From NCBI GenBank assembly GCA_026874595.1, contig CM049314.1:70322300-70386299 (forward strand): DNA of 64,000 nt, in the 5' to 3' direction. This document shows, piece by piece, positions 1-64,000 of the stretch (positions within the stretch are counted from its first letter, which is position 1; every line of letters begins with the position of its first letter). The notes under the pieces are model-generated. The model saw nothing but the letters and a program-made list of their open reading frames with translations, did not search any database and was not told the DNA's origin. This DNA is from Sipunculus nudus (Eukaryota > Annelida > Sipuncula > Golfingiida > Sipunculidae). The position numbers and the translations under genes are program-made.

Positions 1-1021
1 GAAGATCTTTAGAAGATCTTGTGAAGGCATTTTATTTACCATTTGATGTGATCTATAGTGTAGATTAAAATTTCAATAAAGCATAAATTATGATACGTTA
101 AATATTTTTCTCTGATATGAGGAAAGTAATGTATATATATGCTCGGGAGGTGTTGGCTATATTGATATAACGCATACAAATGTTATAGGGGATTTGTGAA
201 TGTACTCTATAAAGTGTTCTAAAAGTTACTGCTAGCCTCTGCTTTAATTAATGTCTGGACGAGGTTTTTAACTTCTTACCCATAAAATAAATCACAAACG
301 TATTGTACAATGTTTCTATAACTAGCCCTGTTTTCACATTAGAAGTGTAAAAGAGATTTTGGGTCGAGGTTATCCACGAAATGGCATATACCGAAAAAAA
401 GCTCTCAAGACAACAAAGTTTAAAGGTGAACTGTAATGATATTTGGAGATTCCTTAGGAATCACACATATCGATGAAGGATGGCTTTATTTACGATTATG
501 CAACATCCATTAAAAGATATTGGATATAAAAGCTTTGAAAATTGAGAAAATGTTCATTTTATCGAGACTCGGAGACCTAGGAATTTCCCCAATTTTCTGT
601 CGTAGACCTATTGTATATGTGTTGTGCGGTGTATGTGACTTGGCTTTACCCGTAGTAGTCGTCAGTCGCTGGCCATAAGGCCAATGCAGTACTGCCAGTA
701 GAACGAGATGGCTGTAAAATAAAAACTCTTTCTTAACATCAAGATTTTTTTTTATCTGATATAAGGTATTTTGTTCCTTAATTTTTGTGTTATAACATTT
801 ACGAGAGAATAGTTGAAAGGGGCACCCGCTTGTGGAACGGTCTATATTAAACGTCTTCGTATATGTCATTATAAAATAAAATCATTATACTCCGGATTAT
901 ATTGTATTTTTACGACTCGGTCTTTGTGTGGCAATGGAAAACGCACCTTTGAAGTTTCAGCATCATTTTGTCATCCCCATCCATGTGGACAGTCAACAAG
1001 AATTCAGTCGGTGTGGTTTAT
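1..1021. other. intergenic, no gene seen
   Basis: AT-rich non-coding DNA. Short open frames on both strands have no recognisable domain, no splice context and no compositional signal of coding. Nothing supportable is seen here. Confidence 0.6.
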
Positions 1022-1140
1022 GAGCTCGAGAATTAAACGCAATGCCGGACGAGTTTCTATAACTAAGCTGAGCAAACTGCCATCTGGCCTCTAGTATGTG
1101 TACTAATACAAGGAGAGTTCATTTATAGATATTTTTATAT
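1022..1140 (+). repeat. left copy of 119-bp direct repeat flanking foldback element 1
   Basis: A 119-bp stretch starting GAGCTCGAGAATTAAACGC ends at the left tip of the element at 1140. It recurs at 3108-3226, three bases beyond the element's right tip, with only a few mismatches. The duplication is far too long for a target-site duplication, so the element may have inserted at the junction of a pre-existing host tandem duplication. Confidence 0.85.
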
Positions 1141-3105
1141 GTCAGAGACGAAATTGAAATCAAGGCGGATTTTAAATTCGCCTAGACGAGATTGCGACTG
1201 TGATCTCGTCTAGGCGAGATTGCAATTGTGATCTTGGCTAGACGGATTTCAAACTCGCCTAGACGAGATCACAATTGCAATCTCGCCTAGGCGAGATTAA
1301 AATCCATCATGGAGCAGGCCAGGATTTTAATCTGAATGGTTATGTATAGTTCACAAGTAATATATTTTTAAATATTTACAGAATATTATATTATTAATGT
1401 AATAATAAACATTAATATTGGAAATGGAATATTTTATATTATATATTATTTATTAACATGGTTATGTATAGTTCACATATAATATATATTTATTAATATT
1501 TACAGAATATTATATTATTAATGTAATAATTTATTAATTTTTTTTATAGTTTTATTAATGAACTAGGTAATAAGAAACTTACATAGGTATTGTATATAGC
1601 ATATTTAAATGATATATGATGTGGGCTGCTGCTGATTATTTACATAATAATTTTGTTGTCAATATTAATTTGAAGGGAAACTGGTATGAGGAATGTAGTA
1701 TTTATAAAGACAAAAGGAGCCATTGCTCATTTATTATTTATCAATATATAAATGATCAATATATATAAATGATCTATTAATATATGAATCTAGAAATCAT
1801 ATCATTTCTGATATGATATAATACTGTCAAAAAAAGGCAATTATCTTATAACACAGTCTACATAAATATTGAAGCTTCACAAAATCCCTAAAAAAGCATT
1901 AAAAAAGAAGATCAGAAGAATATTATATACGTTAGAAGAACAGACTAAATAAGACAAAGAAATATTCACATGCATACGTCTGTGTATCAACTTTTACCTA
2001 TTCTCATATGATGTTAAATTACCAAAAAAAAGAATGGTGTATCAAAGTCCATCATAAATACTGATACTCTGCTTATTTTGTTCCATAAGTGTACATGTTT
2101 TGGCTGTTGAGTGTTGAATACCTGGGTGAAAATAAACATTTGAACTAGATCAACCAACTAATTTGTTCTGTTTGTCCTGTAAGAATTATCAAATAGGATG
2201 ATTGTTAATGTTAATGTGTAATATACTCTTTAAATAATGAAGTAATATCTATCTAGACGAATCTATCTATCTGTCTATCTATCTATTTATGATTGATTCA
2301 ATATGCAAGTGGATGACTTTTTTCCCCATAATTTTTTCATCATAATATCTCATAAGTGTGCTTCAATATACCTTTTGTTACTCTCTAATTGCCATATATT
2401 AGATCAATTAAAAATTTTTAATTAAAAATTATTAGTGATATTTACAACCCCAAGGTTGTTAAAAAACTGGCAAAAAAATAAAGATTAATTTATGTTTAGC
2501 AAACAATTGGTATGACATGGATGCTGTAGACAACATGAAACACATCAAAGATGCAAGTAATAACCAAATATCAATTTCATAATTCTATTTCCAAAATAAA
2601 TGTTAATTATTACATGAATAATTATTACATTACTGTAAAAAAAGTTAATTATTACATTAATACAATAATATTCTGTAAATATTAATAAATATATTACCTG
2701 TTAACTATATATAACCATTCAGTGTTAAAATATTGAAAATCTGACTGAAAACATCTTTCATATGTCAATAACAATGCTCAATATATTCGGAAATTAGGTC
2801 AGATCACTATTTTAATCTCGCCGAGGCAGATTTTAAACTTGCCTAAGTAATATCAGGCAGATTTTAAACTCGCCTGGATGACACCAGACAGATTTTAAAC
2901 TCGCCTAGGCGAGATTAAAATCCTGGCCTGCTCTTTGATGGATTTTAATCTCGCCTTGGCGAGATTGCAATTGTGATCTCGTCTAGGCGAGCTTGATATC
3001 TGTGTAGCCAAGATCACAATTGCAATCTCGCCTAGACGAGATCACATTTGCAATCTCGTCTAGGCGAATTTAAAATCCGCCTGGATTTCAATCTCGTCTC
3101 TGACA
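1140..3105. mobile_element. foldback-type DNA element 1 (1966 bp, non-autonomous)
   Basis: The left end reads TGTCAGAGACGAAATTGAAA and the right end is its inverted complement with one mismatch in the tip. Complementarity continues for about 190 bp and resumes further in (around 1335-1410 against 2640-2720). Both arms are built from short palindromic modules of the type GCGAGATTGCAATTGTGATC and TCTCGTCTAGGCGAGAT. Flanking TA on both sides fits a TA target duplication. The interior (1410-2640) is AT-rich, has a (TCTA)n tract near 2252-2290 and no transposase-sized ORF. Termini and TSD would suit a Tc1/mariner-like mobilising enzyme, but no superfamily can be assigned from sequence alone. Confidence 0.8.
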
Positions 3106-3107
3106 TA

Positions 3108-3226
3108 GAGCTCGAGAATTAAACGCAATGCCGGACGACTTTCTATAACTAAGCTGAGCAAACTGCCATCTGGCTTCTAGTATGTGTACTAATACAAGGA
3201 GAGTTCATTTATAGATATTTGTATAT
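3108..3226 (+). repeat. right copy of 119-bp direct repeat flanking element 1
   Basis: Near-identical to 1022-1140. It shares GAGCTCGAG at the start and ATTTATAGATATTT near the end. Differences are single substitutions such as GGCTTC for GGCCTC. Confidence 0.85.
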
Positions 3227-3515
3227 ATAGGGATTTTCAGAAATTTTAAAAGTATCTTAAATACACAGTTTTTGTTATTATCTAGAATCTCTTGTCACAG
3301 AAGTCCCCATGGGAGTGATGAAAACGAATTAAGTATTAAGTAAGACATTAAAACAAACAATAACTCCTATTGTTCACGTAACTATTAGCTACACTTAAAA
3401 GGTATAGTTTTCAAATAAAAAAAAACTTTCCTTAAGATTTCATATCTATTCCAAGATATAGTGCTTTCCCTTTAGAAAATGGACGTAAAAATAAAAATCC
3501 AGCATTATATCAAAC

Positions 3516-5935
3516 AAGTGGCCCATGGGCCATAACGCTCAGCTGAATTCAAGGAGCCTTGAACAATGGGCAAAAAGACTCTCAGAGTGCTCAAAATCAT
3601 GCATTTTGCCGATAGCTCTAAGATATAGGTTACAGTGACCTTAATCTAAATGCAGCTGCTACTATTTGTGTCTTCCTGCCTTAAAATCAAGTTCTTTCAC
3701 ACCGCTTGCAGAAAATGGGCCAGAATGACATTTCAGGTTTCCAAGGAGATTTTTAGGGACCTCTCTAAAGGTCATGAATGAAGATTTTAGGCCAAATAGA
3801 TACAATTTGTGCCCTATATGACTCACTTGATGCCTAAAAATCATGTTTTCTCCCCTAATTTGCAAAATATAGTTAACCCTGACCTAATGGACAACCGCTT
3901 TATATAAGTTCTCAAAAAAAGAACATTAAAATGCATAAAAAATTGAAACTGGAATGGCTTGGTTTTTGTAGTGCATAACATTAGGGGTAAAATATGCAAT
4001 ATCTCAAAACAATGAATCTAGATTTCAGCAGGTAAGACCTTGAAGGTCAAGGTCCCCACTTTTTGAACTCTGATTACATTTTGGCAGGAAGAACTGGTGT
4101 GTCAAATTTGAAGAAAAAAAACTTCAGTACTTACAAAAATATGGGGGTCACAATAAGCCTAGAATTGCATAAATTTAACCTTGAAGATCAAGGTCAAGGT
4201 CACAGGATTTCAAACACGTCCAAGATTTTGGTAGGAGTGAATTTTGGAGGAAAACATGCATCCCTTCAAAAGTTATTGCGTTCACAAGACAATAACTATA
4301 ATTCGGCTGATTTGACCTTAAAGATCCTTAGCAAGGCCAGCAGATTTTAAACTCATCTGACAACTTGGTTGTAACAATTGGTGTACCAAATTTGAGGACA
4401 AAATTGGAAAAACTGGTTCTACAAAAGTTATGGGGTTCACAAAAATGTTACATTTTGGCAGATTTTACCTTAAAGAGAAAGGTCAAGGTCACCTGGTTTT
4501 GGACTCCGATAAAATTTTAGTAGGAACAATTGGTGTACCAAATTTAAGGACAAAATATGAAATACTTCAAAAGTTATCTCGTCCACAAGACAGTAAAGGT
4601 GGTCAAGGTCACCAGGTTTCAAACTCACTGAGAGCTTGGTAGGAACATTTGGTGTATTAAATTTGAGGACAAATTGTTGAGGAATACTTCAAAAGTTATG
4701 GGTTTCACAAAAAATTTCACATTTCTGCTGATTTGACCTTGAAGATGAATGTCAAGGTCACCGGGTTTCGAACCCCTTGATTTGGTAGGAACAATTGGTG
4801 TACTGAATTTGAGGACAAAATCTGAAAAACTTCAAATGTAATGGGGTTCACAAAAATTTCACATTTCTGCTGATTTGACCTTGAAGATGATGGTCAAGGT
4901 GAGACATAAATATACAGGTGACATCACCAGTTTGCAAGAGCTAATGAAACCCCCGATGATGAATATGCATGCAAAGTATCATCGCATTCAATGCATTAGT
5001 TATTCAGATACTGGAGCTTTAATTTGTATCAAACTTCATTATTCTGGGGGGTACTTACAAGCCCCAAAGCTTGAAGGATATGGGTAACAGAGACCTAATC
5101 TCATATTCCCATGGAGATTTTTCATTGACCTCCCAGGATGTGAAGTAAGAAAATTCCAGGTGCAACGGTAACAATTTGTGCTTTATTAATGGAAGACCTT
5201 CATTTGAAGGTCTCAAACAGAGAAAAAAAAATGCGTAAAAATTAGAAGAAATATAGGTGACACCACCAGTCTGCAGGAACTCCTGGAACACTCCATGATA
5301 AATAGGCATTGGAAGAATCATGGTGATCAATGTATTGTTGTTCAGATACTGGAGCTTTTGTATCACATTTTTTATTATTTTAGGGGTACTTACGAGCCCC
5401 ATTGCTCAGAAGATATGGGTAACAGAGACCTAAATTCAGGTCTACATGAAGACCTCTTTATATGTCAAGTTAGAAGATTCAAGGTCCAGGGGTTACAATT
5501 TGTGCCCTGTTAACAGATGACACCTTCTTTGAAGATCTCAAAAATAGAGAAAAAAAAAATTCATAAAAATCAGAAAAAAATACAGGTGGCGCCAACAGTT
5601 TGCGGGCATTGATTGAGAACTCGATGATCAATATTCATGCAAAGAATCTTGGTGATTAATGCAGTAGTTATTCAGATACTTTTGCTTTTGTATCAATTTT
5701 TTTTATTATTCGGGGGGGGGGGGGGGTACATATGAGACCCATAGTTTAAAGAATATGGGTAAAAGAGACCTAATTTCAGGTGTCCAAGGAGATTTTTTTT
5801 ATTGACCTCCCAGGATGTAAAGTTTGAAGATTCCAGGACCAGCGGTTATGGTGTGTGACCTGTTATCAGTTGACAGCTTCTTTGAAGGTCTCAAAAATAG
5901 GAAAAAAAGTCATAAGCCATAAAAAAAGCCCGGCT
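3516..5935 (-). repeat. composite repeat, inverted relative to 9671-11915
   Basis: The left edge (3516-3546) is the reverse complement of the tail seen at 11877-11915 and 50239-50278 (core CCCATGGG with CAGCTGA). It is followed by units of roughly 120-150 bp at 4040-4900, recognised by 'GGTGTACCAAATTTGAGGAC' and 'TGACCTTGAAGATNAAGGTCA'-like cores. Then come three units of ~337 bp, with the marker GGGTAACAGAGACC or close variants at 5082, 5417 and 5757. A 12-bp G run lies near 5713-5727. Short ORFs here are repeat translations, not genes. Confidence 0.75.
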
Positions 5936-6589
5936 CCCCGTGCCCCCCCCCCCTTTCGCCGCCTATGCTTTAGTTTCTAGTCGGAGAAGTATACAGAAGT
6001 GTTGGCAGCTCTGTAACAAATTACTGAACTTCATTTTTTGCCTGACCTTTACATACTACAGTAAACAAAAAGGATCTAGATTGTGTGTTCGTCTTGAACT
6101 AAGTCAATTTCTGGTTCATTTTATTGTATATAAATATAGCCTATGTTAAACTTTATGTACGGTAGAAATAAGTTATCTTATCTGGATCCGGAATATTAGA
6201 TTTTTTTAGATTTTTTTTCAATTTCAGTTCATACAGTCACAAAGATAAATAGAAATCTGCATACTAAGGAATACAAGCCCTAAAGAAGAAAAAACATTTA
6301 ATATAAATTATTTAAATAGTGAAAGGGCGAGAAACTTAATTTGGGTTACTGAGCCCAAGAACAATGAACAATGGTAATTAAATCACAAAGAAGACTACAA
6401 AAAAAATAAATATATAAATTGGAGATAGCAAAACGAATAAATCATCACATGCTCAGGTTGACGTTCGTAACAGAAAAACTGTCTCGGACGAAATCGTTTG
6501 CTCTCTTTGACATCGTAACACACATATCATGCTAAACGAGTCAAATATACGGCAAAATCCTAAAAAAACTAAGAGTCACCCTTGATCAG
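5936..6589. other. intergenic, no gene seen
   Basis: Begins with a poly-C run (about 5941-5952), then AT-rich sequence. No coding or RNA feature can be supported. Confidence 0.5.
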
Positions 6590-7190
6590 TCGTGGGAGGA
6601 CACTGGCTCAGAAAATACGATTCCCACAACAAATGGATGTACCCAGAATGTCCCTCCAGTAGGTGAAACTCAGGTTGTTGACATGATTGCAGATGGTATA
6701 AACTGCCAAGGTCTTTTAGATACAGGTTCCAAAGTCCCTACTGTCGCCGAGTGGTTTTATGAAAAACACCTCAACCCGTCAGACTTAGTCCCTTGAGGAG
6801 ATGATGGGTGTCCGGCAACTGGACGTCCAGCAGGTATAGAGTATTGTGGTATATATTGTCCCTGTTGACCTGAAGTTTACTAATAAACATTCCGATGCAC
6901 TTTCAAGATTTCCGCGAAGTTTACTAATAAACATTCCGATGCACTTTTAAGAATTCCGCGATTCTAGCAGAAAATAAACAAAACCAAAACCTTCACTGTA
7001 TTACCAATGTCGTAGTAAAAGCTGTTTGTAATTCAGTGTCCATACCATCACCTACAATATGTAGTCTTACCTATGATCAATCTAATGCAGTTCCATCAAG
7101 TGATCCTGTCGATATCCTCGGACAGACACAATAAGAAGTGGCTAAGGAACACATTCTTGATTCTACTCTGTAACCGTTCCATTAGTATAA
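6590..7190 (+). pseudogene. decayed Ty3/Gypsy-type pol fragment (protease joined to RNase H end)
   Basis: A frame at 6659-6793 contains LLDTGS followed by a hydrophobic/aromatic stretch, as in retropepsin-type aspartic proteases of Ty3/Gypsy elements, and then reaches a stop. Only about 70 bp later another frame (from 6864) reads into SDALSR, the motif at the end of the RNase H domain of such elements. The reverse transcriptase that should lie between is missing, so this is an internally deleted remnant. A 44-bp segment covering the RNase H motif is tandemly duplicated (6872-6915 and 6916-6959). No LTRs are seen. It is non-functional. Confidence 0.65.
6872..6959 (+). repeat. two tandem 44-bp copies within the Gypsy remnant
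   Basis: Both copies start GAAGTTTACTAATAAAC and differ at two positions (C/T and T/A). The duplication shifts the reading frame, because 44 is not a multiple of three. Confidence 0.9.
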
Positions 7191-7387
7191 TGATTCATGT
7201 GTTTTCTCGTGTATCTGATACCGAGTAACATGTCCACTACTTCGGTATATAATTAAGCAATTAATTGTAATATTTTCGTTATATGAACTGTATATACCAT
7301 CTATATCATATTTATTATATGAAAATCAAGAGTGTCCATCTTGTGCTTGGCAGGAACTCCGGATTGAAGCACTCCAGGATATGTATA

Positions 7388-9356
7388 TGTCGAGGCCCAG
7401 ATTAGAATCTGGCCTAATTTAAAACTGGGCCAGCCAAGATCAAAATTTTGATTTGGACCAGCCCAGATCAAAATTCTAATCTGGGCCAGACCAGTTTAAA
7501 ATTGGGCCAGCCCAGATTAAAATTTTGATCTGGGCCGGTCCAGACTAAAATCCTGTGGTGAAGCCTTCAGGATTTAAATCTGGTCTGGACTGATTTGAAA
7601 CTCGGCCAGCCCAGATTAGAATTTTGTTCTGGGCCGGTCAAGTTAACAATCCTGTGGTGGACTGATTTTAAACTGGACCAGCCCAGATCAGAATCCTAAT
7701 CTACTCCTAGGCTGGCTTCAATTACACTATATTTAACTAGCTGGCCTTTCATCAATTCAAAGAATTTGTAAAACATTGTAAGACTGTAAGTCAATTATAA
7801 TTAATATTTAATGAATTTATTTCATATTCTATGAAAATATCATTTGTTGGATCCTGTTATATTTATTTTGTAATTTTACCTCCTATGTGAAATGTCTAGA
7901 ATATAATTATAAGATAATCATGTTAAACATAGGTATTTTACAGCTATAAAAAATACAAAAATAGTTTGCAGAACATGTGCATTAATTCAACAAACTAAAA
8001 CAAAATTTAATCAATAATAATTAATATATATGTTACTTAATGTTAAGCTTGTGATCCAAGACCTGTAAATTCAAAATTTTATTTGTTATGTGAAGTTATT
8101 TATCATTTATCATAAATAAGTTGGGTTTTTTTGTCTGTGATCTCCCCTCCCCCCCCCCCCGTCACCCATGAAAAAAATTGCACTTATCGTAACATTGAAC
8201 CTAGAACTTATAACGTACTATATATTAAGGAAAGAAGGCCCTGAAACATCTATCTAGATAGAACAGTGGGGACGATATTCACCAACTCAGCATTTAACTA
8301 TTGAAGGTAGAGAATATTTGTATTGCAGCTTTGAACTATCTTCAATTTACAATAGTTATCAGTGAATAGATTAGCTTTTTTTGAGTTATTAACTCCAAAG
8401 ATAAAACTCCACCAAGTTTATCACCCTCTGATTCTGATTTAAAATTCTAAATCCAATTTTCACTTAATTTCACCTCTTTTCTTGAGACTGACAAATGACA
8501 ACAATCATATCATTTTCTCAGCTGTGGATTTTCTGCTATTGAAAATTACAGAAATGGTATCACAAACCTCTCCCTAGCCCCATGTTAGGGCACAATGTCA
8601 TGCTGCTCACCCAAATGAGCATCAAGACTGATAAATTACTTTTGTTCACTCATAAATGGTTAAAGCTGGTATTTAATTATGCATGTATATATTTAATATT
8701 ACACATGAAATTTTGATATTCAGAACAGAAAATTATCTCAGTTAAGTTGAAAATGTTGATATTAAGTCAAGTAGATGTCTCAGGACTGACACATGTTCTA
8801 AACTGTGATTAATTATGGTAGTTGGTTTAGGTGAAGTTCAAATGTGAACTTGAATGCTTGAAGAATAGATGAAACCAAAGAAACACATCACATTTGTTCA
8901 TTAGCTTTTTTCTCACTAAAATATTTTACATGATCTTGTTCATTATCTGTTTTGTTCCCTTCAAAATGGTGTATCTGGAATAAATGTTTTCTGTATTATA
9001 AATCTGGTTTAAGATAATAAAAATCAAGCTTGCCTAAGATTAGATTAGGATTCTGATCTGGCCGAGCCCAGTTTAAAATCAGTCCACCAGAGGATAATAA
9101 ACTTAACCAGCCCAGATCAAAATTCTAATCTGGGCCAGCCCAGTTTAAAATCAGTCAAGACCAGATTTAAATCCTGAAGTCTTCACCACAGGATTTTAAT
9201 CTGGACCGGCCCAGATCAAAATTTTAATCTGGGATGGCCCAGTTTTAGACTGGTCTGGCCCAGATTAGAATTTTGATCTGGGCCGGTCCAAATCAAAGTT
9301 TTGATCTGGGCTGGCCCAGTTTTAAATTAGGCCAGATTCTAATCTGGGCCTCGACA
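7388..9356. mobile_element. foldback-type DNA element 2 (1969 bp, non-autonomous)
   Basis: The left tip TGTCGAGGCCCAGATTAGAA is matched exactly by the inverted right tip. Imperfect complementarity then continues for about 350 bp (7388-7740 against 9020-9356). The arms consist of reiterated modules such as GGGCCAGCCCAGATCAAAAT and CTGATTTTAAACTGG. TA flanks both ends, consistent with a TA target duplication. The interior is AT-rich without a transposase-sized ORF and includes a poly-C run near 8150. Length and architecture match element 1, but the module sequence differs, so the two look like separate families of one superfamily. Confidence 0.82.
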
Positions 9357-9670
9357 TATATATATTGCTGAATAAACCGACTAGCTGAAGTCATGGCCAA
9401 TTCAAGGAAGTCACAAACGACAGGTTGTAATGACATATACCTGTCACCTTTGTTATCTTGGAGTTATTTAGATTTCTCTGTCATGATGGACAGACAGGTA
9501 AAATAACGGGTAGGTTTTCTTTTTATTTAATTACATGGATATAACGGTAGGCAGAATTTGTTGCTGCTTATCAAATGCCGTAAAGACATGCACTAGTTAC
9601 ATAAGTTAGATTATTGTTACAGCTTCATGTTGAGTGTTCCTCAGTACCAACGAGATATGATACAGTAATG
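9357..9670. other. intergenic spacer, nothing recognised
   Basis: About 310 bp between element 2 and the composite repeat. No coding potential or repeat structure is evident. Confidence 0.5.
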
Positions 9671-11915
9671 TTTTTAGCTCAGCTGACTGTAAGTCATCTG
9701 AGCTATAGCGATCACTCTTTGTCCGTCGTCCGTCCGGCCGTCCGGCCATCCGGCCGTCTGTCCGTTAACAAGGCACAAATCGTAGCCACTGGACCTGGAA
9801 TCTTCTTACTTTACATCCGGAGAGGTCCATGAAAAATCTCCTTGGAAACCTGGAATTAGGTCTCTGTTACCCATATCCTTCGAGCTATGGGGCCCCAAAG
9901 TACCCCCCAGAATATAAAAATTTCATACAAAAACTTCAATATCTCATTGACTACATCACTGATGGTCATGATGTTTGGCATACATATTGATCATGAGATG
10001 TTCCATCAGTTCCTGCAGACTGGTGGCGCCACCTGTATTTTTTTATTTTTTACGATTTTTTTTCTCTATTTTTGAGACCTTTAAAAATGTGGACATCTGT
10101 TAACAGGGTACAAATCGTAAAGACTGTACCGAGAATCTTCATTCTTGACATTCTGAGAGACCTATGAAAAGTCTCCATGAAAACCAGAAATTAGGTCTCT
10201 GTTACCCATATTCTTTGAGCTATGGGGCCCCAAAGTACCCCCCAGAATAGTGAAAAATTTCATACAAAAACTTCAATATCTCATTAACTACATCACTGAT
10301 GGTCATGATTTTTGGCATACATATTGATCATGAGATGTTTCATTAGTTTCTGCAGACTGGTGGCACCACCTTGTTTTTTCGATTTTGGACGAATTGTTTT
10401 CTCTATTTTTGAGACCTTTAAAAATGTGAACATATGTTAATTAACAGGGCACAAATCGTAAAGACTGGACCTAGAATCTTCATTCTGGACATTCTGAGAG
10501 ACCTATGAAAAGTCTCAATGGAAACCAGAAATTAGGTCTCTGTTACCCATATCCTACGAGCTATGGGGCCCAAAAGTACCACCCAGAAGAGTAAAAAATT
10601 TCATTAAAAAACTTCAATATCTCATTAATTACATCACTGATAGTCATGATTTTTGGCATACATATTGATCATGAGATGTTTCATCAATTTCTGCAGACTG
10701 ATGGCGCCACCTGTATTTTTCAAATTTTTACAATTTTTTTTTTTCTCTATTTTTGAGACCTTTAATGATGTAGTTATCTGTCAACAGGGTTCAAATTGGA
10801 CCTAGAATCTTCATTCTTGACACACAGGGAGACCTATGAAAAGTCTCCATGGAAACCTGAAATTAGGTCTCTGTTACCCATATCCTGTGAGCTATGGCAC
10901 TCCAAAGTACAGCTCAGAATAATGGAAAATTTGATACAAAAGCTGAAGTATCTGAACAACTAATGCAGAGATCACCATAATTGGTTGTATGGATATTGAT
11001 CATGGAGTGTTTCATCAGTTTCTGCAGCCTGGTGGCACCACATAGATTTGTTCGGGCTTTTTTCGAATTTTTTTCTCTATTTTTGAGACCTTTAAAGATA
11101 TTAACATCTGTTAACATGGCACAAATCATAACAACTGGACCTAGAATCTTCATTCTTGACACACAGGGAGACCCATGAAAAATCTCCATGGATACCTGGT
11201 ATTAGGTCTCTGTTACCCATATCCATGAGCTGTATGGCTCCAAAATACCCCCCAGAATAATGAAAAATTTGATACAAAACTCCAGTATCTCAATAACTAC
11301 AACATTGATGCTCATGATTTTTTGCATACATATTGATCATGACATGTTCCATCAGTTTTAGCAGACTGGGTGTGCCACCTCTATTTTTTAAAAATTTTTT
11401 AGAGTTATTTTTTCTATTTTTGAGACCTTTAAAGATGTGGTTATCTGTCAACAGGGTATAAATTGTAACAACTGGACCTAGAATCTTCATTCTTGTCATG
11501 CAAGGAGGCCCAAAAAAGGTGTCTATGGAAACCTGAAATTAGGTCTCTGTTACCCATATCCTTCAAGCTATAGGACTCCAAAGTATCCCTCAGAATAATG
11601 GAAAATTTGATACAAAAGCTGAAGTATCTGAATAACTAATCCAGAGACCACCATGCTTCTTTGCATGGATATTGACCATTAAGTGTTTTTATTAGTTTCT
11701 GTAGACTGGTGGAGCCACCTGTATTTTTTTTAAAGTTTACTCATTTTTCTCTATTTTTGAGATATATTAATACAGACACAATCTCAGCCTGTTGGTTAAT
11801 CTGTTTGATGCTTCAGTTGAACGGTTATATACTACCATTCAGATGATAAAATTTCCTTTTGCAAATCTCTTCCCAGTCAGCTGAGCGTCATGACCCATGG
11901 GTCAATTGTTAATGA
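9671..11915 (+). repeat. composite repeat with six ~337-bp tandem units
   Basis: The head is TTTTAGCTCAGCTGACTGT with a GTCCGTCC-type run (9671-9770), a style common in mollusc genomes. It is followed by six units marked by GGTCTCTGTTACCC at 9859, 10194, 10535, 10866, 11205 and 11542, at spacings of 335, 341, 331, 339 and 337 bp. The tail at 11877-11915 carries GACCCATGGGTC. Units share a 'TTTCTCTATTTTTGAGACC' segment. Open frames on either strand are by-products of the repeat. Confidence 0.85.
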
Positions 11916-13673
11916 TGCTGCTTGGGTTACCACTGAATTAGGCCTGAATGAACACATTACCAGTACAATGATAAGTCTTAAGTGTATACAATTGAAAGAA
12001 GATTGGAATATAATTTTTTTCATTGTTTTTGAATGATCTGGCACCCGGTTTTTAAGTATGTTTGAGGTATATGGTGAATCCTTGAAAGAAATTTTGCCCG
12101 GATTAATCTTAAATTGAAGGATAAACACTAATGACATTACCTTTGTTTCAACCAAAAGAAAATATGTGGTCAACTCTCACAGAATGTTAAAAAATGTAAA
12201 TAGTGTAAATGAAAAATGCAAGGTCACTGATATTACTGAAAAAAAGTAATGAGTTTAATCTTTGCTATTATATCTATCTATATGTACTTATGTACTTTTT
12301 ACATATCTGGGCCTACCTGTATATATTTTCAAACAGTTTCTTATTTGTAACCGAAAATATAATTTGTCTTAAGACTTTATGGAAAATTACATACATTGTA
12401 TGTACGCACAGGTGTCCGCAATTGGAATAGAGAACATATTAATGAAATATATAACAACATCTGTAAAATAATAATAAATTTTTAAATATGAATATAAGGG
12501 TCTTTATTTGATTGCATGTTGCAATACAATCAACCCCTTTTTCTCGAAATGTTTGAATGGATTCGTCTCGGCCGGGCCCATATAATAATGTTTGCAAGAA
12601 ACCTATATATTGAACATATAATATATGATGGACCTATTGGAGTTGACCCTATGGCATAAATTCCTCCGCAGTCCAGGGTTTGACAGGTCCATCGGGAACA
12701 ATTATTTCCATATAGTTGTACATAACAGCAGTTACACCTGCCCGCAAGTATATACACACCTTCGCAAAGCTTCACGAAGTGTTGGCATAGTTAACCAGAA
12801 AACAGGTGCACACAGACTCAATAACGGTGATTACATCATATACAAAACTTGCAATCTGTGGTAATGTGTGTGTGTTGGGGCCTGTAAACCGTCTTTTTTT
12901 CCAGATATAACAGCAAGACACAATCAGATAATTTAATTATTACAGTCTTTCTTTTTAGTATTCAATACATTAACAGGGTGGCTTATATTCCTTCCCAGCC
13001 ACGTGCATCAGTGAGTAGAGTACTGGTGGCATGCATGTACCGACTGACATGCTGCTAAAAATAACTCATCATTCTTGAAGAACAGCTGAGCAGCCGGCGT
13101 GACCAGAAATCCATGTGCTCCTGTGGTACTGGTGCATTTCTATAAAAACGGTCGGCTTTTTCGCGTGACCTCTCCGTTTCGGTTACCCAGGATATAATGA
13201 ATTCACAAATGCTCCGCTGTTTGTAATAAAAAAACAAGTGACCTTATTAAAATGTTTAATCTATTATTGTCTGTGCCGTAATTTAGCATTTAACCTGAAC
13301 AACTCTTGCAAACTTCCTCCATTCTTGATATTCATGCAGTATCCTGGTATACAGGGCTATTATCAGTTTATATTTATGACGCTGATACAATAAAATCTTC
13401 AAAAGAATTAATTAGCGGAAGGTCACTGAAGTTCTGCAGTTGTAGCCGGCTTTGATCGAAGTTTTGATCACAAAAAAACACATTTATTTCTCAGTGTGCC
13501 TAATTTGTTTTATACATCGTGACACTACCGCGATTAGATAAACTAAATACGCCTGTGACCTTAACACTCTAAACCAATTAAGATAATTAAGGCCTAATGC
13601 CAGAAATATTTACTCCTGCCATCGAAGGTGGCAAAGTATTCTATTATTTTCTAATTATATGACGGTACAGTAC

Positions 13674-13900
13674 AGAAGCGGATCCACGGGGGGGGGGGGG
13701 GGGTCGGGACCCCCTCTACCTTTTCCCTCCCTTTTTCTTAAGGGTTTAAGACAAAATTTTGCGGCCTGAATCCACCCCCGCCCCCGCCTTTTTTGGACCC
13801 GGGGACTTTATCTTAGCTTTTAATTAGTCCTCCTGGGTTGGACCCCCCCCCATCCTTTTTCCTAAAGCCTGGATCCCGGGCCCCTTGTAAAATATTTTAA
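13674..13900. mobile_element. hAT-like MITE end or short repeat with poly-G run (tentative)
   Basis: CAGAAGCGGATCCACGGGG followed by a long G run and a C-rich right side (GGATCCCGGGCCCC) resembles the CAGTGGCGGATCC-type termini of hAT-derived MITEs in many invertebrates. No target duplication was identified, so the boundaries are uncertain. Confidence 0.35.
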
Positions 13901-15065
13901 ACTCTCAATAGTTTCTATGAAATTTGCGTAAGGGTGGACCGTAAAGGCAACGGAACTTTGTACGCTGCCAAAAAAATTGTGTATGATTTATTTATTAGGT
14001 CTGAGTCTAGATCTATCACAATATCACCAAACGTTACTTAATTAACCAAAAGAATGAACCACTTCTTCCTAATAATTTCGATTCACAGATTTTAATGTCG
14101 GATTATTTAGATACATTTTTATACATTGTGTGGACAAACATATAGCCTACAGATAAAAAAGTTATATATTTAGAGGCATAAGTTTCTAATTTCCAAGTTC
14201 TGCTTATGTATAAATCTTATATTGATGTAAGTTTAACTTTATGTTTGACTGACTGCATGTGTCATAAAACTGATGTCGCATTTCTTTTGATATGTTTAAG
14301 TTTTACTGGAAGTCCACGTTCATGTCTCATCATCGCTCGTGTCAAGCTTGTTCATGTTTTATTATTCTTTTTATGGTCACATTTTAGCTAATAATATGGA
14401 TGAATTATTGTAATTTATGCATGTAAATTAGCTCTTTAGTGATCGGTTGTCAAGTAAGTGTAAAGGTATAGGTCTACGTATTTGTTGAATATAAAATAGA
14501 ACAGAAAATTAGCAGGACTGTATTTTCTTTGACCGTGAATATGTATATTTGTTAAGTATGCATGATTTATGATAATGACCTACCATAAACATGCCCTAAG
14601 GTAATACTTCAAATTCCTTACATCGGACAGGGAAGAATTATTCATTCATGTTCAGCAAAGCACGACCAAAATATCATTTTGGCAATCTTACCTCTGCTCT
14701 TTATTTCTTCCAGTGTAAGCATGCTTATGGGTGATTAATAATTAAAATGCTTCTTAAATCGGCGTAAAATTGATTTAAAACGTACAATATTGCCCCTCCC
14801 CCAATGTAATTAAAATGAGTTCCTCTTCAAAGGATACATGCAATGCTCGAGTAATGATCTCGGTCCTTTGATAATGAACATCATATTAATTAAACAGGAT
14901 ATAAAGAGTGCATTTACCAGTTTTGACAACGAACCCAGCTTTGACATTTTCCCGGTGTTTGATAAGCGATTAGGGATACTTAAGCTATGTGTAACAGAAA
15001 AATGAAACCTCGGTGACAAAATAAATCATAATAAGCCGAATAATCAGCCGAAGAGAAAGACAATA

Positions 15066-15087
15066 ACACACACACACACACACACAC
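15066..15087. repeat. (CA)n microsatellite
   Basis: Eleven CA/AC dinucleotides followed directly by a short TA run. Confidence 0.9.
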
Positions 15088-16469
15088 ATATATATGGTCT
15101 GTTTGGATACATCCAGAAGGGTCTTGACAGAGGGTGTACGTATGTCTGGAACATCAAATGCCAACTCATACTATTCAGAAAAACATAATGAAAATCAAAA
15201 CTATCAAACCTTTCCGTAGAAGATTACATTGATTTCTAGAAGAACTGCAAATGTGGTTTTACATTTGAAGTAGTATCTCTCCCATCGGCGTCGGACATTC
15301 CAAAGGTTGCTGTTTTCCACCATTACCCCAACCACAGGATACGATCTTAGCGTTATATGGGCTTACCTTTGGTATATACTCTCATGTCATAGCTTACATT
15401 GCTCAGCTTGGAACAATCGGGAAAAATGCAGTTATTTTCAGCGCGCCCTCTTGATATGGCATTCATTAGAGCAACATGCATGGAATATTTAAAGGGTGTG
15501 ATAAATCATATTGGCGGTTTAAGCCCTGTGACATCTGTGTAACACTCTAGTCAGCGTTATGACTTAACGGTCGTAACAAATATCATTATAGAATATTTAG
15601 GTCCTATGTTGAACTTAGCCCACTATAAATTATTACAACAGGCTCCAGGGGCTGGTATATGGGAAGGGACACCATACGGGGTTGGCGGGGACTTAAAACG
15701 ACCTGCATATACAACTTATTGAAAACGGAACGGACACCATTGATGCTGAAACACTTTACCATGAGCTAACGACAAAACACGTCACTTTTGCTGTAGTAGG
15801 TATGTCGCAAGTCAGAATATTCAGAAAGTGGAAAAATATTTGCCGCCTCACGTAAGGGATGATAAAGTGATAATATTATGAAGAACACCAGTGTCTTGTT
15901 TGTGGGATCAAGACTTCTCAGCTGCTATTGTAAAGCAGATATAGATTTAGATTGTGGCCGTCATTCATACTAATAACTGTAAACTCTAGGTCTGAATGGT
16001 TCCACGTTGTATCTGGAGAACTCACAAGGGAGACAATTAAAAGAAGGAAAATTGTGCATGTTTGTGTATGATGGTTTTAAGTATGCCAGATTATAGTTAC
16101 AGCCGTCTTTTCATAGCTACTACAGGATTACCACAAGGTTTATTGGTAAGACCCCTGATGTTCCGTATCTATACATCAGTACATCAGTATACATTCGTGT
16201 ACTTCTTTAAAGTCTTTAATATATATATATATATATTGTGATAACATCTTCCACTAGACCATGGCAGTATCCACCAACGTATATCTCAATGCAGAACCAT
16301 GCACTCAAAAAGGAAATACTTATCAACAACTGGGACTTTCTGGACGATAGGATAAATTGAGTCGAACACACTGCCCTACAATTAAGGAGTTCACCAGATA
16401 AATTCTATTTATATGGGCATGCAGTTACAATCGCATATACATATCAACAGTTCTACAGAACAAAGTGAT

Positions 16470-17290
16470 CGCCTGGAAATTAACATTCGAAAAAAGAGCG
16501 ACGTTTGTCTGCACTGAAGCCTCAACAGGACAAATACAGATGTATCACTTCAAGAGTTAGAATGGTTGTCTTCTGAAAACGGGAGAATATATTAGTTTGG
16601 TTCAGTTACACAATTTTATTCACGGGGAAGCACCGCAGTATCTACAGAATCTTCTTCAACCCAGACAGGGGTCGCAAATCAGACATCCTATGGAAGAAGA
16701 AGAGAACACGATTTTACCCAAATGAGAACACACAAAAATGATATGCAACAGCTCCGATCTATCCAACACAATAAGATCCCGGAATCAACTGGATGCCGAC
16801 ATTAAGCAACTCGGATTATATATGCTTTAAAGAATCACTGTATCTATAAAGAAAAGTGTATATTTTAGCAAAGGAAACGGGTCTCTCCGACAACTTTTAT
16901 ATTTCTCATTGAAAATCTACACAGTCAAAGTTGCATATTTGTAATTATTAAACTGATGATTTATACAGAACACTAGGTTTTTCAGTTTCAACAATACGCA
17001 GCATGCCAAAAGGAAGAAAATGCTCAAATATGTTATGCCTATCAGAGGAATGAACTTAACAGAAATACAAATTTAGTTAATCTTTTTCTTAAAGGACATC
17101 TATCACTTGAAGAAAACCAAAACTTATTTTCCGTAGCACAGACGTTTATCAGACATTCGCACAGATTTCATTATGCATATAAAAGTAAAGTAATACGTAT
17201 AACATGGGGTACATTTACATGATACATTTGTGGATTTGTTATATAAATTTCAATAAAGGCAAAAATTTGTCACCATTGTCACCATTGTCT
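16470..17290 (+). pseudogene. decayed 3' end of a LINE ORF2 (post-reverse-transcriptase region)
   Basis: In shifting + frames the translation shows blocks typical of the segment after the RT domain in CR1/RTE-like LINEs. These are an SLQELEWLSSE block near 16540-16580, GEAPQYLQNLLQP near 16625-16665, DLYRTLGFSVST near 16960-16995, and a C-terminal LFSVAQTFIRHSHRF block near 17130-17172. Frameshifts and stops separate them. The end has AATAAA near 17251 and a short TCACCATTG direct repeat at 17270-17288, which looks like a LINE 3' tail. No RT catalytic motif was found upstream. It runs head-on into the minus-strand gag remnant. Confidence 0.6.
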
Positions 17291-17950
17291 TAAGATGGCA
17301 TGGCCCCATCTTAAGCATCTGCCACAGAAGGGGGTATCAGCTGTTTTGTAGGTTTCGGTTTTAAACCTCTTAAATCCAACTTCAATTCCAGCTTTAAGTA
17401 CTTGGTCTGCCTGAGCTTGGTCGGCAAAGATGACCTTCACCTTGTGGGTTGGTTTCTTAGTAGCAGCACTTTGTAGTCTGATCACCTTGATGATAGACTT
17501 GGTCTCTTCCAGCAATTCTTGTAATTCTTTAACGTCTGTCTCAGGGTTAACTCCCTTCATAATTACAGGAAATTCCTTGGGTTGTTATGCAGGTCTTTGT
17601 CTTGACTTTAGTTCCTTATGGGTGGTCTCAATAATACGGCCAACAGTCTTGACCAAAGTTGTTGTTCTCCACTCACGCAGGTCTTAAATCCTGACGCCTT
17701 GGTGTGGGTGTGCCGGATTTACATAAGGCCTATCCTGGACTTAGTGGCTTTAACGAATTTCATATCTGGGAAGTTAGCTTGTTATGTTCTGTACAGGCGC
17801 ACATGGTCCTGTAGAGGGCTCATGGGGAATCCCCTCAACGTAATAACCAGTAGGCAATACCATTTGGATAGCTGTACTAGCTGTAGTTGTGATAAACACG
17901 ACTTGTTTCAGGAAATACGTCCTTACTCCATGAACGCTCACTCACGACGT
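17276..17950 (-). pseudogene. decayed gag-like ORF1 remnant, paralogue of 18246-19904
   Basis: The reverse strand translates to blocks collinear with the intact gag-like ORF upstream: FPDMKFVKA near 17780, REWRTTTLVKT near 17660, PKEFPVI near 17580-17560, KPTHKVKVIFADQ near 17450-17420 and PFCGRCLRWGH near 17325-17295. Stop codons interrupt it (one just before PKEFPVI and at least one earlier). It ends within the first zinc knuckle. The longest uninterrupted part, from a Met at 17560, is 93 codons. Divergence from the intact ORF indicates an older copy. Confidence 0.7.
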
Positions 17951-18245
17951 GACTAACTCGAGTCATCATCATCAAATCTAGTATAAGCTCCTCAGATACG
18001 CACGGTTGGGGGCGTGTTTGACCCCCGTCCCGGCAATCTCTTAAGCTTGGAATTTCTGGAAATCTAAAAATTAATCTAGAAATCAAATTTTCCGAAAAAG
18101 CCCGAAAATTTCGAGAAAAAAAATGTGTTTGGCTCGCAGTAACTTTTCATTTTCAACGAAAATGCCTGGTGTACTCTGTTTCGTTTTACAATCTTTCTCG
18201 GATTATTTGTTTGATCTGTTTTAAGTTCCTCTCACTTTTAGGTGC
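17951..18245. other. spacer between two gag-like sequences
   Basis: About 295 bp downstream of the intact gag-like ORF on its strand. No reverse transcriptase or polyadenylation tail was recognised. It could hold the 3' UTR of the intact copy. Confidence 0.4.
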
Positions 18246-19904
18246 CTAGACACCTGTTTTCTGCCTCATCCTGGGATGTAGTCGAGACTTCTTAGGTGTT
18301 TTGTCGTCCGTGAGCATGTGTAGTGGGATCCTGTTGACATAAGTACTTTCGACCAGGGATACTGTTTGTATGTAGATATGATTAATAATTTTCACTGTCT
18401 GGTCCGTCTTGCTTCTTCTGGAGCCTGTCAGTTGAGCTTGTGCATAAAAAGCCACAAGATATGTATTGAAGTCTTCAGTAAAGTCCATAATTTCCTGGTT
18501 TGTGAGTTTCAGTTTGAGTATTTCTTCAAGAAATATAGATATGTTTGTCAAATAGATATCAAGTAGTGGTTTGTTGTCTTCCAAAGTATAAGTCCCAATT
18601 GCTAGCATCATGTAAGTGAATGCCTGGATGTTGCTATCAAACAACATAAATTCAAGATGATCTGTGGGTCTTGGTCCCGTTTGAACGTATGTTGATGAGG
18701 CTGATGTTTTCTTAGGCGGATCAGTTTGAGTTTTCTGAGTAGTCGTGGTTTTTAAAGTTTGAGTGATCTGGTTTCGATAGGTCTTGTTGACAGTCTCTGT
18801 TTGCACTACCTTGTTTTTCTGTTTTGGCATAGCCTGAGTTTCACTATTTGACATTTGTCGTATTTCTGTCTGTGTCTCAATGGTCCCTGTTTCCGCAATT
18901 TTTCTTTCTGTTTGTGGTTCTGTTTGCGTATCAGCAGACTGGTAATTCACTGTGTGCGACGTATCACTGGTAGTATCCATTGGTTGCACTGAACTTGGTT
19001 GTTTGTTAACAGTAAAGTCCATAGTACTGGTGGCCTGCATGAATAGTTTGCGTTTCCGTCGATAGGTGGCACAACCTTTGTACGCACTGGCATGTGGTCC
19101 CCCGCATCCCCGGCATCTGGATGAGGCAGCAGAACAGTCCCTGGTATTGTGATTGGGGTCTCCACATCGATAACAAACTCTGTCATTTCGACATTCACGT
19201 GCTGAATGCCCCCATTGTGAGCAGCGGCCACAGAATGGGATCTCTATTGTTCTGTATTCCTCGGCGCGGTACCAATTGAAAGCTAGAAAAATACCGTTCT
19301 CCAGGACACTGTTTGCTGTAATCTGGTCGGAGAAAATCAGTTTAACCTTGTGTATAGGCTTCCCTGTCACTCCGCTCCGCAGCCGGATAACTTGGGTGCA
19401 TGTTGAATATTTCTCTTTAACTTTGTCAAAAATTTCTTGGTCGTCCATACAAGGCGGTATGGTTTTTAGGATCACGGGAAACTCTTTTGGCTTGGCCCTG
19501 TTCAGTCGTTTGGGTAGTCTGTGTCTGGTAGTCTTGATAGTATGAACTTCCCGGAATTCTTGGATTTTTCTCCATTCGGCGACATCCTTTAGTCTGGATA
19601 TATGCTGCTGTTGGGTTGGGTGAACATAAAGGTCACGTCTAGTGCGCGTAGCGGTGTCCAATCCAACATCTGGGAAGGCTCTGGTAAGTAGTTTATAAAT
19701 CGTGAAACGATTTTCTAACACTGTATCTGGTACTCCAGAAACGATGAGACCAAGGTTAACCGACATGTTTAACATGAGGCAAAACTCCTGGTCAGCGCTG
19801 TGCATAACACACGGGAGAACGCTACGTCGGGTGTGATAAACCCAGCTATTTAACCCTGAACCACGTACTAATTGGCCAATGAGTGTTCTCCCATTCCTGA
19901 CCAA
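18246..19904 (-). CDS. intact gag-like ORF1 with three zinc knuckles (Jockey/HeT-A-like)
   Basis: A 552-codon uninterrupted frame. Residues 135-222 form a basic, beta/alpha-like block starting KPKEFPVI and ending EIPF, as in the gag domain preceding the knuckles in Jockey/I-clade ORF1 proteins. Three zinc knuckles follow: C225-C228-H233-C238 and C244-C247-H252-C257 (both CX2CX4HX4C), then C264-C267-H271-C278 (CX2CX3HX6C). That triplet is typical of non-LTR retrotransposon ORF1, which binds template RNA and packages it. Residues 300-412 are a low-complexity Gln/Thr-rich linker with repeated TQT-type motifs (326-328, 344-346, 381-383, 392-394, plus VQT at 367 and 407). The C-terminal part (415-520) is predicted mostly helical and is unrecognised. 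No endonuclease or RT ORF follows on this strand. It may be an ORF1-only element, a truncated copy or a co-opted gag. The most upstream Met is used as the start. A Met at residue 44 or 47 is an alternative. Confidence 0.8.
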   Translation of the reverse strand: MVRNGRTLIGQLVRGSGLNSWVYHTRRSVLPCVMHSADQEFCLMLNMSVNLGLIVSGVPDTVLENRFTIYKLLTRAFPDVGLDTATRTRRDLYVHPTQQQHISRLKDVAEWRKIQEFREVHTIKTTRHRLPKRLNRAKPKEFPVILKTIPPCMDDQEIFDKVKEKYSTCTQVIRLRSGVTGKPIHKVKLIFSDQITANSVLENGIFLAFNWYRAEEYRTIEIPFCGRCSQWGHSARECRNDRVCYRCGDPNHNTRDCSAASSRCRGCGGPHASAYKGCATYRRKRKLFMQATSTMDFTVNKQPSSVQPMDTTSDTSHTVNYQSADTQTEPQTERKIAETGTIETQTEIRQMSNSETQAMPKQKNKVVQTETVNKTYRNQITQTLKTTTTQKTQTDPPKKTSASSTYVQTGPRPTDHLEFMLFDSNIQAFTYMMLAIGTYTLEDNKPLLDIYLTNISIFLEEILKLKLTNQEIMDFTEDFNTYLVAFYAQAQLTGSRRSKTDQTVKIINHIYIQTVSLVESTYVNRIPLHMLTDDKTPKKSRLHPRMRQKTGV

Positions 19905-20361
19905 TCAACGCCTAGCATATTGATCGCGAGGCTCGTTCCGCCTGATCGGTTGCAGCTGTGATCCCCTGGCAGTCATAGGTAGCGTCCCTATCTACAGCGT
20001 GTCTTATCCTATCTAAATGGTATCGCTTGCAGTACGATACCGTAGCGACTACTGGTGGCGTCTTTGCCTACATATATAAATAAATATAAAAGATCGTATA
20101 ACAATTGTGTGAACAAATATTTTTTTTTTCAAAATCATATATTGTACTCTCCTGTAAAAATTGTTAACAGGATTTTCATTGACAATATCTTCAGAATCCA
20201 CTGGATCTATTAACAATATAAATGTATTACAAAACATCTCAATATCTTATTTTTTTCAGTACTATACACTTAGTTAATTTCATGCAATGTTTGAGTTAGT
20301 TAAAAATTGTGTATATATGTTGCAAAATAATGATGTTCTCATTGTGTGATAATAGCAGTCA

Positions 20362-20445
<84 letters not shown>

Positions 20446-22016
20446 CAGGTGTTTAAACGTATAACCTTGGACATTTTTGTATACTTTAGATATGAAGACC
20501 TATAGCTAGGCCTGAATTCTTTTTGGAATTCCTGAATAAAGTTGTTGCCTGTCGTCATGAATATGCATGATTTATTAAGATCCTTGCAGTTGTGAAGAGA
20601 TACAGTGTCCATGTACTCACGTATATGAAAGGTTCTTTGCCGTACACATGCATGCTTTTTTTCATCAGCCTACAGCATTGGGTATAGTTGCATACGCATC
20701 TATATAGTTAACTAAAGGAGTTGCATAATCATATGCAATGGGTTTCAGATGTAATGCATGCACGTTTTACTTTTGCAGAGAATGAGAAGTGAATGCCATT
20801 GTGACAGTATATATAAGAATATAATTTACCTGCTCTGTCATATAAAAATAACGCGGCTAATACCATGACAGCAAGAGCACATGGATACTTGCTATGATTT
20901 GATAACTCTTTTGGAGATCAGAGAAATCAGAATGTTCTAAAATCATACCGGTGCTTCTCTTATATGTTATATAAATGGTGTTTGTAGTGCGAAACAGAGA
21001 ACAGTCCAATATAAAAAAAAAGAATAAATATAAAGGCTGTGAAGTTATTTTCACAGGAAGTTACCTTTATTTAGTTTTAGAAATGACGACTATGATGGGT
21101 TACCCTTAATTTTATTTCAAAACCACAACCCTTTTTTTCAACGATCTGACGTTGTTAAATAAAAAACCCATAATAATTTAATCAATAATAATAATAATTA
21201 ATTTCGAAAATGCCTTTATATCTTAGGCCTATATCGATCTATAGCCTCATATATTTATATATCGCGAAATGCCTTAAAGTAATACTCATGTACGTAGACC
21301 TACTGCAAATAATGCCTGTATATATAAATAACGGTTTTGTATAGGCCTACATTTATATATAAGGCATTATATATACTGGCCACTTAGGCCTACTATGTTT
21401 TAAGAGATAAAATGCTCTGCTGCTATTACATTCACACACTTAACATGGTTTGTTTCTATCTTAAGGTCTCCACAACAAAATGGCATAAGAGATTTTTTTT
21501 ATGTTGTAGGCCTATACCCGATACTCACCGGGAACGGATCAGTTTCCACATGTTGACCCAAAATCGAATTTTGAAAGTGTAAAACGAAAACCAGATATCG
21601 TACACGTTCCGTATAGGCCTATATATAAACTGTGTAAAATAAGGTATGAACCAGGCTAATGACACGGTGTGTAAGGCCAAATATTGATTTAACATCTAAA
21701 ATAAATAGTTTTTAGTCCTGTTAACTGGCCTATAGCTAGCTAGTTTACAGGTATGACAATTAATGTGTAACATATCAAAATGCAATAAAATTAATGCCCC
21801 TAACACCTTCCGAAAAAAATGTTTCATATTTAAAATAATGTGTTCTTCTCTCTATATATATGACATATGCCGTGAATATGCTAATATTGTTAAGGGCGCG
21901 TTGGCGGATCAATATATATATTTATAATATATGCTAGGTCTATATATATATGTGTGTGCGTAATATAATGACAGACGATCATGTCTGGGTAGGCGAGCCT
22001 CGTGACCGGCGCGAAG
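19905..22016. other. intergenic region upstream of importin-5
   Basis: AT-rich with a long (TA)n tract (20366-20443). No gene seen. The last few hundred bases are the presumptive promoter of importin-5. GC content rises locally at 21890-22050, but no clear TATA or initiator can be chosen among the many TATA-like strings. Confidence 0.5.
20366..20443. repeat. (TA)n microsatellite, ~78 bp
   Basis: Pure alternating TA run. It creates a spurious poly-Ile/Tyr open frame on the minus strand. Confidence 0.95.
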
Positions 22017-22029
22017 AGGTCAAAGGTCA
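22017..22029 (+). promoter_or_regulatory. perfect DR1 nuclear-receptor half-site pair
   Basis: AGGTCA, one spacer base (A), AGGTCA, located 31-43 bp upstream of the importin-5 ATG. DR1 is the consensus for RXR homodimers, HNF4 and COUP-TF-type receptors. Binding is inferred only. If transcription starts upstream of it, the site lies in the 5' UTR. Confidence 0.45.
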
Positions 22030-22035
22030 ATACAC

Positions 22036-22053
22036 ATGCTCCGGTCTCCCTGA
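22036..22053 (+). other. candidate 5-codon upstream ORF
   Basis: ATG CTC CGG TCT CCC TGA. The stop ends six bases before the importin-5 ATG, and that TGA is also the in-frame stop just upstream of the main frame. The context at -3 is C, so initiation would be weak. It matters only if the transcript includes it. Confidence 0.35.
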
Positions 22054-22059
22054 GACATC

Positions 22060-22140
22060 ATGGCGAACGATTTGGCGCAGTTTGAGACTTTATTACAAGG
22101 TCTACTCAACCAGGACAATGACATTAGGTCCAAAGCTGAG
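22060..22140 (+). CDS. IPO5: IPO5 exon 1 (aa 1-27)
   Basis: Encodes [16 protein letters not shown] and onward, the first HEAT helix region, ending GAG|GTGAGA in phase 0. The N-terminus is a few residues shorter than in vertebrates, which have an Ala-rich start. Intron 1 (22141-24815) holds a possible tRNA-SINE remnant near 23180 and GC-rich repeat sequence near 22985-23060, with nothing else recognised. Confidence 0.93.
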
Positions 22141-25100
22141 GTGAGAAAATATAAACCATTATTAAAATCCCTATTTCTTTCTATTTAACCCGATTCAAGT
22201 GTCATATTCCACCCGTGTGAAGCGAGCTTGTTGAACGCGGCACGGGACGGTCGGGTTGGTTTTTCGCGCATGCCGCAAGCGACGTCCGGAAACACAGTGG
22301 CTTCTGGCTCTGAAACATGTGTGCTGGTGGTTGTGAAATCATGGCCCCACGTGTTTATTAAACTTAACGAAGCTTCACGAAAATTTTACACACGAGCTCC
22401 AGTTGTTATATTTTGAAATCAGTGTTTTGATAAAGATGTAGTGTTCAGGAAAGCTGGTTGTGTGCCCCGCCAGCATTGACTGCAATCATTAGTGCCAAGC
22501 CCATTCATTCCTCATTTATGTGTGTGAATTCATTCACCGTGTGTCACACCTGATTCAAGTGTCACAGTGAAAGTGTTAGGGATTATGGCTCTACATATGT
22601 TGATACGCTTGTGTGTTATATATAACATGTTATTGAAATAAAATTGTAAAGAGAGATTATAGTCTCTACTATTTTTTTCCTTTGCACATCTTACTGGTAC
22701 TGCAATGTGAATATTTCTCTTATTAAATAATAGGTCATATTAAACTGGCAATTTATTCCTGTTTCTTTGACATAAATCATCTAAAAAGTAAGGAGTCCAT
22801 GTGGAGCGTCAGAGAGAAAGTTGTTTTGCGTTGTGGCAGAACTATAGAAACCGGGCTTCAGCCTACAGCTGGTACCTTATGCCCAACGGGTGTCGCATAA
22901 TAAATTGTTTCCTGAAAAAGGCTGATACATATTATTTTCCTGAGAATTCCCGTATTTAATTTTGCTCATAATTGGAGTTTATTATATTAGTGGTGGAGGG
23001 GTCCGGGAACTTGGGTTCCCTGTCTGAATGGGGTTGTGGGGGCGGAGCCCCCACCTTAAGCTTAATTTTCCTGTTCAAACAGTAAATGGTTTCCAATTTT
23101 CGCAATAGATGGCGCTTCAATTGCAGATATAAATGAACAAAACTCACTCCTGCTGGTATCTCGTCTTCACGGCTCACTTTGTAGCGTATAGGGCTCCTAT
23201 AGTCTACAGATCGTAGGTTCGATTGCCAATGCAGGCAACTTTTGATGCTTAGTAGTTGTTAATGTTAGAAGAGTTGACTGTAGGGACATCTACAGGGAAA
23301 AATAAGAGTAAAATAGGGAATGAGAGGAGACGGTTCTATTTATATTTTCCTCAACTGAAGCGAAGCCCGCGTTCTATAGTGGCTCCTGTGTTGTTTACAT
23401 CACGCTGACACCTTGGCTCAGTCATTCAGGGTCACTGACCATTGTCCCAGGCCGGCTATTCTTTTAAGTAATATATCATATTAGGCTTCCACTGTGTTCT
23501 TACTGTATTGGCCTATTATGAAATTAAGACATTTTATAAAATTTATTGTAGCCATGTATCTATTGCCAGCAAAACGGATACCAGCCCAGCTGAAGAGCCC
23601 GGCAACCCGCAAACATAAGACACAGGCTCAGAAAATAAAGCCCTGCACAGGGCCCTGTGCACACAGGTTGCCGGACTGGTTTGCTTTCTGTCAAAATGAA
23701 TGGTACCAACATTGGCCTCGTTTTGTTGGCAACGAATATCTAGCTATGTTAAAACAGCCTTAATGTCATAAAAGGTCGATGAAGTGGTGACAAAGAAGAA
23801 GCGTAATATGACCTATAATTTAGTAACTAAGAGTAGTGAAAACAAAGTAAAACAACCTACATAATAAACTTATTTCCAGCAGACCATAATGGATTGTTTG
23901 TTTGGTCATTTTATCATTATTTAGCTTAATTTCCTAATCAAACTGCAAGTTTATTAAAATATTGCAAATTTTGAATAGCTAAAGTTTGGCTACTCATTTG
24001 TTGAAGACTCGTTACCAGTAGTAATGTAAGTGTGCATTGATCACTCCTTACTACGTGGTCATTTGCGGGCAGTACCAATGTTTTCATACGTAAGAACTAT
24101 ATGATAAAATTTCTTTGCAGACCTGGTTTTGTCAATGTGTTTTATTCGCTTGTTTGAGATTTACCTTGACAGTTAAAATTTTGTTAATTTCATTAGGTAA
24201 TTGTTTTCTATATCTGTAGATGTAGTTTATTTACTTGATTGTTAGGCTTGTGAACTGTGAGGGACCGTAGAATCCAATCAATGATTGGTTCTTTACCTTT
24301 GATTCAATCCTCAATTCAATTCTTGCTTAAATGATAAATTTCAGACTTTAAAAAAATAAAAGTGATTTTAGCAAAACAAATGTTACTTAACTATATTTCA
24401 GTAAATAAAAGAAAAAGCTCTCCCTGTGTTTGTTGCAGCCATGTATTTCTATGCAAGTGGAGTCGTCCACTTGAAGTAGATTTAGGGCATATACACAGTG
24501 AAGAATATTGTCACCACAAATTGTTCTGTCAGATTTTAGAGCTCACAGAGGACTTCTGGATTGTAAATGAAAACATATAAAAATCTAATTGAATTGATTA
24601 AGAGGTTAATAATCGTTTATGATGCAACAGGGCTTTGCAATTCAGAGTATCAATATTTCGATGCATTGTTACATGGGTCTCTATTTATATTGTTAATGTT
24701 GCAAAAACCTGTGATAACCTGCCTTGGGAGTAGGATTCTGTTAATTCACCCTGGTATTTGTGTATTTACCTTGTTTATTTATTTTGTTTATTAAACTGTG
24801 TATTATGTATTTTAGGAGACATACAACAACATACCTGGGGAGGCCCGGGTCCCCCTGCTGCTCCAAGTCATGGGGAGTGGCACGGCTGTGCTCGATGTAA
24901 GTATAACATTACTCTCTCATAGTATTGGGAATAGGTTGTAATTTAATTATAGATCATCAGTAAAAATTGGTTCCCCTCTTCTGACTGATAAATGGAAATA
25001 GTTGGTTGTTTAGAAGTATGAACTTTTGTACCATATATAGACCTGTACATCATATCAACTGATATGTAGGCCTATATTCAGGCTTAAATATCATATGTCT

Positions 25101-28100
25101 GTACCCTACATTCCTACATAGTAAATCAGGAATTAAGTTTATTTAGTAAACACAGACTCTTTCCCCAGTTTGCCTGCTGAATGTATATAAAAGCACACAT
25201 TTCTTCATTACAAGCCAACGTTATGTGCAGAACTTTGCGATCAGTTGTCGCACTGCAAGATTGATCATCAAATCGTTTGCAGCAACCTGACTGATCATCA
25301 GTTATAATTGATCAACAGCCCATCACTACTGTCACACCACATCTGTATTAATACTATTATACATAATTAACAAAAGTATTGGTACTACTGGACCAGCAGA
25401 TAAAGCCACAGTAGTCCTTAAGACTGAACTTCTATGTTTTCTTCAGTCTAATCATAAATGGCCGTACATATTACTGGATGTATCCAGCAGTGTGCCTTTA
25501 GAGCCAGGTTTTCAAAAGGTTATTCTTTAGGAAGGACTGTTTTTGCTCAATTGAAATTTGTTACATTTACTGTGTGTATAATATAATTTTTGTTTCACGT
25601 GAGAATATGTAACAAAAGTTATTCATAATATCAGTTCTATTCAGTTTATAATAGAAGTTAAGTTTTATGGATTGTAAAAAAAATTTTTCATGAGGAAATT
25701 ACTGATTTAAGTTTGAGTAGCCTAAACTCAGGTGAGATTACCGTTATTCTTAATTTTATCAGAGTATGGGCTTGAGGCATAATTCAGTATTTTGTACACT
25801 CATACACTGATTCAGGATTTGGCCTGGACCAATTCCTGATTGTTCCAGACCAATCGCTGATTGCACCAGACCAAAACATGGTTTGGATTCAGAGTGGCCA
25901 TAACCTAATTAGGATTTGGACTGAACCAATCTGCAGTTGTCCAGATCAGGATCTGGGCCTTGCCATATATACATTAGACATGCTTGAATCTTAAAAGAAA
26001 TGCTTTTATACAAAAATAAGATCTATTTTGCAAAACTGATTCTTCTGTACATTGTGGAGTCATGGTTGACTGTGACCTAATAAGAAAAGAATTTCAGCAC
26101 AATAACATGACTGAAGATTACATTTTGATGGCTCATCAGTGGTTCCTACCTGGAAGTATTTTAATGACATAAATAGTCATGGATCGTTACTTCATGGACA
26201 CATGTTGTGTTGGGTCCTCAGAAATTTGTTATTACTGTCAATTGCTGTCTCACAGTTGAGCTGATGTTGCACATCTTAGGATATACATAATTGTTTATGA
26301 TCGAATATGCAAAATGCAATTTAATAAATCGGTTATGAAAGAAAATGACCAGTAATCAATTAATTCGCACACCACTCTAATTGTAATTAACCATCACCAG
26401 TCTTTTGTGAATGGATATCACCAATTTGTTTTAAGTTAGATGAATATTAGTCAATAAGATGTACAAAATAATGTTTGGTTTTGTGGCAGGGTTGGCAATT
26501 TCTTCCGAGAGGCGGTTCCTTCCATGGAAACTTCCGGCTCAGAAGAAATAGTTTCTTCCATTTCTTCCGAAAGAAACTTTCAAATTTCATGTGAGAATAT
26601 ATAAAACTAATAAATTTTCAGCTTTATTTCTGCTTAAACATAATCTGTTCTATCTTATTTGCAAATTTAAAGGTTTATTTTAATATATAGTGACTATAGT
26701 GTTATCTTAAAATGTATGACTATTAGTTTAATTTAGTAAGACAATATGCCTCATGTAGTTTTTAGTTTGTCAGTTCAGGTGACTTAATTCAAAATCAATG
26801 GACACTCACGGTTTCAGTCTAGTGGACCATTCAATGATTACCTAAAAAGTGCAGCTTCACACCATTTACCCCTGACTGCACAGAGGCAGGGTATGAGGAA
26901 GCCATGTCATAATTAACAGGGTTTCATCCACAATACAAATCAAATGGTCAAACTGCTCCTTGTTGAAACATATTATTACCAAGCAGTACAGAGAAAGGGT
27001 TTCTCCTATTTTCTAGGTATTTTCTAGTTTTGACATAATGCACAACAAGCTCAGGAATAGACTAGGTGTTTGCAGAGCTACACAATAGGTGTTTTGCTAT
27101 TGGCCTATTGCATGCTTCGTGGTAAGTTAGATGTAGATTACTGATAGGTATTTATTGTACTCCACTGTGTTTAACAAAAGAACTTGCAGGGAGAGATGCC
27201 TATATTTATATGAGTGATAATTTTAAATTCAACTGGTGATCACTGATCAATCATAGTGTAATATCACACAGGATATTGTTAAGTCATACACAAGCATGAT
27301 ATTGTGTAATATATGTAGGAAGTGCAGTTTGCATACTATTTAGATTCTACATAAGTTACTGTGTTAGTATGCAGCACTGCATAAACCTTGGCAGCTATGT
27401 ACTTCCCCTTAGAGATACAAGATAAGAAAATTGTAGTACATCAATCTGTAATTCTCTATCATACAAAAGTAATAAAGCTGAGTGACACAAATTAGGTAAG
27501 AACTAGTTACTAAAACAGAAAACTTCCTCTAACCCTCATGTGAATACAGGTAGACATTTAAACAAGAATCTTTTGTTAATTAACATGTCAACACATACTA
27601 CTCAACACTTCATACTTATACACATCCATCAGCTGCAATTTTCTCAATACTTTTAGAAAAAAATGACATAATAACATTTAAATTAATCATAGCATTCGTT
27701 CCTGTACATTGATTAAAAGTGATATTGTTTAATTTTATTCAAAAGAAATAAAAATAGTTCAAATATCTGTTTTGAATTTTTGTGTATCAGACTTTTACTC
27801 CTACTGTCCACTAAATTCCACTTTCATCCATTACTTCCGGAATAAAGTGGAGGAAACCCCATTTCCTCCACTTTCTTCCAATGTCTTGGAAGAAATACAT
27901 TTCTTCCGGAAGAAAACCAACCCTGTTTTGTGGGGCTTGGGCTAATATGTGACAGAATCAGCTCCAGCCATTAGTTTGCCGTGTCTACAAATCTTGGACA
28001 AATTGTCCAACAAAGTCAGCAATTGCATGGTATGAACAACAGAAAGACATGCTGGATAACTTTGTAACCTGGCTGTCACCTTTATTGTCTTGCGATCCAA

Positions 28101-29549
28101 CTGTATATCTGCATAAGGAGCACAATTTAAAGATAGAGAATAAAACTAAACAGATTACTATGTTTCCTTTTCTTTTACTTTTAGGCTTTAAAGCTTTAGT
28201 TAAAAAAAATTATTTGTATAAACTAAAATCTTTTTGTTGATAAAATTTTTTAATCTGCCCAGGTATACAAATGTATACAGAATGCATATCTTAATATATT
28301 ATCAGTTTGCAGTTTTCATGTAAAATGTAATCATTATTAAAAATAGCTTTTCCCTTTTACAAATTGTATTATGCCTATTAGTGCTGGTGTCCTGATACTG
28401 AGCAGTTTGTAGTTGTATACTGCTGTGTAGCTTGATGTTATTAATTAACTGGCCAGCACACCAGTTACCTGTGATATAGATAGCTCAGGTGACACATTGA
28501 AATGTTCAGCTGTCGTCCCATGGGCAGACATCAAATTAAAAAAAATTGCAGTACCTTCATGTAAGGCACAAAAAAAGTATGGTTCCCAGGCACTTCTTTT
28601 CAGATATCAGTGTGGGTGGGCAATATATCATTTTTTACTTTTTTAATGTTTTTTTAATAAAAATGTCATATGGTCAGGGAAAAGCATGAAAATACCAGAA
28701 TTTTTTTGCTTTAAAGGTAAAAGCACTACGAAACAAAGGAAATCTTATCAAATTTCTATTATTTACTTCCTGAAAGATGAAAATCAAAATAAAAATTGTT
28801 GAAGGGGGGGGGGGGGGTAATATTGATGTGGGGGTGCCTGTGAACCATACCTTTTATTTTTTTTTTGCCTAAATAATAAAAAAAGCCAACACTTCCCCAT
28901 TTGCTGTGTTCTGTCTACTCTCCAGGTTTTAAAGAGAGGAATGTAGTGTCGGGAATCTGTTAAAATTTCATGATGGATCATCAATAAAAACGGTTGACCT
29001 CTACTGACTGATCATCAGAAATAATCCTTTTTTTAAGTGTATGAAATTTTTGACTGTACATGACCTGTACATCCAGTCATCTGGTATATATACAGGCCTA
29101 CATGTTCAGTTAATTTTAGTTAAAAGTCAATCTGGCCTACTTGTGTACATATAGTATGGAGCTTAATTTAAGTGAACACAGAATTTTCTAAGGTTTTTGC
29201 ATTAACTATATGGAATCATACCTTCCCTCATAACAAAGCCTTAGTTATTTGCAAAACTGTTATTGATTATTGGAGTGATTGCATCATTTTGGACCAACCC
29301 ACAGGCAATCGATAAAAATCTATCATCAGCCTATCACTAGAAATGTGTGGGGATAAAATAATAACATTTAGACTGTAGTCCTGGAAATTTGTTATGCCCT
29401 CTGTAGGTACTTCAGAAGGTTAAGTGAGAATTTTGCTCGTAAAAATGAAATGCCCAGTTGCCGAGACTAATGTATGCCTGAAAATAGTTAATGATAAAGG
29501 CGCCCCCTCTGGATTCGCCACTGATAGCACATATCCGCCGCAGATTTAA

Positions 29550-29588
<39 letters not shown>

Positions 29589-32500
29589 ATTAGGTTAAGT
29601 GAAATTCCGATAGGATGGCGAGAACAGGATGCGACCGGGGCGTCGGGAGGGGGGGGCATGGCCCCCTGTGGCCCCACCCTGGCTACGCCCCTGCTGTGTG
29701 CCTTTGATGAATTTTCTATAGGCCTTGGTTGAGTATTGCTAATTGAGTATATATATGACCTTGAAATGGCCAAGTGGTGATTTAGCTTGAAAATGGATAA
29801 AGACTGGTTATGTTGTTTCCATTGAGATGTACCATAAAACCTGCTACAAGTAAAACCAGATAATGGCTGTACTTATTGGGTATAATTCTGACTTGTGGAT
29901 TTGACCAAGTATGCCTTAATTACACACTCTTTAAAGTAAATGCCATTATGTGTGATACCCTGTCAACACAAAAATCATTAATATATTATACTAAATCATA
30001 TTTCTGTATCACTTGCTTGAAAATAAAAATATAATACCATGCATCAGGATTTTAAAATTTATATTGACTAAACTGCCATAAAACTGCCATTGTTATTAGA
30101 TATGTGGAGATATAGTTTTATGGGCACCATATAAAAGTATATTAAGATTAATAATGATTAAGACAGTACATAATAGAATAATAATTATGAAGTTCAAATG
30201 GGACTGGTAATGAGGAGGTATTGTACTTGGTTGAATCTTCTCTAGTGAGTAAAAATATTTTAAGTTATATGTATGTCAAATTAAGTTCAAACTTCAAACT
30301 CTTCAGAAGAACACAATTTGACTTGTCAGAGATATTGATAGCTCCAAAATTTGCAATATCCTTAAGGGCCCAAAACAACCTGCAGCAGGGGTGGATCAGG
30401 GATTTATAAAGGGGGGGGGGGGGGGGGGGTCCAGCCCAGGAAGACTAATGACAAAGCCAAAAAAATCAGTTCCACAGGTCTGGAAAAGGGGGGTCCAGGC
30501 CACAAAATTTGGTCTAAAACCGTTCAAAAAAGGTTGCAGAGGCTGAAATAGGGGGGTTCAGACACCCTGGACACAATTTGCAATATCCTAAAGCCCCCCC
30601 CCCCACACACACATTATTTTTTAGTCTTTGTTTTCTTAGGTTGTGCTTGTGTTGAAAGAATAAAACTTTTTTAAAGTAGGTAGAATGATGAAACAACATT
30701 CAGTTTCCTTAAATAAGTTCTGCAGTTCATTTTCATCATTGGCCATGGAGACAGCCTTCAGTAAGAGAGCTTTGGGGTTGACAATTCTCTGTTTAGCTTA
30801 CAGTATTGATGTGACAATAAATTAAAGTTGACAGCAACAATTGTCTTTTTACTCAGTCTGTATCCATGCTGGCCTCGGCCTTCACTGATACAGTAACTGA
30901 TGAATGGATTACACAATGGAGCTCCTGTTTTTCTAACCCACTCAGCATTCAAGGCCTCAGAGTGATTTATGACTCTTTTGTATGCGTCTGTTTAAGAAAA
31001 CAGTTTGACTGGACTTTTCTTACAGCTGACGCTTATAGGGATAAACCAATAAAAAATAAAGACTGATATGATCAGATTCATGCTGAATTCTCACTTGATA
31101 ACATAATCTTAAAATATCTCCCTTAATATAATTTGTAAAAGCTTTTAGGAGTTCTTTGATGTTACTATTTATAACTGTTATTTAATATTTGTAACTCTTA
31201 GGCCATAATTGTGTTCCCTGTCATCCTTGTATTATTAAATATTTTTAGGTAAAATTTAACTCTAGAATGATTAATGATGTATCAGTACTGAGCTAGTTTA
31301 ATTAAAGAATGCATTGTACTTTTATTTTCAGGTATTAAATATAAAGCTTTAACAACCTATGATATGAAAAAATACAAAATATCATTCAGCTCAACATTGA
31401 GTATCGGTAGATTTAAAAAATTCGCAATGTTTCATTTCCACACGGCTTGTCATTTCATTAATTTGTTGGCACCATGCAGCTGACCCTAATTACCCAAAAA
31501 ATTGCCTCCAAAATGTTGTTCTCCATGTTGGTTTGGAAATACAAGGCCTACAGTTATCTGTATTCCAAAAAAACTGGACAAAAAATAAATGCACAAGTAA
31601 TAGTAAAATAAGAGAAACCATTCCATTTTGTTTCGCTGATGAATTTGCTAGTTGCTACCCCTCTTATTTATGATCTAAATTTCGTTTTTGATGATTGTAA
31701 TATAATTTTGATTATTTAATTATAATAATATGAATTTATTTTGACTTTCCTCTACAGGTGAAGATCATGGCGGCCCTGCTGATCCGCCGTTTGTTTACTG
31801 GTAACTTTGATGAGTTCTGGCCCCAGGTAGCTCCGGAGACTCAGGCAGCCGTTAAAGCCCAGCTGCTGGCGCTAGTTCAGCGGGAACCCATCCCTCCACT
31901 CAGAAAGAAGTACTGCGAAGCAACAGCAGAGGTGGCCAGGTGTATGATCGGTGAGCTTACTTTCAGATATTGACATATGAACGTACACAGATATGGTTAT
32001 TAATAATAACATGAAGTGTTTTAAGTTCTGTAAGAATGACTGGACTCGGAGGACTAAAGTACAGGAGTATTATGGTATACCCACCAACCGTCTGTCTGTC
32101 CGTCTGTTAACAATAAGTGTCCCTGCTATAACTTACCACGGTTTTGATTGATTTTTACAAAACTCACCATAACTACTTACCAATAAATTCTCTTGCCCAA
32201 GTTCGATTATGGGCAATGTCCATGCATATTTTATAAGGTCACAGGTCACTAGGCTGCTTTGTGGGGTTTCTGTGGTAACTTATGAAGAATATGAAGGATT
32301 TTGATAAAAATCATCAGAAATGTTAATCAATCAAATATCTAGTTTGAAGTTTGATTTCCAGCAAAATCCATGCATATTAAATGAGGTCAGAGGTTGCCGC
32401 ACTTTGAGCACCTTGGTGACTTACCAAAAATCCTATGGATTTTCATGAAACTCATTTTACATGTTTCTCACCTGAATTACCTTCTCATTAAAATTCATGC

Positions 32501-35500
32501 ATATTTTATGAGGTCAGAGGTCACCCTATACACAACAGCCTTTTATGCATGTTTGCTGTGCTCTTGTTGGTGATGTTGTGAAATTGTCTTAAAACATCTG
32601 TCCTAAACACATTACATTGTACAAAATTGCAGACAGGTAAATGAGAAGGCAAACAACGCTTTAGCACATGGACAGAGATCCAGTGTGTTGAAATATTTTT
32701 GAATCGACAAATTATTTCTTAAAGTAGCATGAAAATTTGAAAACGTATATAACAATTCTGACACCCCTAAAAACCATGCTAATTTTGTGTACTAAAAATG
32801 TGGCCTCCATCATCTCTAGTTCGTGTACAAGGCCAGAGTGTGAGACCCTTTACCTGGGCAAGGTTTTGGTTCATAATTTTAAAAATCAGACTTGACATGT
32901 TATTGTCATGTTCATATTTTATTTTTGTTTTTATTTTGATATTATCTTAAATGAATGCAGGACAGGATTGCCATATGTTGTGTACATGTTTAAAAGTTTT
33001 ATTTTCATACTATATTACAGATGACAATGGCAGCAACACCTGGCCTGAGGTTGTCAAGTTTCTATTTGACTGCGCCAGCTCTAATGATCCAAACCTTAAA
33101 GAGAGTTCACTTATTATATTTGGGTAAGCAGATGTGTCAGGTATAACATCATGCTTATTTCTCATTAATTTTTTATAGCCAGCACAGGATATAACAGGCA
33201 GATATTATAAGTAAAAAGTCCACTGCAAATTATGAAATGTCTTGTTGATTATTTCATTTCAAAAGTTGCACATTTAAACAATTATCATAGCTGATGTTTG
33301 TGATTTCTTCAATTATCCTTTTTAAACAGCACTTGTCTGTCAGCAGGTATTAGACAGTCACTGAATATTTGGGGTAATAATTATGAAATTTTTAAGCAGT
33401 TTGTCACTACCTGAACAGGAATATATTGCAGTAGTCAGAATTGATTAAAAATGCCAAACCTGCACTTAAGTAAAAACTTCCTGGTAATTTTTACAGGGCT
33501 GTACCTGGTATCTTTGGTAACCAGCAAAACCAGTACCTGGAGCACATACGACAGATGCTACAGCAGTCACTGATGTCACAGTCCCAGGCAAATGTAAGTG
33601 ATGCTCAGTACAAAATTGGGACTAAAACACAAGTAGTTGCAATTATCAACTCCAAAAATCAGAGCAAAAGTCATAGAGTCTGATTGGAGAATTTCCAGTA
33701 TTGATAAGATTCAAATTTGGAGGTACTGTAAAATCTCCACTAAAACCGCGGTTTAATCAAGAAATTAAAAATCTTGAAATCAGGTTGATTTCCTGAAAGC
33801 ACTGTGCGGTTTATACTGGAAGGGTTTCCTGAATATCTTCCTGACAGACATCGTTTTTGGGCCGGCGAGTGGGCGATAATATTGCAACTTTAGAAGCAGC
33901 AGTCTCGCATGTTTGGCAGCCCTGTGTAAATGTATTATTTATGATTATTTGTTATTTATAAATTAAATGTTGCTGATTAGTTTTCGTGTGATATATAACT
34001 TGTTATAAAATCTTGGTAATTGTCACCAAATAATACGTTTACAACAACACTGCTGTAACACACAGCGGCTCAATTCGTTGGGCATGGTCAAGCAAAATTG
34101 AAATAAAAGCCTACTTTAAACCCATTTGCGGCATTATTTAGCAATGATTATTTGTTTAAAACGTCAAATGAATAAAAAGCTGACATCGTAAAGAGTCACA
34201 CAATGGCAGACGATCGTTTTAAAATCAAGTTTGAGTGCCGCCATGTGCTGAAACGCCCCGGTATTCTGCTAAGAATATTTTGAACGGCTGTATGCGGTGG
34301 GTGGTAAACAGAACAGCCACCTATTTCGTCCCAGCGTGCCTTGCGCGAAAACTGCCATGACAAAATGGCTCCCCACACGGAAATTTTCTTCAGGAAAAAA
34401 ACTTGCTTACCCCGACTGGCCACTTTAATTTTACCTTAAAATCACTCGTTTTCAAGCGTCATGTTTCCTATACGTGCGTATCTCACCAAGGTAACTTCAG
34501 TTACTTTTATATTTAGTTTAGTTGACCAGCGATGTTTTCAAACACACCAGCAAATTGTGACTTGGAGCGATGTCAACGTACGATGTGACGATGATAATAC
34601 CGAAGTAACCGGTATGAAAATGATTTGAATCTTCCGAGTAATTCCAGAAAATGAAATTTTCTTATCAAAAATTAAGATTTTAAAATATTCCTTTTAGAAT
34701 TAAAATATACAGTGACTTGAAATGGATAAGCAGAATATTTTTTCCAAAATATAATGACAAATCAGTAGCAAACAAGAATACGGCATGGAATATAAAATCT
34801 GTATAAACAGGCAGAGGTTCACCGGCCCTTACGTCTTCCCAAACATCATGCTTGAGTGACCCTGCAAAAAAAGATTTATGATGTATTTAAATAAAATGCC
34901 CAAGGAATTTTAAAGTGGACAGGAATGGCCGAGTCGCAACCTACGCGAGTTCATTTCTAGATGATAGCTTGATTGTGTTTTTTGTCAAATCATTCCGTAG
35001 CGAAAGTTGGTGCTGTTTTAAAGGGGGGTTCTTGAGCCTCTCGCAGTGTCTCACCTGGAATTTCGGCGAAGTCTGGGTGCGGTTTAAATCTGAAGTGCGG
35101 TTTTAAGTGGAGATTTTACGGTAGTACTGTAAATATTGGGATGGGGCAATTACATCTTTTGTGCACCCTCCTCCATTTCTCACTAACATCATATGTGTTG
35201 TTTCTTAAGCCCAAAACAGACTAATGTGCGCGTTACGCATCATGCCTGCGCCACACAAGCAGCTTGCAACAAATTCAAAACACACTAACACGCACGACAC
35301 GCATCAGATTGGACGAAATTAACCAAGCACCTATTGTATTTTTTGTTTATCTTTTTAAAAAAAAGTAATTTTGATAATAAGCATTGGTTTAATTGTTTAC
35401 AAATATGTATCTTTTTGTGACTAAACCTGTTCTAAATATGACAGAACTCAGTCACTATTCTTAACGATATTTATATATTTGTGTTGCTTTGTTGCACATT

Positions 35501-38500
35501 TTCTATCCAGATATAAATCAATAATTATAGTTCATTGAATTATAACAAATGTTTTACCCACAGTTAAATATAGAATGCCAGTGCTGGGGAGGGAAACCCT
35601 CTCTTTAGTCATGTAATTATCATGAATCCGCACGTGGCAAATGGCTTCACGTGTCAAAAATAGCTGACGCTTGATGGATGCGCGTCACGCGTTAGTCTGT
35701 TTTGTCATTGATAAATAGAGTGGACAACATTTTCCAGATTTGACGCTTGACCCGCACGTGACAAGCGCGTTAGTGTGTTTTAGGCTGTAGGGCCAAGCAG
35801 GTGTTTTACTTGTTATGAAGGGTTTAGACATTGATCCATATTTCACAATCCAAAAATAATGTCTTTCATGTATCTTACAGTTCTTAAATTTTAAATGACA
35901 TCTGTCATCAATACAATTTGCCAAATCCACAGTCATTGTATTTTGAGATCTGATTAGGGCAATAAGGCTAGGGTAGTTGTATTGATGGGTTTTCCAGTAG
36001 TTTAACATTTAAGATTTTATATTTTAGTCAAAAAGCATAAAGTAAATGCACTATACCATGCCTAAAGATATAAAAATGGACTAAAGTTTATATGGATTAA
36101 CTGCAGGATATTTGTCCTAGTGTCTCATATAATGAAGAATAAGATGAAATTTTCTTCAAGCTGACTAAGTGTTCATTAGTAAAATAACTTTTAAGTGACC
36201 AAACATTTTGTGTTGTTACAGGTACAAAGTGCTGCTGCCAAAGCCACATTGACATTTATCCTTGCTAACGAGAAAGACACCGCCATCCACGTGCATTTTA
36301 AAGATCTACTGCTGGGGGTGCTACAGGTGAGATGAACACTGTTTGTTTTATATTTCATTTTTAGCCACAGCCTTTGAGGCTGAAGGGCTGTTGTCGTCAC
36401 CCAAGCTGTTGGTCCGTCCGTCTGTCTGGCGTGTATACATTAACCTTGGGAGCAGGATATCTCCAATGGATTTACCATAGGAAATTTATTTCTTGAGGCA
36501 GATGTGTATAAACAAAATCTTGGTCAAGTTTGAAGATGGGTGGCTTGACTTATTTTTCAATGTTTTACACCGAATTATAGAAAAAAAATTCAGAAGCTTA
36601 TTTCTCTGGAATCACTTGGTGGATTGTTATAAAACATGCTATGATTATTGGCACTGATGGTCTGTAACTGCTGCACAGGGTTGGGGGGCCACCTCCAATT
36701 TCTGATTTTAAAAGAATTTTTATCAGATTTTTCAATTTTGGCCTTGTGAGCAGGATATCTCCAAAAGTACTAACACAGGGATTTCAATTATTCAGTTCTT
36801 ATACATATCAACAAAATCTCAGTCAAGTTCTAATGGTTGACCTTGACCTACTTCTTAAGGTCACAGGGTTTATAATAGAAAAAACTTTGAAACATGGAAT
36901 GGTCATTGGCCTTGATCATTTAAGTGCCGCATGACTTACAAAGGCTAGGTGCCAGACTTACAAAGTTACTACATACCTCTCTAGTTCCAATTTTCATATA
37001 GAACAAGAGACATATGTACAGATATACATCCATGTGAGAACAAATATTACATGAATACTTGTTACTGTTACCACCCATAAATACTGCTCTTTTGGCTGAG
37101 GGCTTTTGTCAGCTTTTGCTGATTTTCTAGTTACAGTAGAACCTACCAATTTCTGTTTCTTGTCCTGCACAAGAGAGAACCAGCACAGTGAACTTTATAG
37201 AATGCTCTGTTCAGTTGAGCACTGTTTAAATACGCCCATCTGAGACAGGATGTGATTTGGTATGCTTAGTCCAGCCACTCATTAACTTTAACTGATGCCA
37301 TGATAAGTTACTGGGGCTTTAATGGATTTTCATGATATTCACCATAAGTACCTATCCACGCATATTTAATGAGGTCAGAGGTCACCAGGCTTCTTTTTGT
37401 GTTGCCACTAGGACATCATGAATAAGATAAATTTTCATGAAAAACAATAGTGTATTAACCCCTATAATATCTCACCAAAGTTCCATCCCATGCAAAATCC
37501 ACACATACTAAATGAGGTGAGAGGTCACCAGACTTTGATGGTGCATGATGCCTTCCTAAAACCAGATGAATTTTTCATGAATCTATAACATATAATATGT
37601 AAATATCATAAATATTTACCAGTAGATTTTCTCACCTGAATTAAATTCTCTCCATACATATTCATTGAGGTCCGAGGTCACAATACGTATGACTGGCTTA
37701 CTATGCTGCATTTGCTTCCTCTGGGATTTATGGTAATTATCATTTATTAAAGGTGAAGGTCACCAAGTGGGACAGATTTTAGGAATTACTCAAAGTATGA
37801 CCAGTGTGTCAGTGGTAAATACCACATGGACCACGTGACGAATGCCATTTTCTTCTAGTCAACTCGTATTTACCATCAATTCCAAAGGTAGTGAAGGCAG
37901 CATTAAGCATTCTTGTAGTTGTTTTCTGTTTCTTTGTTTCTAGTAATAAATGATTCTATTTAAGCTAAGTATGATTTTGTCCCTGCAAAAAGAGTAGCAT
38001 TACAGCAATAAAGAAAAGGCAAGATGTAAGTTTTCAATAATAATATATTCTGTTTTGGTGTAGTCACAACTTAAAAAGGTGTTTTTGTCATTTTTTGCAG
38101 GTGTTAAATACAAGCATCGAGGCCCAGGATGATGACACAATATTGAAGACTTTGGTGGAGGTTGCTGAGTCCGCTCCGAAATTCTTACGATCACAGATGG
38201 AGAACCTGATGACCCTTTGTCTAAAGGTTTGTGTTACAATACATTTACAGCAAACGTAATACAGCCTAGCATATTATCCGGTCTTCTCAGGGACAGGTCT
38301 TCTTAACTTTGGCCAGGTTTGTGTGGATCTGGTTTTTAATGGGCCAAATTGATATGGTCAAGGTTCACTGGCATAGTTCCTGATAGATGGTGCTGCAATA
38401 GACCCTTCTAGAAATAATGTCAGATTCCTCAGGATATATGGGAACATTGGAAAATGAACCCCCCCCCCCCCCACTTGGCAACATTCCTGGCATTTAAGAT

Positions 38501-41500
38501 CAAAGCCAGACATTTCTTAGGTAAACCCACTGAGGAGTTAAATTTCAGTGGTTTGAGGCCACCAATGTTAGTTGTATTATAGGTATATAACTGATTTAAC
38601 TTAGCAGCGGAGAATGTATTTTAGGAATAAAATGTACATTTGAGTTTGATTTCCTGATATATTCTTTTAGGTTTTTTTTAAGTGAGATGGGATATACATA
38701 TCTTAATTTAGAATTTTGATAAAACTAATATTCAGGTATAAAATAGGTCAGTGTTGATCATTGTATCCGTAGTCATTAAATGTACCTTTCATGAAAATCC
38801 AAAGTCTACAAACTGTTCAATCAGCAGTTAAACTTTTTAGGGTTTGACATTTCTCTGTTGTCTTCAGATGTATCATTCAATTTAATTATTTATAATTAAT
38901 ATTTTTCCTTCAGACAACAAGTAACAGTGAGCTACAGGACTCGTGGAGACAGCTTTCTCTGGAGGTGATTGTCACGCTGGCGGAAACAGCCCCAGCCATG
39001 GTCCGCAAACACTCCAAATTCATCCCACTGCTGGGTGAGTGTGTATAAAGTATGGCCAGAGGGTTTGTTCTGTCTACTGGCAATAATATAGACATACAAA
39101 AATAGTAGTAAAAGTTTTAATATTAGGCCAAAAAAATGTATGGTTCTCAGGCACTTCAGAAATTAGTGTGGTCAGGCGATATTTTATTTTTTACCTTTTT
39201 TTGTGTGTTTCCATAAAAATATATGATCAGGGAAAAGTATGAAAATAACAGAATTTATTGCTATACAGGTAAAAGCACTACATAACAAAGGAAATCTTAT
39301 CAAAATTGTTGTATTTTATCTTCTTGAAAGATGAAAATCAAAAAAAAATTTTTGGTTCAGGGGGTTAAAATTGAAGCGGGCGGTTTTGAGAACCATACCT
39401 TTTATTTTTTTTTGCCTTAATATTTTATTTTTGCGGTTGACACTCTTGGTTAGGTACTGACAGTATCATTCATTTATAACATCACTTTAATTATTTAAGT
39501 ATAAGATAATAATTTAAATGGTGTCTGCTTGTATGTCTTATTTACTGTAAAACCAAACAGATTTCCCCGGTGTTCATGCGTACATCATATTAAGACCTCA
39601 TGCTTACTTTTTTAGGGGTTTTAAGGGCATTATCCTTTTTTCTATTAACATGAATGATATAATTTTTTGCATTACATAACTGAAGTGATAACATAGAATT
39701 GTAATGGGAGAATGATCTATAAACTATGAATTCCAAACCTTGTTAGTGTAATATTGAAAAGTGAATAAAATCTCAGGGGGACATACACTTGCTGAATAAA
39801 ATTTAATTATTGAGGCAGGAAGAAATATTGTATACAATGTTCAAAGAACTATGAATACGTTTTCACGTTTGTTTTGTTGTACAGTTCCTCAGGTGTTGGC
39901 GATGATGGTGGAACTGGAAGAGGATGAGGAATGGTCAACATCAGATGATGTTGATGATGAAGATCAAGATAGGTAAGTAGTCAACAGCCTCCAGACCCCA
40001 GAAAATAATAACTGATCTGTTACATTTGCATGTATCATAGTTACATTATTGTGAAAATTTTGAATAACTTACTTTAACATTATTGTAACTTTTTGTAACA
40101 TTATTGTAACTGACCTATACTAAGATAATAGAAAGACTCTGTCCCTTAATAAGGGGTAGAGCTTTTGATCTCTTAATAGGCTTACCAGCCCCCTTCTCAT
40201 GTCATGAAATCGTACTGTAAGTTAGGACTTGGGTCTGGTCAGAACAGAAGTGTTATTTCACTCTAAACTCAGAGTTTCTCAAAACTAGTTATGGGGCTGC
40301 TATTTTGCATACACACTAAACCCTTGATGTTGAAAGATGCATGTCAATATTAATGGGTATGACGCCAGCTATTTGAAAGGGGTATTAGAGCAATTATAGT
40401 ATAAAATATGATGAATTAATTTGCAGCAATGCCATCGCAGCAGAGAGTGCTTTAGACAGGATGGCCTGTGGACTGGGAGGAAAGACCATGCTCCCCCATA
40501 TAGTGAACAACATTCCTCAAATGCTGCAAAACAGTAAGTGTTACCACTTGCTAGGTAATTATTTGAAATTCAGCATCACTTAATTAGTTCTCTCTGTGAC
40601 CTTAAGACTCAGGTAAAGGCACTGTGGCAGGTGTCCAAAATCAGCCCTCTGTTACCAGATATCTCCAGAATTACTGTAGCTAACCACATCAAATTTTGTA
40701 TACATATTTATCTCTTAAAATATAAGTTAATAACTTATGTTGACCTGTGTTCTTGCATTAAAATCATATTTTCATTATCTTATTGCATTGATACAAGCTG
40801 TCATGGACTCTGCAGCACAGAGTGTAAAAAGGACTTCTGGGTCTCCTGCTTGTAACATTGTGTAATATTTATTTGATATACTCTATCCTGAAACAGACTG
40901 TCAAATTAGAACAAAGTGATAAGAAAAAAATTCTTAAATTGAAATATGGTAAAGAATGAATATGACAGGCATGATATCAGGAGAAATATTTCCATGAATT
41001 GAAGTAGGTTCAGTGAATAAGGTTGAGTGACTACTTTATGCTGATGTTAGTATATATAAATTTGTGTATATCATCTGAGAAAATGTATCCAGTATGAAAC
41101 AAAATAAAAAAATAAGTTACAAAAGTTTTAAGCCAAGCCTTTCTCTGCTAATATTAATATGATATGGTTACAGGTGACTGGCGGTACAGACATGCAGCAC
41201 TGATGGCAATATCAGCGTGTGGGGAAGGCTGTCACAAACAGATGGAACAGATGCTGCAAGAGATAGTTCATGCTGTACTACCTTACCTAGCTGACCCTGT
41301 AAGTACTGTCCAAGTTATGTAGGACTTCAGTCCGACTCAGTCCATTTTTAAGAGACTCAGACTTGGACTTGGACTCAAGGGTTCTAGACTCTTGGCTTTT
41401 ACACGAACTCAGAAGTAAAGACTTGAGAAATTGTGCTGAATCCATATCAAGTCAAGTAGAACAAGCAAATTCAAGGAATTTATGTCCTCCACTTCCGCCT

Positions 41501-42098
41501 TCAAGTCTGGTATGATTTTAAAGTCTGTGGTGACTAAGTGCAAATAGTTTTAACCATACTCAACAGGTGGCAGCACATGGCAGTTACTGCAAAAATTCAA
41601 GTAATTTATGTCACCCGCTAGCAACATCTGTTGGTGATTAGAGACACTAAATATGCTGATTCATCAAATCAATAATAAAAGATGCTATTGTAATATTATC
41701 TTATCAGAAAGACACACCGAAACCAATCCCGTCCAGGGTATGCATAAGAGCAACCACTGACCCATATTTGATGCCTTAGGGTAAAGTTAATAGTTTATTA
41801 TCAATTTTCATTTATTCCAGCACCCCCGTGTCCGGTATGCATGCTGTAACGCGCTTGGCCAGATGTCCACAGATTTTGGCCCTGTGTTCCAAAAGAAATT
41901 CCATGAGAAGGTATTTTGAACCTATTTATTCTAGCATTTTATTTGAAAAAATTATGAAGGATAATCATAGAGAATGTGGAAATATTTGAATATTTAATAA
42001 TATTCTGTAAAATATAATCACACTCTGATGGCCAATTTTTATCTCTGAACTTTTTATTATAGTAATAATTTTAATATTGACCCTAACTTTTAAACTTC

Positions 42099-42178
<80 letters not shown>

Positions 42179-45100
42179 TAAATATATAAGAAAGAACTTT
42201 AAAAAACAGAAAATAGTTTTAATGTGATGAATTTTAAATGCCTGAAGAATTTCATGAAAGATATCTCTAACTTTTTGAAGCATTCTATCCAATTTTGAAG
42301 TATGATGCCAAAAATTATTATTTTTGTTTGTTTAATTGTTGATTAACATTGAAATTCACTGAAATAAAGATTACTTGAACATCATTTGTATTTAATATGT
42401 TAGCTGTTTGACTTGGTACCACAGAGTACTATTCTTATATATTTTATATAATGATATATTTACAGGTGGTACCAGGTCTCCTGAGTCTAATGGATGACAG
42501 CGCCAATCCACGTGTCCAGGCTCACTCCGGCGCTGCCCTTGTCAACTTCAGTGAAGACTGTCCTAAAGGCATCTTAACACCATACCTCGACACCATCATG
42601 TCCAAACTAGAACAAGTCCTTACTGCCAAATTTAAGGAGGTAGGAATCAGTCTATATCTTATCTACATACGTCGATACCATCATGTCCAAACTAGAACAA
42701 GTCCTCACTGCCAAATTTAAGGAGGTAGGAGTCAGTCTATATCTTATCTACATACCTCGATACCATCATGTCAAAACTAGAACAAGTCCTCACTGCCAAA
42801 TTTAAGGAGGTAGGAGTCAGTCTATATCTTATCTACATACCTTGATACCATCATGTCCAAACTAGAACAAGTCCTCACTGCCAAATTTAAGGAGGTAGGA
42901 ATCAGTCTATATCTTATCGACATACCTCGATACCATCATGTCCAAACTAGAACAAGTCCTCACTGCCAAATTTAAGGAGGTAGGAATCAGTCTATATCTT
43001 ATCTTCATACCTCGATACCATCATTCCAGAATTAGAACAAGTCCTAACTGCTAAATATATTGAGGTAAGAGCTGATTTCACCAGTTCAGAAATTGGTTCT
43101 GGTTCAGCAGAGATTCTTTTGAGTAATACTGCTGAAGGGGGGGGGGGGGGGTTTACTCTTGATTATTTTATCATTTGTGGATGAATTTTCACACTGCTCT
43201 GTTTTTGCTGCTACGATTTAAATTCTGACAACCTAATAAATATGTTGCCACCTTTTGTGACACAGTAGTGTTTTTACACATTTATGTATGAATTATGATT
43301 GAACAGCACTTTACTGCATCGCTGTGCTAGGGGGCACTTGAGGTTTTAAAAACATGGATGTATATAGGTGCAGTTATTGAGTTTTCTTGAGTTTTACTGT
43401 CAAAGTACCGACTGATCTCCGACTTTGCATTATATACATTACTTGCTCTGTTTTGAATCATAACCATATGATTTATTACCATAACACTATAAATAAATGT
43501 TTCATGTAATTCATGTAATTAAACAATTAATTTGCAAAAAATCATGTTTTGGTTTTTTATGTTTATGACAGACATTAATATTTTCTTTAATTTTTTTTCA
43601 AATATAAAATGATGAACATATTCTTTGAAAATACTTATCTTATGCCCGTGATATTATTTCGGACATTATTTTCCAGTCAGGTGAGAAGGGAACCAAGCTG
43701 GTGCTAGAACAAGTGGTGACGACCCTCGCGTCTGTGGCCGACACAGCAGAAGAGAAGTTCATACAGTTTTATGACAGGTACAAGTCCTAAGCTTAAAAAT
43801 ATTACTGTCAGGTCTTGTGATGGGCCAGTGATCTTTTATAATTGATGATCAGTCAGCTGATGCTTTATGATCTGATCATCATTCTTGCAGTGCCTTTCGT
43901 GGAAGCCAAGAGAAAGCATATGCTTTCATGTAATTCATATGAGCAAACTTTTGAAAGGTCTGTGCATATTAATGACTTCAAACCTAATGTTATGACATGC
44001 ACTTAAAGACTAGAATTATGACATATGGTATATAAGCAAATGTTTGGGCGTATATGTCAGTTGAGGCAATGTGCAGGTCTGTATACAGTCCAAATTTACA
44101 GTCTCCTAAACAACCAATTAATTCTGAGTATCGTTAGGTAATGGTCTACTGATTTTCACTGATGATAGATCATGTTATTACAACAGATTCCCAATAGTAG
44201 TTATGCCTAGCCTTCTTGTGAGTCATGTTTTATTTATGAGATGAACCAACCTCTTCTGAATCTCAAGGCTGATAGGTTTCACAGTTTTGCATTAAAATTA
44301 AGTTTAACAATATAAAAAGTCAGATAAATTGACTTAATTCATAAAATGAGATTAATATGTTTACATTTTGCCATCAATATTACAAAATTGATTGAGTACA
44401 AAAATGTATGAAATCATATTGTCTAACAAGAAGTCTTTTTATCTTTATTGAGAGACTTTGGCATAATTTATCTGTCATTACAAAAAAAAAATAACAGGAC
44501 TTTTTTGTAATCAACGAAGGCCCACACAAGAGATATTTTGTGTAAAGATGTTATTAAATGTGTTTAACAGCATTCTTTTAGGCTTCAACACAGCACCTCT
44601 TAGCCACCTCCTCAGTCATATCCTAATGTTTGTGTTAATGGATTATCCCCCATTGAATGATTTTTGTTTTCTCAACTGTTTATCAACATAATTTTATATC
44701 TCAGTTTAGTAATAAAGCTAATACAGCATAAGATAAGCAGTTCAACTGAAACATCTCACGTTAATCTTTTAACCTTGTTCTGTTTTTGACCCAGTGTTTT
44801 TGTTATGTTTTCAGGTTTATGCCCTGTCTGAAATACATCATGGAAAATGCAAATGGTCCTGACCTTAGATTACTCAAGGGCAAAACCATCGAATGTATCA
44901 GTCTAATTGGTCTGGCTGTTGGCAAGGACAAGGTGAGATAATGTATTTTTACTTGAGGAATATAAATCTTATGGTTGAAAATAGTGACAGAACATTGTGT
45001 GGATATGATTTCAGTAGAGAGAGGTGACAATTTTATATGTGGATAGGATGACTTGAACACAGGGATGAGAAACATTAATTTGGCGTTGGAAAAATGATTA

Positions 45101-48100
45101 CATAATGTGGTTGGCAATTTGTTTGCGAAGGTTTCAAATTTGTGATAACTGCAACTCAGGAACTGATGCTAAAAATGAAACCATCATAAATATATACAAT
45201 GCCTCATCCATACAGGGTAATGGTCATTTATAAGCAAATCTCATGGACACTTTATATCTATTATATCAATGTGACCACATCTTTAGGTTTAGAAGTTTCA
45301 AGGCGGAAGATTGATATTAAAAATTATAATATATTTTATCTTGCCTACAATTCAAAGATTTATATTATAAATATCATCAGGTCTTTCATATAATCTGTCT
45401 GAATCTTTGAATCCCTCCTTCCTTCCTTCAAAATATTATTTCCTTCAGCTTACAATTTATTCTGGTAAAGGTACACATTACTTGAGAAACAAACATAAGC
45501 TTGTTTCTAACTTCCTCCTAAAATTTGCATACTTATGAATATTTATAACACTTTACCATCTGTATGAAACCAGCCTCAGTATGCAGTGGATTCTGTCTGT
45601 AAGAACACCTGCCTTATAAAAAGACCTCTCTATCAAGACCACATTCTGGTGAACCAAAAGCATTCATATTGGTCTTAACTGATCTATCTACTGGTAATAA
45701 GACATCCTGTGCATTAAGAGCACTTTTGGCCAGTCCCAAGGGGTGATCTCATATCACAGGTTTTACTGTACAATCAACTCACCTTTGCACTGTTCACAAA
45801 GGCATTAATCTTTCCACTGCTGTAGGGATCAAATGTGTGGTAATTTAGAGTTGGGTATATAGAATGAGGAACTCTTACAAAATCCAGTGGTTGAGAATTT
45901 AATTAACTGGGTCAATCAGGACATTTCTAACAGAACAAGAAGGAATTGTTTGTGCTCAGCTCTTTATAAAAAAAAACTTTGTTATTGGTTCATGTTACAA
46001 AAGATTCATGCTTTATTTTTCATTTCAGTTTTCTCAAGATTGTAAAGATGTGATGCAGCTGTTACTACGGACACAAACAGAACAGAGTGATCTTGCTGAT
46101 GATGATCCTCAGGTAAGATGACCACCAGGGGGCAGTATACAACCTTTTGGTTAAGACTTTGGCCATAGGACCTTAAAGTATAGAATACAAAGCAAGCAGC
46201 TTTTACATACAGATATATTCTCTGAGCCAGATAAACATATTGACTGGTTGTATGAAATTTGGTTGCTCTTCATATCAACATGTTATTCAAATGTAAAGAT
46301 TTTTAGCTCAGCTGACTATAAGTCATCTGAGCTATAGTCGTGGTCCAGTGTCCGTCGTCCGTCCGTCTTTCTGTCCGTCCGTCCGTCCGTCTGGATGTCC
46401 GTCCGTAAGACTGGCACGTTTCCACACCGTTGGACCTACAAATCTAAAATTCGGCATACAGTTAGATGTCCCCAAAATCTCCTACCATGCTGAAAATTGG
46501 GTCAATAGGACTTCATTCCTTCGAGATATTAAGGAAAAACCTCAATTTTTTATTAGAAATCTATTTTCACACTTCAGGACTGCCTAATATCAAAACCACT
46601 CATCTGGTTTTCTTCATATTTACCATAATTATTCCTCTATATAGTTCCTATACACATGCCAGATATTAAGTCAGTATTATATAATTTAAAAAAGTTATGG
46701 GCCCAAACATAATGGACTTTGTAAAAAAATCAGGAAGATATTTGGTCACTTAAGACCAAAAGTGTTAAAGGTGGGGACTTTTTTCCAGTAATACAACTTT
46801 AAAAAATCAAAATTTATTGTATACCAAAAATTAGATCAAAATCTGTTAAATTTTTTTAAATATTGGCAAAAATATAAAATTGGTACCTTAAATTTTGCCC
46901 AACTTTGGCCACGGCACGTTTTTTTCCTGTAAGTACTGTGGATTTAATTTTCACAGCATGTATACATAAGGATTTAATCTGTTAAAATCTGAAATTTGAA
47001 AATAAAAGCTGCAAAATTAGGCTAGTTATTGAATTTTTTTGGAGGCTCTTGTTGTATTCCCTTACATTGTCAAGCAGTCCACTTTGATGACTGTAGGTCA
47101 TTCAGTGCACATCTCTGCTCCCCAGGCTGTTGGCATAATTTTAGATGTCCCCAAAATCTCCTACCATACCGAAAATTGGGTCATTAGGACTTTGTTCCTT
47201 TGAGATATTAAGGAAAAAAACTCTGTTTTCCATAAAAAAAAGCTATTGTTACACTTCAAGGCTGCCTGTTTTTGATGGTATTTAGTATTCACATTCTTTC
47301 ATACATTTTCTATGAACATACCAAAAATTAGGTCAGTATTGGGTATTATTTTGAAGTTATGGGCCAATACATAATGCAATTTTTTTTAAAAATTAGGAAA
47401 TATATTTACTCACCTAACATGAGAATTGCTGAACTTAGAGACTTTTTTTTTTCAGGAATATAACTTTATTTAATCAAGATTCAATTGTTTACCCAAAATT
47501 AGATTTGAATTTTGCAAATATTTCAAGTTATTAGCATAAATAAAAAATCACTACCTTAAATTTTGTCCAACTTTGGCACTGTTGATTTAATTTTCACAGC
47601 ATATATACATAAGGATTAAATCTTTTAAAATCTGAAATTTCAAAGAAATTGATTGGAAAGAATAGCTTTTATTCATGTTTTCATACACCATGTCAAGTGT
47701 TATTTACATCTAGCCCATGTAGTAGTACAGCCTTCACTTGCATTATGTAACCCACCCCAGGCAGCTTGCCTTGGGTCAGCCTGGCCACTACCAGCAGGCT
47801 TCCCCTCTGCCCTGCACTCCCCCCCCCCCCCCCGATGGTGCATAAACTAGATGAATGTTATTATTTTCTGTATTTGATTCATTCTTATTCTAGGCTATGC
47901 TACATTTAAGATTTTGTATTGTACCACCAGGGTTACAATGATTAAAGTGTACATTTAATTGTGTCCACAAAGTGGTATATTGCTATGAAAGTGTGGATGT
48001 TCATCAGATAAGTAATTCCTTACTTCAGAAGAGTAAAAACTTCACCAGGTGTGAAATTGACTATTAATTCCAGTAATAAATTAAAACTGGGATAGTAATT

Positions 48101-51100
48101 AGCACAATGATATTGTTTGGCCCTCATTCAATCAACAGTGTGTATACTTTATTTGAAAAGATGTTTTATTTTATCAAATTTACTTTTATTTTATTTTGGT
48201 GGACAAAATTAAGCATGTACTGAAAACTCCAATGTGCAAAACTTTTTGATAGTGATTCAAGGAATATTCTTGTAGATGCCATGTTGTGGCATTATTTTCT
48301 TTTAAATTCAATTAAACATTTATGATTTAAAAATAATAAAATATATGTGTATGCATAATATGACCAAATATGAGCTACACTCTGGATTTATGATGATTGC
48401 AACTTTTGCAACAATTCTAATATTTTAACTTATAGTTTCAGTTTTTTACTCTGTATATTTAATGATTGCAGCTTTTGCAACAATTCTAATATTTTAACTT
48501 ATATTTTCAGGTTTTTTTATTAAAAATTTATAAAACCTGTAAATAAAAAAATGATTCAGATAAAAACTTCTTAATGGAAAAAGTGGATATGCTTAAAAAA
48601 ATAGGAATATATAAACTTAAATGCATTATTCCCTTGAAAGTGAAATAAAGGTATTAGTCCATTCTGTCCACTTGCCTGTCCATCTGTAAATTTTCATATG
48701 CATCACAGTATCTCAAAATTTTACTGTTTTTCTTCATGACAGTCTTGTCAGAGTATTAGTTTGCAATCATATATTTAGAACTTTACTATAACCAAGTAGG
48801 AGGGCCCCTTTCCTCTTAGCTTTTCATATTCTTATATAAATGAAAAACATTACAATAGAATATTTCTACATCCACCTTTGTGCTGCCCTCACTTTTCCCT
48901 TCTCCAAACCCCATCCCAAAGTCAGCCTCAGTAAGCAAGAACAAGATGAATCAGATATATTCGTACTTTAATATTTTGTATAACTATTCGTCCATAGGTA
49001 CCTATGTACATGCCAGAAATTATGTCAATATTGTGTAATATGTAGACACAGTGGGCATCACAATAATGTACCTTATCAAGACTAAAGAGATATTGTGTCA
49101 TACAGTCACAAATTCATAAATCACTTCATCAGCATAGTTAATCATAACATCATATCTGTCAAATTGAAAGCTTGCAGACTACCATACACTTTAGATCCTT
49201 CAACAAATAGCCTTATCATCGTTCTACTACTGCTTATTACTGCTGTCATTGCATTCATATTTGCTCAGAAATACCGTATTTATTCTAATTTGGCGACCAC
49301 TTAAAAATAATTAATTTTCTCAGAGGTCGAGACAATAGAGGATATTTGAAAATTATCTTCCTGCAGAATTTGTGGTGGTCGAGATTTTAGAGGCACGCGG
49401 TTTAATAACCTTCCCTAGAGCCGCAGAGCCGCTCTGACACTCGAGCGGTCATATGAATTGAGTGATAATTTGGTCGTTTATAAGTTTGTTTTGTTAGCTA
49501 AACAGTATTTCCTACAAACGGGCTTTCAACCGTCACATGAATTACATGGTGTCCACAAATGATTAATGAAACTGAGCTCAATCACTTTACAAAATGATCA
49601 CTACTTCGCGTATGTACGATGACATAGACGGCAACGGGGCTTCCCCGTACTTGGTAAATATTATTGCTAATTATCCCACGTGAATCGCACACGAGACACG
49701 TGCGTACCAGGAATGGTACACAAGTTTGCTTCGTCACGGACACCCATTTGGAACTTGAACGCTTTATCATGTTTATATATTATGAAAAACGCATCTTTGT
49801 ATCTTCAAAAATTTTATTGCAAACAAGTTTGATGTGGATGCTCAGTGTAATAAGAATCTTGTCAGATACAAACTGCGGTGCCCGTGAGAGACGGAGGCAT
49901 TACACCTTAACATCGTCGACAGAAAACATTGTGGGCAGTCGCGAAATTAGAGTCATTTTAGAAATTATGCTTTCAAAATATTTTTTGGGGTCGAGAAATA
50001 AGAGGGATCGCCAAATTGGAATAAATACGGTATCACAATTTTCAACCCCTTCTAAATAAATAAAAAATAAACCACTATATTTGACTCTATTAATCCATCA
50101 GTCAGGTAATTTCATTTATCATTTACTCACATATTACATTACATTCCTTTATAATAGCCCAACATGTCCATGATATGCATAAGCTTTATCTACTCGATAT
50201 AGTATCACAGTGGGGAAACATTTATAGTCCAATCACGATCAGCTGAGCACCGTGACTCATGGGTCCCTTGTTAATGATTATTTTCCAGTTGTTATGAAAT
50301 AAAAAACTTGTCCTTTAGCCAACAGACCTTGCTCTTTATTGGTGTGTTCTGAATCATTCTTTTTATCTCCAGGTCAGATAAAGGATAATTAATGTTCCTC
50401 CCTAATATGCAAGAGCCTTAATATGCCTTATTAATTATACATATATATTTCAATTCATGTTTTTGTACTGGGAAGTTCTTTACTTAAATGTAGAAACTTT
50501 TTTTAAACATACCAAATTGTAATCTTTTGCGATTGATATACCAATGCATAAATTTTATGACATATGTAAGACATCTAAAATATCTTATTAATTCAGTGAT
50601 ATTACTAAGTGACTATCACTGTGCAAATCTGACTATTATAACTCTGTGTAAATTCAGATATCCTACTTGATATCAGCATTGGTCCACATGTGTGATATCC
50701 TGAATAAAATACATGTTTCACTGTATAATAACCTGTGTGATGATATCTAACAATATCTATCTGTGACTGACAGATATCCTACATGATATCAGTTTGGGCT
50801 CAGATGTGTAAGATATTAATTAAGTACAAAGTTTACTGTGTGATTATTTCTGACAATATTTCTCTCTCTAGATATCCTACATGATATCAGCATGGGCAAG
50901 GGTGTGTAAGATCTTATTTGAGTACAGAGTACACTGTGTGATTATATCTGACAATATCTCTCTCTCCAGATATCGTACATGATATCAGTGTGGGCCCGGA
51001 TGTGTAAGATATTATTTAAGTACAGAGTACACTGTGTGATTATATCTGACAATATCTCTCTCCAGATATCGTACATGATATCAGCGTGGGCCCGGATGTG

Positions 51101-54100
51101 TAAGATATTATTTAATAACAGAGTACACTGTGTGATTATATCTGACAATATCTCTCTCCAGATATCGTACATGATATCAGCGTGGGCCCGGATGTGTAAG
51201 ATATTATTTAAGTACAGAGTACACTGTGTGATTATATCTGACAATATCTCTCTCCAGATATCGTACATGATATCAGCGTGGGCCCGGATGTGTAAGATAT
51301 TATTTAAGTACAGAGTACACTGTGTGATTATATCTGACAATATCTCTCTCCAGATATCCTACATGATATCAGCGTGGGCCCGGATGTGTAAGATATTATT
51401 TAAGTACAGAGTACACTGTGTGATTATATCTGACAATATCTCTCTCCAGATATCGTACATGATATCAGCGTGGGCCCGGATGTGTAAGACATTATTTGAG
51501 TACAGAGTACACTGTGTGATTATATCTGACAATATCTCTCTCCAGATATCGTACATGATATCAGCGTGGGCCCGGATGTGTAAGATATTACTTAAGTACA
51601 GAGTACACTGTGTGATTATATCTGACAATATCTCTCTCCAGATATCGTACATGATATCAGCGTGGGCCCGGATGTGTAAGATATTACTTAAGTACAGAGT
51701 ACACTGTGTGATTATATCTGACAATATCTCTCTCCAGATATCGTACATGATATCAGCGTGGGCCCGGATGTGTAAGACATTATTTGAGTACAGACTACAC
51801 TGTGTGATTATATCTGACAATATCTCTCTCCAGATATCGTACATGATATCAGCGTGGGCAAGGATGTGTAAGACATTATTTAAGTACAGAGTACACTGTG
51901 TGATTATATCTGACAATATCTCTCTCCAGATATCGTACATGATATCAGCATGGGCCCGGATGTGTAAGACATTATTTGAGTACAGAGTACACTGTGTGAT
52001 TATATCTGACAATATCTCTCTCCAGATATCGTACATGATATCAGCATGGGCCCGGATGTGTAAGATCTTATTTGAGTACAGAGTACACTGTGTGATTATA
52101 TCTGACAATATCTCTCTCCAGATATCGTACATGATATCAGCGTGGGCCCGGATGTGTAAGATCTTGGGTACAGAGTTTCAGGAGTACCTACCGCTTGTGA
52201 TGGGACCCGTCCTCAAAGCTGCCTCCCTCAAACCAGAGGTGGCGCTAGTTGACTGTGAGTAGCTTTGTAGTGTTCCTTATCATATCTCAGCGTGGACTGG
52301 TGCCCTGAGCTGCTTTTGGTTAACTTCAAAGTTTACAAACTTAAGCCACAGATTAATAAATTAATAAAAGGGGAAAGGTTCCAAGTCAAAAATGTTTTTA
52401 GAAGGATCAGTGTTTAACTGACTTTTAGAGTATGAGTATATTGTAATAGCTCAAGACTTCTACAAATGTTAGTCAAATATTATTCAGTAAAACACCAAGT
52501 AGAAATGCCATAGGTGGCTTTTACCTTGGCTTTACAATATATTCCTGTGTGTAGAAGTTTATGTTAGGCTGAAGCTTGAGAAAGGAATCAAGTAAGTGAA
52601 AAATAACTGACTTAGTATTTCTTGACTAAAATTTATGACTACTATTCCTGACTTGAATTCCAACTATTGTGTATTTCAGCGGATGACATGGCATCCATGG
52701 AAGATGACACAGACTGGCAGTTTGTTACTATTGGTGACCAGGTAAAAATACACTTATAGTGATACCTTAAATCATGATGAGTGCATTTTGTCAAATTATC
52801 AGTACTTCTGTTTTCATGCTTCTGTGGAAACCGTGTAAAAATTTAACTTAAGAGTGAATTACTTTAGACAATATTGCAAAATTTTTTTTTTTTTTAATTT
52901 TCACTTTTGTTCAAGGTCCACAGGTGTAATGTTTGTATTGAAGACCTGAAAAGAGTAACATTACAGACATTTAACTGCAACATTTTTTTCACAGCACCAA
53001 AACTACTGCATAACATTGTTATAAGTATAGAGCCTCCCGTAGGTTTAATAATTTATACCCTAAAATGATGTAACAAGAACTTTCCAGAGTAATCCACTCA
53101 TGATAAGACAATGGCCGTTTTCTGATAACAGAAAAAAATCAGTGTTTACACAGCTAGTAGCCATTTTCCAAGCACACCTGTCAATTTCTTTGGGACCTTT
53201 CTAAAAAATAGCTATATAGAAAGAATTGACCAAAAAGTATATAACTGATAAATAAACCAAAAACTTAAATTTGTAATATCATATTTGGGAAGGTATGAAA
53301 TGTTCAAATTTTGATTTGGGCTATTTACACTGCAGCAAAGCTTTGGTATCCGCACTGCTGGACTGGAAGAGAAAGCGACAGCCTGTCAGATGTTGGTGTG
53401 TTATGCTCGTGAGCTGAAGGAGGCCTTTGCTCCCTATGTTGAAGAAGTTGTCAAACTGATGGTTCCACTGCTAAAATTCTACTTTCACGATAGTGAGTGA
53501 TTGTTCCTGAAGCCAGTATGTGGGAACTTAATGTCCACTGAGTGTCAAATTGTTCCTTTGAAAATCCTGTTTATTATATGAAACAGGAATCTTAAAACCC
53601 AGATCATTTTTTGTATGGTCTAAAAATAAAAATACACCAGACCACATGTTTTAATGTCAGAATACTTTGAGCCCTGAAATAGATCTAAATTCCGATCATA
53701 CTGCCTTTGGACCACATACAGTAAACTTCAAAATTACAACCACTAGTTGGACTGCTTTTTTGAGGTGGTCATCTGAGTGAGATCTTACATAAAGAGCAAA
53801 AATGAATCGGGACTGTGATCAAGTGGTCATAATTTTGAGATGGTCGTTAAACAGAGTTGGTCGTTAAGTGAAGTTTTACTGTAATATATTTAAGTCTCAC
53901 TTTAGCTTCTTATATCAACTTAGTTTAAGTTTAACACTGAAACTTTGCTTGAAATACAAATATTTGTCTGTGCATCATCCTTTTTAGGCAGTGCCACCTG
54001 CTGGCCAGTATCCTACACTATTGTTTTATTTTACAGGTGTCAGAACAGCGGCAGCAGAGTCCATGCCATTCCTTCTGGAGTGTGCTAAGTGTCGAGAACC

Positions 54101-57100
54101 GGGGTATTTACAACAAATGTGGGCATTTATCTCCCCGGAGCTGCTAAAGGCCATTGACACTGAACCAGAAACAGATATCAGAACAGAACACATGCATTCT
54201 CTGGCACAGGTGAGGCAGAAGGGCTCTCTTTAATATTAAATCTCCTGTGTGGGGAAGAAAATAAAAATGGGGGACAGTTCCAGTTCATCCACATCTTAAC
54301 TTGATATTTATTTGAATTTTGTTAAATAAATAGGATCATGTCTGTTGGTGCTACATCGTTACTGGTCTAAACAAAGTCTGAAATTTGGAAAGAACTGTAG
54401 TTTTAAGTGAGCATTACATCATGAAAGGTTCATAGTTTTACTGTTGTAATAATTCATTTTTGAAAATTAAAAAGTTAAAAAAAAAAATTTAATTAATATA
54501 TAATAATGAAAAAGACATTAATTGGTAACAGTTATGATGCAGTCAGTATGATAGTTATATTAAGCATTATTAAAAAAAAATGTAAATTTGCCTTTTGTGA
54601 ATTTTTATTTTGATGATTTTATATATTTTTCTTTATGATGTCAGTGTATAGAAAAGATGGGCAAAGGCTGCTTGAACGATGAACAAATGTCAGAGCTGGT
54701 CCGTATTCTCGATAAAATTTTGGTGGAACACTTCGACAGGCAAGCCAAAAGACAAGGTAACATTGATTAAATGCTGTATCTCTTTTAAAGCCATCTTTGA
54801 TTGATGGAGGAAAAGCATGAGATATTACGTTTCCTTTCTGATGTAAAAAGAGTGTACCCTTCTGGCAGAAAGTGTGGAATCAGAATTTTTAAGTGTAAAA
54901 TCTGAACCAGTTGTGTGGTTCATAAAATCATTAATCAGTGTATGGACAAGATTTAAACACTTCTGGATTATATTCACCAAAATTCTTGCATTTTATATTG
55001 AATTGTCAGTATGCCCTCAAGATATATATTTCATTTTCAAATATTTTGTTTGTATCATAAATTTGCTAGAAACAAATGTATATTGATATTATTTCTCTGA
55101 GAATAGTGTTATCTTTTCTGGGAGCAAATTGTACAAAAATCCAAAATTGTACAAAAACTTTTGTTACTTCTGGGGGCATTTGCTTGAAAGATGTTTTACA
55201 TATGTAATATCATGTGACCTGGACATCATGTGACCTGTCATGTGACCTTTTTTGTTCTAGAACAAAGGAAAGATGAAGACTATGATGAGGTTGTAGAAGA
55301 AACACTCCTTGACGAGGTAAGACGTTTGTTTCTAATAAAAAAAAAAATTATCTCTCATGAATACATATCCATGTTGATTTTTTATGAAAGTTGATTTATT
55401 TTCCTAACATTATGTAGATAATATTGTCTTCTCTGAAACTTTTTTTCTTAGTGAGTCTGTTTCCTAATCTTTGGCATAATTCTGTATCATGAAAATGTCT
55501 GAAATATGTAAAAGTAATTTTATTCATAAAAGCTAAACTGCAGTTTTCGGAAGATAAAATTTGTACTGGTCATAAAGATAATTATTGTATGCCTGTCCTA
55601 TAGGAGACTTAGTATGGTATGCTCACCGTCCATCTGTTAACTTTTCACAAAACTCACTCTAACTACCAAGATTATCTTGCCCAAATTTGATTCTGGGCAA
55701 AATTATTGAGGTCAAATGTCAGTAGGCCTCTATTGTGTCACTGCTGTATCTTTTCCAGGAATATTATAGATTTTAGTGAAATTAAAAGGAAAATTAAATA
55801 TTTTATCTCACAAATGATCAATTCATGGCAAAATCCTTTCATATATTTAATGAGGTCAGAGGTCACCAAAATTTGGTGACACCATGATAACTTGCTACAA
55901 ATCTGGATTTTCATGAAACTTAAATTTACCAATATATTTTCTCACCTGAATTAAATTCTGGACCAAAATCCTCGCAAATTTAATGAGGTCAGAGGTCGGA
56001 TTGTCTTTAACGTTTTGTGTTTCAGGATGATGAGGATGTATATACTCTAAGCAAGTTGTCAGACATGATGCATGCATTGTTTGGGACACACCAAGAAAGT
56101 TTCTTACCTGTGTTTGATAGACTGTTGCCACATTTTGCTAAACTATTGGTGAGTGTAACTTTAACAAAAATGTTTATTCCTCTGTTGATTGTATTTCAAG
56201 ACTTGTAAAGCATAAAATTTTAATATGATAGACGATATTCATGGGTTCATTTAATTCTTAATTTTATATATTTAACTTGAATACGGTGCTTACTCTTGGG
56301 TTAAATTTTAAAAATGGTAAAACTAAAAAACAGAAACAGTATGGAAACAAAGAATTGTATATGAATATTTGTTGTATTTGGGTCAGTTTTACAGTTGGGA
56401 GGATTCAGTCAGATTCATATAGAGTGTTAAATAATAAAAGAAAGTTGAAGTGATACAGAAATCTACACTGCTTAAAATAATTTTCAAAGATTGACAAAGA
56501 TTACTTTCCTTATCCAAAAAAAAATGTTCTTTTTACAAGAAATCTTTAAGGTATTTTTCTTGATTTAAAGGCAGCATGCTTAAAGTCAAGAAAATATATC
56601 TAGATTTTCTTAAAAAGTCCCGTGACTTTTGATCTGTTTCAGGGTGCTGATAGACCTTGGCCTGACAGACAGTGGGGACTTTGCATATTTGATGACCTAT
56701 TAGAACATACAGGCCCAGTAAGTATATGTTATGCCAGCAAAACATGAAGATAATCATTTGTTTTAACAAGTATTTATCTGTGTATTTTCTTAAGATTTCT
56801 CCACAGCTCTGCCCACCTGTTTTCTCCCTGATTACATTTTTATAAGGCAACTGAGCTCAAGAGGAATAGTTCATAGCTTAGTGGTTGAGACATTGGACTC
56901 AGGACTGAAGGTTGTGGGCTTAAACCCCTGGGGTTCCTGGCAGGCAAAAATTATGAAATCCCTTTATTGAACCTCCAAGAGTTCCTCAGGCTTAACAATA
57001 GGTTATGGCTAATGGATTATTCCTAGTATAATACATGTAAAACCTGCAATCAAGAAAGCTTTAAAAACATTATACCATTCTTATCATATTGTTGCCTTTA

Positions 57101-60100
57101 TCTTTATGCAGTAGGAAGCGCCACCTAGTAGCCAAGGACTTGTGCTTCAAAGAAAAATAAAGAAAAAGTATTGTCTGCAGAGTTATACATAGTAATTTCC
57201 TTGCAGGAGATGAATTAAGTATATCTTATATTATAACATTTCTTTGCAGCACTCCTTGAATTACCGGCAGTACTTTCTGGAGCCAATGTTGCGTTTCACC
57301 TGTGATAGCCAACCAGAGGTCAGACAGGCAGCTGCATATGGTGCAGGAGTTATGGCCCAGTTTGGGACTGAAGCATACGCACAAGCCTGTGCAGGTAAGC
57401 TGTTCTTTTCTGATTTTATCAGACAAGCCAGTTTACAATATTTTTTTCAGGATATCTACATTAGAACTTTGAACTGTTTTGGGAAAAAGGATTTTGTTTA
57501 AAATCAGTGTATACAATTCAATTTAAAATGAATATAACTCTTAAAAGAATTCTCAAAACCTTTTCATAAGTATGAATCTGAAAAATGTTAAATGTTTTGC
57601 ATTATAAAATGATATTGTTTTAAAGCATTTTGTGTTAAGCCTTATATTTCTGTATATTTTGTTGTTTTCAAATTTCCTTATTTAGTTTTATTGTACTTGT
57701 GGGATATTGTGTGCAGTATTTCCATACATCAAGGCAGCCAGTCAGTAACTACATTGGAGATTTCTTAAACTGCAAATGTGATGAATCTTTAGCTCATTGG
57801 AAATCTTACATTACAACTAGAAATCTGCACTCTAATGTTCGCAAGCCTCCACCATTTTGGGATTCCCCAACCTGTGTTTGCATTAACTTATTCAGCCCAT
57901 ATTCCCAGGTTCATTCGTACATAAATGACTCTACATGTATGAATATTGAGAGTTATGTTGAGAACAAACAAACAAACACACACACACACAAATGGAGATA
58001 AATGGTTAATTTAATTAATACTTTTGTGCTGGTATTGATTTGTAGAAGCCCTACCATTGTTAGTCAAAGTAATACAGGATCCTGAGTCACGGCAACCTGA
58101 GAATACTCCCCCGACAGAAAATGCAATATCAGCTGTGACCAAGATTTGTAAATACAATGCCAGCCAGGTCAACATCGCAGACATCCTGCCTCACTGGTTG
58201 TCATGGTTACCGGTCTGGGAAGACGAGGATGAAGCAGTGCATATATATGGATACTTATGTGACCTTGTCGAAAGGTTAGCATGACTAGTTTTGTGATAGA
58301 TCTTAGTAATTAAGATCTGTTGATGGTAACAAAGACATACTGTAATGCTTACTCAGGTAATAATGTTTGTGCAGCTGTCTGTCACAAAGAGACCACAGTA
58401 ATTGGAAGGTTTTCACAGTCATAATAAGATGCTTTAAAACCTGATATATAGTTGTTTTTCAAATATACAGAATTTTACTCAAGCACTGGTCTATGACAGT
58501 GTACCAGTTTTGTTGAATGTTTAATTTATGGCAGAAATTTGACTTATGGTTTCAAAAAGGCTATTTAAAGATGATTTTAATATACGTGCCATGCAAAAAT
58601 GTTGAAAATCCATTGACTTTGCTGTCTTCAGGACTTGTTGCCATGACCCCATTTTAACTATAGTGACATAATGATATTTTCATGGGTTACTGTGCAGAGT
58701 CCCTGTCTTAAGCCTTGAATTAATTACTTCTACTGCTCCCAGATGACATATTTAAGTATTACAATAATAGGAAAAAATACTTTTAAAGGTGTGAATTCTT
58801 TTTATGTATATCTTTATTTTGTTATTTTTTTTTAAATGGTGGATTAATACTCCTCACACATGTATTTAGAAATCTTAACCTTTGGTACATAAAATGTTTG
58901 TGTTTAATAAAAAATGTCATAATTTGTTTTGTCTAACTTTGTTGTTACCAGGTAGTAACAAATAACTGAAATGTATAAAAGTGTATTGCAGTGTAGATAT
59001 AAATCCCAAAGGTTTTGTGAACAGATATTATGTTTTAGTCAAATTAAAAGTAGACACACTGTTTGCTCTTTGGTATCACAAAGTTTAGCATATGATTGGA
59101 TCTGTGGTATAAAATCATTCTCCATTTCAGCAACTGCCTGCAGATACTTGGGGAGAATAACCAGAACCTTCCCAGGATCCTTAGCATAATTGCGGAAGCG
59201 CTACACAAAGAAGCTCTACCAACAGATAACGAGGTCATTAAGAGGCTGGTTAATATTGTTAAACAGGTCCAGGTAGGTCATGTGACTACTTGCTAATATA
59301 TTCTAATAAGACCAAAAAGGATTGGTTCAGTCTTTGTTTCCGTTTGCACATATAAGAGTGAACTGAATGAAGTGTCCGGTAGTACAACGAACACCGACCC
59401 CCCCCCCCCACAACCCCCCCCCATTAAAAAAAGGTGCTTGACTGAGATTATTTTGTCAGGAATCCCTTAATTTTTTTTCATGCACATGTGCGAGTATGCA
59501 GATTAGATGGACACATGGGTTCGTCACTGTTACAAAATCATATGAGCAATTTTTCAAGTATAAGCACATGGATGCACATGAGAGTTTTAAAATTACAATG
59601 AAACTCCCATTTATTGAAATTGTCAGGACCAGGGGATTTGTCTTTCAAATATGTGCCGGTATGGAAAAAGTTGTAAACATTTGTATGTTTAATTGGATCA
59701 TCAATGTGTTCATAATAAACAAGTGTCTAAAATAGAGATGTGTCTATAATAGAAGGGTGTCTATAATATAAGGGTAGCTGGGCTTTCCCTGAATATCCTT
59801 GATATTATTTTATATACTGGTACTTGTAACATTATTATAATAACAACCCCTGATACTTGTAATCAAACGTTGTTAGAAGCTTATGGTGCTAGTTACGAAT
59901 CGCAATGTGTGATATTTAGTTTTCATCACCAAAAAATGTCCCAGAAATGGATTTTCTGTGACTTGTAATGTCATGACTCATGAATTTTCAAGAATTGAAG
60001 AAACTTAAGAAATTCTACGATTCTAGCTGTCAATTTTCAAAATGCAAAAATACTTTTAAGAAATACAATTTTATAAATATAGTAATTTACAGAAATTTAG

Positions 60101-60329
60101 AAAAATCAGCTTGAAAATCCAGTTGCATGAAATTAAGTAATTACATTATGGCCACATGAGTCTTATTGAATACTAAATGTTTTATCATTGGGTTGGAAAT
60201 ATTGGTTCCATGGTTAATGTCAAATCATTGTTTTCTTTTATTTTACAGAGTAATGGAGAACTATTTGCTGCATGTGTGTCTCAACTGACTGAGCAGCAAC
60301 AACAGGCATTGATGGCTGCCCTGGCTTGA
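22060..60329 (+). CDS. IPO5: importin-5 (RanBP5/karyopherin beta-3), 28 coding exons, whole gene span
   Basis: Importin-5 is a HEAT-repeat importin-beta family receptor. It carries cargo such as ribosomal proteins and core histones through nuclear pores and releases it on RanGTP binding. Joining 28 exons gives 3282 nt, or 1093 residues plus TGA, against about 1097 for vertebrate IPO5. Collinear hallmark blocks run from start to end: AALLIRRLF (exon 3), PGIFGNQQ (5), [12 protein letters not shown] (10), [10 protein letters not shown] (11), [15 protein letters not shown] (12), [11 protein letters not shown] (14), [16 protein letters not shown] (15), [15 protein letters not shown] (17), [16 protein letters not shown] (19), [16 protein letters not shown] (24), [16 protein letters not shown] (25), LPHWLSWLP (26). 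An acidic loop (exon 9) is conserved. All introns are GT-AG with matching phases. The start ATG has A at -3 and G at +4 and an in-frame TGA nine bases upstream. The odd features are the two tandem arrays at the exon 13 donor and the exon 17 acceptor. Confidence 0.97.
23178..23240 (+). repeat. tRNA-derived SINE remnant (tentative)
   Basis: TAGCGTATAGG resembles a Pol III A box, and GTAGGTTCGATTGCC about 25 bases on resembles a B box (GGTTCGANTCC) with one mismatch. It lies in IPO5 intron 1. A cloverleaf cannot be completed convincingly, so it is not called as a tRNA gene. Confidence 0.35.
24816..24896 (+). CDS. IPO5: IPO5 exon 2 (aa 28-54)
   Basis: [19 protein letters not shown]..., matching the conserved ETYENIPG segment of importin-5. 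Acceptor TTTAG, donor GTAAGT, phase 0 at both ends. Intron 2 (24897-31757, 6.9 kb) is the largest and carries several mobile elements listed separately. Confidence 0.95.
24951..25335 (+). repeat. dispersed intronic repeat, copy A
   Basis: Shares GATCATCAGTAAAAA, TTGGTTGTTTAG, GACCTGTACATCA and TGACTGATCATCAG cores with 28975-29340 (same orientation) and 43805-44178 (inverted). Ends are not defined. Likely an old interspersed element. Confidence 0.6.
25800..25966. mobile_element. solo end related to foldback elements 1 and 2
   Basis: Contains reiterated CCTGATTG/CAGACCAA-type modules. It ends GATCTGGGCCTTGCCA followed by TATATA, like the right tip of element 2 (TCTGGGCCTCGACA followed by TATATA). 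No matching left tip was found in intron 2. It looks like a degraded third family member. Confidence 0.5.
26479..27933. mobile_element. hAT-type MITE with perfect 8-bp target duplication
   Basis: The element occupies 26487-27925 (1439 bp). The left end CAGGGTTGGCAATTTCTTCC and the inverted right end (CAGGGTTGGTTTTCTTCCGG on the opposite strand) are hAT-like. TTTTGTGG is directly repeated at 26479-26486 and 27926-27933, exactly abutting both tips. Subterminal TTTCTTCC motifs recur in both arms. There is no transposase ORF inside, so it is non-autonomous. Located in IPO5 intron 2. Confidence 0.85.
28564..28870. mobile_element. short MITE (307 bp), copy 1
   Basis: Starts AGGCACAAAAAAAGTATGGT and ends ACCATACCTTTTATT...GCCT, i.e. 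terminal inverted repeats. It matches 39125-39417 along its length, including TCAGGGAAAAG, GGTAAAAGCACTAC and GAAATCTTATCAAA. It contains a G run (28805-28817). No clear target duplication here. In IPO5 intron 2. Confidence 0.7.
28975..29340 (+). repeat. dispersed intronic repeat, copy B
   Basis: Direct relative of 24951-25335, with GATCATCA, TGACCTGTACATC and ACAGGCCTA cores in the same order. Divergence is substantial. Confidence 0.55.
29501..29693 (-). mobile_element. cluster of hAT-like MITE ends
   Basis: 29501-29523 reads on the minus strand CAGTGGCGAATCCAGAGGGG. 29651-29693 reads on the minus strand CAGGGGCGTAGCCAGGGTGG. Both are recurrent tips of hAT-derived MITEs in metazoans. A (TA)n run (29553-29584) lies between them. 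Partner ends are not found nearby. Confidence 0.5.
29553..29584. repeat. (TA)n microsatellite, 32 bp
   Basis: Alternating AT run in IPO5 intron 2, between two MITE ends. Confidence 0.95.
30385..30600. mobile_element. hAT-like MITE fragment with poly-G run (tentative)
   Basis: CAGGGGTGGATCAGGGA followed by a run of about 20 G, then repeated GGGGGGTCCAGGC / GGGGGGTTCAGAC segments, ending in a C run near 30595. Similar in style to 13674-13900. No target duplication found. Confidence 0.4.
31758..31950 (+). CDS. IPO5: IPO5 exon 3 (aa 55-119)
   Basis: [20 protein letters not shown]..., corresponding to the MAAVLLRRL helix of importin-5 and the start of the RanGTP-contacting N-terminal arch. The exon ends ATC G|GTGAGC, phase 1. 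Intron 3 (31951-33020) contains ~140-bp repeats with DR1-like AGGTCAGAGGTCA, perfect at 32511-32523. Confidence 0.96.
32190..32535 (+). repeat. intronic repeat family carrying DR1-like sites
   Basis: Degenerate tandem units of about 150 bp with the core CATATTNNATGAGGTCAGAGGTCACC. Units end with ATTTTCATGAAA-type stretches. Relatives are at 37310-37690, 55620-56000 and 60590-60900. Confidence 0.7.
33021..33123 (+). CDS. IPO5: IPO5 exon 4 (aa 119-153)
   Basis: [17 protein letters not shown]..., aligned with the conserved DEDGNNQWPE segment. Acceptor TATTACAG, donor GG|GTAAGC, phase 1 to 2. Intron 4 (33124-33496) is plain AT-rich sequence. Confidence 0.95.
33497..33593 (+). CDS. IPO5: IPO5 exon 5 (aa 153-185)
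   Basis: [19 protein letters not shown]..., matching [12 protein letters not shown] of vertebrate IPO5. Ends AAT|GTAAGT, phase 0. Intron 5 (33594-36221) is half occupied by the TA-flanked element at 33726-35121. Confidence 0.96.
33726..35121. mobile_element. TA-flanked inverted-repeat element (1396 bp)
   Basis: The left tip CTGTAAAATCTCCACTAAAA is mirrored by the right tip (opposite strand CCGTAAAATCTCCACTTAAA), with TA on both sides. Further GCGGTTT motifs lie in both arms. The interior has no transposase-length ORF. Fits a Tc1/mariner-type or other TA-targeting non-autonomous element. Confidence 0.72.
36222..36326 (+). CDS. IPO5: IPO5 exon 6 (aa 186-220)
   Basis: [19 protein letters not shown]..., aligned with the ATAAFILANEHN helix of importin-5. 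Phase 0 at both ends, donor CAG|GTGAGA. Intron 6 (36327-38100) holds two dispersed repeats (36359-36930 and 37310-37690). Confidence 0.95.
36359..36930 (+). repeat. mollusc-type dispersed repeat
   Basis: Begins TTTTTAGCCACAGCCTTTGA with GTCCGTCCGTCTGTC. It contains two related halves marked by GAGCAGGATATCTCCAA near 36458 and 36747. Non-coding. Confidence 0.6.
37310..37690 (+). repeat. DR1-carrying intronic repeat, second locus
   Basis: Three degenerate units with AATGAGGTCAGAGGTCACCA (perfect DR1 at 37372-37384), AATGAGGTGAGAGGTCACC and TTGAGGTCCGAGGTCAC. Confidence 0.7.
38101..38226 (+). CDS. IPO5: IPO5 exon 7 (aa 221-262)
   Basis: [20 protein letters not shown]..., equivalent to the [21 protein letters not shown] segment. 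Phase 0, donor AAG|GTTTGT. Intron 7 (38227-38913) carries a poly-C run near 38460-38472 and nothing else recognised. Confidence 0.95.
38914..39034 (+). CDS. IPO5: IPO5 exon 8 (aa 263-303)
   Basis: [20 protein letters not shown]..., aligned with the QRQLALEVIVTLSET helix pair. Ends CTG G|GTGAGT, phase 1. Intron 8 (39035-39884) contains the MITE copy at 39125-39417. Confidence 0.95.
39125..39417. mobile_element. short MITE (293 bp), copy 2, with target duplication
   Basis: Same family and orientation as 28564-28870. Tips AGGCCAAAAAAATGTATGGT and ...ACCATACCTTTTATT...GCCT. TAATATT flanks both sides (39118-39124 and 39418-39424), extendable to 8 bp if the last T is counted as host. Confidence 0.78.
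39885..39972 (+). CDS. IPO5: IPO5 exon 9 (aa 303-332), acidic loop
   Basis: [17 protein letters not shown] followed by a run of Asp/Glu. This matches IPQMLAMMVDLEEDEDW and the acidic insertion loop of importin-5. Donor AG|GTAAGT, phase 2. Intron 9 (39973-40426) is unremarkable. Confidence 0.96.
40427..40533 (+). CDS. IPO5: IPO5 exon 10 (aa 332-368)
   Basis: [20 protein letters not shown]..., a signature block of importin-5. Phase 2 to 1. Intron 10 (40534-41173) shows no repeat of note. Confidence 0.97.
41174..41298 (+). CDS. IPO5: IPO5 exon 11 (aa 368-409)
   Basis: [20 protein letters not shown]..., HEAT helices matching [20 protein letters not shown]. Ends CCT|GTAAGT, phase 0. Intron 11 (41299-41820) has no recognised element. 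Confidence 0.97.
41821..41910 (+). CDS. IPO5: IPO5 exon 12 (aa 410-439)
   Basis: [20 protein letters not shown]..., near-identical to vertebrate IPO5. Phase 0 at both ends, donor AAG|GTATTT. Intron 12 (41911-42465) carries the (TA)n tract at 42102-42173. Confidence 0.97.
42102..42173. repeat. (TA)n microsatellite, ~72 bp
   Basis: Alternating TA run followed by TATAAATATAAATATATAAG, in IPO5 intron 12. It yields a spurious Ile/Tyr-repeat ORF on the minus strand. Confidence 0.95.
42466..42639 (+). CDS. IPO5: IPO5 exon 13 (aa 440-497)
   Basis: [20 protein letters not shown]... to ...[11 protein letters not shown], matching [20 protein letters not shown]. Authentic donor AAGGAG|GTAGGA at 42639/42640, phase 0. 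The last 59 nt plus 26 nt of intron form the 85-bp unit that is tandemly copied downstream. Confidence 0.93.
42581..43080 (+). repeat. 85-bp tandem array spanning the exon 13 donor (six copies)
   Basis: Copies start (CATAC...) at 42581, 42666, 42751, 42836, 42921 and 43006, all exactly 85 bp apart. Copy 1 is the genuine exon 13 end with its donor. Copies 2-5 are almost identical and each keeps AAATTTAAGGAG|GTAGGA. Copy 6 has diverged and carries GAG|GTAAGA, a stronger donor by consensus, plus TCATTCCAG, a possible acceptor. Reading on from the authentic donor meets TAA at 42718-42720, so use of downstream donors would truncate the protein. Confidence 0.93.
43677..43777 (+). CDS. IPO5: IPO5 exon 14 (aa 498-531)
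   Basis: [20 protein letters not shown]..., matching [25 protein letters not shown]. Acceptor TTTTCCAG, donor AG|GTACAA, phase 2. The part of intron 13 beyond the array (43080-43676) includes a G run near 43138-43151. Intron 14 (43778-44814) holds an inverted dispersed repeat. Confidence 0.96.
43805..44178 (-). repeat. dispersed intronic repeat, copy C (inverted)
   Basis: On the minus strand it shows GATCTATCATCAGTGAAAAT, TTGGTTGTTTAGGAG, GACCTGCACATTGCC and TGACTGATCATCAATTATAA, in the same order as 24951-25335. Confidence 0.5.
44815..44932 (+). CDS. IPO5: IPO5 exon 15 (aa 531-570)
   Basis: [15 protein letters not shown]... then [18 protein letters not shown], diagnostic for importin-5. 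Ends AAG|GTGAGA, phase 0. Intron 15 (44933-46028) has a MITE-like remnant at about 45590-45772 ending GGTTTTACTGTA. Confidence 0.97.
46029..46112 (+). CDS. IPO5: IPO5 exon 16 (aa 571-598)
   Basis: [20 protein letters not shown]... ending DDDPQ, matching DVMQLLLKTQTDF...DDDPQ. Donor CAG|GTAAGA, phase 0. The intron after it (46113-52121, 6.0 kb) ends in the 96-bp acceptor array. Confidence 0.96.
46301..47640 (+). repeat. mollusc-type dispersed repeat with ~680-bp internal duplication
   Basis: The head TTTTAGCTCAGCTGACTATA with a GTCCGTCCGTCC run matches 9671. A block with TAGATGTCCCCAAAATCTCC at about 46463 recurs at about 47142, followed by the same flanking text (ATTGGGTCA, GAGATATTAAGGAAAAA, ATATACATAAGGATT). 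A tail like that of 11877-11915 is at 50239-50278, so the unit may originally have extended that far. Confidence 0.65.
49272..50032. mobile_element. TA-flanked inverted-repeat MITE (757 bp between TA duplications)
   Basis: The left tip CCGTATTTATTCTAATTTGG and the inverted right tip CCGTATTTATTCCAATTTGG differ by one base and are flanked by TA on both sides. Subterminal GGTCGAGA motifs occur in both arms. A 131-codon frame overlapping the right end has no recognisable domain and runs past the tip, so it is not called a gene. Confidence 0.82.
50658..52165 (+). repeat. 96-bp tandem array spanning the exon 17 acceptor (16 copies)
   Basis: Exon-like starts (ATATC[C/G]TAC after CAG or TAG) lie at 50658, 50774, 50872, 50970, 51066, 51162, 51258, 51354, 51450, 51546, 51642, 51738, 51834, 51930, 52026 and 52122. 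The first three intervals are 116, 98 and 98 bp, and the remaining twelve are exactly 96 bp. Each unit contains TCTGAC (branch-point-like), a CT-rich tract, CAG, and the codons for [14 protein letters not shown]. The rest of the unit is intronic plus a short TACAGAGT stretch also present in the real exon. From 50970 to the exon there is no stop in the exon frame; a TGA at 50949-50951 closes that frame further upstream. Confidence 0.96.
52122..52254 (+). CDS. IPO5: IPO5 exon 17 (aa 599-643), start is the last array copy
   Basis: [20 protein letters not shown]... then PEVALVD, closely matching vertebrate IPO5. 52122 was chosen as the start because it joins DDDPQ directly to ISYMISAW, as in other species. 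Any of the twelve acceptors from 50970 to 52026 would also keep frame and add 32 residues per unit. Ends GAC T|GTGAGT, phase 1. Intron 17 (52255-52679) is plain. Confidence 0.92.
52680..52741 (+). CDS. IPO5: IPO5 exon 18 (aa 643-663)
   Basis: [20 protein letters not shown]..., aligned with the acidic MSDDDGWEFVNLGDQ segment. Phase 1 to 0, donor CAG|GTAAAA. Intron 18 (52742-53335) has no recognised element. Confidence 0.94.
53336..53492 (+). CDS. IPO5: IPO5 exon 19 (aa 664-716)
   Basis: [20 protein letters not shown]..., ending [13 protein letters not shown]. Very close to vertebrate IPO5. Phase 0 to 1, donor A|GTGAGT. Intron 19 (53493-54036) contains the MITE at 53719-53881. Confidence 0.97.
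53719..53881. mobile_element. TA-flanked short MITE (163 bp)
   Basis: Left tip CAGTAAACTTCA, inverted right tip CAGTAAAACTTCA, TA on both sides. Internal AGTGGTCAT/GAGGTGGTCAT and TGGTCGTTAA motifs. No coding content. Confidence 0.7.
54037..54209 (+). CDS. IPO5: IPO5 exon 20 (aa 716-773)
   Basis: [20 protein letters not shown]..., matching GVRVAAAESMPLLLECA. Ends CAG|GTGAGG, phase 0. Intron 20 (54210-54644) is AT-rich and plain. Confidence 0.96.
54645..54756 (+). CDS. IPO5: IPO5 exon 21 (aa 774-811)
   Basis: [20 protein letters not shown]..., aligned with CIEVMGDGCLNDEHFEEL. Donor CAA G|GTAACA, phase 1. Intron 21 (54757-55260) has a short TGTGACCT repeat near 55214-55246 and nothing else. 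Confidence 0.95.
55261..55316 (+). CDS. IPO5: IPO5 exon 22 (aa 811-829)
   Basis: [19 protein letters not shown], matching RQDEDYDEQVEESLQDE. Acceptor TTCTAG, donor GAG|GTAAGA, phase 0. Intron 22 (55317-56025) contains a DR1-carrying repeat. Confidence 0.94.
55620..56000 (+). repeat. DR1-carrying intronic repeat, third locus
   Basis: Units with TTTAATGAGGTCAGAGGTCA (perfect DR1 at 55853-55865) and a second at about 55985 with AGGTCAGAGGTCG, ending 25 bases before the exon 23 acceptor. Confidence 0.7.
56026..56148 (+). CDS. IPO5: IPO5 exon 23 (aa 830-870)
   Basis: [20 protein letters not shown]..., aligned with [21 protein letters not shown]. Phase 0 at both ends, donor TTG|GTGAGT. Intron 23 (56149-56642) is plain. 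Confidence 0.96.
56643..56717 (+). CDS. IPO5: IPO5 exon 24 (aa 871-895)
   Basis: [20 protein letters not shown]..., the hallmark [16 protein letters not shown] block. Acceptor GTTTCAG, donor CCA|GTAAGT, phase 0. Confidence 0.97.
56862..57000 (+). repeat. tRNA-derived SINE remnant
   Basis: TAGCTTAGTGGTTGAGA (A-box-like, 56874 on) and GGTTGTGGGCTTAAACCCC (B-box-like, near 56910) are spaced as in a tRNA-related Pol III promoter, with a tRNA-unrelated body after. It lies in IPO5 intron 24 (56718-57249). Too degenerate for a functional tRNA. Confidence 0.55.
57250..57394 (+). CDS. IPO5: IPO5 exon 25 (aa 896-944)
   Basis: [20 protein letters not shown]... with [18 protein letters not shown], matching [18 protein letters not shown]. 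Donor GCA G|GTAAGC, phase 1. Intron 25 (57395-58045) contains only a short CA run near 57975-57990. Confidence 0.97.
58046..58274 (+). CDS. IPO5: IPO5 exon 26 (aa 944-1020)
   Basis: [16 protein letters not shown]..., [15 protein letters not shown] and [18 protein letters not shown], all matching the C-terminal HEAT repeats of importin-5. Donor AG|GTTAGC, phase 2. Intron 26 (58275-59130) has no recognised element. Confidence 0.97.
59131..59272 (+). CDS. IPO5: IPO5 exon 27 (aa 1020-1067)
   Basis: [20 protein letters not shown]..., aligned with [22 protein letters not shown] and ending VNIVKQVQ. Donor CAG|GTAGGT, phase 0. Intron 27 (59273-60248) has C runs near 59399-59421 and is otherwise plain. 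Confidence 0.96.
60249..60329 (+). CDS. IPO5: IPO5 exon 28 (aa 1068-1093 and stop)
   Basis: [20 protein letters not shown]..., then TGA at 60327-60329. Vertebrate IPO5 ends similarly with an ECIAQLSPEQQAAIQ-type helix. Confidence 0.95.
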   Translation, partial: SNGELFAACVSQLTEQQQQALMAALA

Positions 60330-61320
60330 AGACACAAAACACCAACAAAACAAATTTGATATTGACATAGGAAAAATATAAACTATTTTAGAATTGTATC
60401 TGCACTCATAAATTCCCAAGCGGCCTTTCAGTATCTCTGATTCCCATATCTCTGCCTTTAACATCTTTCATTTCATATATCTTTTTACACCATATCTCTG
60501 ATTTTTATATCTCTGATTCCTGTATCTCCTTCAAGGAAAAAATATGTCATTATGGAAATAAAAATCTTTTTAAATGGCATTTCTGCATTTCTGAATTGCA
60601 AAATCTATGCATCTTTAATGAGGTCGCAGGTCGCCAGGCTTTTTTTGAGATGATCCTGCAATAACGTACCAAGAATATATTGAAACTCAAAAGAAATATT
60701 GAACAATAAAAAATCTCACATAAGTTAGATTCTTGGCATAATTTATGCATATTTAATGAGGACAGGGGTCACCAGATTTGTGATTCCTTGATGACTTGCC
60801 AAAAATCATATGGATTTTCATGAAACTTTTGAATATTTGCCAGTAGAGTTTGTTTCTCACCTGAGTTTTAATCTTGACAAAGTCCACGCATATTAAATAA
60901 GATTAAATCTCACATACAATGAATAATTAGGCATTCTTGCAGTGCTTTTGATAAATAGATTGAAAGGCCCAAATGAAGTACTAGGATGACTCAAGGGCAG
61001 AGATACTGAAAGGTCAAGTTATTTGACATAAATATTGCACATTTAATTTAAAAGCTAACACTACAAGGCAGTCATGTAAATACAGAACAGAAACACATCT
61101 ATTGCAGTTTATTATATACCTTGTAAAATATTTTCCTTTCAGCCTGTATTTTATACACCTTGTTGGTCTAATTTCTTACCTATTGCTAGCCTGAAATAAA
61201 TGTCTAAAATGTATATCAGATAAAAAAACTACCATTGATTTCATAAGGTATGCACTTAGAAAAGTGATGTTCACAGGGTTAATAAGTGTATATTATAACT
61301 GCATTTCCTGCCGAAAATAT
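60330..61320 (+). other. IPO5: IPO5 3' UTR and immediate downstream DNA
   Basis: The first AATAAA-type polyadenylation signal after the stop is at about 60557-60562, with others near 60704 and 61194. Which is used cannot be decided. A further DR1-type repeat relative (degenerate AGGTCGCAGGTCGCC and AGGACAGGGGTCACC) occupies about 60590-60900. Confidence 0.5.
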
Positions 61321-63738
61321 ATTTTGACTACAAACAAAGGGTACATATATTGAATCTTACCTCAGAAATCATGCAGGGAATGTCAGGTTCAAAAACGATG
61401 TTGAAAAGACAAGTCAGCGGAAAAAATAAATCAAGTTTAAGGTTGATCACATTAGCGCAACCGAAGCTTGATAAATGAATTTGACAAATTGAATTCCCGT
61501 TTTGGTAATAATCACTGAAAGTGGCCACACTGGTGGCATCTGCTGCAAATTGGTGTTGGTTTTGTGGATTCCTCTTATGTGTATTGTCTTGTTCCCGTGG
61601 AGTTATATCCGTGATCTAAAAAATGATAGTCCGGTGTTCAAGTTGTCTCATCCTTCATGAAACTTTCATACCCTGCAAAAGAACTAACCATGCGTGGTGC
61701 TCAGTGCCTTGAGTCCTTATAGCTGTGTATTTTCCTTGCATGTTTTAGTCACACTTATTTAAAACAAAAATATTGCAAAATATTTTTAAAGATATGTTTG
61801 TTGTTATGATATTCAACATTATGTATAATTCAGGTTTGCATGCACTTTATGACAGTTTCATTACAGTTTAAGTAATTTAATGAAAGCTAAGGTTAGATTT
61901 GTACTAGTTTATATTTACTGATACTAAAGGACGCTTTGTTGGAAAATTTGAAAGTGCTTGAACTTTTTCATGTTTACCCAAATGTTAAAGCTCTTTGATC
62001 TTCTAGTTTTCTCTACTGAATAGACGAAGAGCATGATCGACATGTCTATAACATCCGGGTTTATAGCCTTTAACCGAAAGACATAGGATAATAAATTTAC
62101 AAATGTCAAATTTATGCCAAACATTGAGTATATTTGTTTAACAACTTCCAAAAACTGAATAAGTGTTTTTGTTGTGCTTTCTGTGTGCTGTGATCTAAAC
62201 TATTGAATGGCTTGTCCCTATAAGTTTAAGTAATATATTTTCAAAATTGTATGTTCCTGTTTCACAAATATAAAAAAAAATGACACGTTCCACATGTAAA
62301 TGAAGATATTGTAATGTTAACAAATCGGAGAAGTATGGAATAGTATTAAAATCCTACAACATTCGAAAAGAATCCAGTAATATTTATTCAAAAGAAATGT
62401 GTATTCTTGTTGCAACAGATTTAACGGGTACAAGTATATACATGTAGTTTATTTTGATTAAAAACTATTTTTATCCAACTGAATTTAGTGTCGGCAGTGT
62501 CGTAAATTGCCAAATATTTGAATCAACTTGAGCCAGATATTTTATTTTGCTCTTTAAGAATATATAAGTGAGTATACATATGGTGACAGAGTCGAACAGG
62601 GTTTTGACTGCTAAACTATGACTGCTAGTTGAGTGTAAATATAACGTATATGATTTTCGTTTCTGTACATTATGGAGTTTAAACATTGGAACCCTCACAT
62701 CTGCCTGTATGCTGTACAATTCGTATGCTTTAATGCCCTTTTGGCCAGTATTATTTGTTCTAAAATGCATTTATTTCAAATCTTTACCTACACATCTTTT
62801 GATTGAATTATTAATTTATTCATGTCAATTTGCTCTGAAGTGTAACAGTCACGTGACTTGTTATATCATGTGATATGTAAATAAATCACGTGATATGTAA
62901 ATAGATCACATGGCTATTGTCATTTGACCTTCATTTATCAGATATCCTTCACAGTAGTCTTTGTTGGCCATAGAAGTGTTTTGGGATAACTTCCGTGAAT
63001 ACAGTTTCGTTCTTCTCATAAAAGATGACTCGAGGTTCATTTTCAATTGTTCATTGAATTAACCTTGAAAATACAAGAAGTCGTAAGACGTTTCAAAATA
63101 TTTCTGTAAAGTAAAATGAAGATATTTATCCTGCAATTGGCCTTAAAAACATTTTCTTTCTAGAAAATGTTATTGTTCGGATCCTTTTTCTGACAAGTAG
63201 TCTGAAACATATTTTTCAGTGCTTGTTAATAATCTTGTACACATGATATAGCCAAGGTAATGAGGAGCTAGTGACGGGAATTGTATATATGTCAGTGTTG
63301 CTTATTATGTATTTTGTGCAATATATATTTTTAAAAGATACACATTTTGAAGAAATTCGCTGAGAACATAATGAAAATTGCATGACCGTCCTAGTTAGAT
63401 GTATTTATATATGGTTTAAATGACCACAAGGATTGAAGTTGGTATATTATGAAAATTCTGCAACATCAAGTTTATGGTCGAACCTGTTTGAGTGCCTAAA
63501 GGAGAAATCAGATCATCTTGCTTTTACGAAAAATTTGAGTCTCGAAACGATGGTTTCCAGTAAGTGTATAAGTTTTCACTGTAAGTGTGAAAAGCTGTAA
63601 CATAGAGATGTGCTAAGAAACTATGATGAATACATTTTTATGATCTTTCGTTTATAGATGGAATCCCTGGAAGCAAAATGACCTTGGGCATAAAATTATA
63701 TATTTTTCGAACAAAGGTGAAGAAAAAGGTTATACTCT

Positions 63739-63813
<75 letters not shown>

Positions 63814-64000
63814 GCATTGAAACGTAGTTCAACTTACATGGGTACTCGGTAGGTGAGGTCACCAGTATGCTAATTAACAAGGTCGAGGTCTTGCATACGA
63901 ACTTCATTGTAGGGGCAAATAATAACGTGCACCAAAGCCTCAATATTTCAAACACTTCTTGTAAGATTTAATTTATCCGAATTAAAACATGAATATTTAT
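61321..64000. other. intergenic, no gene seen
   Basis: AT-rich, with short ORFs lacking any domain or splice support. A TCACGTGAT-type cluster lies near 62850-62910, and a (TA)n tract at 63742-63811. Confidence 0.55.
63742..63811. repeat. (TA)n microsatellite, ~70 bp
   Basis: Pure alternating TA run. The overlapping minus-strand ORF with poly-Ile/Tyr is an artefact of it. Confidence 0.95.

Follow-up and report, generated by a model that had tools for sequence, protein, structure and literature searches.

We found that the 3′ splice site of exon 17 in the importin-5 (IPO5) gene of Sipunculus nudus closes a tandem array of complete acceptor modules. The array is probably a "mirage", a minisatellite straddling an exon–intron junction, with splicing mainly using the last acceptor. 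Sixteen copies of the exon 17 acceptor lie upstream of or at exon 17, 13 of them at exact 96-bp spacing, and the tandem unit spans the exon–intron boundary. The window, by which we mean the whole 64,000 nucleotides analysed (C9:70322300-70386299), contains the IPO5 gene on the forward strand, with 28 exons from an ATG at 22060 to a stop at 60329. Twenty-six exons were modelled, all with GT-AG edges and sizes of 56–229 nt, and their spliced translation is 1039 aa (first two exons left out). Residues 3–1036 of this product align with human IPO5 (6xte), which bears out the identification made in an earlier, sequence-only reading of this DNA. A tblastn search placed two N-terminal exons near 22060 and 24816, and counting them with the modelled set makes that reading's exon number, 17, right as well. 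Among the matches listed, full-length identity is highest to an ENA protein (73%), followed at 69% each by a JGI protein, the brachiopod Lingula and the annelid Lamellibrachia. When the comparison is confined to residues 1–667, identity is 76% to the ENA protein, 70–71% to Lingula and Lamellibrachia and 64% to the amphioxus Branchiostoma belcheri, that is, 70–76% to four proteins (lophotrochozoan or other) against 64% to B. belcheri over the same part. These identities point most probably to a lophotrochozoan and speak against amphioxus as the source of the DNA. Exon 16 (46029..46112, forward strand) ends in ..DDDPQ with the donor CAG/GTAAGA (the slash marks the splice border), and intron 16, at 6009 nt the longest among 25 introns measured, has the exon 17 acceptor copies as its 3′ end. 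Exon 17 proper (52122..52254, forward strand, 133 nt) is joined to the last array copy and has the donor ACT/GTGAGT.

The array is genuine, as the positions of the copies and TRF (50771–52162, period 96, 14.5 copies, 95% matches, score 2482) both confirm. Exon-start copies lie at 50658, 50774 and 50872 (intervals 116, 98 and 98) and then at 13 positions from 50970 to 52122 (50970+96n). On the forward strand there are accordingly three older, diverged junction units (116, 98 and 98 bp; 50658..50969) with stops in the exon frame, followed by twelve near-identical 96-bp units (50970..52121), each made up of an exon 17 start, a middle part that contains ATTT, a branch-point-like TCTGAC, a CT tract and CAG. 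All 12 complete units are 0–3 bases off the consensus, and the unit preceding 50970 has one CT more than the others. Each unit ends in TCTGACAATATCTCTCTCCAG, with the A of TCTGAC 16 nt ahead of the final G, and at least 42 nt of exon follow; the module is as the sequence-only reading had described it, within the thirteen evenly spaced positions and three older ones that it had counted. The 23-nt acceptor window is the same at 12 of the 13 sites (51066–52122, true site included) and slightly different at 50970. A TGT/GTAAGA is also found 34 nt past the acceptor in each unit, and the pair could serve as microexon signals, which would break the frame. Describing the unit as a copy of the exon edge is accurate for about 44 shared nt, but these are followed by the extra bases ATTT and then the exon-like GAGTACAGAGT, so it is no plain copy, and since the units carry this ATTT they were copied from each other and not anew from the exon edge. 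Frame-neutrality, also claimed earlier, extends over part of the array: the exon 17 frame is open over 50952–52262 (a 436-aa open frame) and the 12 units at 50970–52121 are divisible by 3 and open in it, but the three older units are neither 96 bp apart nor open, leaving 12 of the 15 intervals divisible by 3.

The same gene carries a second junction array, 85 bp × 5.7, over the donor of exon 13 (AAGGAG/GTAGGA; 42581..43067, forward strand), and the last ~59 nt of exon 13 (42466..42639, forward strand) are its first unit. It mirrors the exon 17 array but breaks the frame: 85 is not a multiple of 3, and reading on past the donor runs into a stop codon that ends at 42720. Its strongest-scoring donor belongs to the farthest, diverged unit (43064) and not to the one compatible with the reading frame. 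A genome search for exon 13 returned this one locus and no further copies. Either exon edge can therefore be repeated, the 3′ splice site in exon 17 and the donor in exon 13, and myosin exons behave likewise. From 75 Myosin_head matches in the genome we sampled the surroundings of 55 (119 kb), taking profile-match edges as approximate exon edges and judging splice signals by eye, and edge-crossing tandem arrays were present at 4 of the 55 exons: 36 bp × 27.8 at a donor (C7:52357806-52358805), 82 bp × 5.8 at an acceptor (C9:5933487-5933963), 83 bp × 1.9 at a donor (C8:6313735-6313890) and 61 bp × 3 at a donor (C5:8167675-8167865). A fifth, 35 bp × 2 at a donor (C12:77122065-77122134), overlaps its exon by only 3 bp, below the cut for the four. 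Exon edges in this sample were not enriched in arrays, since arrays of period at least 20 make up 8.1% of the 119 kb and about 9 of 110 edges would be expected to carry one, against the 4 exons observed. The only myosin period of the five (36, 35, 82, 83 and 61) that is divisible by 3 is 36, and that array hits a TAG at once; when the two IPO5 arrays are taken together with the five at myosin exons, two of these seven distinct arrays have a period divisible by 3.

Searching the genome with exon 17 revealed two more copies, 57 and 86 kb downstream, which provide controls for the live array. These segment copies (B and C; the live array is A) match the window piecewise over 50460–52889 and hold only exons 17 and 18 of the modelled IPO5 exons, exon 18 (52680..52741, forward strand) being present in both at 100% over 62 bp and exon 17 being frameshifted in both. 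With up to 5 mismatches allowed for acceptors in the segment copies, the arrays hold 16 acceptors in the live gene and 29 and 41 in the copies, in one haplotype. The dead units are mostly 98 bp, differing from the 96-bp live unit by one CT pair of the pyrimidine tract, and their intervals are divisible by 3 in 0 of 28 cases in copy B and 2 of 40 in copy C (2 of 68 jointly). Larger arrays of a mostly 98-bp unit in dead, frameshifted copies mean that growth of the repeat needs no gene function. The flank and the diverged first units are common to all three arrays, and the array is therefore older than the segment copies. Mean unit distances are 0.030 within A, 0.082 between A and B, 0.076 between A and C and 0.029 between B and C; after the segment was copied, each lineage was homogenised separately. 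The array has near-identical inner units and diverged edge units, the pattern of concerted evolution by which mirages are recognised.

From this anatomy, which is observed, a history can be proposed. A tandem duplication over the intron 16/exon 17 edge would have copied the whole acceptor module, and since the last copy stays attached to the rest of the exon behind a complete acceptor, the gene would go on working and the array would be free to grow. Unequal crossing-over or slippage may then have expanded and homogenised it, as the near-identical inner and diverged edge units suggest. In the live gene a unit lacking one CT pair (96 instead of 98 bp) would have taken over and made the array frame-neutral. 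Splicing would mostly use the last acceptor through exon definition, given that the local acceptor sequences are equal. The true exon 17 acceptor has the second lowest score of the 26 in the gene, equal to its decoys, on a matrix built from the gene's other 25 acceptors (a small sample); it is no stronger than the decoys, so no local feature shows why it would be preferred, which counts against the mirage reading. Acceptor strength was accordingly rejected as a discriminator. Concealment of the decoys by RNA structure was also rejected: the final two units together with exon 17 did not fold better than shuffled sequences (z +0.48; 68 of the 100 shuffles did as well). Measured to the exon 17 donor, the last acceptor lies 133 nt away and the two before it 229 and 325 nt; exon definition should favour the last because no other acceptor pairs with the real donor to make an exon of normal size (133 nt). 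We infer that the next acceptor upstream would be the likeliest leak under exon definition. Low-level use of the nearest decoys may occur, in which case the protein would gain 32 or 64 aa without a change of frame.

Features that run counter to reading the array as inert include the proportion of frame-neutral intervals (12 of 15 live versus 2 of 68 dead) and the invariant acceptor part of the live units. We counted 12 distinct variants in the live array, all in columns 0–57 and none in the acceptor part, and in the dead arrays 22 in columns 0–57 and 13 of 35 in the acceptor part (from 51 units of exactly 98 bp, with other lengths and one edge unit omitted). The difference in acceptor-part variants has a Fisher p of 0.021 with a cut picked post hoc, and 0.087 for the stretch from branch point to AG alone. 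A 43-nt invariant run anywhere in the live unit has p 0.009 under uniform placement (12 units; also post hoc). In the exon-derived part, the live array has 5 silent changes and 2 altering ones, and the dead arrays have 4 silent changes, 13 altering ones and 1 stop (p 0.058). All of these p values are optimistic because the units are related. The variant patterns of the live array would be explained equally well by selection acting on whichever unit is last, with turnover carrying its sequence to the others, and by genuine use of the decoys. As to frame-neutrality, given the base composition of the window, a single array would combine a period that is a multiple of 3 with 18 open intron codons with a probability of 0.088, and among seven arrays at least one would do so with a probability of 0.48; the frame-neutrality of the live array fits the loss of one CT pair, most simply by chance.

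These signals bear most directly on the possibility that splicing is leaky and the leak tolerated, in that near decoys are used enough for frame-breaking, stop-bearing or acceptor-broken units to harm the gene and be removed, with zero to a few 32-aa blocks of no specific function in the protein. We think this unlikely. Live units that are frame-neutral and open where dead ones are mostly 98 bp would be expected of it, as would acceptor sequences that do not vary among live units and a majority of silent changes in their exon-derived part; 11 decoys share the true site's 23-nt acceptor window, and the next exon up, at 229 nt, would equal the gene's largest modelled exon. However, the 96-bp type may have arisen once, which would reduce the contrast between live and dead arrays to about one event, the relatedness of the units already inflates the statistics, and selection on the last unit alone plus turnover gives the same pattern. 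The changes in the middle part of the live unit (columns 42–57) are altering in 5 of 5 cases, so the unit peptide itself is not conserved, and the frame-breaking donor array of exon 13 is tolerated in the same gene. A stronger version, which we regard as quite improbable, is that the live array consists of interchangeable acceptors selected through use, in which in-frame, stop-free units with intact acceptors persist while the dead copies drift with a mostly 98-bp unit. If this were true, importin-5 would be a ladder of lengths varying with the array length of the individual, and a minisatellite would have been tamed into a frame-neutral stutter.

An assembly artefact, with the array spurious or its repeat number wrong, is very improbable. 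Near-identical tandem units are easy to miscount, and one amphioxus mirage is reported to have been aberrantly assembled in a draft genome (PMC3087553), but the present assembly is 1.43 Gb in 153 contigs, distinct variants are ordered across the units, and three arrays with differing numbers and unit types share diverged edges. The true unit count may differ from the assembled one. Finally, the sequence-only reading had raised the idea of a HEAT-like domain varying in length up to 384 aa, in which regulated use of alternative acceptors inserts 1–12 copies of a functional 32-aa block into importin-5. The 436-aa open frame and a block that would begin at a conserved exon border speak for it. None of the 120 relatives listed from the first search (the best 120 of 1008) has extra residues separating DDPQ from the exon 17 peptide at the alignable junction (97 judged by pattern and 23 by alignment). 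One of those 120, P0001, has a duplicated block ahead of the junction. Seven words of the unit peptide occurred in 0 of 233 relatives listed (the best 120 per search, of 1008 and 161, from a database in which this species is seemingly absent). The domain would call for exons as long as 1285 nt, where the 26 modelled ones measure 56–229 nt, and four units plus exon 17 gave a pLDDT of 43 with alternating helix and strand in a single-sequence model, which carries little weight. With the same repeat expanding out of frame in the dead copies and most other junction periods indivisible by 3, such a domain is scarcely credible and is not supported. The alternative offered alongside it, that splicing ignores a dozen equivalent decoys, is the better supported of the two.

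Returning to the array as a mirage, the earlier statement that no such case is described in importin genes agrees with our finding none for importin in the open-licence PMC literature, which is no proof of absence in print, but the same phenomenon is known elsewhere under that name, in that literature only from amphioxus. Work by Canestro (NAR, 2002) is reportedly referenced in connection with amphioxus mirages. Competing acceptors for a single exon are also familiar from NAGNAG tandem acceptors and mutually exclusive acceptor clusters, unlike which IPO5 has whole modules 96 bp apart, with the same local sequence and made by a minisatellite. Amphioxus mirages are described as minisatellite-like tandem duplications of exon–intron boundaries, in the globins BflGb6 and BflGb9 (PMC3087553) and in PGBD5, with Adh and TnC cited alongside (PMC3902484), and as leaving regular splicing undisturbed (PMC3087553, PMC3902484). 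The IPO5 array is like them in that the boundary is duplicated, at either edge, the units carry splice signals, the inner units are homogenised and the edges diverged, and the genes are apparently intact. It is unlike them in having 13 complete acceptors in register, frame-neutrality and dead copies as controls, and normal splicing, reported for amphioxus, is a prediction for IPO5. The Rogers model and its successors, in which introns or exons are gained by internal duplication of splice signals, likewise have tandem acceptor and donor-like signals as raw material (discussed in PMC3087553); unlike that model, the IPO5 array shows no evident new intron or exon, and its internal donor TGT/GTAAGA would break the frame.

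Two such arrays in one gene and others at 4 of 55 sampled myosin exons indicate that minisatellites straddling exon–intron junctions occur beyond amphioxus. With its run of acceptors of equal local sequence, and with the dead arrays as neutral controls, the exon 17 array is a natural experiment on whether exon definition or proximity guides the spliceosome's choice. It also bears on the interplay between repeat turnover and selection at a splice junction, and on the origin of new exons and introns. Set beside these known systems, the IPO5 array is most plausibly a large and well-controlled mirage outside amphioxus.

The second junction-straddling array of importin-5 (IPO5), a minisatellite whose unit spans an exon-intron boundary, lies across the exon 13 donor at window positions 42581-43067. 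Here the top donor score belongs to the diverged last unit (10.1 versus 7.8). Minisatellites were also seen in sampled myosin genes of the same genome. In one of these (L024, C9:48047000-48051999, where C9 is contig CM049314.1 in genome coordinates), the sampled introns are mostly minisatellite sequence, with units of 57 bp x 13, 48 bp x 52 and 43 bp x 22, all near exons. In a different myosin gene (L030, C7:52357806-52358805), a 36 bp x 27.8 array spans the donor; every unit contains CATACTGACAG|GTCAGT and an in-frame TAG comes next.

Several other repeats were observed in the window. Intron 16 contains a dispersed repeat at 46297-47644, with several further copies downstream at 67-89% identity, and a large array of 5.9 tandem units of 337 bp, with 80% matches, occupies 9764-11762. 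Two short arrays at 7425-7551 and 9193-9319 have related, TCTGGGCCAGCCCAGAT-like units in opposite orientations, and are possibly the ends of one element. Downstream of the gene, both dead copies of the exon 17-18 segment, which are frameshifted and partial, retain exon 18 at 100% identity over 62 bp (C9:70431941-70432002 and C9:70460682-70460743), while the divergence in the introns and exon 17 of these copies is ~9-10%.

Among the relatives listed in the IPO5 protein search, Importin-5 of Acipenser ruthenus (P0001, 1318 aa) has a long duplicated block inserted directly behind a first DDDPQ, the peptide ending exon 16, at the same exon 16/17 border; this block is either an exon-block duplication or a gene-model error.
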